A stretch of 64,000 bases of DNA from Halorussus vallis (GCF_024138165.1 NZ_CP100000.1:3100001-3164000), one strand, 5' to 3'. Shown: positions 1 to 64,000, counted from the first letter of the stretch. A program made the numbers and translations. The notes: generated from the sequence alone by a model not told the origin.

Positions 1-845
1 ATTCCCTCCAGGTAGACGATGCCGTAGCCCTCGTAGCGGGAGGGCACCGCCAGCAGGTGACTCGCGGAAAGCCGGTCGGCGAGCGCCGCGTCCGGGAGTC
101 GACCCGACAACGTCACCGACTCCTTGACGCCGAGTTCCCGAATCAGGTCGAGAATCCGCCGGGCGTACGCGGCGTCGGGCGTCGCGCCGACGACCGTCAG
201 GTGCCAGTCGCCCGTGACGTCGGCGAGTCCGACGAGCAGGTCGTGCAGGCCCTTCCGCGGGACGACGTTGCCGACGAAGACGACTTCGAGCGGTTCGCCC
301 TCGCCCGGCGGTTCCGCGGAGACGCGTTCGGCGGGCGGGTCGAAGCGGTCGCCGGCGGGCCGGGTGACGACCGACGGCCACGGCCGTCGGTCGTCGCCCG
401 CTTCAGTTCTCTTCGTGCTTCCGGCGAGTAGCTCGGCGGCCCGACGCGTCGTTTCGCTGGCGTATACCGCGGCGTCGACGCCCCGGAGGTAGCGCCGCTC
501 GACCGCGCGGGCCAGCCTGCCTCGAATCGGAGACTGGCGTTCGCTCGCCCGGAGGTGGTGGACGACCGAGACGACCGGCGTCTCGACCCGGCGGTTGTGT
601 CCGACCAGCGAGGCGTGACAGAGTTCGTCCTCCACCAGCACGTCGAAGTCGCCGCGAAGCTTCGCGGCGATTCGCGGGTCGAGGTTGTCGGCGAGCGCGC
701 GCGGTCCCGTGCGCGCTCGCCACGGCAGTTCGACGACGGTCACGTCGTCGCCCGCCGCCCGGAGGTGGGCGACCAGCTTTCGGTCGTAGAGGAAGCCGCC
801 GCTGGTCGTCCGGAGGTCGCCGTAGACGACGAAGCCGACGTTCAC
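1..845 (-). CDS. Glycosyltransferase family 4 (GT-B fold), C-terminus beyond window
   Basis: The minus-strand frame starts at a GTG at 845, 6 bases after the stop of the PTPS-like gene, and is still open at base 1, so the C-terminus is missing. The N-terminus (VNVGFVVYGDLRTTSGGFLY) has the glycine-rich opening of GT-B glycosyltransferases. About residue 175 the second Rossmann half begins (EVVFVGNVVPRKGLHDLL), and near the edge the frame reads PSRYEGYGIVYLEG, the start of the GT4 EX7E nucleotide-sugar motif. It should transfer a sugar from an NDP-sugar in the cytoplasm; the acceptor is unknown. It is very probably co-transcribed behind the PTPS-like gene, which raises the possibility of a glycosylated pterin, but that is inference. 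Confidence 0.85.
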   Translation of the reverse strand, partial: MNVGFVVYGDLRTTSGGFLYDRKLVAHLRAAGDDVTVVELPWRARTGPRALADNLDPRIAAKLRGDFDVLVEDELCHASLVGHNRRVETPVVSVVHHLRASERQSPIRGRLARAVERRYLRGVDAAVYASETTRRAAELLAGSTKRTEAGDDRRPWPSVVTRPAGDRFDPPAERVSAEPPGEGEPLEVVFVGNVVPRKGLHDLLVGLADVTGDWHLTVVGATPDAAYARRILDLIRELGVKESVTLSGRLPDAALADRLSASHLLAVPSRYEGYGIVYLEG

Positions 846-851
846 GGTCGC

Positions 852-1229
852 TCAGACCGCCCGCTCGTGGGACGCCCACGCCGCCTCGTCCTCGCGGAGT
901 TTCACGGCGAGCGACTCGACCGCCGGAGCGTCGAGGCCGTCGGCGAGTCGGTCGCCGAACAGCCGCGCGAAGTGCTCCAGGCTGGGATTACGTCCCTCGA
1001 ACTCCGGCAGGTCGTTGAGCGTCGCGTCGCGGTAGCGGTCGACCGTCGACTCCAGCAGCGCCGTCGCGTCGTCGATGTCCACGAGGTAGCCGTACTCGTT
1101 CAGCTCCTCGCCCGAGAACTGGACCTTCGCGGTGTAGGCGTGGGAGTGCAACTCGCCCTCCGGACCGGGGTCCGGCACCGTCAGATAGTGCTGTGCGACG
1201 AACGCGCGTTCGACCGTGACGGCGTACAT
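852..1229 (-). CDS. 6-pyruvoyl-tetrahydropterin synthase / QueD family protein
   Basis: 125 residues, the usual PTPS length. The zinc-binding histidines of the family are visible in AQHYL near residue 14 and LHSHAY near residue 28, and the conserved Glu of the substrate pocket in PSLEHFA near residue 83. The catalytic Cys that normally sits a few residues before HGH is absent (the run is GPEGELHSH), so this is probably neither a typical QueD nor a typical eukaryotic-type PTPS. Archaeal paralogs of this family are known to feed pterin and folate-like cofactor synthesis. It lies just upstream of, and in the same direction as, the glycosyltransferase; a TATA-like sequence is present about 55-60 bases upstream of the ATG. 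Confidence 0.85.
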   Translation of the reverse strand: MYAVTVERAFVAQHYLTVPDPGPEGELHSHAYTAKVQFSGEELNEYGYLVDIDDATALLESTVDRYRDATLNDLPEFEGRNPSLEHFARLFGDRLADGLDAPAVESLAVKLREDEAAWASHERAV

Positions 1230-1280
1230 CCCCTAGAGGAGCGACGGCCACGTCCTTGAAGCTAGGTCGGCGTTCCGTAG

Positions 1281-1291
1281 AAAGTATATCA
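1281..1291. promoter_or_regulatory. TATA-like element in the divergent PTPS / methyltransferase intergenic region
   Basis: AAAGTATATCA is the only AT-rich run in the roughly 100-base divergent spacer. It could serve either direction: about 40 bases upstream of the methyltransferase GTG at 1332 and about 55 upstream of the PTPS ATG at 1229. Assignment is by eye only. Confidence 0.35.
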
Positions 1292-1331
1292 GTCCGGTTC
1301 CGGTACTGTGGGTCGTCAGAGGTGTCCACGC

Positions 1332-2162
1332 GTGACCGACCGCCGAGAGCGTGCGTCCGAACCGAACGAGAGCGAGAGTGGCGAAATCGAGAGCGAGAAC
1401 GCCGGAACCGAACCGCCGGTAGACGCACCGGCAGACGCGTCCGCGGGGGCGTCTGCGGGCTACGACGCGCTGGCCGAATCCGCCGACGAACTCGGCCCCG
1501 ACGCGAGTCCGTGGGGCGACAGCCACTTCCAGCGACACTATTCCTGGCCGGCGGCCCGCGACGTACTCCCGGCGGTCGACGACCGGCGCGTCTTGCTCGC
1601 CGGGTGCGGACGGGGCGACCACGTCGGGTGGTTCCTCGACCGGGGCGCGTCGGTCGTCGGACTCGACGCGAGCGAGGCGGCGATTCGAACCGCCCGCGAC
1701 CGGTTCGACGAGGAGGCGAACGCGACGTTCCGCCGCGCCGACCTGACCGACTCGCTCGACTTCGACGACGGGGCGTTCGATCTGGTCTTCAGCCACCTCG
1801 TGCTCGGTCACGTCGAGGACTGGAAGCCCGTCTTTGCGGAGTTCCGGCGCGTGCTGGGCGAACGTGGAACGTTCGCGTTCGCCGTCGTCCACCCGAAGTA
1901 CCTCCGGCGGAAGGACGCCGTCGAGAACTACTACGACGTCCAGCGAATCGACGTGGCGTGGCCGGGCGCGGTGATTCCGACCTACTACCGACCGATGCGG
2001 GCCGTCGTTTCGCCGCTCGTCGCGGTCGGGTTTCGACTCGAAGCGTTCGAGGAGCCGAAGCCTCGCGACTCCTTCCGGGAGTACGCGCCCGAACGACACG
2101 AGCACGCCTCGCGGTCGCCCCAGGTGCTTTGCGTCCGGGCGCGGACGGCATCGCGCCCGTAA
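1332..2162 (+). CDS. Class I SAM-dependent methyltransferase
   Basis: Start taken at GTG 1332 (VTDRRERASE); an earlier ATG at 1308 would add eight residues. An acidic, low-complexity N-terminal stretch of about 50 residues precedes the catalytic domain. Motif I is VLLAGCGRGDH, followed by the acidic residue of motif II in VVGLDAS and by FDLVFSHLVLGHVED, the motif IV/post-I block typical of the Methyltransf_11 clan. The C-terminal third (YYDVQRIDVAWPG, TYYRPM) resembles small-molecule methyltransferases rather than DNA or protein enzymes. The substrate is unknown. It lies between the PTPS-like and dehydrogenase genes but on the opposite strand, so it may belong to the same pathway without sharing a transcript. 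Confidence 0.8.
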   Translation: MTDRRERASEPNESESGEIESENAGTEPPVDAPADASAGASAGYDALAESADELGPDASPWGDSHFQRHYSWPAARDVLPAVDDRRVLLAGCGRGDHVGWFLDRGASVVGLDASEAAIRTARDRFDEEANATFRRADLTDSLDFDDGAFDLVFSHLVLGHVEDWKPVFAEFRRVLGERGTFAFAVVHPKYLRRKDAVENYYDVQRIDVAWPGAVIPTYYRPMRAVVSPLVAVGFRLEAFEEPKPRDSFREYAPERHEHASRSPQVLCVRARTASRP

Positions 2163-2199
2163 TGCGAACCGGTGGTCGCTCTCACGTGCCGCCCCGGAT

Positions 2200-3219
2200 T
2201 CAGTAGGTCAACAGCACGCCGAGTGTCTCCTCGGGTCGCTCGTCCAGCGCGCGGTACGCCTCCTCGGCCTCCCCGAGGTCGAACTCGTGGGTGACGAACC
2301 GCTCGGGGCGAATCTCTCGGAGACGACGCCAGGCGGCGTCGAGGCGGCGCGCTTTCGTCCACCGGCCCCGGCGCTCAGGGGCGACGGTGCTTACCTGCGT
2401 ACTCTCGACGGACACGCGACTCCGGTGGAATCGTCCGCCGAGGTGGAGTTCCGCGAGTTTGGAGCCGTACCACGACCCGACGAGCACCCGACCATCGTAG
2501 CCCGTCGCGTCGATGGCGGCGTCGAGCGCGGCCGGACTCCCCGACAGTTCGTAGGTGAGGTCGGCGCCCTCTGCCTCCTCGCCGTCGGCCCACTCGCGGA
2601 GTCTGTCGGCCACGCCCTCGCCGGGTTCGAACGTCGCGTCGGCGCCCAGAGTGGCCGACCGTTCGCGCCGCGAATCGTAGCGGTCGACGGTCGCCAGTCC
2701 GTCCAGCGGACACCGCGAGAGCAGCGCGGTCGTCAGCAGGCCGACGACGCCCTGGCCGAAGACGACGGCGCGCTCGCCGAGGACGGGCGCGCCGTCGTGG
2801 AGGAAGTTGACCGCCGTCTCGACGTTCGGGAGGAACGCGGCGGCCTCGCTCGGACAGTCCTCGGGCACGGGCTGAAGTTCCTCGACGGGCGCGCAAAAGC
2901 GGCTCTCGTGGGGGTGGAACGCGAGCACCCGACGGTCCTCCCACGACGGGTCGACGCCGGGTCCGGTCGCGGTCACCCGGCCGACGACCGCGTAGCCGTA
3001 CCGGAGCGGAAACGACAGAGACCCCGACAGCGAGTCGAGTTGGCTGTCGGCCGCCAGGTCGTCGGACGCCTCCCCGCGGTAGACCAGCAGTTCGGTCCCG
3101 GGGCTGACCATCGAGCACTCCGCGCGCACGCGGACCTCGCCCTCGCCCGGTTCGGACACCTCGCGCTCGCGGACCTCGAGTTCGCCCGGTCCCGTGAAGT
3201 ACAGCGCTCGCGCTCGCAT
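2200..3219 (-). CDS. Zinc-binding alcohol dehydrogenase (MDR), BchC-like
   Basis: 339 residues. The N-terminal GroES-like domain carries the catalytic-zinc Cys in AECSMVSPGTELLVYRG and a His in LAFHPHESRFC; the four-Cys structural zinc lobe of classical alcohol dehydrogenases is missing. A Rossmann glycine motif follows (AVVFGQGVVGLLT). The SPGTELL signature and the shortened zinc lobe resemble the BchC-type subgroup, which oxidises a hydroxyethyl side chain of a tetrapyrrole. Haloarchaea make no bacteriochlorophyll, so a different alcohol is expected here. Gene order PTPS-like, glycosyltransferase, dehydrogenase suggests a shared pathway (inference). Confidence 0.8.
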   Translation of the reverse strand: MRARALYFTGPGELEVREREVSEPGEGEVRVRAECSMVSPGTELLVYRGEASDDLAADSQLDSLSGSLSFPLRYGYAVVGRVTATGPGVDPSWEDRRVLAFHPHESRFCAPVEELQPVPEDCPSEAAAFLPNVETAVNFLHDGAPVLGERAVVFGQGVVGLLTTALLSRCPLDGLATVDRYDSRRERSATLGADATFEPGEGVADRLREWADGEEAEGADLTYELSGSPAALDAAIDATGYDGRVLVGSWYGSKLAELHLGGRFHRSRVSVESTQVSTVAPERRGRWTKARRLDAAWRRLREIRPERFVTHEFDLGEAEEAYRALDERPEETLGVLLTY

Positions 3220-3420
3220 CGGTTCACCGTCCCCTGCGGCGGTAGTTTCCGCGAAGCGACGCCTCGCTCCGCGCGAACCGCCCGGGGACCGCTCGGTCGC
3301 CGGGCGGTTCGCGTTCGGCGTCGACGCACCCCGCTCGAAACTGCGTCGTCCACACGGCTACGCCGCCGTCACGTATCGTTCTTTGGCCCAATTCTCGCTC
3401 ACCGAACACCCATCGGCCGG

Positions 3421-3618
3421 TCAGTTGCTCGTCGCGTCACCGTCGTTCCGCTCGAGGAGTTCGTGGATGTCGGTTTCGTCCAGCAGGTCCAGGAGGCTCG
3501 CGCCCTCCTCATACTCGCGCAGTTCCTCGTCGGTCAGCCAGTTCGAGGGGTCGCGGTTTCCCATTCGTTCGGCCAGCATCTCGTCCAGGTCGTCCGGGTC
3601 GTAGCCTGAGACGGGCAT
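3421..3618 (-). CDS. Small acidic haloarchaeal protein
   Basis: 65 residues, MPVSGYDPDDLDEML through ERNDGDATSN, strongly acidic with a predicted helical middle (LTDEELREYEEG). The frame is clean and the composition matches halophile proteins. No domain recognised and no membrane segment or Cys pair. It stands alone between the dehydrogenase and ncsA. Confidence 0.6.
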   Translation of the reverse strand: MPVSGYDPDDLDEMLAERMGNRDPSNWLTDEELREYEEGASLLDLLDETDIHELLERNDGDATSN

Positions 3619-3881
3619 GGCGCCGAGTACGTCCCGTGCTACCTTATGGCGTTCGGCGGGTCGGTTCGAGCGCGACGCCGGACCGCCGAGTTTCCGCGCC
3701 GAAAGTCGGCGGATTTCCGGTTTCCGTCGCTTCCACGCGCTTCCGCAGCCGACCAGACGGCGAGTGACAAGTCTCGATTCAGATAATTTCCTATCGCAGT
3801 ATCTGGTTTACGAGTGCAGCGTCGGCGACCCGCTCCCCCGAGGCGAAACCGTCAAACACCCGGAAACGAAACCTTCGGCCG

Positions 3882-4892
3882 ATGGACTGCGATAAGTGCG
3901 ACCGCGAGGCGGTCATGCACGCCGCGTACTCGGGGCTGCACCTCTGCGAGGACCACTTCACGGCTTCCGTGGACAAGCGCGTTCGCCGCCGGGTCCGCGA
4001 AGACGGCCTGGTTCCCGACGACGCGACGCCCGAGGACCCCGAGACGTGGGTCGTGGGGCTGTCGGGTGGCAAGGACAGCGTCGTCCTCACCGACATCCTC
4101 CACCGGACCTTCGAGCAGGACCCCCGCATCGAACTCGTCGCGCTCACGATCCACGAGGGTATCGAGGGTTACCGCGACAAGAGTGTCGACGCCTGCGAGG
4201 AACTGGCCGAGGAGTTGAGCATCCGCCACGAGATCGTCACCTACGAGGAGGAGTTCGACGTTCGGATGGACGACGTCGTGGAGAAGGACCCCGAGAACAT
4301 GGCCGCCTGCGCCTACTGCGGGGTGTTCCGCCGGGACCTGCTCTCGCGGTACGCCGAGGAGTTCGGCGCCGACAAACTGTTGACCGGCCACAATCTCGAC
4401 GACGAGGCCGAAACCGCCCTGATGAACTTCCTCGAGGGTGACGTCGCCCAGATCGCCAAGCACTTCGACGCCAGCCTCGGCCGGTTCGGCGACGACCGCG
4501 ACGACTCGGAGTCGTCGCGGTCGTCGCCCGCCCGCGAGGAGCAGGAGGACTTCGTCCCGCGCGCGAAACCGCTCCGGGACGTGCCCGAAAAGGAGGTCGC
4601 GCTGTACGCCCACCTCAACGACCTTCCCGCCCACATCACCGAGTGCCCGCACGCGAGCGAGGCCTACCGCGGCGAAATCCAGTCGCTACTCTACCAACTG
4701 GAGGAGAACCACCCGGGAACGCGCCACTCCATCATGGCCGGCTACGAGGAACTCGCGGCGCTGGCCGCCGAGGAGTTCGGCGCGCGCGACGGCGGGAAGA
4801 CGGAACTCGGCGAATGCGAGCGATGCGGCGCGTCGACGACTCGCGACCGGTGTCGGAAGTGCTCGCTGCTGGACTCGCTCCACGCCGCGTGA
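3882..4892 (+). CDS. ncsA: tRNA 2-thiolation protein NcsA (TtuA/Ncs6 family)
   Basis: 336 residues. The N-terminus has a zinc ribbon (CDKC, then LHLCEDH), residues 66-71 are the PP-loop SGGKDS that adenylates the target uridine, CAYCG near residue 145 supplies catalytic/Fe-S cysteines, GHNLDDEAET follows, and the C-terminus has a second ribbon (CERCG...CRKCS). This is the full layout of the archaeal protein that 2-thiolates wobble U34 using sulphur carried by a SAMP. Placement next to ftsZ2, convergent, matches the order known in Haloferax. Residues about 203-215 (GDDRDDSESSRSS) are an insertion-like linker encoded by a 41-base perfect palindrome. Confidence 0.95.
   Translation: MDCDKCDREAVMHAAYSGLHLCEDHFTASVDKRVRRRVREDGLVPDDATPEDPETWVVGLSGGKDSVVLTDILHRTFEQDPRIELVALTIHEGIEGYRDKSVDACEELAEELSIRHEIVTYEEEFDVRMDDVVEKDPENMAACAYCGVFRRDLLSRYAEEFGADKLLTGHNLDDEAETALMNFLEGDVAQIAKHFDASLGRFGDDRDDSESSRSSPAREEQEDFVPRAKPLRDVPEKEVALYAHLNDLPAHITECPHASEAYRGEIQSLLYQLEENHPGTRHSIMAGYEELAALAAEEFGARDGGKTELGECERCGASTTRDRCRKCSLLDSLHAA
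4488..4528. repeat. 41-nt perfect palindrome inside ncsA
   Basis: Arms 4488-4507 and 4509-4528 are exact reverse complements (20 bp) around a single G at 4508. The left arm begins GGCGACGACC and the right arm ends GGTCGTCGCC. The palindrome codes for the polar linker of NcsA without breaking the frame. Nothing shows whether it acts as DNA, as RNA, or only as a mutational scar. Confidence 0.9.
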
Positions 4893-4966
4893 GCGACCGC
4901 TGGCGAGGAGAGATTTCGAAAACGCAAGAAGACGGCGTATTACGGAGTTCCGTCGACGTCGGCGAA

Positions 4967-6205
4967 CTACCGGATGACGTCGAGTCCGTTGTTCTTCTCG
5001 AGTTCGTCCTGTCCGCCGTCGGACTGGGCGCCCCACGAACTGCCGCCGCGACCGGCGGCCTCGCTGGTGGAGGGGGACTGGGAGACGCCGCCGTCGTTCT
5101 GGACGTTGTGGCTGGCGTCGAACGACTTGGTGTCGACGTCGCCCATCTGTTGACGGGACTTGTCGGCCTGCTTCTGCGTGCTCGGGCCGAGGACCTGGGC
5201 GCTCTGGACGCCGGTCATGATGGCCATCACGCGAACCTTCCCCTTGTAGTTGTCCTGGATGCGCGCGCCCCAGATGACGTTGGCGCTCGCTTCGAGGCGT
5301 TCGGTGATGTTGCTCGCGATGGACTCGGCCTCCTTGAGCGTGAGGTCCGGGCCACCCGTGATGTGGACGAGGCCGCCGGACGCCCCGCGGTAGTCCACGT
5401 CCAGAAGCGGGTGGTTCATCGCGTCCCGGACGACCTCCTCGGTCTTGTTCTTGTCCTGGGTCTCGCCGACCAGCATCACCGCGACGCCGCCCTGGTTCAT
5501 GATGGAAGTCATGTCGGCGTAGTCGAGGTTGATGAGCGACGGCTGGGTGATGGTCTCCGAGATGCCCTTGACGGTTTCGGCGATGATCTGGTCCATCACC
5601 GAGAACGCCTTGCCGATGGGTAGGTTCGGGACGTAGTCCAGCAGTCGGTTGTTGTCGAGGACGATGATGGAGTCGGCCTCGCCGCGAAGCTTCTCCAGTC
5701 CTTCCTCGGCCTTCACCGTGCGGGCGCGCTCGACGTTGAACGGCGTCGAGACCATGCCCACCACGATGGCACCCTGCTCTTTGGCGATTTTAGAGACGAC
5801 CGGCGCGCTGCCGGTCCCCGTGCCGCCGCCCATGCCTGCGGTAACGAACACGAGGTCTGCGTCTCCCAGTACCTCTTTGATGGTTCCCTGGGCCATCTCG
5901 GTCGCGCGTTCACCCATCGAGGGGTCGCCGCCCGCGCCGAGTCCGTTGGTCAGGGACTTGCCGACCAGGATCTTCGTGTCGGCTTCGATCATCTTGAGGT
6001 GCTGCTTGTCGGTGTTGATGGCGACGGTGTCCGCGCCGTCGACGCCGATGTTGTACAGCCGGTTGACGGTGTTGTTACCCGCGCCGCCACAGCCGACGAT
6101 GACGATTCGGGGGTCGCCGAACTCGTCACCGTTGGTCGCGGCCTCCTCCATCTCGCGGTTCTCTTCCTCGGCGTTCTCCAGCGCGTCCTGGACGATATCC
6201 TGCAT
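4967..6205 (-). CDS. ftsZ2: Cell division GTPase FtsZ2
   Basis: 412 residues. The GTP-binding tubulin signature GGGTGTG lies at residues 126-132, the GCGGAG nucleotide loop at 38-43, and the T7 synergy loop NLDYAD at 226-231, so both GTP binding and polymer-dependent hydrolysis residues are present. A Gln/Ser/Gly-rich C-terminal linker ends in a short conserved tail, NGLDVIR. Haloarchaea carry FtsZ1 and FtsZ2, which act in division-ring assembly and constriction; the position directly behind cdrS (3 bases) identifies this one as FtsZ2. Expression should follow the cdrS promoter and its palindromes. Confidence 0.96.
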
Positions 6206-6208
6206 GGT

Positions 6209-6394
6209 CTACACCTTCGCCCACGAGCGCTTGTTCGTCGTTTGCTCGGTCGTATCCTCCTGTTCGTTCAACATGTCGCGAACGGCGGCCCGAATCGCCT
6301 CGCTGCGATTCGGGAACTCCCCGGTCTCGACCATCTGTTCGACCTCCTCGATCTGCTGTTTCGGAATGCGTAGTGTCACACGCTCCATATTCAT
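6209..6394 (-). CDS. cdrS: CdrS, short ribbon-helix-helix regulator of ftsZ2
   Basis: 61 residues, [20 protein letters not shown] then [18 protein letters not shown], a textbook ribbon-helix-helix: one beta strand, two helices and the conserved G-x-F-x-N-R-S-E turn. It ends 3 bases before ftsZ2, so the two genes are co-transcribed. CdrS is an established cell-division transcription factor in Halobacterium and Haloferax. An ATG two codons downstream (MERVTL) is an alternative start. The leader upstream, 6395-6572, holds palindromic sites well suited to an RHH dimer. Confidence 0.93.
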
Positions 6395-6408
6395 ATTCCC
6401 CTTGTGGA

Positions 6409-6447
6409 GTAAGACGGTACGCGGCGACGCCGCGATGCCCGTTTTAC
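6409..6447. promoter_or_regulatory. Half-sites of the GTAAGACG motif in the cdrS leader
   Basis: GTAAGACG at 6409-6416 and the related, oppositely oriented CGTTTTAC at 6440-6447 match the halves of the two palindromes further upstream. They lie just before the cdrS start and could be extra binding points for CdrS or CdrL. Their spacing is irregular, so function is uncertain. Confidence 0.4.
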
Positions 6448-6496
6448 GCCGAGTGAGTGCACGAGGCGGCGGGTCCGACCACCTCGCACCACTCGT

Positions 6497-6514
6497 GTAA
6501 GACGACCGTCTTAC
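6497..6514. promoter_or_regulatory. Palindromic operator at the cdrS-ftsZ2 transcription start
   Basis: GTAAGACG-AC-CGTCTTAC is a perfect 18-base palindrome. It sits about 25-40 bases downstream of the cdrS TATA box at 6539-6546, i.e. over the expected start of transcription, where a bound dimer would repress. A second near-identical palindrome overlaps the cdrL stop. RHH proteins bind such short inverted repeats, so CdrS or CdrL is the obvious candidate binder (inference). Confidence 0.65.
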
Positions 6515-6538
6515 GCGAACGTATCCACATAGTCAAAA

Positions 6539-6546
6539 CTTAAATA
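6539..6546 (-). promoter_or_regulatory. TATA box of the cdrS-ftsZ2 operon
   Basis: On the minus strand the bases read TATTTAAG, close to the haloarchaeal TATA consensus. A start about 25 bases downstream would fall near 6515, giving cdrS a leader of roughly 120 bases. The box is flanked by palindromes on both sides. Confidence 0.6.
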
Positions 6547-6559
6547 GTTAACGGCGGTC

Positions 6560-6576
6560 GTAAAACGTCGTCTTAC
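6560..6576. promoter_or_regulatory. Second palindromic operator, overlapping the cdrL stop codon
   Basis: GTAAAACG-T-CGTCTTAC, 17 bases, repeats the motif of 6497-6514 with one changed base and a 1-base centre. It lies directly upstream of the cdrS TATA box, in the BRE region, and includes the cdrL TAA (6573-6575). Together the two sites bracket the promoter. Confidence 0.6.
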
Positions 6577-7271
6577 GGCGAGTCGAGAACGTCGGCAGAC
6601 GGGGTCCTCCGGCCGCAGCCCGGGCAGAATCCCCAGTCGGAGCGTATCTCGTCGCCGCATTCGCAGAACAGGCGGTTCGCGGCCTTCTCTCCGCAGTTCG
6701 GGCAGTAAACGTGGTCGTCGTCCAGCGTCTCGCCGCACTGGTTGCAGGACTTCTCCTCGCGGCCGGCGCCGCCCGCGGCGGCGCGCCGGCCGTCCGACGC
6801 ACCGTCGGACACTTGTCTGTCGGACGGTGCGTCGGACGGGTTCGCCGCGCCAGTTCGGGTCGCGTCGGCGCTCGCGGTCCCGACCGGCGAGTCGGTTTCG
6901 AGCGTGACGTTGACGTTTACGTCCTGTTGACGTTCGCGCTCGCGAGGCGCGCGCGCCTCGCGAGCGGCCAGTCGTTCGGCGACCAGCGCGTCGACGCGCT
7001 CGGTGAGGAGGGCGTCGAGGCTGTCGCTTCGGGCGCGGGAGGTGCGGTCGCGGCGAATCGGTTCGTCACGGACCGCTTGTCGCTCTCCGGCGTCGAACTC
7101 CGTCCGACGCCTGCCACCGTCGCGTTCGGCCCCGCGTTCGTCGGACGCGACGCGCGAGTCGCGCTCCAGATACTCCCGGAGCGCCTCGCGCATGACCTCG
7201 CTCTTCGAGGCGTCGAGCGCCTCGATGCGTTCGACGAGGTCCTCGTCCGCGCGGAAGGTAATCTTGCTCAT
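6573..7271 (-). CDS. cdrL: CdrL, long ribbon-helix-helix protein with C-terminal zinc ribbons
   Basis: Start chosen at ATG 7271 (MSKITFRADEDLVERIEALD), the start of a classic RHH domain (SKSEVMREALREYLERD); the longer open frame upstream is non-coding in character. 232 residues: RHH at 1-45, a long charged Arg/Glu linker, then two zinc-binding units, CNQCG...CPNCG and CECG...CPGCG, ending SADVLDSP. It is immediately upstream of cdrS-ftsZ2, the order known for this regulator pair. A TATA-like ATTTTAATC on the minus strand about 35 bases upstream suggests a very short leader. Two long palindromes fall in its linker coding region. Confidence 0.88.
   Translation of the reverse strand: MSKITFRADEDLVERIEALDASKSEVMREALREYLERDSRVASDERGAERDGGRRRTEFDAGERQAVRDEPIRRDRTSRARSDSLDALLTERVDALVAERLAAREARAPRERERQQDVNVNVTLETDSPVGTASADATRTGAANPSDAPSDRQVSDGASDGRRAAAGGAGREEKSCNQCGETLDDDHVYCPNCGEKAANRLFCECGDEIRSDWGFCPGCGRRTPSADVLDSP
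6790..6839. repeat. Inverted repeat (17-bp arms) inside the cdrL linker
   Basis: Arm CCGTCCGACGCACCGTC at 6790-6806 is exactly complementary to 6823-6839, with a 16-base spacer. It encodes the repetitive SDAPSDR/SDGASDG part of the CdrL linker, so the protein is itself a near-repeat here. Confidence 0.85.
6937..6966. repeat. 30-nt perfect palindrome inside the cdrL linker
   Basis: Bases 6937-6966 are perfectly self-complementary around the centre at 6951/6952 (left half begins CGCTCGCGAGG). It encodes AAREARAPRERE in the Arg/Glu-rich linker. GC-only composition makes it a very stable potential hairpin. Confidence 0.85.
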
Positions 7272-7335
7272 GTGGCTGTTCGTCCCAGTGTAGCACGCCC
7301 ATCCTATTTTAATCTTCCCGATGTGTCTGACGGCC

Positions 7336-7350
7336 GACTTACGCAAGACG
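7336..7350. promoter_or_regulatory. Possible CdrS/CdrL-type site upstream of cdrL
   Basis: GACTTACGCAAGACG contains both halves (CTTAC and AAGACG) of the motif seen at the cdrS promoter, here in the everted order and closely packed. It lies about 30 bases upstream of the cdrL TATA-like element, compatible with autoregulation. Weak by itself. Confidence 0.35.
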
Positions 7351-7555
7351 GCGTCGGGGTCGGCGTCGCGTACGGGCCGAGGGGCGGTGCTGGGCCGGTG
7401 ACTCGCGGCCCGAATGCGCTCTTTATTTCGAGTCGGTCGTCGCACGCACGAGAACCAAGACCCCAGATTTCGTCACCGGAGTACGGGACCCGATGCCACT
7501 CCCGTCGGTGAATAATAACCCTTAAGGCCGGGACGGCCCCTACGTGAAACTGTAT

Positions 7556-7629
7556 CCGCCCTTAGCTCAGACTGGTAGAGCAGTCGACTGTAGATCGACT
7601 TGCCCCCCGTTCAAATCGGGGAGGGCGGA
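7556..7629 (+). tRNA. tRNA-Tyr (GTA)
   Basis: Complete cloverleaf: acceptor stem CCGCCCT (7556-7562) pairs with AGGGCGG (7622-7628), discriminator A at 7629. The anticodon loop CTGTAGA at 7588-7594 has anticodon GTA at 7590-7592 between 5-bp stems, and the T-arm is CCCCG-TTCAAAT-CGGGG. No intron and no encoded CCA. 74 nt. Its 3' end is repeated in degraded form downstream. Confidence 0.96.
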
Positions 7630-7929
7630 CTGATTATCCAGGCGCAACGCGAGGGAGCGGAGCGATCGAGCCGAGCCGAGTGCTTCAGCGACCCCGAGCC
7701 GATTTGAGCCTGTCAGTCACAGCCTGCACAGCGGAGCGAGCAGGAACGTCTGACTTCGTTCAAATCGGGAAGGCGGACTTCTCTGATACTCACCGACGAA
7801 CGGAGCGAGCCCGAACGTCTTCCACCTGTTCGAGTCGGCGGGGCGGCCTTACCGCGGAACGACTCCGTCGCATGAGTTCCGTGAAAACTGCCAGAAGCCC
7901 AAAGTGCGCGACCGTGTAACCAGTGTTCC
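7630..7929. repeat. Gene-free stretch with decayed copies of the tRNA-Tyr 3' end
   Basis: No gene is visible. GTTCAAATCGGGAAGGCGGACT at 7758-7779 repeats the tRNA 3' end (7609-7631) with two single-base losses, and a weaker copy, GTTCGAGTCGGCGGGGCGG, lies at 7828-7846. Each copy is preceded by a similar CGGAGCGAGC...GAACGTCT segment (near 7731-7751 and 7801-7820), so the units look like imperfect tandem duplications of about 70 bases. This is the usual footprint of repeated integration or excision at a tRNA gene. Confidence 0.6.
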
Positions 7930-9144
7930 ATGCTTCGCAGGGAACTCGAGAGCGACGACCGACGGCGGCCCGGCCAAGGTGGACGTGGCGATCTTCTGCG
8001 GGAGAGTGCGCCGTTCGTACTTGCGCTCATCGCAGGCTACCTGCTCGCCAGACGTCGAGACGGCGGAGCGAGTGCCAGGGAGACCGGGAGCGTACAGCGC
8101 GAACTGACCGGCGCCCTGCGGCAGGTGCGCCAGCGGGCGACATCCGACGGGACCGCGGTCATCGAACGGGAGGAGGTGACGGACCGACTCAGTTCCGTGG
8201 AGGGAGTCGCAGAGCAGGTCGAACGGGAATCCGAGCGCGTCGGCCGGTCGCTAGGGTCCGACGACACCGATACCGTCGACGTGCCGACCTCCGGCAACGA
8301 CGCGGACGTGGCTGACTACTCGCCGTCGACGATCCGGGGAATGCCGATGCTCGGAGTGGGGACGTACCACCACGCGAACTACGAGGAGTGTCTCGAGAAC
8401 GTCCGGCAGGCCCTCCGGATGGGCTACCGGCACGTCGACACCGCCGAGCGGGTCGAGGCGTACTACAACGAGGAGGCGGTGGGCGATGCCGTCGCAGCGG
8501 CGAGCGTCGACCGCGAGGATTTGTTCGTGGCGACCAAGGTCTCGTCGGCCGACCTCAACCGGAACGGCGTCCGACTCAGCGCCGAGGAGAGCCTCGACCG
8601 TCTCGACATGGACTACGTCGACCTGCTGTACGTCCACTGGCCGACCGGCGAGTACGACCCGGTCGAGACGCTCGACGCCTTCGCGGACCTGCGCGAGGAG
8701 GGCCTCATCGAGCGCATCGGGGTGAGCAACTTCACGGTCGACCTGCTGGAGGAGGCCATCGAGGTTTCCGAAGAGCCCATCTTCGCCAATCAGGTCGAGA
8801 TGCACCCGATGCTCCCCCAGAAGGACCTCCGGGAGTTCTGTGCGCGGGACGACGTGGACGTGGAGTTGGTGGCCTACTCGCCCATCGCCCGCGGTGACGT
8901 CGAACACGTGACCGAGTTGCAGGAGGTCGCCCGGAAGCACGGCGCGACGCCCGAGCAGGTCAGTCTCGCGTGGCTCCGCGAGAAGGGCGTGACCGCCATT
9001 CCGCGGGCCACCAGCGAGGAGCACCTCCGGGAGAACTGGCTCAGCCTGGCGCTCGAACTCGACGACGAGGACGTGGCGAAACTCGACACTATCGAGGAGC
9101 GCGAGCGCATTGTGGACCCGGACGACGCCCCGTGGAATCGGTGA
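7930..9144 (+). CDS. Aldo/keto reductase with N-terminal membrane anchor
   Basis: 404 residues, about 130 more than a usual AKR. The reductase starts near residue 138 (MPMLGVGTYHH) and has the catalytic set: Asp in RHVDTAE, Tyr in YYNEEAVG, Lys in VATKVS and His in YVHWP, then ERIGVSNF and the NADPH-binding PRATSEEHL. The extension contains one hydrophobic helix (PFVLALIAGYLLARR, residues 28-42) followed by a charged, helix-prone region of about 90 residues. The soluble domain would be tethered to the membrane, most likely on the cytoplasmic side since NAD(P)H is needed. An internal ATG at the AKR boundary could give a soluble form. It lies right after the tRNA-linked repeats. Confidence 0.85.
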   Translation: MLRRELESDDRRRPGQGGRGDLLRESAPFVLALIAGYLLARRRDGGASARETGSVQRELTGALRQVRQRATSDGTAVIEREEVTDRLSSVEGVAEQVERESERVGRSLGSDDTDTVDVPTSGNDADVADYSPSTIRGMPMLGVGTYHHANYEECLENVRQALRMGYRHVDTAERVEAYYNEEAVGDAVAAASVDREDLFVATKVSSADLNRNGVRLSAEESLDRLDMDYVDLLYVHWPTGEYDPVETLDAFADLREEGLIERIGVSNFTVDLLEEAIEVSEEPIFANQVEMHPMLPQKDLREFCARDDVDVELVAYSPIARGDVEHVTELQEVARKHGATPEQVSLAWLREKGVTAIPRATSEEHLRENWLSLALELDDEDVAKLDTIEERERIVDPDDAPWNR

Positions 9145-9170
9145 GGCAAGAGCCGTAGATCGGTGCTCAG

Positions 9171-9881
9171 TCAATCGGCTCCCGTGACGACGAACACCCA
9201 CGCGAGCCGCGTTCGCCGGTCGAAGCAGACGTACGTAACGTCCCACGCGGGTACCGCCTCGAACCAGTCGCACCACTGTTCGAACGTCGCGTACGCGGAG
9301 AACTCGCCGTAGCGTTCGTCGAAGACGGCGTCGACGAATCGCGCGCCGAGTCGCTTCGCGTCGCTCCGGTCGCCGTACGACTCCGGGACGTGCTCGTAGC
9401 CGGGAATTTCCGCGTCGACGTCGTGGAACGGCGGTTCGAGGAAGTTGTAGTACGCGCCGCCCCCGACGAGGTGTCGGGCGAGGTAGCCGTCGAGCGTGTA
9501 GGACGGGTAGCGTTCCCAGTCGAGGTGGGCGCAATCCTGCGGGTGTCGGTCCGGCGGCAGGTCCAGCGCGGGGAGGGCGTCGGCGAGCGCGGCCGACGCG
9601 AGGACGTCGTGGCGGAGCCACGCGTTCGTCCCGCCCCGTGAGAGGTGCCAGTCGAGCACGTCGTTCGGCGGCACCCGCACGACGCCGAGGTGAGCCCCGC
9701 CGTTGACGTGTACGTCGTCCATGACGGTTTCGAGTTCGCGGGCGGCGTCGGGAATCACCGCGTCCTGGTCGGGCGCCTCCAACGTCGTGTCGGTGCGGGC
9801 GGCCGCCAGTTCGGCGTCCGACGGCGCCTCGCTCCAATCGACGTCGAGCAGCGACCGCTCGGAATCGTATTCCTCGGTCAC
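9171..9881 (-). CDS. Conserved haloarchaeal protein of unknown function
   Basis: Start chosen at GTG 9881 (VTEEYDSERSLLDVDWSEAP); the open frame continues 55 codons upstream, but that part is basic and Arg-rich, unlike coding sequence here. 236 residues, acidic, no membrane segment. Several conserved-looking aromatic and His clusters (HLDWERYPSYTLDGYLARH, FEQWCDWFEAVPAWDV). No domain recognised. It is convergent with the aldo-keto reductase. Confidence 0.6.
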   Translation of the reverse strand: MTEEYDSERSLLDVDWSEAPSDAELAAARTDTTLEAPDQDAVIPDAARELETVMDDVHVNGGAHLGVVRVPPNDVLDWHLSRGGTNAWLRHDVLASAALADALPALDLPPDRHPQDCAHLDWERYPSYTLDGYLARHLVGGGAYYNFLEPPFHDVDAEIPGYEHVPESYGDRSDAKRLGARFVDAVFDERYGEFSAYATFEQWCDWFEAVPAWDVTYVCFDRRTRLAWVFVVTGAD

Positions 9882-10139
9882 GCCTGGCCCGTCACACCCT
9901 CCCGTGAAAACTACACCGGAAGCGCCGACCGAGACGAGGCGACTGGGACCGTCCGCCCTCCGTAACCGCCGGACGACGAGGGAGCCCCGACGAAACGCGC
10001 GGTTCGCCGAAACGAAGCCGATTATCCGCTTCTGTCTCGCGGCCACGGCGAATATTCCTAACGAGAAGCCCCCGAATCTATGAGTCCTCTAATTACTTAG
10101 AGGCCGGGCTTTTCCCCGTTCGATGCGTCGAAACGAACG

Positions 10140-10496
10140 ATGGAAACGGAGTTCGAGATGGGGACCCGAACCGACTCGGCGTCGATCGACGCCGCCCTCG
10201 ATGCGCTCGCGGACCGCCGCCGTCGGTCGCTCCTCGCCTTCGTCGCCGACCGGCCTTCGCCGACCTCCCTCGACGCGCTCGTCGAACACGTCGCCGACCG
10301 CGACCGGTCGGAGGTTCCGACCGCCGGGCGACTAGGCACCGACGCCCGAGAGCGCGCCGAGATATCGCTGGTGCACTGTCACCTCCCGAAACTCGACGCT
10401 ACGGACGTCCTTGACTACGACCGAGACGCCCGAACCGTCGAACCCGGAGAGAACTTCCTGCACGTCGAACCGTTCCTCGGGGTGGACGAGGTGTGA
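10140..10496 (+). CDS. DUF7344-type winged-helix transcription regulator
   Basis: 118 residues. The pattern LDALADRRRRSLLAFVADRP, then a middle helix-turn-helix and LVHCHLPKLDATDVLDYDRD is the haloarchaeal DUF7344 winged helix, where the HxHLPKL element forms the recognition helix and wing. These proteins are predicted DNA binders. ATG at 10158 is an alternative start. It overlaps the following small zinc-ribbon gene by 4 bases (GTGA), so the two are translationally coupled. Confidence 0.75.
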   Translation: METEFEMGTRTDSASIDAALDALADRRRRSLLAFVADRPSPTSLDALVEHVADRDRSEVPTAGRLGTDARERAEISLVHCHLPKLDATDVLDYDRDARTVEPGENFLHVEPFLGVDEV

Positions 10497-10624
10497 CGCT
10501 GGTGATGTGCCGGCAGTGTGGCCACTTCGTCTCCGCCGTCGAGCGCGAAGGAGCCCTACAGGCCGTGCCGTCGTCGTGTCCTCAGTGCGGCGGAGCGGAG
10601 TTCAAGGACGTCGAGTCGGACTGA
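10493..10624 (+). CDS. Zinc-ribbon microprotein (43 aa)
   Basis: GTG at 10493 overlaps the stop of the winged-helix gene. The product reads VTLVMCRQCGHFVSAVERE then SCPQCGGAEFKDVESD, two CxxC knuckles 20-25 residues apart, enough for one structural zinc. Halophiles carry many such microproteins, often as partners of small regulators. Coupling to a DUF7344 protein suggests they act together. Too short to be found by ordinary length cut-offs. Confidence 0.75.
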   Translation: MTLVMCRQCGHFVSAVEREGALQAVPSSCPQCGGAEFKDVESD

Positions 10625-10725
10625 CCGCACCGCTCCACGGCCGACGAGCGGTCCCCGCTGGCGACGACGCGGTTCGCGGTCGCACCGCGAACTGCGTTCT
10701 CCCTCTCCTTCCCACGCCCGGTCGA

Positions 10726-11046
10726 TTACGGGTCGCTGTCCTGCACTTCTACGATTTCGGCGTTCTCGACGTACGTCTCCCCGCCCTCGATGCGGAGCAG
10801 GATGGTCTTGCCGGGGAGCGACTCGTCGGACTCCTCCTGCGGGACCGACACCGCCGTCACGCCGTCCTTCGAGATGCTCCGCCGGAGGAGCGTCTCGCCG
10901 TCCTCGGTCACTCGGTCCCACTCCTCGGGACCCACGTCGTCGTCACCGAAGTACTCCTCCTGGTCGCGGTCCGGGTCGACGTCGCCCTCGGAGCGAACAG
11001 CGTCGTCGACGTCGTCGTGGTCGTACTGTTCGAGGTGGACGAGCAT
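10726..11046 (-). CDS. Acidic haloarchaeal protein, unknown function
   Basis: 106 residues, very acidic (GDDDVGPEEWDRVTEDGE). The C-terminal half alternates hydrophobic residues (KTILLRIEGGETYVENAEIVEV), suggesting a small beta barrel. No Cys, no membrane segment. Convergent with the zinc-ribbon microprotein gene and downstream of the SLC13 gene on the same strand, with a strong hairpin between. Function unknown. Confidence 0.6.
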   Translation of the reverse strand: MLVHLEQYDHDDVDDAVRSEGDVDPDRDQEEYFGDDDVGPEEWDRVTEDGETLLRRSISKDGVTAVSVPQEESDESLPGKTILLRIEGGETYVENAEIVEVQDSDP

Positions 11047-11083
11047 ACGACGGGTCCGACGCGCCGGGTGACAATAGGTGTCA

Positions 11084-11110
11084 CGGCCGCCCGCCGGCGG
11101 CGGGCGGCCG
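11084..11110. terminator. GC-only 13-bp hairpin between SLC13 and the acidic protein gene
   Basis: CGGCCGCCCGCCG at 11084-11096 and its exact complement at 11098-11110 flank one G. A shorter inverted repeat, GTGACA-ATAGG-TGTCAC, sits next to it at 11068-11084. The position between two minus-strand genes fits a transcript boundary or processing hairpin. There is no T-run, so it is not a typical archaeal oligo-T terminator. Confidence 0.4.
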
Positions 11111-11175
11111 CGAGTCGCTGTCGCGACCGCGACCTGCGACTCGCGGTAGCGTCACGCGACGTTACTCCTCGAGAC

Positions 11176-12994
11176 TCAGGGCGCGAGGCCCCAGATGGCC
11201 GCGATGCCGAGCGTCGTCACGACCGCGAGCAGGAACTGGAGCGGCGCGCCGACCTTCACGTAGTCGGTGAACCGGTAGCCGCCGGGGCTGTAGACCATCA
11301 GGTTGGTCTGGTAGCCGACGGGGGTCATGAACGCCGTCGAGGCCGCGAACGTCACCGCGAGCGCGAACGCGAACTCGCTGGCGCTGATTCGCTCGGCGGC
11401 GTCGACCGCGATTGGCAACACGAGGGCGACGCTCGCGACCGGCGTGATGACGTTCGCGAGTAACCCCGTCAGGAGGTAGAACAGCGCCACCGTCACCAGC
11501 ACGGGAATCGCCTCCGCGACGAGGGTGACGTAACCAGCGAGAAACGCCGGTCTGCTGCATCGCCAGCCCCAGCGGGATGACGCCCGCCAGTAAGAAGACG
11601 ACCTCCCAGTTGACTGCGTCGTAGGCCTCGGCGGGCCGAATCACGCCTGTGACGACCATCGCGACTACGCCGCCGAGCGCCGCGATGACGATGGGGACCA
11701 GACCCGCGGCCGCGACGCCAACCACTGCCGCGACGATGCCGACCGCCAGCGCGGCCGCCCGGCGGTCGAGCGGTTCGGGTTCGAGGCTCGCGCCGTCGCC
11801 CACCCGCTCGGTGACCCTGGCGTCGCCCGACTCCTCGAGGTGGTCGAGGCCGACCTCCGTCGCGTGAACGAGCAGGCCGTACCCTTCGGCGAGCACCACG
11901 TTCGAGACGTCCTCGACCAGCAGTTCCTCGCCGCGCCGGACCGCGAGCACGGTCGCGTCGTAGCGCTCGCCCAGTTTCGTCTCGCCGACCTTCTGGCCCG
12001 CGAGCGTCGAACCGGCGGCGACGCCGATCTCCGCCAGCGTCCCCCGGCCCCCGCCGAGCGCCAACTCCGCCTCAGTTACCTCCGCGCGCGGGAGACGCCG
12101 GAGGTTCGCCGTCGCGACGAACGACCGAACCTCGTCCTCGTCGGCCCGCACCGTCAGCACGTCGCCGGCCTCGATCTCGCGGTCGGTCCGGGAGGCGACG
12201 AACGCCTGCTCGCCCCGGAGCACCTGCAGAATCTTCACCCCGTCAGTGCGGGCCTCGGCTATCGTCGCGCCGACCAGCGGCGAGGCCGCCGGCACGTACA
12301 CGCGCGCGAGTCGCCCCTTCAGTCCGAACTCCTCGGTGAGGTCGTGTGGCGCGATTCGGGCGGGCAACAGCCACTGCCCGACCGTCAGCAGGTAGGCCGA
12401 CCCGACGACCAGCACCAGCAGGCCCAGCGGCGTGAACTGGAACATCGTGAACGGCGTGTTCGGAACCCCGAGGCTCGCGGCGAGGGTGCTGGCGAGGATG
12501 TTGGTCGCGGTGCCGACGAGCGTGAGTGTCCCACCCAGCATCGCTGCGTACGACAGCGGAATCAATAGTTTGGACGGCGAGGTGTGGCTCCGGTCGGTGA
12601 GGTCGGTCACCATCGGGATGAACAGCGCAACCACCGGCGTGTTGTTGATGAACCCCGCCAGCGGCCCCGTGATTCCGACCGTCGCGGCCAGCAGTCGGTC
12701 GCGGTCGCCGTTCGTGAACCGCGCGACCAGCACTTCGAGTCGCTCGACCACGCCGGTCCGCTCGACGCCCGCGCTCAGGATGTACATCGCCACGATGGTC
12801 ACCGTCGCGGCGTTCGAGAAGCCCGAGATGGCCTCGGTCTCCGAGACGTGAGTCCAGGGTTCGAGCACGGCCAACCCGACCACCACCGCCAGCGCGGTGG
12901 TGTCGGTCGGAATCGCCTCGGTGACGAACAGCGCGACGGCGACGCCGACCAGCGCGAAGACGACGGCCGCGTCGGCGGTCAGCGGCGGCGCCAT
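11176..12994 (-). pseudogene. SLC13/DASS-family permease with TrkA-C domains, broken by a frameshift near 11541-11550
   Basis: From ATG 12994 the frame reads an SLC13/CitT-type carrier: about five N-terminal helices with GFINNTPVVALFIPM, two TrkA-C (RCK-C) regulatory domains in the middle (VYVPAASPLVGATIAEA; EIGVAAGSTLAGQKVGE), then helices again up to PLGLAMQQTG. At 11541-11550 it shifts into Arg-rich nonsense, while the real C-terminus continues in another frame from about FLAGYVTLVAEAIPVLVTVA to IWGLAP at 11176. One missing base (or two extra) explains it. Either a true pseudogene or a sequence error; the remaining frame is well preserved, so loss must be recent. Its start abuts the stop of the peroxiredoxin-like gene. 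Confidence 0.85.
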
Positions 12995-13531
12995 CTACGC
13001 GAGGCCGAACGTCTCCGGCTCCCTGGTTCCGAGCGCGTCGGTCACCGCCTCGTAGAGGTCGCGCAGTTGCGGGCGACTTCGGCCCTGGTCCGACGAACGG
13101 TCGGCCACCCAGCGGTACCGGACGACGCCGTCGGCGTCGACGAAGAAGCAGGCCCGCCGCGCTCGCAGTGCGACGCCCAGCGCCCGGTAGGTGACGCCGT
13201 AGGACCTGGCTATCGAGAGATCGCGGTCCGAGCAGAACGGGAAGGTCACGTCAAGGTAGTCGACGAACGTCCGGTTCGTCCGGGGTCGCGCCCGGTTGAC
13301 GCCGACGACCTGCACCCGGTCGTCGGCCGCGAACCAGTCGTACTCGGCGACCGCGCTCCGCTCGGGGAACGTCTCCAGGTCGAAGTCGGTCGGCTCGAAC
13401 ACCAGCAACACGGCTCGTTCGCCCAGCAGCGACGACAGCGACGTCGAACCGACGGTGCCGTCCGGTCGCGCCAGCGGCGCCTCGAACTCCGGAGCCCGTG
13501 ACCCGACGGCGGGGCCGCCCGAATCTCCCAT
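12995..13531 (-). CDS. Peroxiredoxin-like thioredoxin-fold protein lacking the peroxidatic Cys
   Basis: 178 residues with the AhpC/TSA layout: an N-terminal GSRAPEFEAPL, strand VLLVFEPTDF, later FPFCSDRDLSIARSYGV and ACFFVDADGVVRYRWV. The loop that normally holds the peroxidatic Cys (PxxxTxxC) reads EPTDFDLETF with no Cys. Two Cys remain, in FPFCSDRD and RRACFF. The fold is clear but classical peroxide reduction is unlikely unless the FPFC Cys has taken over. It directly precedes the SLC13 gene on the same strand. Confidence 0.75.
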   Translation of the reverse strand: MGDSGGPAVGSRAPEFEAPLARPDGTVGSTSLSSLLGERAVLLVFEPTDFDLETFPERSAVAEYDWFAADDRVQVVGVNRARPRTNRTFVDYLDVTFPFCSDRDLSIARSYGVTYRALGVALRARRACFFVDADGVVRYRWVADRSSDQGRSRPQLRDLYEAVTDALGTREPETFGLA

Positions 13532-13621
13532 TATTCGTACGTATCCTTCCGTATCAGGTATAAATGTTCGTCAGACGAGCGTTCCGACCGCTTTATGGTG
13601 GTCGCTGTCACACGCCCCGAC

Positions 13622-13954
13622 ATGACTTCGTCGCTCGTCGGCGACGCGCTCGTCGTGGTGGCGCTCGTCGCCTTCTACGGCGGTCTCTCGCGGGACCTCG
13701 CCGCGACGGCGACCTTCCTCGACCGCCGCCTCAGCGTCGGCTTCTCGCTGGGGGCCTACGTCGCCGTCGGCGTCGCCGGTCTGCTGGCGCTGGCGACGGT
13801 CGCCGTCGAAGCGGGGGCCGCCAGCGGCGACGCGGCCGGGGCCGTCACCGCGGCCGGCCTCGCGGCGCTGTTCGCGGTCGTCTTCGCGGCGTTCTTCCGT
13901 GCGGGTACTGCGGTGTACGGCGTCCTGCTCCGGGTCGGCCTCCAGTTCTCCTGA
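13622..13954 (+). CDS. Small four-helix membrane protein
   Basis: Start chosen at ATG 13622 (MTSSLVGDALVVVALVAFYG); an upstream ATG at 13595 adds nine polar residues. 110 residues, about 3-4 hydrophobic helices (VGFSLGAYVAVGVAGLLALA; AGLAALFAVVFAAFFRAG). No recognised domain. Convergent with the 65-residue membrane protein that follows. Confidence 0.6.
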   Translation: MTSSLVGDALVVVALVAFYGGLSRDLAATATFLDRRLSVGFSLGAYVAVGVAGLLALATVAVEAGAASGDAAGAVTAAGLAALFAVVFAAFFRAGTAVYGVLLRVGLQFS

Positions 13955-13965
13955 AACCCGCTTTC

Positions 13966-14163
13966 TCACCGGAGGAGACGGACGCCGACCGAGACGAAGA
14001 GGACTAGCGCCTTGAGTGCCAACAGAAACGCGAGAACCGCCGTGACGAGCAGGAGCAAGCGACGAACCCCCGGCCATCCGAATCCGACAGTACCGAGAAA
14101 CGGGACGAGGGCGGGGGCGACGCCGAGCGCGCCGTCCGAGCGGTCGCGGGGGAGTTGTCGCAC
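13966..14163 (-). CDS. Small membrane protein (65 aa)
   Basis: GTG start at 14163. The C-terminal half is one long hydrophobic stretch (LLLLVTAVLAFLLALKALVL) followed by a basic end (VGVRLLR). No known family. The overlap of coding potential with other frames in this short piece makes it less sure than its neighbours. Confidence 0.4.
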   Translation of the reverse strand: MRQLPRDRSDGALGVAPALVPFLGTVGFGWPGVRRLLLLVTAVLAFLLALKALVLFVSVGVRLLR

Positions 14164-14231
14164 GATGGGTGCTCACTTGTAGAGACGACTTCGGTACCGT
14201 CTCTTCAAGTTTCGGGTCGGTCGGGCGACGC

Positions 14232-15308
14232 TCAACTCGCGTCGCGCTCGGCGAACGTCAGCCGCCAGTTCTCCGGCGCCGTCAGTCGGCCGAACGACGC
14301 GCTCTCGTCGTCGCCGAGCGGCCGCGCGACCAGCGTCGACTGCTCGGACACCGCCGACAGCGGAAGTTCGTGGTCCGAGACGAACCCGAACCGCCGGAGT
14401 AGCGAATCCGGGATGGCCCGCCCCGTCGCGGCCACCACGTCTGCGTCGGCGTACTCGTCCGTCACGCGACCGAGGAGCGCGGCGAACGCCTCCTCGTCGC
14501 CGTCGACCAGCGGAAGTACGTCGGTGAGGCGCGCGACGTCGGTGCCGTACTTGTTCCGGCGGCCCACCACGACCGCGGCGACGGTCGAACCCCCGCGCGA
14601 CGCGGTGTAGGCGGTGTAGCGCCACCGCGGGTTCCGGAACCGCCACCGGTAGAACGCCTCGTCGCGGAGGGCGTGGAGTTCCTCGGGCGGGTTTCGCGCG
14701 TAGAGTCGCGCGAGCAGGTCGGCCGGAATCTCCTCGTGGCGCGTCACGTCGTAGGCGTCCGGCGCGGGCGCGAGTCGGTCGCGGACGCGACAGTAGGTCC
14801 CCGCCACCGCGTCGGCGAGCGCGCGCTGGACCTCCCCGTCGACGAACCCCTCGGCGCTCTGGATGCGGTAGGAGATGGGGACGGTGTCGACGACCTCCCA
14901 GCCCAGTTCGAGGTTGCCCGCCAGCGCGCGCTCGTTCGGAAAGTTGAAGCAGAACGCGGGATCGCCGTCGGCGTAGCGTTCGAGTGCCCGCTCGGTCATC
15001 CGGGTGAACAGCCCCCGCCGGCGGTGGTCGGGGTGGACCATCGCGTCGGCGGGTTGGAACGCCACGGTTTCGGCGCCTGCGCCGGCCATCCGGAAGGGCA
15101 TGAACGGTCGGGCGCCGACGATCTCGCCGTCGGCCTCGGCGACGAACGCCGCGGCGTCCGCGGCGGGGTTCTCGACGTACTTCCAGTCGAACCACTCTCT
15201 GCTCGCCTGCTGGTCGAAGACGGTCCGGTGGAGCGCGCGGACGCCGTCCCGATCGGCTGGTTCGTACGGTCGGACGACGTACCGCTGGCGGTGTTTCATC
15301 TTCGACAT
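14232..15308 (-). CDS. GNAT-family acetyltransferase (two-domain, about 358 aa)
   Basis: N-terminal GNAT domain: YVVRPYEPADRDGVRALHRTVF, then AFVAEADGEIVGARPF and the acetyl-CoA loop VHPDHRRRGLFTRM (the Q/RxxGxG/A variant). The second half repeats a degenerate GNAT-like fold with RWRFRNPRWRYTAY, as in the Eis/GNAT_9 style of fused acetyltransferases that modify sugars, lipids or small molecules. Substrate unknown. A long divergent intergenic region separates it from the next zinc-ribbon gene. Confidence 0.8.
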   Translation of the reverse strand: MSKMKHRQRYVVRPYEPADRDGVRALHRTVFDQQASREWFDWKYVENPAADAAAFVAEADGEIVGARPFMPFRMAGAGAETVAFQPADAMVHPDHRRRGLFTRMTERALERYADGDPAFCFNFPNERALAGNLELGWEVVDTVPISYRIQSAEGFVDGEVQRALADAVAGTYCRVRDRLAPAPDAYDVTRHEEIPADLLARLYARNPPEELHALRDEAFYRWRFRNPRWRYTAYTASRGGSTVAAVVVGRRNKYGTDVARLTDVLPLVDGDEEAFAALLGRVTDEYADADVVAATGRAIPDSLLRRFGFVSDHELPLSAVSEQSTLVARPLGDDESASFGRLTAPENWRLTFAERDAS

Positions 15309-15569
15309 GACAGGACCCTCGGCCCGATGGCCTGGTTACCGGAGGGACGACGCGGGGGCAGTTTGTTATGCGGGGCGCAACTCGGATAGCCGACCGTTTC
15401 GGCGTTCGACTGGTCGGCCTTAAGGTCGGCCGGCCGTCGTCGGAAACTGTTGGAAAACGTCGTCGCCGCCGGTCGCTCCCGGCCCGCCTCGGGCGGACGT
15501 TTCGGGGTGGGACTCTGAGCCTCAAGCCATATCCCCGCGCGGGCCGTACGACTGTCGCCGGGAGCAAAC

Positions 15570-16001
15570 ATGAGCTACGTCACCGACAGGAGCGCAAACC
15601 TCCAGCGACGGATCGACGACGCCATCGCCGACGGCTGGCGCATCGAGTCCGAGACCCCCGAGCGGGTCGTCTTGGTCAAGCGGAACTACGGCGACCTCGG
15701 ACTCCACGTCCTGCTGGCCGTCGCCACCGCGTGGTGGTCGTTCGGCCTCGTGAACCTCGTCTACGGCGGATACAAGTACCTGAACGACTCCCAGCGGATG
15801 GTCCTGCGCGACGAGCGCACCTGCCCGGAGTGCGGCGTCTCGGTGTCTGCCGACGCCGAGTACTGCCAGAACTGCGGCACCCAACTGCCCGCGGCGACAC
15901 CGGGCGTCCGGACCTGCCCGGAGTGCGGCCACGACGTCCCGGCGGGTGCGAACTTCTGTGACAACTGCGGGACCGAACTCGCCGAGACGGCGAGCGCGTG
16001 A
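15570..16001 (+). CDS. Membrane-associated protein with two C-terminal zinc ribbons
   Basis: 143 residues. A soluble N-terminus (RIDDAIADGWRIESETPERVVLVKR) is followed by one hydrophobic region (LGLHVLLAVATAWWSFGLVN) and then two zinc ribbons, CPECG...CQNCG and CPECG...CDNCG. The N-terminus resembles the DUF-type domain that often precedes a single membrane helix in halophile proteins. The stop overlaps the next gene's GTG by 4 bases. Role unknown. Confidence 0.7.
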   Translation: MSYVTDRSANLQRRIDDAIADGWRIESETPERVVLVKRNYGDLGLHVLLAVATAWWSFGLVNLVYGGYKYLNDSQRMVLRDERTCPECGVSVSADAEYCQNCGTQLPAATPGVRTCPECGHDVPAGANFCDNCGTELAETASA

Positions 16002-16600
16002 CCGTGCGGGTACGCAGCATCGACCACGTCGTGCTGACGGTCGCCGACGTGGACGCGACGGTCGCGTTCTACTCCGACCTCGGCCTCACCGTCGAACGGG
16101 GTAGGGGTCGCCTCGCACTGCGGGCGGGCGACCAGCGCATCGTGCTCCAGGAACTGGGCCGGAACAACCAGCCGACGGCCGCGCGACCCACGGCCGGGGC
16201 GTCCAGTTTCTGCTTCGTGGTGAACGGTCCCATCGAGCGGGTCGAGCGCCGACTCGCCACACGGGGCATCTCGACGGTCGCCGGACCGGTCGAGCGTCCG
16301 GGGGCACAGGGCTGGCTCCGCTCGGTGTACGTCCGTGACCCCGACGGGAACCTCGTGGAACTCGGGTCGTACGCGCCGGCCGAAGAGCGCCCGCGGGCGC
16401 CCGCGGAACACCGCCCCGTCGAGGCGGTGCCGGAGCGCCGGCCGGCAGACGCGGCGGCCGAGCCGATTCCGGAAGGTCCTCCGGTGGACGCTGGTCCCGA
16501 ACGTCGGCCGGCCGACCCCGTTCCCGAGTGCCGTCCCGCCGACGCTCCGCCCGAAAGAGGCCGGCCCGAAACACCGAGGTTAAATCGCCCGCCCGGGTAA
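15998..16600 (+). CDS. VOC (glyoxalase/dioxygenase) domain protein with Pro/Arg repeat tail
   Basis: GTG start overlaps the upstream stop. Residues 5-125 are a full VOC domain: SIDHVVLTVADVDATVAFYSDLG with the first metal His, and VRDPDGNLVELGSY with the metal Glu. The last 70 residues are a Pro/Glu/Arg/Ala tail built on PERRPAD units (four to five imperfect copies), unlike anything in the family and probably disordered. The tail may have grown by DNA repeat expansion. A dioxygenase, lyase or resistance function cannot be told apart here. Confidence 0.8.
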   Translation: MTVRVRSIDHVVLTVADVDATVAFYSDLGLTVERGRGRLALRAGDQRIVLQELGRNNQPTAARPTAGASSFCFVVNGPIERVERRLATRGISTVAGPVERPGAQGWLRSVYVRDPDGNLVELGSYAPAEERPRAPAEHRPVEAVPERRPADAAAEPIPEGPPVDAGPERRPADPVPECRPADAPPERGRPETPRLNRPPG

Positions 16601-16608
16601 CCCAGACC

Positions 16609-17340
16609 ATGGACTGTCGGCAGTGCGCGTCCCCCCTCGAACGGCCGGGCGACTACTGTCTGGTCTGCCGGACGCCAAACGCCGACGCCGTGGTGCTGGA
16701 ACTGGCGCGCGAGCGCGCGCACCTCACGATGCTCGACGACGAGGAGGTGGTCGGCGAGACCGACGTGACGACCACGCCCGAGGACGGCGACGAGGAGTCG
16801 GTCGTCGAACTCCGGAACTTCGCGGGGCTGGTCGCCGACGAGGTCCGGCGCAAGCGCCCCGAGGAGGTGTACGCCGCGGGCGACCGCGAAGTAATCCGGG
16901 CGGTCCGCGGACAGGTGCGGTACTCCTTCTACCGCGTAGCCGACGACGACGTCGTAGGGGCGGTGCGGGACCGCCGGGGCGACCGCGCGCTCGAGGTCGT
17001 CGACGCCGCCCCGCCGGAGAAGATCGGCGGGAGCCACTCGACGCTCATCGGCGGCCGGGCGGGCCAGCGGGCAATCTACACCGTGGCGGGCCACCCGCAC
17101 GTCAAGAAGGTGATCCCCGGCCCCATCGACGCCGGCGGGTCGGGGAGTCGGACCGGCGTGCGCGCGAAGGCGACCCGGGCCGACGAGAACGGCAACGTCA
17201 GGATGCTCCTGCGCGACGGGTCGAGCGTCCAGGAGAACCGGGTGGTCACGACCGCGATGAACCGCGAGTCGGGCGAACACGTCCGCGCCGACCTCAACGA
17301 GGCGCTCGCGGAGGCCGACCTCCAGGACGGGTCCGCGTAG
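16609..17340 (+). CDS. DUF2103 predicted metal-binding protein
   Basis: Start taken at ATG 16609 (MDCRQCASPLERPGDYCLVC), which puts a four-Cys zinc ribbon at the N-terminus. The C-terminal half has the family's signature EKIGGSHSTLIGGR...HPHVKKVIPGPID and then VRMLLRDGSSVQENRVVT. 243 residues. DUF2103 proteins are archaeal and of unknown function; the fused ribbon suggests nucleic-acid or protein contact. The gene lies just downstream of the VOC gene on the same strand. The 288 bases after it up to 17628 show only GC-rich short repeats and no gene. Confidence 0.8.
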   Translation: MDCRQCASPLERPGDYCLVCRTPNADAVVLELARERAHLTMLDDEEVVGETDVTTTPEDGDEESVVELRNFAGLVADEVRRKRPEEVYAAGDREVIRAVRGQVRYSFYRVADDDVVGAVRDRRGDRALEVVDAAPPEKIGGSHSTLIGGRAGQRAIYTVAGHPHVKKVIPGPIDAGGSGSRTGVRAKATRADENGNVRMLLRDGSSVQENRVVTTAMNRESGEHVRADLNEALAEADLQDGSA

Positions 17341-17628
17341 TCGTTCTGCCCCGGTTAGTCGTCCTGTCCACCCCGTCGCAACCGGCCCCTAACTCGCCCC
17401 GGACGAGTAAAGCCGGCCGTTCGACGAGTTTACGCACCGAGTAGCTTTGGGCCTCGCGAACCAACGTCGGGCGAGTCGTCGCGGTCGGTGCGTTCGGCGG
17501 GGCGACCGTCGGCGACGGTCACCCGAAACTTCGGTGTCGGTGTCGGTGTCGGGACTCCGGCGTCCCGTCGGGACTTCTCGCGGTGCCCCAAGCTTCTTGG
17601 GCGGGGCTGTAATTATATCTAATTAGCC

Positions 17629-17793
17629 ATGGTCAGTCACTACGACGCGGTCCTCGCGGCGATTCCGATGCTCTCGGGTGGTGGGTACCTCCTCGGCCAG
17701 CTCACGGGGTTGCCGGGGGCCATCGCGGGGATGGTGGTTTCGCTCGTGGTCATCGGCCACGAGCTGTTCAACCCGCCGACCGACCAGGAGTAG
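17629..17793 (+). CDS. Small membrane protein (54 aa)
   Basis: ATG 17629 gives MVSHYDAVLAAIPMLSGGGY and then LPGAIAGMVVSLVVIGHELF, with two hydrophobic helices and the end NPPTDQE. A strongly AT-rich box (AATTATATCT, 17611-17620) lies only about 15 bases upstream of this ATG; if it is the TATA box, transcription would begin inside and the ATG at 17668 (MLSGGG) would be the start. Similar tiny two-helix proteins are frequent in halophile genomes. Function unknown. Confidence 0.6.
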   Translation: MVSHYDAVLAAIPMLSGGGYLLGQLTGLPGAIAGMVVSLVVIGHELFNPPTDQE

Positions 17794-17999
17794 CGGCGAA
17801 CGAGCGAGCGCCGATTCCGACGTCGAATCCGATTCGGCGGACGTTTCGTACACGCTGACTGCCACGTTTCGTGGATCTCAACCGGTAGTGACGCGGTCAT
17901 CGGCCGTCCGTCGCTCGACCGTCGCTCGACCGTCGCCCGACCGTCGAATCCCGGTTCGACGGTCGGGACCGCCGGGGCGGAGCGTTCCGACTCGTAGCC

Positions 18000-18005
18000 T
18001 TTATC
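18000..18005 (+). promoter_or_regulatory. TATA-like box of the L37Ae-RpoP-Pcc1 operon
   Basis: TTTATC within CCTTTATCAG lies 28-33 bases upstream of the L37Ae ATG at 18033, the spacing expected for a leaderless or nearly leaderless haloarchaeal transcript. Confidence 0.55.
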
Positions 18006-18032
18006 AGCGCGCCGAATCAAATTCGCAGTACT

Positions 18033-18320
18033 ATGGCCGAGAACACTCGAAGCCGAACCGGAAGCGCCGGTCGTTTCGGCGCGCGGTACGGCCGCGTCGC
18101 CCGCAAGCGGGTCGCCGAGATCGAGAGCGACAAGAACGCAGACCACACCTGTCCGGAGTGCGGGAGCACGTCCGTCGACCGGCAGGGCACCGGCATCTGG
18201 CAGTGCGGCAAGTGCAGCTACAAGTTCGCCGGCGGTACGTACCGCCCCGAGACGCCCGCGGGTCGCACCGTCACGCGCTCCATCCGCGCCGCACTCTCCG
18301 AGGACGAAGACGACGAGTAA
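18033..18320 (+). CDS. rpl37ae: 50S ribosomal protein L37Ae
   Basis: 95 residues. The family core is intact: [19 protein letters not shown], then the zinc finger CPECG...WQCGKC, and [14 protein letters not shown]. It binds 23S rRNA in the large subunit. The C-terminus carries the acidic tail (SEDEDDE) usual in halophile ribosomal proteins. It opens the conserved archaeal order L37Ae-RpoP-Pcc1-PfdB, spaced 3 bases from rpoP. Confidence 0.96.
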
Positions 18321-18323
18321 GCA

Positions 18324-18458
18324 ATGAGCTACAAGTGTTCGCGGTGCAAGCGCGACGTGGAACTGGACGAGTACGGTGGCGTCCGCTGTCCGTACTGCGG
18401 CCACCGCGTGCTCCTCAAGGAACGTAGCCGCGACGTGAAGGAAGTCGGCGTCAACTGA
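18324..18458 (+). CDS. rpoP: DNA-directed RNA polymerase subunit P (Rpo12)
   Basis: 44 residues: [20 protein letters not shown] then [20 protein letters not shown]. The two CxxC pairs bind one zinc and the GHRVLLKER stretch is the polymerase-docking motif of the Rpb12/RpoP family. The ATG is 3 bases after the L37Ae stop and pcc1 follows after 8 bases, so all three are one transcript. Confidence 0.96.
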
Positions 18459-18466
18459 CCGATTCT

Positions 18467-18718
18467 ATGCCTTCCCGGCCGCACGACGCGACGCTCAGGT
18501 ACGAGTACCCCTCTGCCGAGCGCGCCCGCGTCGTGGCCCGGTCGGTTTCCCAGGAGGTCGGCGAAATCGACGGTGAGCGCTCGGCGACGACCGTCTCTCG
18601 CGACGGAGCGGCGGTGGTCGTGGAGGTCGTCGCCGACGACCTCGTGGCGCTCCGTGCCGGGTTGAACACCTGGCAGTCGCTGATTTCTGTAGCTGAGCAA
18701 GTGTGCGACGCCGTTTAG
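18467..18718 (+). CDS. pcc1: KEOPS complex subunit Pcc1
   Basis: 83 residues, the normal length. The family pattern is visible: HDATLRYEYPSAERARVVARSV, a central VEVVADDLVALRAGLNTW and a C-terminal helix SLISVAEQV. Pcc1 is the dimerising subunit of KEOPS, which makes N6-threonylcarbamoyl-adenosine (t6A37) in ANN-decoding tRNAs. Third gene of the L37Ae-RpoP operon. Confidence 0.92.
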   Translation: MPSRPHDATLRYEYPSAERARVVARSVSQEVGEIDGERSATTVSRDGAAVVVEVVADDLVALRAGLNTWQSLISVAEQVCDAV

Positions 18719-18863
18719 AACGACTCTTCGTAGCCGAGGTTCAGTCTCCGTTCTCGACGGTTCGTTCTGGACTGCCACCAACAGCGACTGAGACGGTGAA
18801 CACTTCGAAAGCTTCTGTCCGTTCGCCACGAACCCTCTGAAACCGCTTAAGTAGTGATGACTC

Positions 18864-18984
18864 CGAAAGCCCCCGCCCGCTCGCGGTCGCTCCGCGGGAT
18901 ATCTCGACGCGGCGTCGCCGCCCCGAGATAGTGGCCCGCCAGAGGCGACCACGCCCTTCGGGCGCGAGCGGACGGCCCCTTTCA
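18864..18984 (-). repeat. Structured intergenic repeat, copy A
   Basis: Read on the minus strand it starts GAAAGGGGCCGTCCGCTCGCG and ends CGCGAGCGGGCGGGGGCTTTC. The two ends form a 13-bp outer stem (one G-T wobble), an internal loop of facing GGG runs, and a GAAAG/CTTTC clamp. Inside lies a second stem framed by GGCGGGCCACTAT and ATATCCCG, shared with copy B. About 120 bases. Confidence 0.75.
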
Positions 18985-19287
18985 TCCACTCCACAGCACC
19001 GCGACCGCACCACACACCGCCCCAGCCGACTCCTTCGCGCCTGCCGGCGCTCAGTCGTCCACCGGAGGACAAACCGCATCCTCTGAGCCTACACTCGCTT
19101 CGCTCGCGCAGACCTCACGCATGAAGGCGCGATACGAGGTCGCGCCGTGGGAGCTTCGCTCCCACGAGCCTTCGGTCGCTGCGCTCCCGAAGACGCCAGC
19201 GCGCGCCACGCATAACGTTCACCATCGAAACAGGTGATGGACCACCCCGCCGAAAGCGCTCAGCGAATCAACCGTCAGGGCGGGACT

Positions 19288-19403
19288 GAAAGGGGCCGCC
19301 CGCTCGCGTTCACTTCAGTCGCCTGGGCGGGCCACTATTCGGCGAGCGCCGCAGGCGCGAGCCGAATATCCCGGCCAGCGACCGCGAGCGGGCGGGGGCT
19401 TTC
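19288..19403 (+). repeat. Structured intergenic repeat, copy B
   Basis: Plus-strand copy, in inverted orientation to copy A. Starts GAAAGGGGCCGCCCGCTCGCG, ends CGCGAGCGGGCGGGGGCTTTC; inner frame GGCGGGCCACTAT...ATATCCCG enclosing an ATTCGGC/GCCGAAT hairpin. Its outer 27 bases are identical to those of copy A. It is preceded by CAGGGCGGGACT, also present before copy C. Confidence 0.75.
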
Positions 19404-19616
19404 GAAGCGTTCTCGTTAGCTATCGTTGCGGTCGTTGTTGGCGATCAAGCGGGGGGCTTTCGAGGCGGTCTGGTCTACCGTAGTCACCGTCGTTCGCACG
19501 AAACGTCCAAAGACCGCCAACGAGTCTGTATCGCCCGGACAGTGAACGTCAGGGAGGAGAACCTCCCCGAAAACTGAAAGCGGGGCTTTTTCTGTCCGGA
19601 CCACCTCGTCCGAGGT

Positions 19617-20021
19617 ATGCAGGGTAATCTGCCACCGGAAGCCCAGGAGAAGCTCGAGGAACTGCAGGACCTTCAGGAGACGGCCCAGCAGGTCGCCGTC
19701 CAGAAGAACCAGGCCGAAACTCAGCTCACCGAGGCCCAGAACGCCCTCGAGGAGATGGACTCCATCGACGAGGACACCCAGATGTACCGCGAGGTCGGCG
19801 AACTCCTCGTGGAGACCGAATACGACGAGGCCCAGGACGACCTCGAGGAGAAGGTCGACAGCCTCGAAATCCGCGTCGAAACCCTCGAGAAGCAGGAGGG
19901 CCGCGTTCAGGAGCAGTTCGAGAGCCTCCAGCAGGAACTCCAGCAGATGCTCGGCGGCGGCGGTGGCGGCCCGCAGGGTCCCCAGGGTCCCGGCATGGGC
20001 GGCGGCGCCGGCGGTTCGTAG
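19617..20021 (+). CDS. pfdB: Prefoldin subunit beta
   Basis: 134 residues. Long amphipathic coiled coil ([20 protein letters not shown] and [20 protein letters not shown]) around the short beta hairpin region [20 protein letters not shown], the hallmark of beta prefoldin. The C-terminus is a Gly/Gln/Pro-rich tail (about 25 residues) typical of halophile homologs. It forms the alpha2-beta4 jellyfish chaperone that passes unfolded proteins to the thermosome. The next gene starts at the base after its stop. Confidence 0.95.
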
Positions 20022-20300
20022 ATGTCCGGCGACGACGCGACGGAGAGCGAACCGACGCCGAGCGACGACGAGGTCGTTCGGACGGCCGCCGAAGCCGCCG
20101 AGGGGCTCATCTTCTCGCGGTTCAAACAGTCGACCGTCAAGGACGTCGACGTGACGGTGACGTTCGAGGACGGCGTGCTGGACGTCGACGTCTACCTCAA
20201 CGTCCCCGACGAGCAGGCCAAGGCCGAGAAGGTCGCCGAGGACGCCGCGCTCGCCGCGCGGTCGGCCGTCGACGACCTGTTCGCCGAGGCCGAGGCGTAA
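20022..20300 (+). CDS. DUF3194 protein
   Basis: 92 residues, starting at the base after the pfdB stop. Acidic N-terminus, then EVVRTAAEAAEGLIFSRFKQ, DVDVTVTFEDGVLDVDVYLN and AEDAALAARSAVDDLFAE. This is the family that sits directly behind prefoldin beta in many archaea, which suggests a role tied to prefoldin, unproven. Convergent with the oxidoreductase that follows; the 240 bases in between show no gene. Confidence 0.85.
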   Translation: MSGDDATESEPTPSDDEVVRTAAEAAEGLIFSRFKQSTVKDVDVTVTFEDGVLDVDVYLNVPDEQAKAEKVAEDAALAARSAVDDLFAEAEA

Positions 20301-20539
20301 CGCGTCGGCACCCTCGGGCGGTGACCGAGGCGGTCGGCCGCCGACCACCGAAACCCGGCCACCGACCCTCGGCCGGCGACGCGTTCGCTCGCTCGAACAC
20401 CACAAAGCATATCCCCCACCCGTGAAATGCTTGGATTACCGCGGGTAGGGGTACTTGCGGTGCTTTCTTTCGAAAACTACGATTCGACAGTGGCGACTCC
20501 GTCAGGTGACCCACCTCGACGCCGGTTGTTGCGTCACGA

Positions 20540-21934
20540 CTACGCCTCGGGCCGGATGTTCTTGTGCCCCCGGAAGATGTTCTCGGGGTCGTAGTCGCGT
20601 TTGAGGGATTCGAGTCGGTCGACGTTGTGGCCGAACGACGTCTGGGCGGGGTCCTCGTGGAGTCCCGGGAAGTTCACGTACTCGCCGCGGGCGACGTCGA
20701 GTTCCCGGATCTTCGCGACGTACTCGCGGGCCCACTCGACGTTCGCCGTGCTCTCGCGGGGGTCGTCCCAGTTGGCCTCGAAGTTCAGGCCGTACGGCGC
20801 GTCGCGGTAGGCGAACGCCGACCCGCCCTCGGGTTCGTCGGCGATGGCGCCGCCCAACTGCCAGAGGTCGATGGTCGTGAGCTTCGAGGGACAGTCGTCG
20901 GCGGCCGCGAGCACCAGGTCGAGCACGTCGTCGGTGAGTTCGTCGAGGTACAGCGACTTCCAGTAGTAGTACCGGCCGTGGGGATAGTCGGCGTCGAGCA
21001 TCGACTGTAGTTCGACGTAGGTCGTCCGACCGCTCATGTCGACCAGCGGGTCGGCGAACTCCCGGTACGGCGCGAGCGCCGCCTCGCCCTCGTTGGGGTC
21101 GCCGGCGTAACAGCCGATGAACGCGACGGCCGGGTCGCCCCGGTGCGCTTCCGGGAACTCCGGAATCTCGGGCACCCAGGCGTAGAACGGCAGGACGCTC
21201 ACCTCGCGGGGCGCGTCGGCGGCGCGCTCGCGGAAGAACTCGTAGGGCGCGCGGCCCGCCTCGCCGGGGTACCACGCGAACAGCGTCTCGATTTCGGGGG
21301 CGACCGGGTGGAGGTCGAACTCGAAACTCGTGACGACGCCGAAGTTACCGCCGCCGCCCCGGAGCGCCCAGAAGAGGTCCCGGTGGCGGTCGGCGCTCGC
21401 GGTGACGAGGCGCCCGTCGGCGGTCACCACGTCGACCGACCGGAGGTTGTCGCACGCGAGGCCGTACGCCCGGCGGAGGTGGCCGTAGCCGCCGCCGAGC
21501 GTCAGGCCGGCGACGCCGGTGTCCGAGACGACGCCGCCGGGGGTCGCCAGGCCGAACTGCTGCGTCTCGCGGTCCACGTCGCCCCACTGGGCGCCGCCGC
21601 CGACCCGGGCGACCCGCTCCTCGGGGTCGACCCGCACGTCGTCCATCGCCGAGAGGTCGACGACCAGCGCGCCGTCGGCGACCGCGTTGCCGGCGACGCC
21701 GTGGCCGCCGCCCCGCGTTGTGACCGGCAGGCCGTTCTCGCGGGCGAACCGGACCGCCGACCGCACGTCGGCGACGCCGTCGCAGTAGGCGACGGCCGCC
21801 GGGTACCTGTTTATCATGCCGTTCCAGACGCGTCGCGCGTGGCGGTAGGCCCCGTCGTCAGGCGTGACGAGGTGGCCCTCCATCGCGGACGCGAGCGCGT
21901 TCGCGTCGAAGTCGTGTTCGGTCATCTCCCCCAC
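20540..21934 (-). CDS. FAD-binding oxidoreductase (PCMH type, berberine-bridge-like)
   Basis: 464 residues. Residues about 40-210 are the FAD_binding_4 domain: PVTTRGGGHGVAGNAVADGA, whose His is the usual site of covalent 8-alpha-histidyl FAD, and GLTLGGGYGHLRRAYGLACD. The position of the second, cysteinyl FAD link of berberine-bridge enzymes carries no Cys, so a single covalent bond is expected. The C-terminus has the BBE motif FGHNVDRLESLKRDYDPENI. These enzymes oxidise sugars or alcohols with O2 or another acceptor; the substrate is unknown. Monocistronic by context. Confidence 0.87.
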   Translation of the reverse strand: MGEMTEHDFDANALASAMEGHLVTPDDGAYRHARRVWNGMINRYPAAVAYCDGVADVRSAVRFARENGLPVTTRGGGHGVAGNAVADGALVVDLSAMDDVRVDPEERVARVGGGAQWGDVDRETQQFGLATPGGVVSDTGVAGLTLGGGYGHLRRAYGLACDNLRSVDVVTADGRLVTASADRHRDLFWALRGGGGNFGVVTSFEFDLHPVAPEIETLFAWYPGEAGRAPYEFFRERAADAPREVSVLPFYAWVPEIPEFPEAHRGDPAVAFIGCYAGDPNEGEAALAPYREFADPLVDMSGRTTYVELQSMLDADYPHGRYYYWKSLYLDELTDDVLDLVLAAADDCPSKLTTIDLWQLGGAIADEPEGGSAFAYRDAPYGLNFEANWDDPRESTANVEWAREYVAKIRELDVARGEYVNFPGLHEDPAQTSFGHNVDRLESLKRDYDPENIFRGHKNIRPEA

Positions 21935-22101
21935 CGATTCCCGGAGCTACGACCGGAGGTAGGATAAAGGCGTATCGTCGGTCGTCCGACGCCCAGTCGC
22001 CCCGGGACTCGGCGACCGCGGTCGCGCCGATTCCGACGTGTCCCCCGCTCGCTTTCCAACCCCGTCGCCCGACTTTTGGTCGTCGGACCCGTAGACGGTC
22101 C

Positions 22102-23034
22102 ATGGACAGGCCACCGGCGGAGACCGGGGAATCCGCGACCGCCTCGCGCCGACTGGTGATGAACCCGACCAGCGGCGGCGGCGACCACGTCGAAGAGGTC
22201 CGGCGGCGCGCCGTCGAACGCGGGTTCGAGGTCGTCGAGACCGAGCGAGCGGGCCACGCGGCCGAACTCGCCGAAGCGGCCGCCGCCGACGGCGTCGACC
22301 TGCTGGCGGTGGCCGGCGGCGACGGGACCATCCACGAAGTCGTCGAGGGACTCGTCGCCGCCGACGCCCTCGATTCGGTGACCCTCTGCGTGGTGCCGGT
22401 GGGGACCGCGAACATCCTCGCGGACGACCTCGGCATCGATGGCATCGCCGAGGGGTTCGAGGTGGCCGAGCGCGGCGAACTCCGACGGCTCGACCTCGGC
22501 TTCGCCGGGGACGAACCGTTCGTGCTGTCGGCCATCGCGGGCCTGCCCGCGGACACCAGCGCGGCCGCGACACACGGTCTGAAGGACCGACTCGGCTCGC
22601 TGGCGTTCGTGGTTACCGCCGTCGAGGAGTCGCTGTCGTTCGACGGCATCCGCGTCGAAATCGACGCCGAGGTCGGCGCGGTCGACCGGGAGTGGTCGGG
22701 CGAGGCGGTGGCGGTCCTCGTCGGGAACGCCCGGGGGTTCGCCACGCCCGGCGGGCGGGGCGACGCCGAGGACGGCCTGCTAGAGGTGACCGTCATCGAC
22801 GAGATTCCCGCCCGAAACGCGATCGCCGAAGTCATCGAGGAGCGACTCCTCGACTGGGACGCCGACCACGTCACCGAACTCCGGGCGCGGCGAATCGACT
22901 TCGCCAGCCTGGAGGACGAACCGGTGACGTTCAGCCTCGACGGCGAGATTCGGACGTTCGAGGACGTGACCCTCGACGTCCGGCCGAGCGCGCTTCAAGT
23001 GCGCGTCGGCGACGACTACGAACCCGGGGGCTGA
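22102..23034 (+). CDS. Diacylglycerol-kinase-like lipid/sphingoid kinase (YegS/DagK family)
   Basis: 310 residues. MNPTSGGGDHVEEV opens the nucleotide-binding lobe, LLAVAGGDGTIHEVVEGL is the GGDGT catalytic loop, and VVPVGTANILADDLGI the third motif; the C-terminal beta lobe ends with the family's DG(E/D) element, FSLDGEIRTFEDV. It likely phosphorylates a lipid alcohol at the inner membrane face. In archaea a role in polar lipid recycling is plausible, without direct evidence. Stand-alone. Confidence 0.87.
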   Translation: MDRPPAETGESATASRRLVMNPTSGGGDHVEEVRRRAVERGFEVVETERAGHAAELAEAAAADGVDLLAVAGGDGTIHEVVEGLVAADALDSVTLCVVPVGTANILADDLGIDGIAEGFEVAERGELRRLDLGFAGDEPFVLSAIAGLPADTSAAATHGLKDRLGSLAFVVTAVEESLSFDGIRVEIDAEVGAVDREWSGEAVAVLVGNARGFATPGGRGDAEDGLLEVTVIDEIPARNAIAEVIEERLLDWDADHVTELRARRIDFASLEDEPVTFSLDGEIRTFEDVTLDVRPSALQVRVGDDYEPGG

Positions 23035-23406
23035 CGGCCGCGAAGGAATACCGTTTCTCGGTCGGAAGCCTCGACCCACTGCGTGGTCGCGCCTGCCGAC
23101 CAGCCGACAGTGACGCGACGATTATCCAACTGCCAGTGAGACGGCTCCCGACCAACCGCCAGTAACGCGTGTACTGACCTACCGGCAGGGCGGGACTGAA
23201 AGGGGCCGCCCGCTACGCGAACCCCGACGACGTAAGCACCGCAGGGAGCGCCGAAGGCGCGACCGAGGAGCGCAGCGAGTCGCGGGAGCGTAGCGGGCGG
23301 GGGCTTTCGAGGTGGACACGGTCCGGACTCTCGTTGCGGTTAGCGAATCGTCGGACTCGTCCGAGGATGGCGATTCCACGAAAACTCCGTGAAAACGCCG
23401 GACTCC
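23035..23406. other. Gene-free interval containing repeat copy C
   Basis: 372 bases between the lipid kinase and the DUF2070 gene, which are convergent. Apart from the structured repeat at 23198-23308, no frame of coding character is present. The flank GGCAGGGCGGGACT upstream of the repeat matches the flank of copy B. Confidence 0.7.
23198..23308 (+). repeat. Structured intergenic repeat, copy C
   Basis: Begins GAAAGGGGCCGCCCGCTACGC and ends GCGTAGCGGGCGGGGGCTTTC. Compared with copies A and B both sides of the outer stem have changed together (CTCGCG/CGCGAG to CTACGC/GCGTAG), which keeps the pairing. The interior differs from A and B and forms other hairpins (GCGCCGAAGGCGC). Confidence 0.75.
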
Positions 23407-25284
23407 TCACGACGCCGCGAGGAAGAAGATGAGCACGCTCACCGCCATCGCGGCCAGCACGACCGCCGCCGCGAGCGCCCCGCCCAGCGCGATGACCGCG
23501 TTGGCGTGGCTCGCCAGCGTCTCGGTGCGGTCGTTGCCGAACACCGTGACGTCCGCGCGCTCGGTCGCCATCCCGGCCGCGACCGGTTCGAGGTCGGCCG
23601 CCGCCTCGTCGGCGAGTTGTCGAATCAGGTCGAGCAGTTCGTCGTGGTCGATGGCCTCGCCGACCTGGTTCGACGCCTCGACCTGGTTGACGATGTGGGT
23701 GTCGGTGGTCATCACCTCCGCCTCGTCGGACGGCAGCGCCGCGACGATGCGGTCGCGGAGGCCGGGTTCCATGTTGTTACCGTCGACCAGTACGTAGGTG
23801 GTGGTCGTCCCGCCGGCTTCGAGCACCGCCACGCGGACGCCGAGCGGGCCGATGCCGTCGACCGGGTCCCAGTCCGTCTCGTCCCACGCGACGCCCATCC
23901 GGAGCGGTCCCTGGTCGGTGGCCGCCAGCGCCTCGCCCGCTCCGGCGGCGGCCTGCATCATCTCGAACGAGCGCTCGCTGCCCGGGTAGACGTGGCCGAG
24001 GTCCGGCCCCGACAGGCCGTCGTTGCAGTTGTGGGCGTCGACGAGCATCACGTCCTCGACGCCCGCCGAACGCGCTTCCGCCGCGGCCGAGAGGCCGACG
24101 GCGTACTCGACGTCGTCGGCGAACTCCGGCGAGTAGGTCGCGACCAGCAGTGCGTCGCCGCCGAACGCCTGGCCGAGCATCTTCGCGTCGCCCTCCTGGA
24201 CCCGGACGCTCGGGGTCGCGGTGTCGGTGAACTCGATGCGGTCGTAGGCCTCGCAGGCGGTTTCGATGATGGTGTCGACCTCGCGCTCGGTGACGAGGTT
24301 GAAGTCGTGGCCCGCGGTGGCGTGGGGCGGGAACGCCAGCCCCTCGGCCGCGGCGGCGACCCGCCGCGGGAGGTTGCCGCCGCCGATTTCGCCCATCGGA
24401 CCGGGGTGAATCATCGGCAGGACGAACCGGGCCTTCTCGGTGCCGTCCTCACGTTCGAAGGAGAGGACCGTCACGGGCACCACGGCCTCCTCGCCGATCT
24501 TCTCGAAGAAGTCCTCGAGTTCGCGGGTGCCCTCGGCGATGTGGCCGATGAACCCCCGGAGGAAGTCGAGCATGCTGACGCCCAGACCCTTCTTCCACGG
24601 CCGGTCGATGAAGCGGACGAACGTCCAGACCGCGAGTCCGTAGATGGCGCACATCACCGCCAGCAGGGCGAAGTCGACCGGGACGATGGCGCCGAGTTCC
24701 GAGGGGGCCTCGTCGGCCCGGTTCAACACGAGGTCGACGAACAGTCGGACGACCGGGCCGCCGCCGATTTCGAGGTACTGCATGGTCCCGCTGTAGATGA
24801 AAAACAGCAGGGCGGCCGTGCCGGTCTGGATGCTGGCGGGCACCGCCGCTATCAGCAGTGACCGCCGGGAAACCGCCATCACGACCAGCAGGCGGAGCGC
24901 GAACACCGACGCCAGGCCGACGATGAGCGCGTCGAAGACGAACTGCTGGCCGAGGCGGGCCGAGGCCAGCGCGATGGCTCCCGCGCCGGTCATGATGGCG
25001 ACGATGAGACCCTCGCAGGTCAGCGCCAGCAGCGACGACCGGTTGTAGGTGAGTTGACCGCCGAGCCACCGGTCGACGGGCGTGGTCAGCAGGCTGGCGA
25101 CGACGGTGGGGACGCCGATGAAGAAGACGCCCTGCCAGGCGTCCTCCAGCACGAAGCGGGAGTCGAACGCACCGACCCCCGCGACGGCGGCGATGAGGAG
25201 GGCGAATCCGACGCTGGCGTACCACCGCGGCGCGCGGAAGATGTACCGCGACAGGCTCGCCAGGTCGCCCTGCGTCGCTGTCAT
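23407..25284 (-). CDS. DUF2070 family membrane protein
   Basis: 625 residues. The N-terminal 220 residues hold about seven hydrophobic helices (ASVGFALLIAAVAGVGAF; LVVMAVSRRSLLIAAV). A large soluble domain follows (VPVTVLSFEREDGTEKARFVL, HPGPMGEIGGGNLPRR, VDAHNCNDGLSGPDLGHVYP), rich in conserved His, Asp and Gly and probably metal-dependent, and one last helix anchors the C-terminus (ALGGALAAAVVLAAMAVSVL). This is the archaeal DUF2070 layout. The HPGP and DAHN motifs suggest a hydrolase, not shown. Monocistronic. Confidence 0.85.
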   Translation of the reverse strand: MTATQGDLASLSRYIFRAPRWYASVGFALLIAAVAGVGAFDSRFVLEDAWQGVFFIGVPTVVASLLTTPVDRWLGGQLTYNRSSLLALTCEGLIVAIMTGAGAIALASARLGQQFVFDALIVGLASVFALRLLVVMAVSRRSLLIAAVPASIQTGTAALLFFIYSGTMQYLEIGGGPVVRLFVDLVLNRADEAPSELGAIVPVDFALLAVMCAIYGLAVWTFVRFIDRPWKKGLGVSMLDFLRGFIGHIAEGTRELEDFFEKIGEEAVVPVTVLSFEREDGTEKARFVLPMIHPGPMGEIGGGNLPRRVAAAAEGLAFPPHATAGHDFNLVTEREVDTIIETACEAYDRIEFTDTATPSVRVQEGDAKMLGQAFGGDALLVATYSPEFADDVEYAVGLSAAAEARSAGVEDVMLVDAHNCNDGLSGPDLGHVYPGSERSFEMMQAAAGAGEALAATDQGPLRMGVAWDETDWDPVDGIGPLGVRVAVLEAGGTTTTYVLVDGNNMEPGLRDRIVAALPSDEAEVMTTDTHIVNQVEASNQVGEAIDHDELLDLIRQLADEAAADLEPVAAGMATERADVTVFGNDRTETLASHANAVIALGGALAAAVVLAAMAVSVLIFFLAAS

Positions 25285-25425
25285 GAGCGAAAGACCACGA
25301 CGGGGAGGGATAAAAGATGCTACTCGGTTTCGGGCGTGACAAACGAACGCGCACTCCGTCGGTGAGATTCGCCATCGGGGAGCGGGAACGTCGGGACGCT
25401 CCCGACCCGGAAACGTTACGCTCGA

Positions 25426-25755
25426 CTACTCGCGGTCGACGTCGGCGTTCGGGTCGAACGCCTCCTCGACGACGAACTGGGTGACGTCGAGGTCGGCGAC
25501 GCCGCCGTCGAGCAGGTCCGGCAGCGCCTCGGCCCACTCCCGGTAGTGTTCGGACGCCTGGTGAGCTTCGAGCGCGGCCTCGTCCTCGTAGCGCTCGAAG
25601 AACCGGACGACGTTCGGGTCACCGACCTCCGTCGTCGCGCGGTAGTCGACGACGCCCGACTCCGCCCGGCTTCTGTCGGCCAGGTCCTCGATCAGTTCGA
25701 GCGCTTCCGAGCGCCGGTCGGGGACTATCGGGACGGCGGCGTGGACGACTATCAT
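25426..25755 (-). CDS. Antibiotic biosynthesis monooxygenase (ABM) domain protein
   Basis: Start taken at ATG 25755 (MIVVHAAVPIVPDRRSEALE). 109 residues with the dimeric ferredoxin-like ABM fold: VVDYRATTEVGDPNVVRFFE, then YEDEAALEAHQASEHYREWA. Members act as cofactor-free quinol monooxygenases or heme-degrading enzymes, many without known substrate. Lies between DUF2070 and guaA, all on the minus strand but with gaps. Confidence 0.8.
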   Translation of the reverse strand: MIVVHAAVPIVPDRRSEALELIEDLADRSRAESGVVDYRATTEVGDPNVVRFFERYEDEAALEAHQASEHYREWAEALPDLLDGGVADLDVTQFVVEEAFDPNADVDRE

Positions 25756-25841
25756 GGATGCGGTATCGCGGAGACGGAGGAAAAAGTGTACCGGCTGACA
25801 GGAACCTCGGAGGAGAAGACCGCCGGATGGGGAGACCGGGA

Positions 25842-26390
25842 TTACTCGCAGACCTCGACGAAGTTCTCGAAGACCTCTTCGCCGCGCTCGGTGTGGGCGA
25901 CCTCGGGGTGCCACTGGACGCCGTAGAGGTCGCGGTCGGGGTCGCTCATCGCCTCGACGCCGCAGATGTCGCTCTCGGCGGTGCGCTCGAAGCCCGACGG
26001 AACTTCCTTCACCTCGTCGGCGTGGCTGGCCCAGACCCGAGTTTCGGGCGCGAGCGAGCCGACCAATGGGTCCTCGTCGTCGAGAATCTCGACGGTCACG
26101 TCGGCGTAGCCGCCGTAGTCGCCCGACCCGACCTCGCCGTCGAGGACGTGGGCGATGGCCTGCATGCCCAGACAGATGCCGAACACCGGCACGTCGAGTT
26201 CGAGGTAGTCGGCGCAGTTGCCGATGTCGTCCACGTCGGGGCCGCCCGAGAGGACGATGCCGTCGGCGTCTAACTCTTCGGCGGGAGTCGTGTTGTCGAC
26301 GATGTCGGTGTCGACGCCCATGTCCCGCAGGGTTCGGTGTTCGAGGTGGGTGAACTGCCCGTGGTTGTCGACCACGACGATGCGCGTCAT
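25842..26390 (-). CDS. guaAa: GMP synthase, glutamine amidotransferase subunit
   Basis: Start at ATG 26390 (MTRIVVVDNHGQFTHLEHRT), 182 residues. It is a class I glutamine amidotransferase alone: nucleophile Cys73 in GICLGMQ, and His161/Glu163 in QWHPEV. Archaea split GMP synthetase into this subunit and a separate ATP-pyrophosphatase/dimerisation subunit, which is not in this window. It makes ammonia for XMP to GMP conversion. The 54-base palindrome lies about 75 bases upstream of its start. Confidence 0.93.
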   Translation of the reverse strand: MTRIVVVDNHGQFTHLEHRTLRDMGVDTDIVDNTTPAEELDADGIVLSGGPDVDDIGNCADYLELDVPVFGICLGMQAIAHVLDGEVGSGDYGGYADVTVEILDDEDPLVGSLAPETRVWASHADEVKEVPSGFERTAESDICGVEAMSDPDRDLYGVQWHPEVAHTERGEEVFENFVEVCE

Positions 26391-26465
26391 TGGCGAGAAG
26401 TAGCCGGTAAGCCTACAAAAGGCGTTCGAAGACGAGGAATCGTCGCCCGGACGCCGGCGTTCCGA

Positions 26466-26519
26466 ACTCGCTCGCGGGGTGACCGACGCGCCGACGCGTC
26501 GGTCACCCCGCGAGCGAGT
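26466..26519. repeat. 54-nt perfect inverted repeat (25-bp arms, 4-nt loop) between VOC and guaAa
   Basis: Left arm 26466-26490 begins ACTCGCTCGCGGGGTGACC; the right arm 26495-26519 is its exact complement; loop CCGA. The right part covers the VOC stop codon (26503-26505) and its last codons. On the minus strand this hairpin would form at the very end of the VOC message, upstream of guaAa. It is the longest perfect inverted repeat noticed in the window. Confidence 0.9.
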
Positions 26520-26964
26520 CTGGGTCGAACGATTCGGTGCGCGCCTCGAACGGCGGTTCGTCGCCGCCGACGAGGGCGTCGAGGTACGTGCCGAGTCCGT
26601 CGTCGCTGTCGCGGGCGTCGAGGTACACCTCCAGTTCGTTGCCGTCGGGGTCCGGGAAGTAGAGCGCCTTGCTGATGCCATGGTCGACCGGCGCCGCCTC
26701 GACGCCGCGTTCGCCGCACGCCCGGTAGATTGTCACCAGCGCGTCGGCGTCGGGGACTTCGACCGCGATTCGGCAGGGGGTCGCCTCGGCGTCCTCCTGG
26801 AGGACGACGTCGTGGTGGCGACTGCCCCACGTCAGGGCGGCGTAACCGTCGTACCGCTCCCGGACGTCGAGTCCGAGGACGGCGGCGTAGAACTCGACCG
26901 ACCGGTCGGCGTCCGAAACCGCGGCGTGGACGTGGCCAACCGACGGTCGCTTCGGCGAACTCAT
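26503..26964 (-). CDS. VOC family protein (catechol-dioxygenase/glyoxalase-like)
   Basis: 153 residues. VGHVHAAVSDADRSVEFYAA carries the first metal His, SRHHDVVLQED the second, and ALYFPDPDGNELEVYLDARD the metal Glu; the order fits a type I extradiol-dioxygenase half or fosfomycin-resistance-like protein. It should bind Fe(II) or Mn(II). The C-terminus (RTESFDPDSLAG) is encoded by the palindrome described separately. Substrate unknown. Confidence 0.82.
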   Translation of the reverse strand: MSSPKRPSVGHVHAAVSDADRSVEFYAAVLGLDVRERYDGYAALTWGSRHHDVVLQEDAEATPCRIAVEVPDADALVTIYRACGERGVEAAPVDHGISKALYFPDPDGNELEVYLDARDSDDGLGTYLDALVGGDEPPFEARTESFDPDSLAG

Positions 26965-27018
26965 ACGTCCCGTCGGCGGTACGGTGATAAAAATCGGTCG
27001 CTCGTCGCCCGCCCGCTC

Positions 27019-27720
27019 TCACCCGTCGGAGTTCGGGTCGGCCGGCGCGCTCGCACCTCCGAGGCCTGGTCGGCCCGCGTTCTCGATGGTGATGCTACCG
27101 TCGGTCCCGTTCCCGACGGTCACGTTGCCGTCGGTCGCGTTCGCGACGGTCCGGTTGAGTCGGTCGAGCACCTCCGGGCTGAAGTAGTCGTTCAGCCCCA
27201 CCGGGAGCGGGTGGACGGTCAGTCGGACGTAACCGTCGCAGGCCCGACCGCCGGAGACGCGGTAGGCGGTTCCGGGTTCGACCCGCTTTTCGGTGTACAT
27301 CCACGTCTGGGCGATGCCGCCGATCTCCTCCTCCGGACCGAACAGCCCGGAGGTGGCGGTCGGGTCGACGACGGCGGCTACCTGGCGACGCCACGTCTCC
27401 GGCGCATCCTCGGCGAAGCAGACCGGCGGCGGTCGCTGGCCCGGCGAGAGGTCCTCGCCCGCGACGACGATTCGGTTCGCGTAGTCGGCCTCGAGGAGTT
27501 CGTTCTCCGGCACGATCATCTGGAAGTAGTCGAGCGCCGGGTTCTCCTGTCCCTGCGCGCCCGCACCCGCCGACCGGTCGGCGGGCGCGGACCGTTTCGG
27601 GTCGGCCAACTCGTCGGCTTCGGCGTCATTGACGCCGAAGCCGACCCCGAACAGTCCGACCGAAGCGGTCGCGCGCTGGAGGAACGCCCGCCTGTCGAGT
27701 GAACCTCGTTCGTCGTTCAT
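27019..27720 (-). CDS. Tat-exported haloarchaeal protein, unknown function
   Basis: 233 residues. The N-terminus LDRRAFLQRATASVGLFGVG is a twin-arginine signal with a short hydrophobic core, the main export route in haloarchaea. The mature part has CFAEDAPETWRRQV and GGRACDGYVRLTVHP, whose two Cys may pair outside the cell. The end has several N-x-T sites (NRTVANATDGNVTVGNGT) suitable for N-glycosylation. No known domain. Stands alone. Confidence 0.65.
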   Translation of the reverse strand: MNDERGSLDRRAFLQRATASVGLFGVGFGVNDAEADELADPKRSAPADRSAGAGAQGQENPALDYFQMIVPENELLEADYANRIVVAGEDLSPGQRPPPVCFAEDAPETWRRQVAAVVDPTATSGLFGPEEEIGGIAQTWMYTEKRVEPGTAYRVSGGRACDGYVRLTVHPLPVGLNDYFSPEVLDRLNRTVANATDGNVTVGNGTDGSITIENAGRPGLGGASAPADPNSDG

Positions 27721-27786
27721 GGCACAGGTTCCACGGGAGTCTCGGCAATAAGTCGTGGGGCGGCCGGCGGTTCGAGGGCGGTTGCC

Positions 27787-28320
27787 TTACTCCCCGCGGT
27801 CGAGGTCGTAGCGCTCGGCGGCCGACTCGAACGTCGCCTCCGACTGCTCGCGCGACCGGCGGCCCTCCTTCTCGGCGAGGGCTTCCGGGTCGGGGCCGAC
27901 GTCGTCGTCGATGCGCGCCCACGACTTGTGGACCTTCGCGTGGCACCACCGACAGAGGAAGACGGTTATCTCGTGGCTCAGGGTTTCGCCCTCGCCCGCG
28001 TACGAGAGGTGGTGCTCTTCGAGCAGGGGCCGCTCGTCGGAGTGGGCCATCCGGCGCTCTTCGAGGCCGCACCGGACGCACTCGCGGGCGCGGTTCTGAC
28101 ACCGGTAGTGCGGACAGTCCTGCCAGTTCCAGTCCGAATCGGGGTCGGCGGCCGGGCAGTTCAGATCGTCCTCGCGGCGCTCGCGGGCGAACTCGGGGTC
28201 CTGCTGGGGGTGCTCGAAGGCGTATCGACACTTGCCCTCGTCGGTGAGGTGGTCGCAGACCCCCGCGTGGGCGTAGGGGTCGTCCACGCCGACGGAGGTC
28301 CCGGAGGGCGTCTCCTTCAT
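27787..28320 (-). CDS. HNH-like zinc-binding protein (DUF7097 type)
   Basis: 177 residues. An N-terminal Cys/His cluster (HAGVCDHLTDEGKCRYAFEH; DCPHYRCQNRARECVRCGLE) is followed by an HNH-like core, LEEHHLSYAG...EITVFLCRWCHAKVHKSWAR, where the paired Cys would hold structural zinc and EHH/H the catalytic metal. The family is common in halophiles and uncharacterised. Nuclease activity is plausible but not demonstrated. The C-terminus is charged and helical. Confidence 0.7.
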   Translation of the reverse strand: MKETPSGTSVGVDDPYAHAGVCDHLTDEGKCRYAFEHPQQDPEFARERREDDLNCPAADPDSDWNWQDCPHYRCQNRARECVRCGLEERRMAHSDERPLLEEHHLSYAGEGETLSHEITVFLCRWCHAKVHKSWARIDDDVGPDPEALAEKEGRRSREQSEATFESAAERYDLDRGE

Positions 28321-28405
28321 GCGTTCGTCACCCTCTCGGTCGCCATCGGATAAAAACGTACGGCAGTGGCCGTCGGCTTCCGGCCGCGGTCGGCGAGCGC
28401 GGGAA

Positions 28406-29698
28406 CTACCGCGCGTCCTCGGCGAACTCGTCGGTCGACACGACGACCTCGTCGTCGGTGATGCGGGTGATTCGGTCCTCGCGGAGTCGGTAGTACTCGT
28501 CGTCCTCGTCGGCGCCGAGTCGCGACATTATCTTCTCGGCGATGCTCGGGTGCGGGTCGACGAAGGCGACGCCGTCGCTGACGTCCATCACTTCGCCGAC
28601 TTTGTCGCCGCTGGCGTCGACGACCGGCTTGCCCTCGTCGTCTTCCGTCGGCATGAACCGCACCTCCTCGTCGTCGGTTTCGAGGTCCGTATCGGCCTCG
28701 ACCGCGGCGGCGTCGCGCTCGACCAGGCCGGATTCGACGGTCCGCTCGCTCGTCGTCTCGCGGTCGAGGAGTTCGCCGTCGACGACTTCGGTCGTGAGAC
28801 GGCTTCGCTCGGTTATCTCGCGCTCGGATAGCCGGCGGGCGGTGAGGTACGTGGTGAGCGTGTCGTCTCCCGTGAACTCGCTCTCGATGTCGTACGTCTC
28901 GGTGTCGACGACCTCGCCCTCGCTCACGTCGGCGTCCACGTCGATGACGTCGCCCGAGAGCAGTTGGCGGTGGACGGCGTCGGCGTCGATGTCGACGTCG
29001 ACGTCTCGGCCCTCGACCTCTTCGGTCCCGGTGACGTTGACGTCGGTGACGTCGGTTCGGACCGTGTAGCGGTCGAGTTGCTCGATGGTGGCCTTCCAGT
29101 CCTCCTGAACTTCGACGGTGACGTCGAACGGGTGCTCGTCGTAGTTTCCGGCGAGGCCGGTCGTCTCGTCGTCGGCGAGGAATCGCTCGGTTCCGTACGC
29201 GCCCACGTAGTCGAAGTCCGTGTCCTCGGCGGTGACGTCGCACGTCTGGCACTCCCGACCGAGCAACTCGATGTCGACCACGTTTCGCTCGACGGTTTCG
29301 CGGTCGACGACCTCGCTTTCGACGGTGGCCTCCTCGACGATCGTCTCTTCGATCACCGTCGTCTCGGTGACGGTGCCGGTTATCGTCTCGCCCTCTATCA
29401 GCTGCCGTTCGGCCTCTTCGCGGTCGAGGTCGTCGGATTCGACGCGTTCGAGCGCGGCGCTCCGGTCGGTCATCTCGAACGGTTCGCGGTCCTCCGTCTC
29501 GCCGTAGTACGCGACGACGCGGTCCTCATCGTCGACTTCGCGGTGGAACGTGTCCCAGTCGAGGCGCTCGTGGTCGGTCGTCACGTCGCGCTCGCGGACG
29601 AGCCGTATCTCCCCGCCCTCGCGGACGGGTACGGCGTCGTGTTCGTCGGCCCACGTCTCGATGTCGTCGCGGTCGCTCGTGATTCTCGGTTGTGCCAT
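28406..29698 (-). CDS. Large acidic repeat protein with PRC-barrel-like end
   Basis: 430 residues, extremely rich in Glu, Asp, Thr and Val. The middle is built on repeated strand-turn units around E-T-V-x-x (ETITGTVTETTVIEETIVEE; ERTVESGLVERDAAAVEADT). Near residue 365 KPVVDASGDKVGEVMDVSDG and VAFVDPHPSIAEK form a PRC-barrel-like segment. One CxxC (GRECQTCDV) is present. Similar proteins are seen in haloarchaea near SPW and stress genes. It is divergent from the SPW gene. Function unknown. Confidence 0.65.
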   Translation of the reverse strand: MAQPRITSDRDDIETWADEHDAVPVREGGEIRLVRERDVTTDHERLDWDTFHREVDDEDRVVAYYGETEDREPFEMTDRSAALERVESDDLDREEAERQLIEGETITGTVTETTVIEETIVEEATVESEVVDRETVERNVVDIELLGRECQTCDVTAEDTDFDYVGAYGTERFLADDETTGLAGNYDEHPFDVTVEVQEDWKATIEQLDRYTVRTDVTDVNVTGTEEVEGRDVDVDIDADAVHRQLLSGDVIDVDADVSEGEVVDTETYDIESEFTGDDTLTTYLTARRLSEREITERSRLTTEVVDGELLDRETTSERTVESGLVERDAAAVEADTDLETDDEEVRFMPTEDDEGKPVVDASGDKVGEVMDVSDGVAFVDPHPSIAEKIMSRLGADEDDEYYRLREDRITRITDDEVVVSTDEFAEDAR

Positions 29699-29832
29699 CG
29701 TGAATCCCCCGTTCGAGACATTGGTGGTCCTACGGAGTTAAGTAGAATGGCCGCCTCGACGGTCGTATCACCGTTCTACGGGCCACCAGCCTCTTTTGGC
29801 TGAGGTCCGTACGGCTCTTCGGGGGAGAGATA

Positions 29833-30300
29833 ATGAGCAACCGCGACACGGACGCCGAGTACGACATGGAACGGGACGTGGACGCCGACATGGACCCGAA
29901 CCCGTACGAACGCGGAAAGTGGCTCTCGGGTATCATCGCGCTTCTCGGAGTGTGGATGCTCCTCGAAGCGTTCCTGTTCGACATCGTCGCGTCGCAGTTC
30001 TGGAACGACGTCATCGTCGGCGCGCTCCTGCTCGTCGTCGGCGGTTACAACTACTCCCGTCGGGGAAGCGACAAGGTCGGAAGCGTCGCTGCCGCGGCGA
30101 TCGCCGCGCTGGCCGGTCTGTGGCTCGTGGCGGCGCCGTTCATGTTCGGGTGGGACGGCGGAACGACCGAGGCGGTGAACGCGCTCGCGTTCTGGAACGA
30201 CATCGTCGTCGGCCTCCTCGCGCTGGCCATCGGCGCGTTCAGCGCCTACGCGGCCCACGATCAGAAACAGGACGCCAAGCGACTGGGGCGGGAAGCGTAA
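29833..30300 (+). CDS. SPW-repeat membrane protein
   Basis: 155 residues, four helices arranged as two SPW-type repeats: KWLSGIIALLGVWMLLEAFL / FWNDVIVGALLLVVGGYNYS and GLWLVAAPFMFGWDG / FWNDIVVGLLALAIGAFSAY. The paired W...FWND(I/V)(I/V)VG motif defines the family. The N-terminus is acidic and disordered. Function of the family is unknown. Shares a divergent promoter region with the acidic repeat protein. Confidence 0.82.
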   Translation: MSNRDTDAEYDMERDVDADMDPNPYERGKWLSGIIALLGVWMLLEAFLFDIVASQFWNDVIVGALLLVVGGYNYSRRGSDKVGSVAAAAIAALAGLWLVAAPFMFGWDGGTTEAVNALAFWNDIVVGLLALAIGAFSAYAAHDQKQDAKRLGREA

Positions 30301-30342
30301 CCCGCACGAATCCCGCTCGGTCGCGTCGTCGTTCGAACCGCG

Positions 30343-30588
30343 CTACCACTCGCCGAATTTCTCTCGCCGATAGACGGAAACGTGGTATCGGGTCAGCATC
30401 ACCGAAAACACCACCACGAGCACTCCGAAGAGGCCGATGTAGGCGAGCGGCCCCTCGTGAACGAATCCGTTGAGGAACTGTAACAGCGCGAACACGGGCA
30501 GGCTGAAGGTGTAGACGCCGGTTCGCACCGGGAACTCGCGGGCCATCTCGAAGAACATCGTGCCGTCGTCGGTCGTGCCGTCGTTCAT
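30343..30588 (-). CDS. Small two-helix membrane protein (81 aa)
   Basis: 81 residues: acidic N-terminus, REFPVRTGVYTFSLPVFALL as first helix, LAYIGLFGVLVVVFSVMLTR as second, ending YRREKFGEW. No family recognised. Convergent with the SPW gene. Confidence 0.6.
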   Translation of the reverse strand: MNDGTTDDGTMFFEMAREFPVRTGVYTFSLPVFALLQFLNGFVHEGPLAYIGLFGVLVVVFSVMLTRYHVSVYRREKFGEW

Positions 30589-30736
30589 GGTCCTCGTCTC
30601 CCCGGGTATATCTCGTTCACCGACTTTCGAGGATGGAGTATAGGTTTTTCGGAGGACGGCGACGGAGCGGCGTCGGGGGTCGCGTCGTCTGGACGCGGTG
30701 GGTCCCTCGGTCTAGAGTCGCGCCGTCGGACCGGGG

Positions 30737-31297
30737 TCAGCGAGACGAAACTCCTGGCGGTTCGCGGCCGCCGCGACCGAACAGTCGCTCGGACACGCGT
30801 TCGAGAAAGTGGAGTGTCCTCCGGAGGATTTTCGGTTCGTTGCGGTAGTCGAAACTGCGTTCGTCCAGCCATCGCCGCATCCGTCTGGCCCCGTCCGCCC
30901 GGTCGATGCCGACCCGTCGCGCGTGTTCGACGGGGTGGCGGAGCCAGTTGTACTCGGTGTGGGCGTAGATGTCGACGGTGCCGGACGACCGAGCGCAGAG
31001 GATGACGCGGAGTTGTCGTTCGGCCAGCGTAGAGGGACGGTACGTCCAACTCCCGCTGGGCCGGTTGTCCATCGGCGTCCGGTGGTAGAGGCTGCACGGC
31101 GCCCACGAGAACCCGGCGTCCTGTAGCTTCGCTTCGAGTTCCGAGAGCGAACAGCGGACGGTGCCGGCGTACTCGGTCGGCCGGACGTGGTAGTCGGGTT
31201 GGCCGAGCAACCTGGCGAGTCGATTTATCCACGGGCCGACCGCCTGCCGAACCCGATACGGAATGCCCGGACGTCGGTCGCCGTCGGAGTCGGTCAT
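30737..31297 (-). CDS. Conserved haloarchaeal protein, unknown function
   Basis: 186 residues, basic for this organism. YHVRPTEYAGTVRCSLSELE, then FSWAPCSLYHRTPMDNRPSG, WTYRPSTLAERQLRVILCAR and VDIYAHTEYNWLRHPVEHAR suggest one mixed alpha/beta domain with conserved Trp and His. No motif identifies a reaction. No membrane segment. Separate transcription from its neighbours is likely. Confidence 0.6.
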   Translation of the reverse strand: MTDSDGDRRPGIPYRVRQAVGPWINRLARLLGQPDYHVRPTEYAGTVRCSLSELEAKLQDAGFSWAPCSLYHRTPMDNRPSGSWTYRPSTLAERQLRVILCARSSGTVDIYAHTEYNWLRHPVEHARRVGIDRADGARRMRRWLDERSFDYRNEPKILRRTLHFLERVSERLFGRGGREPPGVSSR

Positions 31298-31389
31298 ACG
31301 ACGACCGTACGAGCGGAATCGCTACCAAAGTGTTGCCCGATAGCCGTTCGATTTCGTCGCCGTGAGGAGTTCGTCCGGAGAAAGCGGAG

Positions 31390-31719
31390 TCAGTCGGCGT
31401 TCGGTGCGGCGGCGTTCGTCGCGTTCGAATCGGCGGGGGCGTTCGAGTCGGCGGGAGCGTCCGAATCGGTCCCGAAGTTGTACGGGTGGGGCGACCGGAG
31501 TGCGGCGATGAGACTCCACATGATGCCTGTGAGCATCGACCCGACCGCCGACATCGTCATGCCGAGCGTGAGGAAGGCCGTGCCGTAGATGAAGCCGATG
31601 GTGGCGGAGGGGAGGGCCGTGCCGAGCGGAACGTTGGCCATCGAGTCTCGGAGGGTCGGGACGAGGACGATTAGCGAGAAGATGCTTCCACAGAGGAAGA
31701 CGGCGTCTTGCCAGATCAT
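31390..31719 (-). CDS. Small membrane protein with Ala/Asp/Ser repeat tail
   Basis: 109 residues. Two helices, QDAVFLCGSIFSLIVLVPTL and TIGFIYGTAFLTLGMTMSAV, separated by a short polar turn (RDSMANVPLGTALPS). The C-terminus is a direct repeat, DAPADSN/APADSN, from a roughly 18-base DNA repeat. A palindrome and TATA-like box lie about 75-100 bases upstream. Unknown function. Confidence 0.6.
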   Translation of the reverse strand: MIWQDAVFLCGSIFSLIVLVPTLRDSMANVPLGTALPSATIGFIYGTAFLTLGMTMSAVGSMLTGIMWSLIAALRSPHPYNFGTDSDAPADSNAPADSNATNAAAPNAD

Positions 31720-32115
31720 CGTTCGAACACCTGTGCGGTGGGGGAGTAGGGCGGGATTTCGTTCATCGACGTATCGTAGCGGACCCGTTCATAAAAAGTT
31801 TACTCACTACCGAGTAAACAATTCGTTACAGTTCAGCCCGATAACAGTCCCCACGGTTCAAGCACTCACGAACGCCGCGCCTCCGTTCCGTCTTCCGCCC
31901 GTATTTCGCCGTTACGCCGGCCGTTCGGCCCGGTGCGCTCGCGGACCGAAAATCCGAGCGAGCGACCGCACGTGGTCGATTCGAGCCGAGTTATGGCCCC
32001 CATTCCCGTCGGTGCGGACACGGTTTCGACCCTCCCGGAGCGTTCGACGGGCGACGGCGCGAGGCGAACCGGGGCGACGGAAACGCTTTTGTCACCGCCG
32101 CGAACACTGGCGGCC
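31720..32115. other. Regulatory interval between divergent genes
   Basis: 396 bases. It holds an AT-rich promoter-like patch (ATAAAAAG, 31791-31798) next to a perfect inverted repeat at 31798-31819. The rest (31830-32110) is open in several frames but has no convincing gene; the long frame entering the DUF192 gene from 31933 is not coding in character. Confidence 0.5.
31798..31819. promoter_or_regulatory. Perfect 8-bp inverted repeat, candidate operator
   Basis: GTTTACTC-ACTACC-GAGTAAAC is a 22-base dyad with one helical turn between half-site centres. On the minus strand it lies directly upstream of a TATA-like TTTTTATG, i.e. in the BRE/activator region of the small membrane protein gene. 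A winged-helix dimer is the likely binder; which one is unknown. Confidence 0.5.
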
Positions 32116-32460
32116 GTGCGAGTCGTACACGACGACGGGCAGTTCGAGGAGACGCTGGCGACCGACGTGGACACCGCCGATTCGTTCCTCTCGCAGGCCC
32201 GCGGGCTGATGTTCAGGCGCTCGATTCCCGACGACTACGCGCTGGTCTTCCGGTTCGACGGTGTCGGCAGTCGGGACGTCCACATGGTGTTCGTCCCGTT
32301 CGCGCTCGACGTGCTGTGGCTCTGCGACGAGGAGGTCCAGCGCGTCGAGCGCCTGGCCCCCTGGACCGGGATGGCGAAGGCGGAGGCCGACCGGCTCATT
32401 GAACTTCCGGCCGGGAGCGCGGACGGCGTGAAAGTCGGCGACGAAGTCCGGGTGGAGTGA
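32116..32460 (+). CDS. DUF192 family protein
   Basis: Start taken at GTG 32116 (VRVVHDDGQFEETLATDVDT). 114 residues, the normal length of the family. SQARGLMFRRSIPDDYALVF, HMVFVPFALDVLWL and AKAEADRLIELPAGSADGVK are its conserved blocks. DUF192 proteins form a small beta barrel; function is not known. It precedes the LeuA-family gene by 89 bases on the same strand. Confidence 0.85.
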   Translation: MRVVHDDGQFEETLATDVDTADSFLSQARGLMFRRSIPDDYALVFRFDGVGSRDVHMVFVPFALDVLWLCDEEVQRVERLAPWTGMAKAEADRLIELPAGSADGVKVGDEVRVE

Positions 32461-32549
32461 CCCCCTTCCGGGTCCGACAGACCCGCCTGTCACAAAGACC
32501 CTTTTAACCCCGTCCCGGCGAGACGTGCTGGCGTGGTTTCGCATGACCC

Positions 32550-34094
32550 GTGACCGATTTATTCGGGGGCTCCCCCGATAACCCCACTCTCCAAGACCGC
32601 GACGTACAGCTTCTGGACACCACGCTCCGCGACGGCGAACAGGCGCCCGGCGTCTCCATCTCGCCCGAGGAGAAGGCCGAGGTAGCGACCGCGCTCGACC
32701 GCGCGGGCGTCTCGGTGATCGAGGCCGGCAGCGCCTGCACCGGCGACGGCGAGCGCGACGCCATCCGGCGCGTGACCGACCTCGACCTCGACGCCAAGGT
32801 CACCAGTTTCGCCCGCGGCGTCGAGTCGGACGTCGACCTCGCGCTCGACTGCGACGTCGACGGCATCGGCCTCGTCGTCCCGGCCAGCGACCGCCACGTC
32901 GAGGGCAAGGTCGGCACCTCCCGGTCGGCGGTGGTCGAGAACACCGTCGACCTGGTCGAGTACGCCCGCGACCACGGCCTCTGGGTCGAGGTGCTCGGCG
33001 AGGACGGCTCGCGGGCCGACCTCGACTTCCTCGAACGACTCGCGCGGGCGTCCCACGACGCCGGCGCCGACCGCTTCTGCTACTGCGACACGGTCGGCCA
33101 CGCCGGGCCGGAGCACACCCGCGAGGCCGTCTCGCGGCTGGCGGAACTCGGCCCGACGAGCACCCACACCCACGACGACCTGGGGCTCGCGGTGACCAAC
33201 GCGCTGGTGAGCGTCGGGGCGGGCGCCGACCTCGTCCACGCCACCGTCAACGGCGTCGGCGAGCGCGCGGGCAACGTCGCGCTCGAAGAGGTCGCCATCG
33301 CGCTCTCGCACTGCTACGGCGTCGACCCGGTCGAGACGACCGAACTCTACGACCTCGCCCAGACGGTGGCGCGCGCGACCGACGTGCCGCTCGCGCCGAA
33401 CAAGGCAGTGGTCGGCGAGAACGCCTTCGCCCACGAGAGCGGCATCCACACCGACGGCACGCTCAAGGACGAGGAGATGTACGAGCCCTACCCGCCCGAG
33501 AAGGTGGGTCGGGAGCGACGCCTCGTCCTCGGCAAGCACACCGGCCGGGCGGGCGCGAAGGCCGCGCTCGACGAACACGGCGTGGACGTCACCGACGACG
33601 AACTCCGCGAGGTCGTCGAGCGCGTCCAGCGACTCGCCGAGGGCGGCAAGCGCGTGACCGACGCCGACCTGCTCGCGGTGGCCGAGGACGTCCAGGGCCG
33701 GACCCGCGAGAACGACCGCCGGGTCGAACTGCTCGAACTCACCGCGACCAGCGGCGGCCGGACGCCGACGGCGGGGGTCCGCCTCGCGGTCGACGGCGAA
33801 GAGCGGGTCGCCAGCGGCACCGGCGACGGGCCGGTCGACGCCGCGGTGGCGGCGGTCCGCCAGGCGCTCGGCGGCGCGACCGACGCCCGCCTCGAATCGT
33901 ACCACGTCGACGCCATCACCGGCGGCACCGACGCCGTCGTCACCGTCGAGGTGGAGATGGCGCTCGGCGACCGGTCGGTGACCGCCGCGTCGAGCGACGG
34001 CGACATCACCCGCGCGAGCGTCACCGCGATGGTCGAGGCGCTCGACCGACTGCTCGCGGCCGCCGACTCCGACCCGGTCGTCGCCGACGACTGA
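32550..34094 (+). CDS. 2-isopropylmalate synthase / (R)-citramalate synthase family enzyme
   Basis: 514 residues from GTG 32550. LLDTTLRDGEQAPGVS opens the DRE-TIM barrel with the metal-binding Asp; THTHDDLGLAVTNALV brings the metal His pair, and GVGERAGNVALEEVA the conserved GERAGN; AHESGIHTDGTLK belongs to subdomain II. The C-terminus (after residue 390) is the LeuA allosteric dimer domain. It condenses acetyl-CoA with 2-oxoisovalerate (leucine) or pyruvate (isoleucine, citramalate route); sequence reading cannot decide. It stands apart from other leu/ilv genes. A 12-codon out-of-frame ORF (32543-32581) overlaps its start. Confidence 0.9.
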   Translation: MTDLFGGSPDNPTLQDRDVQLLDTTLRDGEQAPGVSISPEEKAEVATALDRAGVSVIEAGSACTGDGERDAIRRVTDLDLDAKVTSFARGVESDVDLALDCDVDGIGLVVPASDRHVEGKVGTSRSAVVENTVDLVEYARDHGLWVEVLGEDGSRADLDFLERLARASHDAGADRFCYCDTVGHAGPEHTREAVSRLAELGPTSTHTHDDLGLAVTNALVSVGAGADLVHATVNGVGERAGNVALEEVAIALSHCYGVDPVETTELYDLAQTVARATDVPLAPNKAVVGENAFAHESGIHTDGTLKDEEMYEPYPPEKVGRERRLVLGKHTGRAGAKAALDEHGVDVTDDELREVVERVQRLAEGGKRVTDADLLAVAEDVQGRTRENDRRVELLELTATSGGRTPTAGVRLAVDGEERVASGTGDGPVDAAVAAVRQALGGATDARLESYHVDAITGGTDAVVTVEVEMALGDRSVTAASSDGDITRASVTAMVEALDRLLAAADSDPVVADD

Positions 34095-34227
34095 CTCGGC
34101 GGCGCCGAGTCAGTCGTCCGCAAGTTAGTCGTCGGCGGTAGACCGCCCGCTGCCCGCTCACGGGCGGTGGGCCGTCCCGTCGCTACCTTCTCTACCGTTT
34201 ATCCGCTCGCGGCCCGACCGTACTTCC

Positions 34228-34734
34228 GTGAGTGTCCTCGACAGCGTTCGGAAACCGCGAGACGACGGACCGCGCTGGCTCGTCCTGCTCGGCTGTATCG
34301 TCTGCTGTGAACTCGCCGGCGTCGTCCCATCACTGCTGACCGCCCGGGACGTGGCGACGTGGTATCCGACGCTCGCCAAGCCGTGGTTCACGCCGCCGAG
34401 TTGGGTGTTCGGCCCGGTCTGGACGACGCTGTACTTCCTGATGGGAGTGGCGCTGTACCTCGTCTGGCGGCGCGCCGAGAGCCGAGCGCGCCGGACCGCG
34501 CTGGTCCTCTTCGCCGTCCAGTTGGCGCTGAACGCGGCGTGGACGCTGGTGTTCTTCGGCGCGCGCGAAATCCTCGGTGGCCTCGTTGTCATCCTGGCGC
34601 TGCTGGCGGTGCTCGTCGCCACCGTCGCGGCCTTCGCCCGCGTCGACCGGCGGGCGGGCGCGTTGCTGGTTCCCTACGCTCTGTGGGTCGGTTTCGCGAC
34701 GCTCCTGAACGTCGGCATCTGGCGGCTCAACTGA
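34228..34734 (+). CDS. tspO: TspO/MBR family protein
   Basis: 168 residues, GTG start. Five hydrophobic helices with the family's motifs: WYPTLAKPWFTPPSWVFGPV (loop/helix 2), VWTTLYFLMGVALYLVWRRA, NAAWTLVFFG and YALWVGFATLLNVGIW. TspO binds tetrapyrroles and cholesterol-like ligands and is involved in porphyrin degradation and stress responses. Haloarchaeal homologs are probably carotenoid- or heme-linked. Stand-alone. Confidence 0.92.
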   Translation: MSVLDSVRKPRDDGPRWLVLLGCIVCCELAGVVPSLLTARDVATWYPTLAKPWFTPPSWVFGPVWTTLYFLMGVALYLVWRRAESRARRTALVLFAVQLALNAAWTLVFFGAREILGGLVVILALLAVLVATVAAFARVDRRAGALLVPYALWVGFATLLNVGIWRLN

Positions 34735-34935
34735 CCCGGTCGCACGTTCGGCCCGTTCGTCGCGGCGACGACGCCGAACGCCCGGCGAAACGAGGAGATA
34801 ACCCGAATCGGCGCCGGTACCCGCCGGGCAGGTTGCTCCTGACGCCGCGTTATTCGGTCGCTAACAGACTGTCGTACCGACGATAATCTGTTTTTCGAGC
34901 CTATAACAAAGGCGTGTCACCCCGTCTCACCGTGC

Positions 34936-35337
34936 GTGTCGAACAGCTCGCTCTCGGATAGCTACGTCGGCGGGACCGGTCGGTACGCCCTCGGGTCGAA
35001 CCGCCTCGCGCTGCTCACGCTGCTGGTCGCCGGGAAGGCCCTCGACGCCGTGAGCACGATTACCGTCCTGTCCATCCGCGACGACGTCTACGAGTCGATG
35101 TGGTTGACCCGGACGCTGATGCAGGAACTGGGGATGGTGACCGGCGTCCTCGTTACGGTCGTTCTCGCGGTGGTCGGGGTGGCGCTCCTGGCCGAGAGCG
35201 GCGAACTCGTCTCGACGCTGGTGCCGGACTCGTGGGCACCCGACGCCTACGCCCCGGCGTTCCGAGTCGTCACGTACAGTTCGGCGGCCGTGTGGTACGG
35301 CTTCCTCGGGGTCCACAACTTCATGCTACTGTTCTAG
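34936..35337 (+). CDS. Haloarchaeal membrane protein (133 aa)
   Basis: GTG start at 34936 with a TATA-like CCTATAAC about 30 bases upstream, consistent with a leaderless message. Three to four helices: RLALLTLLVAGKALDAVSTI, MVTGVLVTVVLAVVGVALLA, and a C-terminal VWYGFLGVHNFMLLF. No known domain. Independent of the hydrolase that follows. Confidence 0.6.
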   Translation: MSNSSLSDSYVGGTGRYALGSNRLALLTLLVAGKALDAVSTITVLSIRDDVYESMWLTRTLMQELGMVTGVLVTVVLAVVGVALLAESGELVSTLVPDSWAPDAYAPAFRVVTYSSAAVWYGFLGVHNFMLLF

Positions 35338-35406
35338 GAATTCCCCGCCGCAGACGTGTCGAACTTCCAATCTATTTGGGAACGGTCCGCGAACCCCCGA
35401 CGACTC

Positions 35407-36719
35407 ATGACACCCAGTGTGCTCCGTCCGAAGACGCGGCCCGCGAGTTCGCCGCGAGGTTCGGCGACCGGGCGTTCGCCGACGCGACCGAACTGCTCAC
35501 CGAGGACGGTCGCGAGCGCGTCGCCGAGTCGTACCCCGCCGAGTTCCGGGACGGCTCGCTCACGGCCGAGGACGCCCTCGAACGGTACTGGTGGGGCCTC
35601 TACGGCCAGCACGGCGACTTCGAGGGAATTGGGGATGTCTCCGAGGACGGTGACGTGGCGGTCGAGTTCGAGTTCGCAAACGGTCGCGAGACGGCCGCCG
35701 TCGACGTCGACGAGGGCGGTGTCGCCGGCCTCTCGTTCTCCCCTGAGTACGAGGTCCCCGACTACGTCGACCACGAGAGGTTCGCCGAGCGCGAGGTGAC
35801 GATAGACGCCGAGGACGTGAGCCTGGGCGGCGTGCTCGCGGTGCCCGAGGGCGACGGACCGTTCCCGGGCGTCGTGCTGGTTCACGGTCACGGCATCCAC
35901 GACCCCGACGGCACCGCCGGTGCGACGAAGATACTCAAGGACCTGGCGTGGGGGCTCGCGAGCGACGGAATCGCCTCGCTCAGGTACGAAAAGCGCCTCT
36001 ACGAACACGAAGTGGCCGACGAGGACTACACGCTCGACGCCGTCGTCACCGACGACGCGGTGGTCGCGGCGTCCGAACTCGCCGCCGCCGACGAGGTGGA
36101 CGCCGACGCCGTGTTCGTCGCGGGGCACAGTCAGGGCGGAATGTGCGCCCCTCGAATCGCCGACCGGTACGGGGACGCCGCGGGGGTCGTGATGTTCGAC
36201 CCGCCGGCCGACCCGATCGTCGACCCCGACGACGACCTGACGTGGCTTCGGTACGGCATGGAACCGGACGGCGACCTCGACGCGGAACAGGAGGCGGAAC
36301 TCGAGGCCCGACGCGAGACGTTTCGGCGCATCGCCGACGCCGACATCGACCCCGACGACACCGTCTTGGGCATGCCCGGCGCGTGGCACCTCAGCCAGCA
36401 CGACTGCGACCCGGTCGCCACCGCGGGCGACCTCGACGCTCCCGCGTTCGTCCTGAAGACCGGACGAACCGACGAGGAGACGCAGTCGGAACTCTCCGAG
36501 TCCCTTCGCCAGCGATTCGAGGAGTGGCGGGTCGCGGACCTCCCGGACGGTAGCCGAACCGAATTCTACGAGAACGTCGGTCACTACTTCCAGGACGGTC
36601 CCACGCCGGTGACGCCGAGCAGCATTTACTTCGGCGGGAACGTCGCGGACTACGTCGTCGAGGACGTCGCGGAGTGGATACGCGATGTCGTCGACGGCGA
36701 GTCGGCCGTTCGCCGGTGA
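35407..36719 (+). CDS. Alpha/beta hydrolase with N-terminal DUF3887-like domain; probable frameshift at start
   Basis: The body has an N-terminal SnoaL/DUF3887-like domain (EFAARFGDRAFADATELLTEDG), then an alpha/beta hydrolase: oxyanion region VVLVHGHGIHDPDG, nucleophile Ser in VFVAGHSQGGMCAP, and C-terminal His in YENVGHYFQDG. No ATG is in frame at the N-terminus. ATG 35407 lies about 32 bases after a TATA-like CTATTTGG, but its frame joins the protein only if the repeated GTGT at 35418-35421 were 2 bases shorter (giving MTPSAPSEDAAREF). So either a frameshift, or a start at an unusual codon (TTG 35377) or later GTG. Likely a cytoplasmic esterase or peptidase-like hydrolase. Confidence 0.75.
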
Positions 36720-36798
36720 CTCTCACGTCGATTGTTCTTCGAGCAATCGCCCGCCGGCGCGAGCAGTTTCGAACGAGAAAACCGAGTGCCCGCTCCCG

Positions 36799-37626
36799 TT
36801 ACAGGTACGACGCGTCGTAGTCCTCGTCCGGTTTGTGCGTGTTGCCGCAGTTGCCGCACTTGATTCGCTCCATGTTGTCCATCGTCACGTCCGTCGAACC
36901 GCAGTTGGCGCAGTAGTAGCCGTACTTATCCGAACGGTCCGAATCCTCGAACGTCTGGACGAATGGTCCCTCGCTTCCAGCGATGAGGCCCTCGTCGAGG
37001 TACACCTCCTGGCCGTCCTCGGTCGTAACCGAGTCGGGGAGTTCGTCGACGTCGAAGGTGACCTCGGTTCCGCCGGCCTCGGTCGCCTGCGCGTCGTCGT
37101 CGGTCGCGGATTCCGACTCGGCATCGCCGCCTTCGGCGTACACGTACTCGACGCTGTCGCGGTCGCCGATTTCGGTCTGGCGTTCGTCGACCTGCGCGAA
37201 GTCGAACCGCTCGAAGAATCTGCCCTCCTCCGTGTTCGCGGCGAGCGCGACGGCCTGGGGGTCCTCGATGCCGCGGTCGCTCAACTCCGATTCGAGGCGC
37301 TCGAACAGCGCGGTGCCGACGCCCGCGCCGCGGCGTTCGGGGTCGACGTGGAGCCACCGAATCTCGCCCTCGTCGCCATCGACGGTGGCCTGGGCGTATC
37401 CCGCGACGACGCCGTCGAGTTCCGCGACGAACGCGATGACGTCGCCGTCCTCGAACCGCTCGCGGAGGTCGTCGGCCGCGAACTCCGCGTCGAGGATGGT
37501 TTCGATGTCCTGGGGGCTCAGCGCGTACGACGTGGTCATCGAACTCTCGACGAGTTCGCGGACTCGCTCCGCGTCGTCGGTTTCGGCGCGACGGAGTTCG
37601 GGGTCCGAATCGGCGTTTGTGCTCAT
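36799..37626 (-). CDS. GNAT acetyltransferase fused to a C-terminal zinc ribbon
   Basis: 275 residues. GNAT domain 10-165: ELRRAETDDAERVRELVESS, VAGYAQATVDGDEGEIRWLH, then acetyl-CoA loop VDPERRGAGVGTALFERLES. A long acidic linker (about 165-230) leads to a zinc ribbon, YYCANCGSTDV...IKCGNCGNTH. The ribbon may recruit a protein or nucleic acid to be acetylated. It is 4 bases downstream of the rubredoxin-like gene and likely co-transcribed with it. Confidence 0.82.
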   Translation of the reverse strand: MSTNADSDPELRRAETDDAERVRELVESSMTTSYALSPQDIETILDAEFAADDLRERFEDGDVIAFVAELDGVVAGYAQATVDGDEGEIRWLHVDPERRGAGVGTALFERLESELSDRGIEDPQAVALAANTEEGRFFERFDFAQVDERQTEIGDRDSVEYVYAEGGDAESESATDDDAQATEAGGTEVTFDVDELPDSVTTEDGQEVYLDEGLIAGSEGPFVQTFEDSDRSDKYGYYCANCGSTDVTMDNMERIKCGNCGNTHKPDEDYDASYL

Positions 37627-37630
37627 CGTA

Positions 37631-38020
37631 TCAGTCCTCCCGCCACTTGTAGACGTTCTCGTCGCCGCAGTTCGGACACTCCTCCGGGAGGCCGTCGTCG
37701 AGTTCGCCCATCTCCCCGCACTCGTCGCAGCGCCACATGATGTAGCCCTCGCCGAACTGCTGGCCCGGGTCGTGCTCCTGCTCGGAGTTTCGCAGGCTCT
37801 CCTCGTTGGTTTCGGCGGCCTGCTCGCTCTCGACGTCCGGACTGCCGACCTCGGCGCGGCCGTCCTCGTCGACGTGTTCGATGTCCTCGGTGGTCGCCAC
37901 CTCGAAGCCCTCGTCGGTCATCCCCGCGATGACGCCGAGTTCGTTGCCTTCGGGGTCGTACACGACCGTGCCGGTTTCTATCGCGGTCGCCGAGTCGACC
38001 GCGGCGGAGTCTTCGGTCAT
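37631..38020 (-). CDS. Rubredoxin-like zinc/iron protein (DUF7130 type)
   Basis: 129 residues. N-terminus with a PRC-barrel-like segment (VVYDPEGNELGVIAGMTDEG), acidic linker, then a rubredoxin-like knuckle pair MWRCDECGEMGEL...PEECPNCGDENVYKW. The four Cys can hold one Fe or Zn. Members of this halophile family often pair with acetyltransferases or stress proteins. First gene of a two-gene operon with the GNAT fusion. The 220 bases upstream contain no gene. Confidence 0.72.
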   Translation of the reverse strand: MTEDSAAVDSATAIETGTVVYDPEGNELGVIAGMTDEGFEVATTEDIEHVDEDGRAEVGSPDVESEQAAETNEESLRNSEQEHDPGQQFGEGYIMWRCDECGEMGELDDGLPEECPNCGDENVYKWRED

Positions 38021-38240
38021 GTGTCGAATTTAGGCGAGGCCACTGTTGACCCTGACGGCCAATCCCGGCGGTCGCGCGACCGCGACCGCCGCGGTCACCC
38101 TCACGTCACGACCGCGCGACGGACGTCGGGACGAGGGGGAGCGAGGAAATCGGCCGACCGGCGAGGCCGCTGGCGACGGGAAACGACGGTTCGCGGAAAC
38201 GACCGACGCGGAAAAGGAGGCTCGAGGTCGGAAACGGCGA

Positions 38241-39383
38241 CTACCGCTGGTCGATGGGCGTCCACTCGCGGCCCGTCTCGCCGACGTAGTTGCTCCGCGG
38301 GCGAATCAGGCGATTGTCTTCGAGTTGTTCGAGGGCGTGGGCGGTCCAACCGCCGACGCGCGAGATGGCGAAGATGGACGAGAACAGTTCGCGCGGAATG
38401 CCGATGCCGTGGAGCAGGACCGCGGTGTAGAACTCGACGTTGGTGTTGAGGTCGAGGCCGGGCTTGTGCTCTTCGAGGAGGTCGACGCCGGCCTGCTCGG
38501 CTTCCTTCGCGGAGTCGAAGAAGTCGCTGTTGCCGCTCTCCTGGTAGAACTCGCTGGCGGCGTCGGAGAGGACGGCCGCGCGCGGGTCTCGAACCTTGTA
38601 GACGCGGTGGCCGAATCCCATCAGGCGGTCGCCGGATTCGAGGGTGTCGCGGATGTACCCTCTGGGGTCGCCGGACTCGTGGATGTTCTGGAGCATCTCC
38701 AGGACCGGGCCGGGGGCGCCGCCGTGGAGCGGGCCCTTCAGCGCGCCGACGGCGCCGGTGACTCCCGAGATGACGTCCGACTCGGTGGAGACGATGACCC
38801 GAGCCGTGAACGTCGAGGCGTTCAGTCCGTGGTCGACGACCGCGTTGAGGTAGGTCTGGAGGCCGCGGACCTCGTCGGATTCGGGTTCCTCGCCCTTGAG
38901 CATGTAGAGGAAGTTGGCGGCGTGCGAGAGGTCCTCGCGGGGTTCGACGGGTTCCTCGCCGTTCCGGTAGCGCCAGAAGGCGGCGACGATGGTGGGCATC
39001 TGGGCGACCGCGAGCCGCGAGTCGAGCGTCGGGTCCTCCTCCTCGCCGTCCTCGCGGCCGAGGCTGGCGGCCGAGATGCCCATCCGGAGCGCGTCCATCG
39101 AGTCGGCGCCCGCCTCGGCGGCGGCCTTCACCGTCGCCATCGTCTCGTCGCGGATCGAGCGTCGGGAGCTGAGTTCGTCCTCGAACGATTCGAGTTCGTC
39201 GGCTGTCGGCAGACGGTCGTTGTAGAGCAGATACAGCGTCTCCTCGTAGCTCGCGTTCGGTGCCAGCTCCTCGACCGGAAACCCGCCGATGATGAGTTGC
39301 CCCTTCTGTCCGTCGATGCTGCTAAGTCGCGTTTCGGCGACAGTAATGCCTTCGAGACCCTTGTGGACAGTGTCGTCTCCCAT
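38241..39383 (-). CDS. citZ: Citrate synthase
   Basis: 380 residues. The catalytic triad is present: His in LKGPLHGGAPGPVLEM, His in LMGFGHRVYKVRDPR and Asp in LNTNVEFYTAVLLHGIG. LNASTFTARVIVSTESD is the substrate-binding block. It condenses oxaloacetate and acetyl-CoA at the entry of the TCA cycle; the length and PRSNYVGETG end fit the archaeal/Gram-positive type II-like enzymes, and a 2-methylcitrate side activity cannot be excluded. Transcribed from its own promoter with almost no leader. Confidence 0.95.
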   Translation of the reverse strand: MGDDTVHKGLEGITVAETRLSSIDGQKGQLIIGGFPVEELAPNASYEETLYLLYNDRLPTADELESFEDELSSRRSIRDETMATVKAAAEAGADSMDALRMGISAASLGREDGEEEDPTLDSRLAVAQMPTIVAAFWRYRNGEEPVEPREDLSHAANFLYMLKGEEPESDEVRGLQTYLNAVVDHGLNASTFTARVIVSTESDVISGVTGAVGALKGPLHGGAPGPVLEMLQNIHESGDPRGYIRDTLESGDRLMGFGHRVYKVRDPRAAVLSDAASEFYQESGNSDFFDSAKEAEQAGVDLLEEHKPGLDLNTNVEFYTAVLLHGIGIPRELFSSIFAISRVGGWTAHALEQLEDNRLIRPRSNYVGETGREWTPIDQR

Positions 39384-39405
39384 GCCCTCTATTTTGTCGC
39401 GCGCC

Positions 39406-39413
39406 GTAAATAA
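39406..39413 (-). promoter_or_regulatory. TATA box of the citrate synthase gene
   Basis: Minus-strand TTATTTAC lies 23-30 bases upstream of the ATG at 39383, so transcription should start at or a few bases before the start codon. A second AT-rich run (AAATAAAAGG) just upstream may be part of the BRE region. Confidence 0.65.
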
Positions 39414-39623
39414 TACCTTTTATTTCCGGCAGAACTTCGACACCGGCGGGCGGAATCGACCCCGCGGCCGAGAACTTCGAGCGTCGCGCCGAGGAAAGTG
39501 TAAGAACTGGAAGGATGTCGAAAAATCGTGGACTTTCGCCCGTCGAACTGTCCGATGGGGTAGTTCGTCTCGTTCGGGCGCAACGATGTTGCCCGTCGCT
39601 GGTCGCGTCGTCCCGAGAGAAAG

Positions 39624-39708
39624 CGCCGAGAGGGAGATTTGAACTCCCGAGTCCGAAAGGACAGTAGATTTCGAATCTACCGCCTTGGCCAGGCTAGGCT
39701 ATCTCGGC
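39624..39708 (-). tRNA. tRNA-Ser (CGA)
   Basis: Minus strand, 85 nt. Acceptor GCCGAGA pairs with TCTCGGC, discriminator G. The anticodon stem GTAGA/TCTAC frames loop TTCGAAA with anticodon CGA (complement of 39671-39673). The long extra arm (TGTCCTTTCGGACTC region) marks a type II tRNA, and the T-arm reads GGGAG-TTCAAAT-CTCCC. No intron, no encoded CCA. Confidence 0.95.
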
Positions 39709-39809
39709 TCACCTCAATGTACCGCCCTCTACGACTTAGTGGTTTCGATTCGGACATGACTGTTCAGCCGACCGTCACCTTCAAGCGAGTGGCGTGCACG
39801 CGGTAGTCC

Positions 39810-40760
39810 ATGGACGTTACCGAGGCGAGCGAGCAGTGTGAGTCCGTCCTGGACGCGATCGGCGGCGCGGTCATCGCCGACCGCGAGTTTCTCGAAACCG
39901 TACTTCTCGGCGTGCTGGCGAGCGGCCACGTCTTGCTGGAGGACGTGCCCGGCACCGGCAAGACCCTCACCGCGCGGAGTTACGCCGCCGCGCTCGGTCT
40001 GTCGTTCTCGCGGGTGCAGTTCACGCCCGACCTCCTCCCCGCGGACGTGACCGGCACCCACGTGTTCAACGAACAGGACCGCGAGTTCGAGTTCAACGAG
40101 GGGCCCATCTTCGCGAACGTCGTCCTCGCGGACGAGATCAACCGTGCGCCGCCGAAGACCCAGGCTGCCCTTCTAGAGGCGATGGAGGAAGGTCAGGTCA
40201 CCATCGACGGCGAAACCCGCCCGCTCCCCAAGCCGTTCTTCGTCATCGCGACCCAGAACCCCGTCGAGCAGGAGGGCACCTTCCCGCTCCCCGAAGCCCA
40301 GATCGACCGCTTCGCCGTCAAGTCGAGCATCGGCTATCCCGACGTCGACGGCGAGTACGAACTCCTGCGCCGCCGGGCGGGACGTCACGAGCAGAGCCCC
40401 TCGGTCGGCACCGTGCTGGACGAACAACGCGTGACCGACCTCCGCGAGGTCCCCGAGACGGTCCGGGTCGACGACGACCTGCTGGAGTACATGGCCAACG
40501 TCACGCGCGCGACCCGCGAGGACCGCCGGGTGCAGGTCGGCGTCTCGCCGCGGGGCACCCAGCGACTGTTCGAGGCCACCCGCGCCCGGGCGGTGCTTTC
40601 GGGCCGCGAGTTCGTCACCCCCGACGACGTGAAACGGGTCGCCCAACCCGTCCTCGCCCACCGACTCGTGTTGACCCCCGACGCCCAGGTGAACAACGTC
40701 GCGAAGTCCTCCATCGTCCAGCGCGTCCTGGACGAAGTGGAAGTGCCGACGGTGGAGTGA
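39810..40760 (+). CDS. MoxR-type AAA+ ATPase
   Basis: 316 residues. Walker A GTGKT at 48-52, Walker B LADEIN at 106-111, sensor 1 in FFVIATQNPVEQEGTFPLPE and arginine finger region AQIDRFAVKS; the C-terminal lid has VGVSPRGTQRLFEATRARAV, sensor 2. MoxR ATPases act as chaperones that load metal or assemble partner complexes with vWA/DUF58 proteins. The DUF58 operon is 2 kb away on the opposite strand, so they likely work together though not co-transcribed here. Confidence 0.92.
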   Translation: MDVTEASEQCESVLDAIGGAVIADREFLETVLLGVLASGHVLLEDVPGTGKTLTARSYAAALGLSFSRVQFTPDLLPADVTGTHVFNEQDREFEFNEGPIFANVVLADEINRAPPKTQAALLEAMEEGQVTIDGETRPLPKPFFVIATQNPVEQEGTFPLPEAQIDRFAVKSSIGYPDVDGEYELLRRRAGRHEQSPSVGTVLDEQRVTDLREVPETVRVDDDLLEYMANVTRATREDRRVQVGVSPRGTQRLFEATRARAVLSGREFVTPDDVKRVAQPVLAHRLVLTPDAQVNNVAKSSIVQRVLDEVEVPTVE

Positions 40761-40870
40761 GCGTCCGCATCGCCGACCGACCCCGCGAGGAGGACTTCGA
40801 CGCGGCCTCCCCGCGACCGGTGACGATTCGAAAACGAGAAGGTCGTCGGTCGGAGTTTCTCGGTCGTTCC

Positions 40871-41053
40871 ATGAGCGCGAGTTCCGAACGTGGGGTGAAG
40901 ACGATGCTGTTGGGAATCCACCTGACCTTGCTCGGGTTCGTCGTCACCGCCAGCACTTCCATCGACGTCCTGTCCCCGCTCGTTGGCAACACGTTGATCG
41001 TCGCGGGCGTGCTCTCGTCGCTGTCCGGCTTTTCGGCCGGAAGAGGCGCGTAG
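40871..41053 (+). CDS. Small two-helix membrane protein (60 aa)
   Basis: ATG 40871: MSASSERGVKTMLLGIHLTL, then LLGFVVTASTSIDVL and LVGNTLIVAGVLSSLSGF, two helices with short polar ends. An in-frame upstream start overlapping moxR is possible but the upstream part is Arg/Glu-rich and unlike the rest. It follows moxR on the same strand. Unknown function. Confidence 0.6.
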   Translation: MSASSERGVKTMLLGIHLTLLGFVVTASTSIDVLSPLVGNTLIVAGVLSSLSGFSAGRGA

Positions 41054-41332
41054 CGACTCCGGTCGTCCCCGACTCGAAGCCGGTTCCGGACGGACTCGGT
41101 CGCGGCTTCGTCGCCCGTCTAGCGGTCGCGTTCCCGCCCGCAACGAGGCGTTGTCCCGCGAGACCGCTCGTGGCCGGTCGGTAAGTCGCCGTGGTTTTCG
41201 TCCGGACGACCGGAGTCGCGGTGTTACCCCGATGAACGGAATCGACCATTGATGTTCGATTGACGACAAGGATAGGGTCGTTGCGACGAGCGCGGAACCC
41301 CGAACCTGCGGTGCGACCGAAAGGAAACTGAC

Positions 41333-41950
41333 ATGGGTACTAACGACGCGGAACCGAACGAAACGAAGCGGAACGGACACCGAGACGTCCGAGCGCGGCG
41401 ACGCGGCGGCGACGCGTCCCGGGCCGAACCGCCCGCGGAGTCGGCGTCGTCGGGCGAAGCGAACCGACGGCGGCGCGCCGCCGTCGGCGACGGCGATGTC
41501 GGCGCCGACTTCCCGACCATCGCGACGTTCGAGGTCTGGCACGACCGCGACGGGCGACTCCACGGACTGCTGGAGGTCGGCGACCTGGACCGGTCGCGTT
41601 ACCGAATCGAGGAGGCGGTCGTCGTCCTTTCGGCGGGCGGCGACGAGCGCGGCCGAATCGAGAGCGGCGACGACTGGCAGTCGTGGTACGACCGGACCGA
41701 CGACGTGGCGACCCGGTGGACGGAGCACCTGGTCGTCGAACTCGAAACCGACGCGGTCGGCCGGCCGCCGGACGCCGACGGCTACTGCTCGGTGCGAATC
41801 GCCGACGCGGAGACCGGGCGAACCGAGCGCTACGTCCGCCGTCGACGCGCGCCGCCCGAGCGGTACTCGGTCGAGGAGGCCCCGACGGGTTCGGACGAAT
41901 CGAATCGCCGGTCGCCTGAGTCGGGCGAATCGAACCGTCGCCCGTCGTAG
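41333..41950 (+). CDS. Haloarchaeal protein with Ig-like/C2-like core and disordered ends
   Basis: 205 residues. The first 55 and last 30 residues are polar and repetitive (SDESNRRSPESGESNRRPS). The core, FPTIATFEVWHDRDGRLHGL to YCSVRIADAETGRTERYVRR, alternates strands as in a small beta sandwich. No enzyme motif or export signal. The 279 bases before it hold no gene. Confidence 0.5.
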   Translation: MGTNDAEPNETKRNGHRDVRARRRGGDASRAEPPAESASSGEANRRRRAAVGDGDVGADFPTIATFEVWHDRDGRLHGLLEVGDLDRSRYRIEEAVVVLSAGGDERGRIESGDDWQSWYDRTDDVATRWTEHLVVELETDAVGRPPDADGYCSVRIADAETGRTERYVRRRRAPPERYSVEEAPTGSDESNRRSPESGESNRRPS

Positions 41951-42078
41951 TCGACCAGAACACGGTCGACGCGAAGTCGGAGGGGGACCGCGAAACCGGG
42001 TGTCAGCGCCGCCCGGGTCGCGTCCGGCGTCTCGGGCGCGCTACCCCGGAAATTTCACTTCCACCGCGCTTGGCTCGC

Positions 42079-42087
42079 TTTTATATC
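42079..42087 (+). promoter_or_regulatory. TATA box for the 42110 gene
   Basis: TTTATATCA-type box, the sequence TTTTATATC, lies 23-31 bases upstream of ATG 42110. This favours ATG 42110 over the in-frame GTG at 42104 as start of a leaderless mRNA. Confidence 0.7.
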
Positions 42088-42109
42088 AGTTCCGATACCA
42101 TCCGTGGGC

Positions 42110-42295
42110 ATGGACGCCGAGGAAGCGGAGGACGCACGGGACTCCGAAGCCAACTCCGAGCCATCCGCCGACGCGGAGGACGCCGAGTCCCGCCGAACGC
42201 TCCGAAAACTCGAAGAACTCGACCCGAACGCCGAGGACGAAGCCCGGAAGGTCGAACGCCAGTTGCGCCGCATCCGCCGCGAGATGCGCGGATAA
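42110..42295 (+). CDS. Small highly charged protein (61 aa)
   Basis: Start chosen from the TATA spacing. MDAEEAEDARDSEANSEPSA is acidic and disordered; RTLRKLEELDPNAEDEARKV and ERQLRRIRREMRG form a basic amphipathic helix. The gene ends 2 bases from the convergent membrane-protein gene. No family recognised; the helix could bind nucleic acid or another protein. Confidence 0.6.
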   Translation: MDAEEAEDARDSEANSEPSADAEDAESRRTLRKLEELDPNAEDEARKVERQLRRIRREMRG

Positions 42296-42296
42296 C

Positions 42297-42806
42297 CTAA
42301 TTTCTCAGCGCCGAGGTCAACACCACCGCCGCCAGTAGCAGGAAGACCAGCGCCGTCACCGGTTGGCCGCCCGCCCCGACCAGGTAGATGGCGTAGCCGA
42401 ACCCGCCGGCGCCGACGCCGACCAGCGTGCTCCCCGCGGCGTGCATCACCTCCAGTCGCGTCGTGTCGGCCTCCCGGCCGAGTTGCTCGCCGACGTTGAT
42501 GGCCTGCTCGCCGAGGTCCCACGCTAGCACGGTGGCGATGACGCCCGGCAGAACCAGGTAGACCGAGGGCGCGACGAGGCCGCCGACCGCCGACCCGACC
42601 AGGAGCGCGGTCGCGCCGAGCGTGACCGCTCGGCGCGACCCCCGGAGCGCGCCCGCGGCGAGCGCCAGGAAGCCGGGGCCGGCGACGGCGAGGCCGACGG
42701 TGCTGGCGAATCCGGCCGCGGCGGCCGCGAGGGCGGCCGCCGTGGCCGCGAGCGCCGCCGAGAGGTAAGCGGGCGAGCGGTCGATTTCGCCGACGGAGCG
42801 GCTCAC
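42297..42806 (-). CDS. Membrane protein of the DUF58 operon (DUF7519-like)
   Basis: GTG start at 42806 overlaps the DUF58 stop by 4 bases. 169 residues, five to six hydrophobic helices in an Ala/Gly/Val-rich chain (LAATAAALAAAAAGFASTVG; APSVYLVLPGVIATVLAWDL; TALVFLLLAAVVLTSALRN). It matches in place and type the small membrane protein that closes such operons in halophiles. An extremely long frame continues upstream through the DUF58 gene but is only its shadow. Confidence 0.7.
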   Translation of the reverse strand: MSRSVGEIDRSPAYLSAALAATAAALAAAAAGFASTVGLAVAGPGFLALAAGALRGSRRAVTLGATALLVGSAVGGLVAPSVYLVLPGVIATVLAWDLGEQAINVGEQLGREADTTRLEVMHAAGSTLVGVGAGGFGYAIYLVGAGGQPVTALVFLLLAAVVLTSALRN

Positions 42807-44074
42807 GCCCGCCACCTCCGGGTGGTTCGGGCGAGCGCGTTCTCGAGGGTGTCCTCGGGCGACCAGTCGACGACGCGGACGCCCGACTCGCGCAGGTCGG
42901 CGATTCGCTGGCGGCGCCGGACCCGGGCGAACCGCCGGCCGACGGTGTCGGTCGCGGTCGGGTCGGGGCTGAACACCGTCACGAGGTGGCCGTAGGCGTC
43001 GAGGCGCCGGACCACCCCGGGGGCGTAGTCGTCGCACAGCGGCGAGAAGAACACGACCTGCGCCGACGGCGGGAGGTGCCTGCGGAGCCACTTCAGCCGG
43101 GTCGTCGGATAGAACAGGCCGTCGGATGGGACCGCCGAGAACGCCGGGTGGGTCGCCAGCAGTTCCCGGGCGCGAATCCGGTGGTCGTGGCCTGACCCCG
43201 GCGAGAGCCAGCAGGTCTCCGGTCCGAACGTCGCGAGGCCGACCCGGTCGCCCGACTCCAGCAGGGTCGTCAGCGTCTTGCCGGCGGCGTCGACGGCGTG
43301 CTGGACCGCGTTGCGCCGACCCTCGCCGGGCGCGAGGTAGGCGTCCTCGCGGGTGTCGACCACCAGCACCACGCTGGCGGCCCGCTCCTCGCGGAAGTCG
43401 ACCGTGGTCAGTTCGCCCGTGCGCGCGAGGCGGTTCCAGTCGACCCGCGAGAGCGGGTCGCCGCGCTGGTACTCGCGGGTGGCGTGGAACTCCACGCCCG
43501 ACCCGCCGACGTCGGTCGAGACGCGCCCGGTGTACTGGGTGGTCTGGGCGCGCAGGGGGACGTCGACGGTGGTCCCGAGTTTGGGCACGCAGGTCAGCGC
43601 GGTGTCGGCCTCGACGGTGGTTTCGACCTCGATGGCCCCGCTGAAGTCCCGGGCGACCGCGAGCACCGGGTCGAACTCGTGTTCGCCCCGCTCGGCCTCG
43701 ACGGTGTAGTCGAGGTGCGCCGACTTGCCGGGCCGGAGCGCGGTGCCGAGTCGCGGCGACCCGTCGGTGACCGCCAGCGACTCGGGGACGCCGTCGACGA
43801 TTCGGAGGTCGGCGAGCGTCCCGTCGCCGACGTTCTCGACGGTGAGGCGCACCCGGATCTCGTCGCCGGGTTGGGGTTCGTCGTCGCTCACCTCGCGGGT
43901 CACGTCGAGTTCGACGGCGGGCGCGCCCGCGGTCCGGGCGTAGGCGGCGAACGCGACGCCGACCACGCCCGACAGCAGGACGACGGGGTTGCTGAGCAGG
44001 ACGCCGAGGCCGCCGGTCAACAGCGCGACGGCGCTGACGCCGCGCCAGCGGTTGGTCTCGCGCACCCGCGTCAT
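42803..44074 (-). CDS. DUF58 (vWA-like) protein
   Basis: 423 residues. Two N-terminal helices (GVSAVALLTGGLGVLLSNPV), a CARDB/DUF11-like domain (GDEIRVRLTVENVGDGTLAD), then the DUF58 signature GVEFHATREYQRGDPLSRVD followed by WNRLARTGELTTVDF, and a vWA-like domain with VVLVVDTREDA. DUF58 proteins act with MoxR ATPases. Overlaps both neighbours by 4 bases, so translation is coupled along the operon. Confidence 0.9.
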   Translation of the reverse strand: MTRVRETNRWRGVSAVALLTGGLGVLLSNPVVLLSGVVGVAFAAYARTAGAPAVELDVTREVSDDEPQPGDEIRVRLTVENVGDGTLADLRIVDGVPESLAVTDGSPRLGTALRPGKSAHLDYTVEAERGEHEFDPVLAVARDFSGAIEVETTVEADTALTCVPKLGTTVDVPLRAQTTQYTGRVSTDVGGSGVEFHATREYQRGDPLSRVDWNRLARTGELTTVDFREERAASVVLVVDTREDAYLAPGEGRRNAVQHAVDAAGKTLTTLLESGDRVGLATFGPETCWLSPGSGHDHRIRARELLATHPAFSAVPSDGLFYPTTRLKWLRRHLPPSAQVVFFSPLCDDYAPGVVRRLDAYGHLVTVFSPDPTATDTVGRRFARVRRRQRIADLRESGVRVVDWSPEDTLENALARTTRRWRA

Positions 44075-44736
44075 CGCTCGACCTCCGCGTTCGCGGGTCG
44101 CCCGCCTGAGGGCGCTCGTCGCTCGGCGTCGGGGGTGTCGGTAGCCGTGGCGTCAGGCCCGGGGTCGGCGTCCGAGAGTCGCGCGACGGCGTCGGCGGTC
44201 CGGCGCGCCCGAAGTTGGAACTTCGACTCGGTGCTCGCCGCGACTCTGAGTCGGTCGAGCAGCGGCGGCGGGGGAACCTCCGACTCCCCGAGGAACGCCG
44301 CGGCGTGGGGGTCGTCGGTCCAGGTGCCCGCTTCGAGGCGCTCGGCGGCCGCCTCGCGCGAGCAGTTCTGGTCGGCCGCGACCGCATCCAGCGCGGTTTC
44401 GCGAAGCATCTCCTCGATCTCCGCGCGCCTGCGGACGGTTTCGCGGCGCAGTCCCGACCGGAGGTCGGCGAGGCGGTCATCGAACTCGCGGCCGGGCGTC
44501 GGCATCGTCGGCACCGTCTCGACGTCCGGGGTGTCGGCGCCCGCCACGTCGCTGGCCTTCCGACCGCCCGCGACCCTGGCCGCCTGCACGAGCGCGAGCA
44601 GACCGACAAGCGTCACCGCGACGTAGCCGGTGCCGATCAGCCCCGCGAGTCCGGGGTTCAGGACCATCAGCACGCCGAGCGCCACGGCGGCGACTCCGAC
44701 GGTCGAGAGGATGGGGTGGTCGTCGTCGAGGCTCAT
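44071..44736 (-). CDS. DUF7269-like membrane protein
   Basis: Start at ATG 44736 (MSLDDDHPILSTVGVAAVAL), 221 residues. Two helices within the first 55 residues, then a soluble helical domain (EFDDRLADLRSGLRRETVRR; NCSREAAAERLEAGTWTDDP) and a variable acidic end. It lies between DUF4129 and DUF58 genes with 4-base overlaps on both sides, the usual haloarchaeal order. Function unknown, but tied to the MoxR/DUF58 system by context. Confidence 0.7.
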   Translation of the reverse strand: MSLDDDHPILSTVGVAAVALGVLMVLNPGLAGLIGTGYVAVTLVGLLALVQAARVAGGRKASDVAGADTPDVETVPTMPTPGREFDDRLADLRSGLRRETVRRRAEIEEMLRETALDAVAADQNCSREAAAERLEAGTWTDDPHAAAFLGESEVPPPPLLDRLRVAASTESKFQLRARRTADAVARLSDADPGPDATATDTPDAERRAPSGGRPANAEVER

Positions 44737-45722
44737 CGCCGGCCTCCCGGCGGGTCGTCCGGGTCGTCCGGGTCGTCGGCGTCGCCCGCGTACTCCGCCT
44801 CGATGTTCCGGAGCGCGGCGAGCGCGCGCTCCTCGCGTCGGTCGGTCGGAGCCTCGCCGCCGTAGCGGACCGCCTCGAAGACGCCGGTGAGTTCCTCGAC
44901 GTCGTCGCGGGCCATCCCCGCGTCGACCGCGGCGGCGGCGAACTCCGCGGGCGTGCTCGCCCGCGGATTCGCCACGTCGAGGTGGTCGGTCATCTCCCGC
45001 CACGCGCGGTAGACCTCGTTGTCGACGTCTTCGGTCGACTCGATGCGGTCGGCCGCGTCGCCGGCGGCGCGGCCGACCGCCGCCACGTCCGTTTCGGTGT
45101 CGGGGTCGGTGACCGACTCCTCGGGGTCGGGGTCGTCGCCCGACGAGGAGGCGAAGAGGAGCGCGACTGCGGCCGCGAGCGCGACGCCGAGGCCGGCGAG
45201 CAACAGGACGTTGGGGTCGGTCAGCGAGACGCCCTCGCCGGTTCCCGGCGCGCCGCTACCGCCTTGCGGGAGCAGCGAGGAGTTGTTCGTCGACCGGAGG
45301 AGGCCGCCGGACTTCGCCGGTATCGACCCCGCGCAGGTGGTCAACAGCGCGTGGGCGAGCAGGAGTGGAATTCCGACTGGTCCGGCGTAGGCGACGACGC
45401 CCAGGCCGCCGAGTCGGCGGTAGGCGAGGTACGCGCCCAACGAGAAAACCCCGAGGATGAGCGCGATGGCCCACCAGGTGGCGAGGACCGGGTAACAGGG
45501 CGGTTCGATAGACGGCCCGATGGCTCCTGCACTGTCCTCGCTGGAGTTGACGCCCAGCGACCCGCCGCCGCCGGGAGCGCCGGCGTCGGAGTTCGGCGGC
45601 CCCACCCCGAAGCCGCCGCTGTCGCCGGACTGCACCGCGGTGTCGAGCGTCGCGGCGGCCAGTCCCAGGGCGAGCACGCAGAGGAGTGCGAGAACGATAG
45701 GGCGTGCAGTGTCGCGGTCCAC
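44733..45722 (-). CDS. DUF4129 domain membrane protein
   Basis: GTG start at 45722 (VDRDTARPIVLALLCVLALG). 329 residues: signal-like helix, Gly/Ser-rich external part, two helices (YPVLATWWAIALILGVFSLG; LGVVAYAGPVGIPLLLAHAL), another helix near residue 190, and at the C-terminus the DUF4129 domain: VYRAWREMTDHLDVANPRAS then TPAEFAAAAVDAGMARDDVE. The same domain is found at the end of transglutaminase-like proteins in MoxR operons. First structural gene of the operon unless the secreted protein upstream is included (26-base gap). Confidence 0.85.
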   Translation of the reverse strand: MDRDTARPIVLALLCVLALGLAAATLDTAVQSGDSGGFGVGPPNSDAGAPGGGGSLGVNSSEDSAGAIGPSIEPPCYPVLATWWAIALILGVFSLGAYLAYRRLGGLGVVAYAGPVGIPLLLAHALLTTCAGSIPAKSGGLLRSTNNSSLLPQGGSGAPGTGEGVSLTDPNVLLLAGLGVALAAAVALLFASSSGDDPDPEESVTDPDTETDVAAVGRAAGDAADRIESTEDVDNEVYRAWREMTDHLDVANPRASTPAEFAAAAVDAGMARDDVEELTGVFEAVRYGGEAPTDRREERALAALRNIEAEYAGDADDPDDPDDPPGGRR

Positions 45723-45747
45723 GCGGTAAGGTAGCGCGATTGATAAC

Positions 45748-46473
45748 TTAGTGGTTGCGCCTTCCGCCCCGTCGGCGAACCGCCGAGCGTTCGAACGGCG
45801 CGCCGTCGGTGACGTTCGAGACGGCGTCGCCCACCTCCCGCCGGGCCTCACCGTACCGCTCGGACAGCGAATGTCCGAGCGTGTCCTCGGCCCACCAGCC
45901 GTCCCTGTTCCGCATCGTCCAGGGGTTCCTCGTCGCCTCCGCCGACGCCCGCCAGCCGTTCGCGTGCCAGTCGTCGACCGCCTCGCAGTAGTTCCGCAGG
46001 TCGACGCGCGTCCCGGGGTCGCCGGTCGGGACGTACTGGTGCCACGGTTCGACGACGTGGAGGCGCACGTGCGTGCCATTCATCGGCAGGGTCGACGGCG
46101 TCCCCGCGGCCTTGACGTAGTGGTAGACCGAGTAGACGACGCGCTCGACGCGTCCGGTCCCCTCGTCGACCAGCACGTACACCGGTTCGCGGTCGGCGAC
46201 GTGGCTGTCGGCGGCCGTCAGCCCCCGCTGGTGCGGGTACCGCAGGAAGTAGACGTACGCCGCCGTCTCGCGCTCCGGCGAGGTGTAGACGGCGGCGTAA
46301 CTGGCCGTCGGCGCGACGTCGAGGTGGTCGATGGCCGTCTCCGGTTGGTACTTCTTCAGTTTCGCCTCGTCGTACGAACAGGTGACGTGGTCGGGTCGGT
46401 CGTACCCCGCGGCCGGGACACCTCCGACCGCCGCGACCAGCATCGCCGCGAGGAGCGCCGTCGCGATGCGCAT
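45748..46473 (-). CDS. Secreted protein, unknown function
   Basis: 241 residues. Sec-type signal MRIATALLAAMLVAAVGGVP with cleavage expected near AAGYDRP. The mature part has VAPTASYAAVYTSPERETAA, YVYFLRYPHQRGLT and several Trp (VVEPWHQYVPTGDPGTRVDL; NPWTMRNRDGWWAED). Two Cys could form a disulphide. It ends 26 bases before the DUF4129 gene and is probably part of that operon. No family recognised. Confidence 0.65.
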   Translation of the reverse strand: MRIATALLAAMLVAAVGGVPAAGYDRPDHVTCSYDEAKLKKYQPETAIDHLDVAPTASYAAVYTSPERETAAYVYFLRYPHQRGLTAADSHVADREPVYVLVDEGTGRVERVVYSVYHYVKAAGTPSTLPMNGTHVRLHVVEPWHQYVPTGDPGTRVDLRNYCEAVDDWHANGWRASAEATRNPWTMRNRDGWWAEDTLGHSLSERYGEARREVGDAVSNVTDGAPFERSAVRRRGGRRNH

Positions 46474-46562
46474 GCCGTCTCCGTGTGTACTCGGTTACGG
46501 TCCTTAAGCGAGTCGGCGATCTCGAACCGTTTATGCCCGCACGGGTCGTCGGGGAACGTCCC

Positions 46563-46796
46563 ATGGACATCGAAGAGCGACAGATGGAGTGCGACTTCGA
46601 CGACCTCGACGCCGACGAACACTACGTACGGTGCCTCGTCTGCGACGAACTGGTCGACCTCACCGACACCCACCCCGTCATAATCGCGCGCGAAACCGAC
46701 GACCTCGGCGAACCCATCAGCCGAGTCTACCACTTCAGCAGCGGCGAGTGCCGGGCGACGTGGAAGCGCGAGCGCGGCTACGGCGTCGACGACTGA
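46563..46796 (+). CDS. Small zinc-binding protein (77 aa)
   Basis: Start at ATG 46563 (MDIEERQMECDFDDLDADEH). VRCLVCDELVDLTDTHPVII then YHFSSGECRATWKRERGYG: a CxxC knuckle and a later His/Cys pair (H...SGEC) form a treble-clef-like zinc site. Halophiles have several such single-domain proteins. Unknown partner. Confidence 0.65.
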   Translation: MDIEERQMECDFDDLDADEHYVRCLVCDELVDLTDTHPVIIARETDDLGEPISRVYHFSSGECRATWKRERGYGVDD

Positions 46797-46862
46797 GACG
46801 ACGCGTGCAGAGTCGACCCGGGCGGTGTCGGCCGGCGTCGAACGCCGTAATTCCTGAGCGAC

Positions 46863-48482
46863 CTACGACTCTCGGTCCGTCTCTCGGTCGCCGGCCCGCA
46901 CTTTGCCGTCCTCGCGGTCGCGCTCGCGGGCCGCCGGGTCCCGGTCGGCGGGGTCGCCGTGCCCGCCGCCGCCGGGCGTCCGGACGGTGACGGTGGTCCC
47001 CGCCTCGACCTCGACGGTCGTCTTCGCGCCGACGCGCTCGCCGGCCACCAGGTTCTCGCCGAGTGCGCCGGACTCGCCGGCGGCGAGTCCGGCGGGCGCG
47101 CGTCGCCGGCGCTCGGTCAGTAGCGAGACGGTGGCGTCGGTTTCGACCGTGACCGCGCGCTCGACGCCGAGTCCGCCCCGGTGGCGGCCGTCGCCGCCGC
47201 TATCGGGCCGGAGCGCGTAGCACTCGACTCGCATCGGGTATTCGAGTTCGAGCGCCTCGACCGGCGTGTTCAGCGTGTTGGTCATCCCGACCTGGACGCC
47301 GTCCATCCCGTCCTTTCGCGGTCGTGCGCCGAAACCGCCGGCGATGGTTTCGTAGTACGTGAACTCCCGATTGCCGACGACGAGGTTGTTCATCGTCCCC
47401 TGGCCGGCCGCCGGCACGCGGTCGGGCGCGGCGTCGGCGAGCGCGGCGAACAACACGTCGGTCACCCGCTGGCTGGTTTCGACGTTGCCGCCGACGACCG
47501 CCGCGGGCGGCCGGGGGTTCAGCAGGCTTCCCTCGGGCGCGTCGACCGACACCGGCGCGTAGCACCCGTGGTTCGGCGGAATCTCGGGGTCGGTGAGACA
47601 CCGGACGACGAAGTAGACCGCGCTCTTGGCGACCGCGAGCGGGGCGTTGACGTTGCCCGGCACCTGGTCGGCCGTGCCCGCGAAGTCGACGGCGAGTCGC
47701 TCGCCGTCGACTTCGACCGTCACCTCGACGGGGACGTCGTCGTCCGTAATTCCGTCACCTTCGAGGACGTCGGTCGCGCGATACTCGCCGTCCGGGAGTT
47801 CGCGGAGTTCGGCCTCGACGCGCTCGCGGGAGTACTCGACGACCGCGTCGAAGGCAGCGAGCAGTCGGTCGCCGTGGTCGGCCAGCAGTTCGCCCAGTCG
47901 CTCCTCGGCGCGGTCGTTGGCCGCCAACTGGGCGCGGAGGTCGGCCCGCCGCTCGTCGGGCGTCCGGACGTTGGCCAACACGAGGTCGCGCACGTCGGCG
48001 TTCACCTCGCCGCCGGCGACGAGTCGGACCGGCGGTAAGCGCAGGCCCTCTTGGTATATCTCCCGCGCGCCCGCGGGCATGCTCCCCGGCGCCATCCCGC
48101 CGACGTCGGCGTGGTGGGCGCGCGAGACGGCGTAGCCTACGATCTCGCCCTCGGGCGCGAGCGGCGAAACCAGCGTCACGTCCGGGAGGTGGGTGCCGCC
48201 CGCGAAGGGGTCGTTGAGGAGGAAGGCGTCGCCGGGTTCGGGGTCGCAGTCGAGGACCGCTTCGACCGCCTCGGGCATCGCGCCGAGGTGGACCGGGATG
48301 TGTTCGGCCTGCGCGACCATCCGGCCGTCGGCGTCGAACAGCGCGGTCGAGCAGTCCCGGCGCTCCTTGATGTTCGGCGAGTACGCGCCCCGCACGAGCA
48401 CTTGGCCCATCTCCTCGGCGACGCTCTCCAGTTGGTTCCGGAGGATTTCGAGTTCGACGGGGTCGAGGTTGGAGTCGGTCAT
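46863..48482 (-). CDS. hyuB: Hydantoinase B / 5-oxoprolinase-like subunit
   Basis: 539 residues. [20 protein letters not shown] and [20 protein letters not shown] are the HyuB opening; [28 protein letters not shown] and [10 protein letters not shown] follow, with a C-terminal [20 protein letters not shown]. With HyuA it forms an ATP-dependent amide hydrolase for hydantoins, oxoproline or related lactams, or the beta/alpha core of an acetone-carboxylase-like enzyme. Overlaps hyuA by 4 bases. Confidence 0.92.
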
Positions 48483-50599
48483 CTCGGTCCCTCCTCGCCG
48501 CCCGGGTCACTGTCCCCTCCTTCCTTCACGAGGACGAGCGTCCCGTCTTCGCGCACGTCGGCCCGCCACGCCGGCGGGACGACCACGGTGCTGTCGGCCT
48601 GTTCGCAGACGGCCGGCCCCGCGAACGTCTCGCCCGGAGGCAACGCGGTGCGGCGGTAGACCGGCGTCCGGCGGCGCTCGCCGTCGAAGACCGCCTCGCG
48701 CTCGCCGACCTTCGGGTCACCCGACGCGTCGTAGGCGACCGCGGGCGTCTCGCGCGAGACGCCCGCGGTCGCCCGCAGGCCCACGAGGTCGACCGCTTCG
48801 TCCATCCGGTAGCCGTAGGCGGTTTCGTGGGCCTCGTGGAAGCGGCGTTCGACCGCGGCGGGGTCGAACGTCGCGGCGTCGGACGCTCCAGGGCCGGACG
48901 CCCCCGGGTTGCTTCCCTCGTGGGCCGACGCCTCGGCCGAGGCATCGACCCCCTCGCCGACCCGCACGGTCAACTCGAAGCTCTGGCCGGAGTACCGCAA
49001 CTCCGCGCGGTACTCGACGTCGGCGGCGTCCGGGTCCCGGAGGTCCTCGCGGGCCTCCTCGGCGAGTTCTTCGAGGACCGTCGCCACCTTCGCGCGGTCG
49101 ACGTCGGCCAGCGGCGTCCGGTAGGTCCGGACCGCGTCGCACGTTTCGTCGGCCGCGAGCAGACCGAACGCCGACAGCACCCCGCAGGCTCGCGGGACGA
49201 CCACCCGGCCGACGTCGAGGCTCTCGGCGAGCGCGGCGGCGTGCATCGGCCCCGCGCCGCCGAACGCCACCAGCGCGAAGTTCCGGGGGTCGTGACCCCG
49301 CTCGACCGTGACCGCCCGAATCGCCCGCGCCATGTTCGCGTTCGCCACCCGGTGGACGCCCCGAGCGGCCTCGACGACGCCGTCGAGGTCGGCCGCCGCG
49401 GCGAGGTCCGCGAGCGCGTCGCGGGCCGCGTCGGGGTCGACGGAGAGTTCGCCGCCCAGCGCCGCGTCGCCGCCCAGGTACCCCAGCGCGACGTTCGCGT
49501 CGGTCACCGTCGGTTCGGTCCCACCCTTCCCGTAGCAGGCCGGGCCGGGGTTCGCGCCCGCCGACTCGGGGCCGACCCGGAGCGCGCCGCCCGCGTCCAC
49601 CCGGGCGATGCTCCCGCCGCCCGCGCCGACCGTCGTCACGTCCACCATCGGGACGCCGACCGGCCGGCCGCCGATTTCGGCCTCGGTCGTGCGTTCGACC
49701 TCGCCGTCCCTGACGAGGCTCACGTCGCTGGAGGTGCCGCCCATGTCGAAGGTGACCAGTCCCGCCGCGTCGGTCGCGCCGCTCGCAGTCCGACTCGCGC
49801 CCACGACCCCCGCGGCCGGCCCGGACAGGCAGGTCGCGACCGCGTGCTCGCGGACCGCCTCGGCCGCCGCGATGCCGCCGTTCGACTGCATGACCAGCGG
49901 CGCGGGCAGGCCGGCGTCCGCGGCGCGCTCGACCAGTCGGCCGAGGTAGCCGTCGATTTTGGGGGTGACGTAGGCGTCCACGACGGTCGTGGCGGTGCGT
50001 TCGTACTCCCGGAACGCCGCCAGCACCTCGTGGGAGGCCGCGACCGGGACGTCGAGTTCCTCGCGGAGGATTCTCGCGGCGGTCCGCTCGTTCTCGGGGT
50101 GCGCGTAGGCGTGGAGGAACGACACCGCGACGCTCTCGGCGCCACAGTCGCGAAGTTCGCCCGCGAGGTCCCGGAGTTCTGACTCGTCGACTTCGCGCGC
50201 GACGCCCGCGGGCGTCGCGCGCTCCCCGACTTCGAAGCGCCTGCGCCGCGGGACGAGCGGGTCGGGCTTCTCGGCGTCGAGGTCGTAGAGGGCCGGGCGG
50301 TCCTGGCGGCCGATTTCGAGCACGTCGCGGAACCCCTCGGTCGTGACGAGCGCCGTCTTCGCGCCGGTTCCTTCGAGCAGGGCGTTGGTCGAGACGGTCA
50401 TCGCGTGGGAGAACGCCTCGATTTCCGGGGGTTCGAGGTCGGCCTTCCCGCAGGCCTTCTCGATTCCCGCCAGGACGCCCTCGCTTTGGTCGTCGGTCGA
50501 GGGCACCTTCGCGGTGACGAGGTCGCCCTCTGGCGTGAGGAGGACGACGTCGGTGAAGGTGCCGCCGACGTCGACGCCGACGCGGGCCGCGTCGGTCAC
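48479..50599 (-). CDS. hyuA: Hydantoinase A / 5-oxoprolinase-like subunit
   Basis: Start taken at GTG 50599 (VTDAARVGVDVGGTFTDVVL), which places the ASKHA phosphate-1 motif at the N-terminus; the longer open frame upstream is not coding-like. 706 residues. SHAMTVSTNALLEGTGAKTA, SGPAAGVVGASRTASGATDA, LVTFDMGGTSSDVSLVRDGE and VAFGGAGPMHAAALAESLDV are the ATP-binding blocks. Forms one transcript with hyuB. Two long palindromes occur inside the gene. It borders the toxin island. Confidence 0.93.
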   Translation of the reverse strand: MTDAARVGVDVGGTFTDVVLLTPEGDLVTAKVPSTDDQSEGVLAGIEKACGKADLEPPEIEAFSHAMTVSTNALLEGTGAKTALVTTEGFRDVLEIGRQDRPALYDLDAEKPDPLVPRRRRFEVGERATPAGVAREVDESELRDLAGELRDCGAESVAVSFLHAYAHPENERTAARILREELDVPVAASHEVLAAFREYERTATTVVDAYVTPKIDGYLGRLVERAADAGLPAPLVMQSNGGIAAAEAVREHAVATCLSGPAAGVVGASRTASGATDAAGLVTFDMGGTSSDVSLVRDGEVERTTEAEIGGRPVGVPMVDVTTVGAGGGSIARVDAGGALRVGPESAGANPGPACYGKGGTEPTVTDANVALGYLGGDAALGGELSVDPDAARDALADLAAAADLDGVVEAARGVHRVANANMARAIRAVTVERGHDPRNFALVAFGGAGPMHAAALAESLDVGRVVVPRACGVLSAFGLLAADETCDAVRTYRTPLADVDRAKVATVLEELAEEAREDLRDPDAADVEYRAELRYSGQSFELTVRVGEGVDASAEASAHEGSNPGASGPGASDAATFDPAAVERRFHEAHETAYGYRMDEAVDLVGLRATAGVSRETPAVAYDASGDPKVGEREAVFDGERRRTPVYRRTALPPGETFAGPAVCEQADSTVVVPPAWRADVREDGTLVLVKEGGDSDPGGEEGPR
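48734..48773. repeat. 40-nt perfect palindrome inside hyuA
   Basis: Every base from 48734 to 48773 pairs around the centre 48753/48754; the left half begins GGCGACCGCGGGCG. It encodes GLRATAGVSRETPAVAY in the C-terminal part of HyuA. No mismatch and no loop. Confidence 0.9.
50195..50222. repeat. 28-nt perfect palindrome inside hyuA
   Basis: GCGCGCGACGCCCG and its exact complement, no loop. Encodes RATPAGVAR in the loop between the ATPase subdomains. It shares the core GACGCCCGCGG with the 40-nt palindrome of the same gene. Confidence 0.85.
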
Positions 50600-50767
50600 G
50601 GGCGGGGGCCTCCCGCGCACTGGTGGTTCATGCGTGTTGCGTCTTCCCGGGCGTGGTAATAGTTGGCGCTTGCGGGCATCCGCTCGCTCCGAAGTTCCCC
50701 GCACCGCCCTAGCGCCGGTACTCGAGGTTGGCTCCATCCGTTCCGTCGAGACGAGAGTCTCGCTGAC

Positions 50768-51184
50768 TCAGTGGGCGTTCGAGGTGGACTTAAGAGCCGT
50801 TATCGCGTTTTGGAGGTCCTCGAACCAGTCGACAGTGGCGATATCGGAATCGACCGCGAGTGCATCGTCCCGCCACTGCTCAGCGATGCGAACGATTTCG
50901 GAGACGACGACGTCCCTCGGAACGACGAACGAGTCGAAGAGACGTTCGTTCGGGTCCTCGACCGCGCCGGGGCTGAAACACTTGGTGACGGCGACGGTGT
51001 CCTCGCCGCGTGGTTCGACGACCACGTACGTTCCGCTGTCGAGCAGTTCGAAATTTCCCGCTGTCCCGGAAACCGCGTCCTCCGCGGCCGTCAGCATGTC
51101 GACCAGCGTCAATCCCGTCATGATGCTTTCGACGTAGCGGTCCTCGCCACCGACGAGGTACTCTTCACCGACTCGAATTTTCAT
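50768..51184 (-). CDS. Putative immunity-type protein at the end of the toxin island
   Basis: Start at ATG 51184 (MKIRVGEEYLVGGEDRYVES). 138 residues, acidic, no membrane segment. TGLTLVDMLTAAEDAVSGTA, VTKCFSPGAVEDPNERLFDS and VPRDVVVSEIVRIAEQWRDD look like one compact alpha/beta domain. No family recognised. Its place as last small gene of a minus-strand row of immunity-like genes is the only functional hint. Confidence 0.55.
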   Translation of the reverse strand: MKIRVGEEYLVGGEDRYVESIMTGLTLVDMLTAAEDAVSGTAGNFELLDSGTYVVVEPRGEDTVAVTKCFSPGAVEDPNERLFDSFVVPRDVVVSEIVRIAEQWRDDALAVDSDIATVDWFEDLQNAITALKSTSNAH

Positions 51185-51217
51185 TCTACAGTCCGGCATC
51201 TCACCGTCGCGGATGAG

Positions 51218-51280
51218 TTATTCAAACTCGGGGTCGTACTCGAGCTGAATCGCGAATCCGTTTGCTGAATTTCCACTCAT
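51218..51280 (-). other. 20-codon open frame, possible gene remnant
   Basis: ATG 51280 to TAA 51218 reads MSGNSANGFAIQLEYDPEFE. It could be a real microprotein or the 5' stump of a lost cassette gene; its position between two immunity-like genes favours the latter. No supporting motif. Confidence 0.25.
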
Positions 51281-51330
51281 CGTCGCACCCTTCCTTGTAG
51301 TCCTCTAGTTAATCCTTCCATTTACCGAGT

Positions 51331-52014
51331 TCACAATCCGGTCGGCTCGAACCCGAGGTGCTCCTCGAACTCGTCCATGATCTGTGGTAGTTCCGGGTCC
51401 GGATACGCGACCAGGACGATGGAACCGTCGTCCCACTCGTATGTCCGCCACGCCGGCGAGGACAGGAGCGTCTCGCGGCCGTACGTCTCGACCAGCGCGG
51501 GCGTGAAGACGGTCAGCCAGACGGGGTATTCGAGTTCGTCTTCTTGCAACGAGTCCTCCGTCACCGGCGGTTCGTCCTGGTAGTCCGCGATGGCACTCCG
51601 GAGTAAGTGAGGCATCGCGTACACGACGGCCGGCCGCGAGTTGAGCGCGAAGTATGTCTCCCGCAATACGTCGACGAGTGCGTCGGCGTGCGCTTCGTGG
51701 TCGGCTTCGTCCTCACCGCGTTCGAACAGTGCCTCCTCGATACGGAGTTCGACGTGCGGGAGGTCCGGAGCGCCGAGTGTGTGTTGATTGACGCCGTCGG
51801 CGTACAGTTTCCCGACGATCATGTCCTTCCCGACGCGGGCGTTTCGGTCGTAGGGGCCGTCCCCGACGACGTATCCTTCCAGCGTCGGGTCGTGGAGATG
51901 GTCGGCCTACTCGCCGCCCGTCGAGATGTCCGTGAATCGTGTCCAGACCTTCGAGAGTTGCCCGGTGTCAGCGTCTTCGTCCTTGAAGACGAAGAGGGCC
52001 GTTAACGCACTCAT
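51331..52014 (-). pseudogene. Immunity-like paralog 1, interrupted by in-frame TAG at a conserved Trp
   Basis: From ATG 52014 the frame runs MSALTALFVFKDEDADTGQL to STGGE, meets TAG at 51907-51909 (codon 36), and continues unbroken in the same frame (ADHLHDPTLEGYVVGDGPYD...) to the stop at 51331, 228 codons in all. The intact paralog at 52028-52711 has Trp at this place (GGEWSEHLHDP). A G-to-A change TGG to TAG is enough. A shorter protein could start at ATG 51822 (MIVGKLYADG). Shared blocks: LGAPDLPHVEL, VLRETYFALN, VVYAMP, ALVETYGRETLLSSPAWRTYEWDDGS. Confidence 0.75.
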
Positions 52015-52027
52015 GAACCCCTGGAAA

Positions 52028-52711
52028 TTACCACGGCGGATCGATGTCGAGGTGGTCGTGCATCGCGTCGATGTTGCTCTGAACGAGCGGGTCGGCAGAC
52101 GAAAGGAGAACGACAGTACCGTCGTCCCACTCGTACGTCCGCCAAGCCGGGGCCGACAATAGCCTCTCTCGCCCGTACGTCTCGACCAGTTGTGGGGTAA
52201 AGACGGTGGCCCAGACCAGATAGTTGAACCGACTGCGCCGCAGCGAATCGGCGTCGGCTGGCGTCTCCCCTATCGAATCCCAGATCGCCGTCTGCATCGA
52301 CTCGGGCATCGCGTAGACGACGCTCGGTCGCGGGTCGAGTACGAAGTACGTCTCTCGCAGCACGTCGACGAACGCGTCGGCGTGCGCGACACGGTCAGTT
52401 TCGTCCTCCGCGCGTTCGAACAGGGATTCTTCGACGTGGAATTCGATGTGTGGAAGGTCCGGGGCACCGAGGGTGCGCTCGTTCGCGCCGTCGGCGTAGA
52501 GGCGTCCGACGATCATGTCCTTGCCGACCCGCAGTAGGAGGTCGTTAGGGTCTTCTTGAACGACGTAGCCTTCGAGCGACGGGTCGTGGAGATGCTCTGA
52601 CCATTCGCCGCCCGCCGAGAGATCGTCGAAGCGCTCCCAGACCGTCGAGAGTTGCGCAGTATCCGTGTCCTCGTCACCGAAGACGAACAGCGCAGACAAC
52701 GAACTCATCAC
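52028..52711 (-). CDS. Immunity-like paralog 2 (intact)
   Basis: 227 residues, the only full-length uninterrupted member of the four-gene array. Acidic N-terminus MMSSLSALFVFGDEDTDTAQ, WERFDDLSAGGEWSEHLHDP, LGAPDLPHIEFHVEESLFER, YFVLDPRPSVVYAMPESMQT, and the family end LVETYGRERLLSAPAWRTYE followed by WDDGTVVLLSSADP. No membrane segment. It resembles no family I can name. Tandem diversification behind toxin genes is typical of immunity proteins, so that role is inferred from context. Confidence 0.65.
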   Translation of the reverse strand: MMSSLSALFVFGDEDTDTAQLSTVWERFDDLSAGGEWSEHLHDPSLEGYVVQEDPNDLLLRVGKDMIVGRLYADGANERTLGAPDLPHIEFHVEESLFERAEDETDRVAHADAFVDVLRETYFVLDPRPSVVYAMPESMQTAIWDSIGETPADADSLRRSRFNYLVWATVFTPQLVETYGRERLLSAPAWRTYEWDDGTVVLLSSADPLVQSNIDAMHDHLDIDPPW

Positions 52712-52756
52712 TCGGAGTTCTCAGGAACCGGTCAAATAACTACCTCCGACGCGCGG

Positions 52757-53392
52757 CTATCTCACCGCCGTCTCCAACCCCAGGTGCTCGTTGACGGGTT
52801 TCGGGTCGCCGAGGAAAATCGGGTCCTCGAACGCGACCACAGCGACCGACCCGTCGTCCTACTCCTCGACGCTCCACCCCGGGGCGGACAGCAAGGTATC
52901 TCGTCCGTACGTCTCGACGAGTTCCGGGGGGAAGACCGTAATCCAGCCCACGTAGTTGATGCGGCCGTCTCGTAGCGTTTCGACGGTCGCGGGGAGCGTA
53001 CCGAAGTCGAGAATCACCTCGACGAGTGGGTCGGGAAACGCGTAGACGAACCGCGGGCGGTCGGCCGTGGCGACGTACACCTCCCGTATCACGTCGAGAA
53101 GATTGCGGACCCGAACCGCCAGTTTAGCCTCGTCTTCGACGTCGAACTGTCGCTCCCGAACGTCCAGTTGAACGTACGGCGAGTTGGGGACGATGAACCC
53201 GACGAAGACGGGTTCATCGTAGGAGAACAGCATCCCGCCGACGCCATCCTTCTCGACGATTTCGAAGTTGGAGACGGGTTCTTCTCGACCGGTTTCGAAC
53301 GAATCGGGAAGATCCTCGAAGTGATTGTAGATGTCGACCGGCCTGCCGTCGTCCCTGTCCTCGTACACGAAGACGACGTCCGTCTCGTCCAT
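52757..53392 (-). pseudogene. Immunity-like paralog 3, interrupted by in-frame TAG at a conserved Trp
   Basis: From ATG 53392 the frame runs MDETDVVFVYEDRDDGRPVD to LLSAPGWSVEE, then TAG at 52859-52861, then DDGSVAVVAFEDPIFLGDPK to the stop at 52757. Paralogs 1 and 2 read YEWDDG at this point, so a single G-to-A change has turned the Trp codon into TAG. The remaining 34 codons still match the family, so the lesion is young or is read through. Without readthrough the product lacks its last 35 residues. Confidence 0.75.
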
Positions 53393-53540
53393 AGTTACGA
53401 TGGCTGTCAGGTACGTACGTATACCTATCGTTGGGATTACTACCGGTGGAACTTGTAGAGCGTTCCGTCCGTCGGTCGGCGTTCGACGGTCGGTGACCGA
53501 TTTTCCGATTTCGGACGGGCAGCCGTACTCGCAGTCGAAT

Positions 53541-53759
53541 CTACGACCGGAGACCGAGTCGCTCTTCGAGTCGGTTTCGCTCTTCAAGATAGCCGAACAG
53601 AATCGGGTTATCCGAGAGGACGAGAAGAACGCTTCCGTCGTCCAGTTCTTGCGCCTTCCAGCCGGCGGAAAGCAACGTCTCCCGACCCAGGCGTTCGACC
53701 GCCGCCGGTGCAAAAACGTTGAGCCAGAACACCGCGTCGACACGGCCCGCTCGGAGGTC
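53541..53759 (-). pseudogene. Immunity-like paralog 4, 3' fragment
   Basis: Only the last 70 or so codons remain: DLRAGRVDAVFWLNVFAPAA, VERLGRETLLSAGWKAQELD, DGSVLLVLSDNPILFGYLEE, clearly the C-terminal third of the array family. The 5' part is gone and the fragment begins at the stop codon of the Imm49-like gene. Probably left by a deletion or recombination within the array. Confidence 0.7.
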
Positions 53760-54180
53760 ACTTCCGTCGCTCGAAGAGTGTCTTCGGAACGTACTCCGAT
53801 TCGAACGCGTCTAACTCTTCGACAGGGATACCTCGATCTCGGGCGAGTAGCAAAAAGACGATTGTTGGGAAGCAGACCAAGACGTGGTCGAGACTCTCGA
53901 CTCGTTGTTCGGCCAGTTCATCTTGTCTCGATAGCATCTGTCCGAGTGCGGCGTCCAACGCATTGGTATCTCTGTCGACGATGGCTCGACAGGCGTCACC
54001 AAGACCGGGGTAGGACCCAACCCGTTTGGGAGCATCGGGTTCCATTGCGGTGAGTGCGTCCGCCGCTTCGACTGCCTCATCGTCGCGCCCGAGGATGAGA
54101 TTGGCGAGACAGTTGTCTAGATGAACGTAATACTCGGGAGATTGGCGTTCGATGCCTTCGCTGGCAACTTTAGTGGCCAT
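53758..54180 (-). CDS. Imm49-like immunity protein
   Basis: 140 residues, all helical. YYVHLDNCLANLILGRDDEA, DAALGQMLSRQDELAEQRVE, then the family-like block HVLVCFPTIVFLLLARDRGI PVEE. The pattern of a helix with a small-hydrophobic LPxxxLxxLAxxRGxPV run resembles Imm49, which neutralises toxins of polymorphic systems. Its stop lies on the edge of the fragment of paralog 4. Assignment is from motif memory only. Confidence 0.5.
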   Translation of the reverse strand: MATKVASEGIERQSPEYYVHLDNCLANLILGRDDEAVEAADALTAMEPDAPKRVGSYPGLGDACRAIVDRDTNALDAALGQMLSRQDELAEQRVESLDHVLVCFPTIVFLLLARDRGIPVEELDAFESEYVPKTLFERRK

Positions 54181-54230
54181 CTCCTGAAATGGTCGCGGCC
54201 AGCGCTCCTGTATCGAAGTTTGGCTATACT

Positions 54231-54968
54231 CTACTCGAAGGGTAAATCGTGCTCTTCGCCCTGCCGCGTGTAAAACGAATCGAACGGAGAGCCCCGCTCC
54301 GCGTGGAAGTCCACGTCTCGCGGATTCAGCACAACGTACAGTCGGCGTAGGAAGTCGGCCAATCGTTCGCGATTTCGTTCGCCGATTTCGTCGCTCTCGT
54401 ACCAGATATCCGAGTGTATGTCGATGCAGACTTTGTACACGGGCACATCCGAAGGATAGTCCTTTCGTCGAAGAACGGTCACCTCGATAGGATCACAGAC
54501 CGGCCGTCGATCAACCAGTTCACCGTGATTCACCCATCTGTAGAGGTCCTCGGTTTCTCGACTTACTTCGACATCCCGGCCATCGAGAGTAACGTGGACA
54601 CGTCCAGCTTCGATTTTCACCTCGGAGATCGAGACGACCGAATCCATGGATTCCGCATGTTCGCCGATGCGAGCAGCTACCTGTTCGTAATCAAGCCCAT
54701 TAGTAGATCGAATTTCGTCGGAAGAGACATCTATGGCGCTCGTATCGTACATATTTTTCACGTCAATATCATCGTCGAACCCGTTCAAAGCGTAGGTGAC
54801 TACCGTTGGTGTGAGAAAGCGCTTGCCAGCTTGGAACACTCCGTTACACGCACCGAGGAGTTCACCGTACGTCTCAGCGATAGTCTCGGCTTTGCAGTCG
54901 ATAGTGAACGTCCAACCGCCGCTCAACGATGGGGCGTACGCGACGAAATCCGAGTTCTTCTCTTCCAT
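54231..54968 (-). CDS. Likely immunity protein of the orphan nuclease cassette
   Basis: 245 residues, ATG 2 bases after the stop of the orphan cassette, the tight toxin-then-immunity spacing of these systems. MEEKNSDFVAYAPSLSGGWT, FTIDCKAETIAETYGELLGA, then VHVTLDGRDVEVSRETEDLY and YKVCIDIHSDIWYESDEIGE. Acidic, soluble, no known family. GC content is clearly lower than in housekeeping genes of the window. Function inferred from position only. Confidence 0.6.
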   Translation of the reverse strand: MEEKNSDFVAYAPSLSGGWTFTIDCKAETIAETYGELLGACNGVFQAGKRFLTPTVVTYALNGFDDDIDVKNMYDTSAIDVSSDEIRSTNGLDYEQVAARIGEHAESMDSVVSISEVKIEAGRVHVTLDGRDVEVSRETEDLYRWVNHGELVDRRPVCDPIEVTVLRRKDYPSDVPVYKVCIDIHSDIWYESDEIGERNRERLADFLRRLYVVLNPRDVDFHAERGSPFDSFYTRQGEEHDLPFE

Positions 54969-54970
54969 CG

Positions 54971-57372
54971 TTAGGTATTGAACTCGAAGGACCCTGAATC
55001 TGTTTTGGTCGCCTTCAGCATCGTTCCGTCAGGCAGAAAGATCCTAATCTCGTCAATCCGATTCTCACGGCCCGTATTACGAAGCTCATCGGCATAGTCT
55101 CGGACTTTCCGCTTGATGTCCGATTTATCGACGTTGTTCGCACTGCTAACGTCAATCTCTAACTTCGTAGGACTGTCCCCGATTTCATCCCGGACCTGTT
55201 CTCGGGCAAAGCTATCGTGTCCTTCACGCAATTGGTTATATATGAAGTTATTGAGGCTATCAGTGTTCTTTTGTTCGATGTATCTTCCATCGACCCTAAG
55301 ATCGACCTGTCCATCGATGGGGTCTATATCAATTGAGCTATCTGGATAGTTATCACGATAGAATGCCGTTCTTTCGACTTCAAAGAGTGTGGCTCGTACT
55401 TGGTTATTGTTTCCGTTCGCGATCATCTTCGCGTACTCTTTGTAGTCGTTTCCGTCCAATCCACGCACGTCCTCAAGCCGATTGAAGAGACGGCGAGTCT
55501 CCTGCGGAGAGAGTTTATTTGCTCCAACTGCTCGAACCGTAGCAGCACGAACTTCGACTAACCTACTCTCCTTGACGCCAAGTTCGTCGGCATCAGTAGA
55601 TGCGAGTTTGTTCAGCGTCTTCGAATCGATTTTTCGGAGTCCTTTAATGCCGTTGTCGCCCGCATTCGTTACGACATCAATGTAGAACTTCTGCTCGGCA
55701 TCTGTGAGGTCGTACATTTGATCAATATGGTTGCTGAGCTCCGTGCCGGATAGATCGGACTGCTGGAGTTCTTCTCCCCACTCGTTCCAGTCCTCAGCGG
55801 TCGGACAGCTTCGGCTACTACCAGCAAATCCGCGAACCGGGCCCGAGAACGAACATGATGCCTTGAAATCTAGCAGTTTCTCGGCGGACTCTTTATCTAA
55901 CTTATTCAGCAGTTGAACGCCATCGTCACCATCACGCGCGAGGAGCATCCGAAGTCGATTCTCCTGCGCACGCGACAGATCGTCGATCTTGTGCCCGTCG
56001 AGTTTCCGCATCGCGTAGTACAGCCGCACCTGCCCGGAGGCCGTCTTCGCACCGCCGAGGATGCGCCGCGCACTCCGCTTGCTCAACTGCCAACTGCCCG
56101 CTGCAGCGCGTTTCCCGAGTGTGAACGCGGTCTTCTTCGCCGCGCCAGTCGTCCGCGCCTTCACCGCGTCTAGATACCGACTCGCCTGCGTCAACCGTCC
56201 ATTCGAGTCAAGTTTGTCGACGACCTTCGTGAACGTCTTGGTGCTCTTGGCCGCCTTCGTCGCCTGCTGGCCGAACACCATCGACAGCAGGAAGTACGAC
56301 CCGTAGCCGAAGTACCAGTTGTACTGGAATGCCTTGTAGTGTTCTTCCTGCGTCTGTTTGTCGTACGGGTTGCTGCGGTCCTGCTTGTCCTGGACGCTCT
56401 CGACCATCTGGCTCGGCAGCGTTTTCAGAATCTTCTCCAGCAGCCCGAGTTGGGACATCAACGCCACCATCCGCTGAAGCGAATCCAGGAACCCAAACGG
56501 ATTCTCCAGAATGGCTTTCACCGTCTTCGCCGTGCCGCCCGCACCGACCGTGAACCCGGAGAGGAGTCCGAGGTCTCCGGCGGTACTAACGCTCCCTTTC
56601 GGTCCAATCTCCTTGGCGAGCGACCCGTAGAAGTTCGACCGCTCTAACGCGGTCATCGCCCGGTGGTTCCGGTGGCGGTCGGTGGCTTTCACCTCGACGC
56701 TCGTCCCGCTGAGCGCCGTGACCGACGACTCGATGACGCCCGTCGTAAAGTACCGATTGCCGCTGACGCCGGTCGGCGCATCGTCGAAGCGCGTATCGAT
56801 GCGCGTCTCGCCCTCCTTCTGGATTTGGACGCGCGTCACGCCGCTCGGGTCGCTCGCGCTGTAGCCGATTCGATAGTGCGTCTCCGGGGGTAACGCCGTC
56901 GTCCAGTACGACGCAGCGAAGATGCTTATCTCGGGACCTTTGTAGTCGTGTAACGTCGGGTCTGCTCCGACTTGCAGTTCGTGGCCGTCGTCGACGCTGT
57001 CGCCGTCGGTGTCGGCGTACAGCGGGTCGGTCTCGGCCGAATCGGTGTCCAGGTACGCTCCGGGGTCGTCGCCGCTGTAGAGCGCGCCGAGGAACCGCTT
57101 CGAGTCGCCCGGCGACTTCGTCGCGCTCACCGTCCGACTGCCGTAGCGCTCCTCGTAGTCGTCGATGCCGTCGCCGTCGGTGTCGACCTTCGACGGGTCG
57201 CTGTCGAGCAGGTAGTACGTGCGCCCGACGCCGTATCCGCTCTCGCGCTTCTTGCCGGCCTCCTGTTCGTCCGACAAACCGTCGCCGTCAGTGTCGGCGT
57301 CGTACGGGTCGGTGTAGATGCGTTCGTTCGTCCCGGTCAGGATGCCGAGCGTCTCCAGCGAGTTCGACTGGC
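54971..57372 (-). CDS. Orphan toxin cassette: calcium-repeat stub plus PD-(D/E)xK-like nuclease domain, no start codon of its own
   Basis: The frame opens after a TAA upstream and has no ATG or GTG; the first usable codon is a TTG at 57277. It begins SNSLETLGILTGTNERIYTD, near-identical to residues about 1008-1037 of the 1490-residue protein, then follows it loosely (GVGRTYYLLDSDPSKVDTDG; DDYEER) with extra DxDxDG repeats and an Ig-like part (HYRIGYSASDPSGVTRVQI). A hydrophobic/helical middle (FQYNWYFGYGSYFLLSMVFG) precedes the C-terminal domain, residues about 640-768 from the TTG, with DLRVDGRYIEQK, the D...ExK core of PD-(D/E)xK nucleases. Reads as a silent cassette that can replace the C-terminus of the full toxin by recombination. 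Confidence 0.75.
57280..57368 (-). repeat. Cassette homology block, orphan copy
   Basis: About 89 bases nearly identical (roughly four to six differences) to 59595-59683. Identity stops abruptly at 57368, after GAGTTCGAC on the plus strand, where the orphan continues TGGCTTATTC and the full gene AGGCCGTCG. Weaker similarity continues for another 80 bases on the other side. This marks the cassette junction. Confidence 0.8.
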
Positions 57373-57510
57373 TTATTCTTCCGTCGTGAGACGACCGTAC
57401 AGCTCTTTAACGTCGTATTCGATACCCTTCTCTTCGACTCTCTCTTGAACGTACTCTAGTTGTTCACTTCGACTTTCTATGTCTTTTCTTTCGTCCTTAG
57501 CGTCGAACAC
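57373..57510 (-). pseudogene. 3' remnant of a coiled-coil gene, abutting the orphan cassette
   Basis: The frame is open from a TAA at 57550-57552 down to TAA 57373-57375. It reads LGSLVREVFDAKDERKDIES then RSEQLEYVQERVEEKGIEYD and VKELYGRLTTEE, a charged coiled coil with a natural-looking end. Only a GTG (57510) could start it. Its stop lies 5 bases from the cassette junction, so it looks like the tail of a gene truncated when the cassette was inserted. Confidence 0.5.
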
Positions 57511-57582
57511 TTCTCGGACGAGCGAGCCAAGGGTTTTTCTAACATCGCATTAGTTTAGCACCTCTCCGGGTTTGATAGTCTC

Positions 57583-58212
57583 TTATTTTTCCCCGAGCAT
57601 GGACCACTCTGACTCAGACGTAAGCGTGTCAAGCGCATCGGGAAGCCGATTCTGCTTGAACTCGACCCACTCACTGAGCGTCGCTTCTCGGACAAATTTT
57701 TGCCACTCGTCAGCATCATAACCGACGCTACAGGCTACCTGTTTCCAAAACTCAGTTAGCCACATGTGCTCCTGTTCTCGATGAGCAAGCGGTGGGTCAT
57801 CTTCGTCGAGATACACCTGTTTAGCTTGTTCATACGCTTCCATCGCCCCGTCGCTACCACCGACGAGACGGAAATCCCCGATGTATTCGTACCACGCTCC
57901 ATAGCGGGCCGTGTCGTACGCAGTCGAGCCGTCGAAGTCCTTCGTCCGGTCCAGTAACTCCTCTGCGATTAGAATGCCCTGTTCACACCGGGCAACCGCA
58001 CGGTCGGGCTGACCACCGAGCCGATAACACGTTCCAGCTAAGAGAAAGAAATATTCTCCTTGACTGATTTTCTTCCCGTGAGGATCTTCAGCCCATTCGC
58101 TGAAGTACTGATGTCCGGTTGCAGTGTAGTACTCACCCGCTTCGACGAAGTTACCACGCCTGCGGTGTTTATGCCCAGTTTGAGCGTGCTGATTTGCGAT
58201 GTCGAAATCCAT
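57583..58212 (-). CDS. Likely immunity protein of the full-length toxin (TPR-like)
   Basis: 209 residues, starting 21 bases after the toxin stop. FDIANQHAQTGHKHRRRGNF, FFLLAGTCYRLGGQPDRAVA, WYEYIGDFRLVGGSDGAMEA are TPR-like helix pairs; the end is TLSEWVEFKQNRLPDALDTL. Cytoplasmic, acidic, no signal. Position directly behind the toxin-like gene on the same strand is the main argument. Base composition is lower in GC than the flanks. Confidence 0.6.
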   Translation of the reverse strand: MDFDIANQHAQTGHKHRRRGNFVEAGEYYTATGHQYFSEWAEDPHGKKISQGEYFFLLAGTCYRLGGQPDRAVARCEQGILIAEELLDRTKDFDGSTAYDTARYGAWYEYIGDFRLVGGSDGAMEAYEQAKQVYLDEDDPPLAHREQEHMWLTEFWKQVACSVGYDADEWQKFVREATLSEWVEFKQNRLPDALDTLTSESEWSMLGEK

Positions 58213-58233
58213 ATTGTCTCCGTAAGGGTTCTG

Positions 58234-61200
58234 TTAGCAGTCGACGTCGTTATCGTCGTCGTAAACTACTTCTTTATCGTTTTTCGGGATTTCGTCTTCT
58301 GCGTTATCTATTGTCTTGAAGAATCCGCCATCCTTGCCGGTCAGAATCGTCCGCAGGATGTGGTACCCTTCCGAGACGGTGTCAGCGACGGCCATCACCA
58401 CCCTGTTCGGTCCAAGTCGGAGGATGTAATACCGCTGAGAACCCGCATCGATGATTTTTGTTGGGTTTTCGAGTATCTCACGGAGCGTTGAGACACTGTC
58501 GATTGGCTTTTCATCTCGGATAGAGTGTTCCGGATTATCGTGCTTGGTTATATCGACTGTATCTTCGCACTCTTCGTTGTAAGCTGGCTGTTCACTCGCC
58601 GTCATTATTGTGCCGCCGACAATGGAGATGACAATCTCTTCGAGATAGTCCGTTCGTCCGATGACAGTATAGTCTCCTTCGCCGTGCTCGTGAACAGTCG
58701 GATTGTTCCGGAGAACCTGCCGAATATCGGCCGTGGTGAGAGTAGTTGTCTCGGCAATGTACTTCCAGCCGTGCCCGCGAGCTATCGTCTCGCCAGTTCG
58801 CGGGTCTGTTTCTGTTGCGACTGTCCCGGTCGCCAGCGTTACGGTCGTCGGCAGCGCAGTATCACTCGCTAGGTATCGCGCTTTGACGCCAGTCGTAGGC
58901 TGATTCTTGACGGTTTCGCCGTCTGCAGGCACGTACTCGTTCGCGAGGTACAGTCCACCAGCAAACACGCTGATAATCACACCGCCAATTAATGCACGAG
59001 CAAGAACGGAGGGGTCGGTAGGTGTTGAAACTGCTCCACCGACGACGACACCCGACGCTGCTAATTTTGCGCCACCGCCTTCTTTCACCTCGATTTTGAC
59101 AGCGTACCCGTTCCCATGGCTGTCGGTCAGATTGATCCAGTATTCTTCCGGCGGTTCGTTGAGGACACCGTGGTCCTCGAACTCGATCCGGTACTCCCCG
59201 TCCGTTCCGGCCGTGACTTTCGCCTTACTCGCATTCCAGTAGGAATCCTCTAGGAAGTTCGCCGGGTCGTACTTCGGTTTACCCTCGACTGAGACTGCAG
59301 ACTCGTCTTCGACCGAGACCTCAACGTAGTCGTTGTAATTGTCCGAGTTGACTTCGGTGATCGAAGGTGGAGTATCCTCAACGAGTGGACGAGGGTCTAC
59401 GGCGTCTCCGAATCCATCACCGTCACTATCGGAATCAAGGAGATTCGTTCCCCAAATCCGCCGTTCCTCGTAGTCGTCGAGGACGTCTCCATCGGAGTCG
59501 ACCCTCGTCGGGTCGCTGTTCAGCAGGTAATAGGTGCGCCCGACGCCGTTTCCGGCCTCGTGCTTGTCGCCGACTTCCTGACCGTCTGGGATGCCGTCGC
59601 CGTCGGTGTCGGCGTCGTAGGGGTCGGTGTAGATGCGTTCGTTCGTCCCGGTGACGATGCCGAGCGTCTCCAGCGAGTTCGACAGGCCGTCGTCGTCGGT
59701 ATCGCGAGTGACCTGCACGTCGAAGTACGACACCCTGACGGTCGACATGTTCAGCGCCAGCACGCGGACCGTCAGCGTCTCGCCCGCGGCGTGGGTCAAG
59801 TCCTTCTCTATCGTCTTCGAGTTGGTGACTCGCTCGCCGTCCTCGCCGTCGACGTCGAAGACGGTGTACGTGTCCGAGTCGGTGACGAGTAGGACCTGCG
59901 CCGTGGCGTTGACTTCCTTCGCCGATCCCTCGACTCGGGCCCGGACCGTGATCTCCGAGGCGTCGGCCGGGAGTTCGACCGACCGGGTGAGCCGCGACGG
60001 CGGAATCGGGTCGCCGCCGGCCCGACCGGGAATCGTCGTGCCCGGCGGCGGGTCGTAGGGTTCGCTGGTCGTGGTCGTCTCGGTCGTGGTCGTCGGCGGA
60101 TAGCCCGGACCGAACGGATTCTCGCAGTCGTCGCACAGTCTGTTGGTTCCGACCCTGCCTCCCGTGCTGCCCTTTGCCGACAGAATCTCGTCGGAGAGCG
60201 TCCGCGTCGACGAGGAGTCGTTCTCCTGCGTGAGCGTCCCGGATTCGTCCGACTCCGTGCTCGCGTCCGCTGTCGCCGAGTCGAACGTCTGGGCGGTCGT
60301 CGACCCACCGACGACGACCCCACCGCCGCCGTTACAGTCGCCGCTACAGTTCCACCCGTCCAGGTCGTCGAAGTCCTCGTCGATGGCGTACCTGGGGTCG
60401 GGGTCGACCTTCTGCTGGGCCTCCCACTCCTTCTCGTTCAGCACCGTGAACGTCGAGAAGTGCGGGGTCGTGCCGGTCACCGTGTCGTTGGTCGCGTCGA
60501 CCGACGACGGCAACTGCACGTACGTCTGGAGGCTCCGGTTGTAGGTGTACAGCGCGAGATCTCGCTCGTCTTCGACCCGCGTCTCGTCGTAGTCGATGGT
60601 GAGGTTCGCGCGCTCGAACTCTCGCTCGGACTCGAAGTGCAGCACTTCGGAGGCGGCCGCCCGCTTCACCGATTCGGGCTGGACGCGCTGGTTCGTCTCG
60701 TTTCGCACCGTGATGCCGCCGGCGATGGCTCCGTTGCCGGTGACGTTCACCGCGACGCCGACGGTTTCGTTCTTCGTCGTCGTCGAGAACGTCTCCTCGC
60801 CGTCCGGCACGCCGTCGCCGTCGGTGTCGGCGACCGTCGGGTCGGTCTCCAGTTCGACCTCGTCGGCGTCGGGCAGTCCGTCGCCGTCGGTGTCGGGTCG
60901 GAGCGGGTCGGTCCCGTGGACGGTCAGTTCAGCCGAGTCGTTCAGTTCGTCGACGTCGGTGTCGGCCCGAATCGGACTCGTCGTCGCGTTCTGCTCGCGG
61001 AGGTTGGCGAGTCCGTCGCCGTCGAGGTCCTCGTCGGCGTCCGAGACGGTGTCGTTGTCGGTGTCGGCCGTCAGGGGTTCGACGCCGCGGAACCGCTGTT
61101 CGAACCCGTCGCGGAGTTCGTCGTCGTCGGTGTCGGCGTCGTGGGGCTTCAGTTCGAAGAGGTACTCGTAGTACGTCGTGACGCCGTCTTCGTCGAAGTC

Positions 61201-62706
61201 CTCGTTTCCGTCGAGGACCTGGTTGGCGGACTCGTTTCGCCCCGTTCGCGAGGAGTTGCTGTCGTAATCGAGGGGCGCGGTCCCGGCGGTGTCCCGTTCG
61301 TACTTCTCGGGCAGACCGTCGGCGTCGAGTCGCAACGTGTCGTGTCCGGTCACCGGCGGGGCGTCCGGGTCGTCGGGCGCCCAGCGTCGGTTCGGGTCGG
61401 TCGCCGAGACGGTGATGCGATTGACCTTCCGGTCCAGCGTGAGATTGGTACTGAAAGTGCCGACGGTCCCCGGCGTGGCGTTCACGTCGAGCGCCATCGT
61501 CCGGTTCGCGCCGTTGAGCGTCAGGGTCAGCGGGTCGAGTTCGTGGCCCCGGACGTCGAAGACGCGACCGCGAACCGCGTAGGTGACGCTCTCGTTGTGG
61601 GCCATATCCTCGCTGACGGTGATGGTGACGTTCGGCGTGCTCGCGAGGTCGAGTTGGTCGAGCGCCTTCTGGGCGTGAATCCAGGCGACTCGGTACTGGC
61701 TAACGGCGGCGTGGCCCCGGTCGCTGCCCCGGAAGCGCTCGGCGCGCTCGTAGGCCGCCCGCGCGTCCGTGAGGTTCCGTTCGACCGCGTCGGCGTCGTA
61801 GGAGACGTTCCGCGCCCGCAGAATCTCGGCGACGCGTTCGGCGTCGGCGATGGCCGTCTTTGCCAACTGCCGGTCGGACCGCACCAGCAACGTCGTGACG
61901 TTCGGCGCGAACTTCGGGGGCGTGCTCGCTCGCTTGTCGAGTTCGAACAGTTCCGCCGACGTAGTCCGATTCGCGTCGAGCACGTACTGGAGCGAGTCGT
62001 CGAGCGCTTCCAGCGCCTTCGTCCGGTGGCGCTCGACCGACCGCCCAGGACCCGCGAACTCCGCGTCCTGCAGTGCGTCGATGGCCGCGACCCGGTAGTC
62101 GACCGCCGAGGCGTTCTCCTCGACGGTGACGTCGACGCTCGCGTTCGCCAGCGCCTCGCTCGCGTTCTTCCTGTGCGAGCGGTTGTCGACGTTCCCGGGC
62201 GTGTTCCGGTTCGCCACCCACTCGGGCGGCCCGCGCTCCTTCGACGAGGGGCCGCCGGCCCACGACGGCGGGCCGCCGCCTTTGTCGCCTTTCTTCGGTC
62301 CCTTGCCCTTCCCCGGATGGGTCCCGTTCTTCGGTCCCTTCCCGCTACCGGGGTTCGTTCCGTTCTTCGGCCCCTTTCCCTTGCCGGGGTGGGTGCCGTT
62401 TTTGGGTCCCTCGCCCTTTCTCGGATGCGTCCCGTTCTTCGACCCCTTTCCGTTGCCGTTCTTCGGTCCCTTGCCCTGCTTCGGGCCCTTCTCGGTGGTC
62501 GTCGCGGTCGAGTCACCGTCTCCTCGATACGGCGGGAGCAACCCGTGCCTGGAGAGCGAGTCGGTGACGCTATCGAGCAGCGCGTTTCGAGTCGCGTCGT
62601 TCGGCCGGCTCGGCGGTTCGAGGGCCGCCGCGGCCGGCGTGAGCGTCGACGTGACTATCAGTACGGAGAAGACGACCGCGAGGATTCGTCTGGTCCGAAG
62701 GTTCAT
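58234..62706 (-). CDS. Secreted 1490-aa polymorphic-toxin-like protein with calcium-binding repeats
   Basis: Signal peptide (RRILAVVFSVLIVTSTLTPA), then about residues 75-145 a Lys/Gly/Pro/Asn repeat (GPKNGTHPGKGK units), a helical domain (FAGPGRSVERHRTKALEALD), Ig-like strands, and from about 455 to 630 thrombospondin type 3-like calcium loops (HDADTDDDELRDGFE; RPDTDGDGLPDADE). A second set lies at about 1000-1090 (DADTDGDGIPDGQE), containing the segment duplicated in the orphan cassette. A hydrophobic helix (GGVIISVFAGGLYLANEY) near 1240 precedes the C-terminus. The last 110 residues, DNPEHSIRDEK...LREILENPTKII...RYYILRLGPNRVVMAVADTV...HILRTIL, resemble the BECR-fold nucleases of toxin systems (inference). 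Many N-x-S/T sites. GC content drops over the C-terminal part. Confidence 0.8.
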   Translation of the reverse strand: MNLRTRRILAVVFSVLIVTSTLTPAAAALEPPSRPNDATRNALLDSVTDSLSRHGLLPPYRGDGDSTATTTEKGPKQGKGPKNGNGKGSKNGTHPRKGEGPKNGTHPGKGKGPKNGTNPGSGKGPKNGTHPGKGKGPKKGDKGGGPPSWAGGPSSKERGPPEWVANRNTPGNVDNRSHRKNASEALANASVDVTVEENASAVDYRVAAIDALQDAEFAGPGRSVERHRTKALEALDDSLQYVLDANRTTSAELFELDKRASTPPKFAPNVTTLLVRSDRQLAKTAIADAERVAEILRARNVSYDADAVERNLTDARAAYERAERFRGSDRGHAAVSQYRVAWIHAQKALDQLDLASTPNVTITVSEDMAHNESVTYAVRGRVFDVRGHELDPLTLTLNGANRTMALDVNATPGTVGTFSTNLTLDRKVNRITVSATDPNRRWAPDDPDAPPVTGHDTLRLDADGLPEKYERDTAGTAPLDYDSNSSRTGRNESANQVLDGNEDFDEDGVTTYYEYLFELKPHDADTDDDELRDGFEQRFRGVEPLTADTDNDTVSDADEDLDGDGLANLREQNATTSPIRADTDVDELNDSAELTVHGTDPLRPDTDGDGLPDADEVELETDPTVADTDGDGVPDGEETFSTTTKNETVGVAVNVTGNGAIAGGITVRNETNQRVQPESVKRAAASEVLHFESEREFERANLTIDYDETRVEDERDLALYTYNRSLQTYVQLPSSVDATNDTVTGTTPHFSTFTVLNEKEWEAQQKVDPDPRYAIDEDFDDLDGWNCSGDCNGGGGVVVGGSTTAQTFDSATADASTESDESGTLTQENDSSSTRTLSDEILSAKGSTGGRVGTNRLCDDCENPFGPGYPPTTTTETTTTSEPYDPPPGTTIPGRAGGDPIPPSRLTRSVELPADASEITVRARVEGSAKEVNATAQVLLVTDSDTYTVFDVDGEDGERVTNSKTIEKDLTHAAGETLTVRVLALNMSTVRVSYFDVQVTRDTDDDGLSNSLETLGIVTGTNERIYTDPYDADTDGDGIPDGQEVGDKHEAGNGVGRTYYLLNSDPTRVDSDGDVLDDYEERRIWGTNLLDSDSDGDGFGDAVDPRPLVEDTPPSITEVNSDNYNDYVEVSVEDESAVSVEGKPKYDPANFLEDSYWNASKAKVTAGTDGEYRIEFEDHGVLNEPPEEYWINLTDSHGNGYAVKIEVKEGGGAKLAASGVVVGGAVSTPTDPSVLARALIGGVIISVFAGGLYLANEYVPADGETVKNQPTTGVKARYLASDTALPTTVTLATGTVATETDPRTGETIARGHGWKYIAETTTLTTADIRQVLRNNPTVHEHGEGDYTVIGRTDYLEEIVISIVGGTIMTASEQPAYNEECEDTVDITKHDNPEHSIRDEKPIDSVSTLREILENPTKIIDAGSQRYYILRLGPNRVVMAVADTVSEGYHILRTILTGKDGGFFKTIDNAEDEIPKNDKEVVYDDDNDVDC
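59595..59683 (-). repeat. Cassette homology block, full-length copy
   Basis: Partner of 57280-57368. It encodes NSLETLGIVTGTNERIYTDP and YDADTDGDG in the full protein. A crossover here would swap everything C-terminal of residue about 1040 for the orphan module. Confidence 0.8.
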
Positions 62707-62925
62707 TGCGCCGAACTAATCACTAATACGTTAAGTAGAATTCGAGCGGTATCAACGATGATAACACTGGCAGAGAAATCCCACAGAGTGCCGGGAGAGC
62801 TCTGATAACGTGTATTCCGCTCGCGAGGAAGTACGACAACGAAGCGCGCTTCCACCGATACGTGAGTGTTGTCTTACATATATTGCGTCGAGTTCTCTGC
62901 CTGATTTCGTTCCGCCATCGCGCCG

Positions 62926-63912
62926 CTACAGTTCCGACGGCGCGAGCGCCGCCATCGTCGTCTCGAACGTCTCGCGGTCGGCCTGCTCCGGGACGTCGAC
63001 CAGCAGTCGGTCGATGGCGTCGACGTCCCCGAGCGCCCGGAGTTGCTCGCGGGCTTCTTCCGGCGTGCCCGCGACCCCGAGCGCGCCGACCATCTCGTCG
63101 GTCACCTCGTCTGCGGCGCGCTTTCGGTCGCCGACGCGCCAGGCGTCGGCGACCCGTTCGGCCGCCTCGGGGAACCGGCGGGCGACCGCCCGCCGGTAGC
63201 CCTCGCCGCTCCCGACGTAGTACGCGAGGTGGCCCCGGATGGCGTCACGGGCGGTTTCGGGGTCCTCGTCGACCGCGCTCGGGACGTACGGAGCCACCGT
63301 AATCGCGTCGGGGTCCCGACCCGCCTCGGCGGCCGCCTCGGCGACGGTTTCGAACGCGGCGTCGACGTCGGCGAACGGGACGTTGTGGGGAATCCAGCCG
63401 TCGCAGACCCGGCCGGTCGCCCGGCGGTTGGCCGCCCCGAGCGCCGCGTTGTAGATCGGGACGTCGGCGTCCAGCGCGGGGAAGTCGGCGACCGAGAATA
63501 TCTCGCCGTCGTAGTCGACCCGGCCCGCGTCCTCGCCCGAGAGGAACCGCCTGACCAGTTCGGCGGTCTCGTGGGTCCGGCGGACCGGCCGTTCGAAGTC
63601 CAGGCCGTGGAGGTCCTCGATGGACTTCGGCGTGCTCACGCCCAGCCCGAGCGAGAACCGCCCGTCCGAAACCCGGTCGAGCGTGGCGGCCGCCTGCGCG
63701 AGCGCCGCGGGCGACCGCGAAAACACGTTGACGATGGCGGTCCCCACCTCGACGCGGTCGGTTCGTTCGGCGACCTCTGCCAGCCTGACGAACGCATCTT
63801 CGCCCCAGAGTTCCCCCGACCAGACCGAGTCGTAGCCCAGCGCCTCCGCGCGCTCGCCCAGTTCGCCCGGCCGCGCCTCGCCGGTGTCGGGGAGCAGTAG
63901 TCCGACGTGCAT
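62926..63912 (-). CDS. LLM-class F420-dependent oxidoreductase (TIGR04024-like)
   Basis: 328 residues. MHVGLLLPDTGEARPGELGE and VEVGTAIVNVFSRSPAALAQ, RFSLGLGVSTPKSIEDLHGL, then GAANRRATGRVCDGWIPHNV: a luciferase-like TIM barrel with the F420-binding pattern of the mer/Fgd side of the family. The C-terminus (LGVAGTPEEAREQLRALGDV) is typical. It likely uses reduced F420, a cofactor haloarchaea make; the substrate is unknown. Upstream of the toxin gene on the same strand, separated by 219 bases without a gene, so unrelated in function. The 88 bases beyond hold no recognisable gene. Confidence 0.88.
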   Translation of the reverse strand: MHVGLLLPDTGEARPGELGERAEALGYDSVWSGELWGEDAFVRLAEVAERTDRVEVGTAIVNVFSRSPAALAQAAATLDRVSDGRFSLGLGVSTPKSIEDLHGLDFERPVRRTHETAELVRRFLSGEDAGRVDYDGEIFSVADFPALDADVPIYNAALGAANRRATGRVCDGWIPHNVPFADVDAAFETVAEAAAEAGRDPDAITVAPYVPSAVDEDPETARDAIRGHLAYYVGSGEGYRRAVARRFPEAAERVADAWRVGDRKRAADEVTDEMVGALGVAGTPEEAREQLRALGDVDAIDRLLVDVPEQADRETFETTMAALAPSEL

Positions 63913-64000
63913 ACCGGTCCGTCGACCGCCCGGCGTAAAGTTGCTCGGACGGGGACGGTCCTCCCGCCCCGCCGACCGTCAGCCGGTCGGTTCGACGGTC

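What the first reader, a model, noticed from the sequence alone, without database searches (positions are those of the whole stretch)
18864..23308. Structured repeat family with compensatory change in the outer stem
Three copies (18864-18984 minus, 19288-19403 plus, 23198-23308 plus). All share ends GAAAGGGGCC(G)... and ...GGGCGGGGGCTTTC. Copies A and B have CTCGCG/CGCGAG in the stem while copy C has CTACGC/GCGTAG, so both sides changed together. GGG faces GGG inside a GAAAG/CTTTC clamp, an odd conserved internal loop or a quadruplex-forming element. All three are intergenic. This could be a small RNA, a mobile hairpin element or a nucleoid/transcription boundary element.
Basis: seen in the sequence. 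Interest (0 to 1): 0.7.

Follow-up and report, generated by a model that had tools for sequence, protein, structure and literature searches.

The report
Widespread mobile hairpin repeat in haloarchaea
The three repeats belong to a large, apparently undescribed family of about 100-120-base hairpins that salt-loving archaea carry between their genes in up to 100 or more copies, whose folded shape is kept while the sequence changes and which look able to move or be swapped from place to place.

Summary
Two subtypes share one frame: leader GGGNGGGACT, clamp GAAAG/CTTTC, an unpaired GGG facing GGG, and a 13-bp stem P1. Copies A and B are type I; copy C is type II. The genome has at least 71 copies. 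Type I is dense in Halorussus (0-122 copies per genome) and patchy elsewhere (15/57 genera). Type II occurs in 107/146 genomes and 44/57 genera of the order. Covariation is very strong (18/40 and 15/36 pairs changed on both sides, 0/500 shuffles). The GGG/GGG mismatch stays fixed. Rfam has no match. Mobility evidence: near-identical hairpins with unrelated flanks, empty sites, congeners with 0 or 1 copies, and orthologous sites where one hairpin was replaced by another. All 22 adjacent pairs face 5' end to 5' end, usually 42 nt apart, like bacterial BIMEs. Copies are intergenic and co-oriented with neighbouring genes (74:25). No IS200/RAYT-type transposase gene was found in several high-copy genomes. 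Best reading: a non-autonomous, REP/BIME-like mobile hairpin recognised as a folded single strand (ssDNA or RNA) by an unidentified enzyme. A selected RNA function is not excluded; transcription is untested.

The parts
18865..18983 (-). Copy A, type I hairpin (clamp GAAAG/CTTTC, GGG/GGG internal loop, stem P1, side hairpin P2, stem P3 with TAT/ATAT internal loop)
   Evidence: CM R1 99.0 bits
18984..18992 (-). Leader GGAGTGGAT of copy A, variant of the conserved GGGNGGGACT
   Evidence: leader shared by identical mobile copies
18993..19277 (.). About 285-nt interposed non-coding repeat ('class 2') between the facing 5' ends of A and B; lengthened linker of a head-to-head pair
   Evidence: same arrangement in L014, L027, L030, L037, L040, L044; no Rfam match
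19278..19287 (+). Leader GGGCGGGACT of copy B
19288..19403 (+). Copy B, type I hairpin
   Evidence: CM R1 130.1 bits
19404..19436 (+). Right flank with a pyrimidine at nearly every third base (GAA GCG TTC TCG TTA GCT ATC GTT GCG GTC)
19449..19463 (+). Second, unpaired copy of the 3' arm (GCGGGGGGCTTTCGA) about 57 nt downstream of copy B
23188..23197 (+). Leader GGGCGGGACT of copy C
23198..23308 (+). Copy C, type II hairpin (same outer frame; inner ladder of short stems and G.A-rich internal loops)
   Evidence: CM R2 120.7 bits

Best explanation
A, B and C are copies of one haloarchaeal family of non-coding structured hairpins, REP/BIME-like in layout. Shown: fixed ends (GGGNGGGACT-GAAAG...CTTTC), a fixed GGG/GGG mismatch, a P1 stem and inner stems that covary, intergenic placement, head-to-head pairs with 5' ends facing, copy number 0 to over 100 among congeners, near-identical hairpins in unrelated flanks, and hairpin replacement at orthologous sites. 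Inferred mechanism: the strand written here (+) folds as a single strand (ssDNA during replication, or an RNA). An enzyme supplied by the host, not identified, recognises the leader, clamp and fixed mismatches and inserts the hairpin at, or swaps it into, a short intergenic site, usually co-oriented with the surrounding genes. Selection for that recognition keeps the fold while the stem sequence drifts. Some copies may then be kept for a local role at gene boundaries.
For: Family size and control. Covariation with controls: 18/40 pairs; 15/36; 25/40; 0/500 shuffles each. Clamp covariation GAAAG/CTTTC (257), CAAAG/CTTTG (27), GGAAG/CTTCC (3), CGAAG/CTTCG (1). GGG/GGG kept in 48/49, 9/9 and 84/92 copies. 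Copy number 0-122 within one genus. Type II in 107/146 genomes, 44/57 genera; on plasmids of many genera. Three copies with identical 115-nt hairpins and differing flanks in one genome. 29 pairs of hairpins at least 93% identical have flanks mostly little closer than unrelated pairs. Empty sites GGGNGGGACT|TTCGA, 12 against 0 control, seen mainly in genomes rich in hairpins. Orthologous loci with one hairpin kept and the other replaced. 22/22 adjacent pairs head-to-head. Orientation 74:25 in codirectional gaps.
Against: No transposase or recombinase identified. Near-universal occurrence across the order and retention of one hairpin in five genomes of a genus also fit a selected cellular function. 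Replacement between sites could be ordinary gene conversion rather than transposition. Outer boundaries were not fixed by a clean filled/empty ortholog pair.
Confidence: 0.55

Rival explanations
1. A family of functional RNAs: each copy is transcribed with the neighbouring gene and acts in cis (3'-end formation, processing, attenuation) or as a small RNA; multiplicity reflects duplication and selection.
For: + strand is co-oriented with genes on both sides in 74 of 99 codirectional gaps. Conserved mismatches are purine-purine (G.A, GGG/GGG) on the + strand. G.U exceeds A.C on the + strand (58:12, 12:1, 55:24). One hairpin kept in five genomes beside a diverged intergenic stretch. Non-canonical loops of type II conserved across genera.
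Against: Copy number 0-122 among congeners; replacement at orthologous sites; many copies in divergent gaps, where the + strand is not downstream of any gene. G.U:A.C asymmetry is weak when counted by distinct column types. Transcription untested.
Confidence: 0.25
2. Compensatory changes come only from DNA-level quasipalindrome correction (one arm templating the other); the repeat is an inert old palindrome.
For: L007 and L268 have turned the GGG/GGG mismatch into a perfect palindrome, the expected product of such a correction. P1 changed on both arms between orthologs L259 and L268 with an almost unchanged core.
Against: If it were the main process the GGG/GGG mismatch and the other conserved internal loops would be erased; instead GGG/GGG is kept in over 90% of copies and is present in type II copies across the order.
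Confidence: 0.08
3. IS200/IS605-derived non-autonomous element (PATE, or REP moved by a RAYT/TnpA).
For: Palindromic, no target duplication seen, haloarchaeal setting with known PATEs (PMC3119063); REP/BIME-like layout.
Against: No Y1_Tnp (PF01797) match in G011 (75 copies), G013 (86), G018 (56), G015 (50), G021 (32), G014 (26). A scan of 130 5' ends found only two with the next 3' end more than 260 nt away (297 nt and 3.6 kb), and no consistent coding relative between such ends was seen; these were not examined further.
Confidence: 0.07

Closest known systems
SMR-A small mobile repeats of Haloquadratum walsbyi (HqIRS42/43/55; PMC3119063)
   Same: About 110 bp, prominent inverted terminal repeats, no target duplication, no transposase, up to 54 copies per genome, mobilisation unexplained.
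   Different: SMR-A insert into near-terminal palindromes of PATE/IS605 elements, and copies of a type are commonly over 95% identical; here copies diverge widely with covariation, sit in intergenic sites of their own, and share fixed mismatches.
Bacterial REP sequences and BIMEs with RAYT transposases (general knowledge)
   Same: Extragenic, high copy, imperfect hairpins with conserved mismatches, paired in inverse orientation.
   Different: Three to five times longer, in Archaea, no GTAG/RAYT system recognised; Y1 transposase absent from several high-copy genomes.
Integron attC sites (general knowledge)
   Same: Works-like analogy: recombination sites read as a folded single strand, variable stem sequence, conserved unpaired features.
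   Different: No attC R boxes seen by eye, no cassette arrays; integrase genes not searched.
PATEs (IS605-derived, Haloquadratum; PMC3119063)
   Same: Palindromic non-coding haloarchaeal repeats.
   Different: PATEs lack terminal inverted repeats; the TnpA family is absent here in several high-copy genomes.

Membership tests
SMR-A (Haloquadratum) | About 110 bp with prominent inverted terminal repeats | tested here: met
   109-123 nt for most type I, 93-121 nt for type II; P1 plus clamp
SMR-A (Haloquadratum) | No target duplication | tested here: met
   Empty GGGNGGGACT|TTCGA against filled sites: at most CT shared at both ends
SMR-A (Haloquadratum) | Inserts within near-terminal palindromes of PATE/IS605 elements | tested here: inconclusive
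   Sites are intergenic leader/right-flank sites; some lie beside a class-2 repeat of unknown nature
SMR-A (Haloquadratum) | Copies of one type commonly more than 95% identical | tested here: not met
   Most pairs 50-88% identical
SMR-A (Haloquadratum) | Sequence similarity to HqIRS42/43/55 | not testable with these tools
REP/BIME | Extragenic, multi-copy imperfect hairpins in inverted pairs | tested here: met
   60/60 own copies intergenic; 22/22 adjacent pairs head-to-head
REP/BIME | Associated RAYT (Y1 transposase, PF01797) | tested here: not met
   No match in six genomes with 26-86 copies; some assemblies are drafts
IS200/IS605 or PATE | Y1 TnpA available to mobilise it | tested here: not met
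MITE | Terminal inverted repeats shared with a transposon | not tested
   Only a limited scan for distant ends
MITE | Target site duplication | tested here: not met
Known Rfam RNA family | Match to a covariance model | tested here: not met
   Gathering scan of window; E-value scans of the A/B region and seven order-wide type II loci
Integron attC | R'/R'' boxes and cassette arrays | not tested
   Judged by eye only
Protein-coding sequence | Open frame through hairpin and right flank | tested here: not met
   Hairpin lengths vary in all phases; most type II copies of this genome have an in-frame TAG yet the same flank pattern; no protein match

The most novel reading that the evidence does not exclude
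An undescribed, order-wide class of structured hairpin in Halobacteria that a dedicated enzyme exchanges as a cassette among fixed intergenic sites, reading the folded single strand by its GGG/GGG and G.A mismatches: a new kind of mobile element, possibly doubling as a gene-boundary RNA.
Probability: 0.3. Interest if true: 0.85.

Novelty: new variant of a known kind. Interest (0 to 1): 0.72.

Why it matters
It would be one of the commonest structured non-coding elements in haloarchaea, absent from Rfam, with a mobilising activity that is not the usual IS200/RAYT one in several high-copy genomes. It makes the 'enigmatic' mobilisation of small mobile repeats testable with many copies, clear ends and natural replacement events, and it affects how haloarchaeal intergenic regions, transcript ends and promoters should be read.

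Tried and rejected
Protein-coding origin of the right flank (period-3 pattern): rejected, since type II copies with an in-frame TAG show the same pattern, hairpin lengths vary in all phases, and tblastn against plasmids found nothing. IS200/RAYT mobilisation: not supported. Nested accretion of arms to explain left 26-bp and right 57-bp repeats: not supported, since hairpin identity is largely decoupled from flanks. Flanking arrays as an independent pre-existing target: not found in hairpin-poor Halorussus genomes. Haloquadratum plasmid PL47 as a source of SMR-A: no R1 match. A near-identical duplicated segment in G011 used to look for hairpin polymorphism: uninformative. Outer ends from the pcc1-pfdB ortholog gap: presence/absence seen, but flanks not alignable. 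Literature searches gave only the Haloquadratum paper as relevant.

Full report
Observation. The three copies are real: A 18865-18983 (-), B 19288-19403 (+), C 23198-23308 (+). Each folds far better than shuffles (RNA z about -5.0 to -7.6; the DNA parameters give the same outer fold). Shared anatomy: a 9-10-nt leader GGGNGGGACT (variant GGAGTGGAT in A), clamp GAAAG/CTTTC, an unpaired GGG facing GGG, stem P1 of 12-13 bp, then an inner part. A and B are type I: side hairpin P2 (often NCCGAAGGN, sometimes an open loop) and stem P3 with a conserved asymmetric internal loop before TAT/ATAT and tandem G.A mismatches in many apical stems. C is type II: a ladder of very short stems separated by G.A- and A-rich loops. 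The window has no Rfam match other than tRNAs, and the A/B region has none even at E 1.

Family in this genome. The 3' end GGGCGGGGGCTTTC occurs 54 times exactly and 24 times with one mismatch, against 3 for the reversed control. A covariance model R1 from 49 type I copies (A2) gives 71 hits at E 1e-3 or better in the 5.05-Mb genome. In A2, 97.3% of cells pair, 18 of 40 pairs have a change on both sides and the covariation score is 0.278 against 0.104 in shuffles (0/500); sliding the partner by 1-3 columns destroys it. In nine type II copies (A3), 15 of 36 pairs change on both sides. On 92 copies from other species, 25 of 40 pairs do (that alignment was fitted to the model and leans towards it). 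The GGG/GGG mismatch is kept in 48/49, 9/9 and 84/92 copies.

Who carries it. Within that genus R1 finds 0 (G019), 1 (G017) up to 122 (G022) copies (132 candidates scored per genome, so high counts are floors). Across the order R1 hits 42/146 genomes, 15/57 genera. R2 was built mostly from copies of this genome plus four plasmid copies; the best hits in other genera show the same leader, clamp and GGG/GGG loop with entirely different P1 sequences. Type II copies also lie on plasmids of at least ten haloarchaeal genera. Common type II lengths 97, 105 and 113 (and 121) differ by 8 nt, one two-bp-plus-GA/GA rung on each side.

Mobility. Over five genomes, 29 pairs with hairpins at least 93% identical have flanks (positions 11-40) on average 0.40-0.58 (left) and 0.36-0.55 (right) identical, against 0.34-0.36 and 0.33-0.36 for distant pairs, so hairpin and flank histories are largely uncoupled (some of the six closest pairs do share flank). 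Empty sites GGGNGGGACT|TTCGA occur 12 times at up to one mismatch against 0 in the control; two of the 12 lie in genes and look like chance, and most of the rest have the same left and right context as filled sites. In the family they occur mainly in genomes with many hairpins (one match each in low-copy Haladaptatus-group G003, G005 and G007). Near-direct repeats GGGACT...GGGGCT flank the hairpin, so some empties may be slippage deletions. The pcc1-pfdB gap holding A and B is 899 bp here and 139 bp in G019. In orthologous loci of other genera: L412/L419 keep the right hairpin (unchanged but for the apical loop) while the left one is a different hairpin; L428/L432 keep the left and differ at the right, where L428 carries the type II interior inverted inside its own P1; L434/L443 differ at both; L263/L265/L269/L270/L271 (five genomes of one genus) keep the same hairpin; L259/L268 keep the core but differ in P1 on both arms.

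Pairs and orientation. All 22 adjacent pairs within 500 nt are head-to-head, 5' leaders facing, usually 39-47 nt apart (mode 42). The window's A and B are such a pair with a 285-nt insert between. In this genome 60/60 copies are intergenic; in codirectional gaps the hairpin follows the genes 27:11 here and 47:14 in other species, combined p 8.5e-7 (gene calls by a simple codon-score caller, and copies within a genome are not fully independent). Median distance to a downstream same-strand start is about 135 nt.

Which strand. The conserved mismatches are purine-purine on the + strand (GGG/GGG, G.A), which become C/C and T.C on the other strand. G.U exceeds A.C on the + strand by cells (58:12, 12:1, 55:24), but the excess is weak or absent when each column and type is counted once (23:11, 7:1, 24:21). 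This favours recognition of the + strand as ssDNA or RNA without deciding between them.

Mechanism and rivals. Best supported is a non-autonomous REP/BIME-like mobile hairpin recognised as a folded strand (0.55). The step from folded strand to enzyme is inference. Y1_Tnp (PF01797) has no match in six genomes with 26-86 copies, which argues against IS200/RAYT mobilisation, with the caveat of draft assemblies. A functional RNA family (0.25) is the main rival; the two can both be true. Quasipalindrome correction probably happens (L007, L268) but cannot explain why mismatches persist. The nearest published relatives are the SMR-A repeats of Haloquadratum, whose mobilisation was called enigmatic (PMC3119063); their sequences could not be compared. 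Literature search was limited to open-access full text, so prior description elsewhere is not excluded.

Unexplained. For about 30 nt after the hairpin, every third base is mostly a pyrimidine (own 0.91, other species 0.80, against 0.31-0.63 at the other phases; about three times the largest null score), whatever the hairpin type. It is not coding in any consistent frame.

Noticed in passing
window 19404-19436 and the same place in about 180 related copies: Pyrimidine at nearly every third base for about 30 nt downstream of the hairpin, in all core types and species, not explained by coding.
   Followed up: partly
window 18993-19277; L014, L027, L030, L037, L040, L044, L059, L252: A second non-coding repeat of roughly 200-285 nt (motif GCGAGGGATGAGCGAACG...GAATCGGTTGGGGAGGGTGTGG) often lies between two facing hairpins, and also occurs in Halobaculum.
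   Followed up: partly
L016, L020, L023, L045, L047 (left flank); L167, L170, L190, L237 (inside hairpins): A double-hairpin module of about 48 nt (TTCTCGTGAGCGGAGCGAACGAGAGCTCGTCGGACCGGAGGTCCGACGG) inserted in the leader region; similar modules sit in hairpin loops: palindromes nested in palindromes.
   Followed up: no
L428 1656-1756: Type II interior inverted inside an otherwise normal P1 and clamp, suggesting inversion between the stem arms.
   Followed up: partly
L007 1501-1621; L268: Copies in which the GGG/GGG mismatch has become a perfect palindrome, the expected product of quasipalindrome correction.
   Followed up: partly
upstream of most Halorussus copies, e.g. L025, L020, L034: Left tandem units of 26 bp (CACCGGAAGCGCTCGGTGA), themselves small palindromes; 37 matches in the genome against 0 in the reversed control.
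   Followed up: partly
window 51394-52959: Three direct repeats about 700 bp apart at 70-76% identity, probably tandem paralogous genes.
   Followed up: no
window 56974-61139 and 62287-62495: Many diverged short repeats that may encode Asp-Gly-rich calcium-binding type repeats, and a 36-bp tandem repeat.
   Followed up: no
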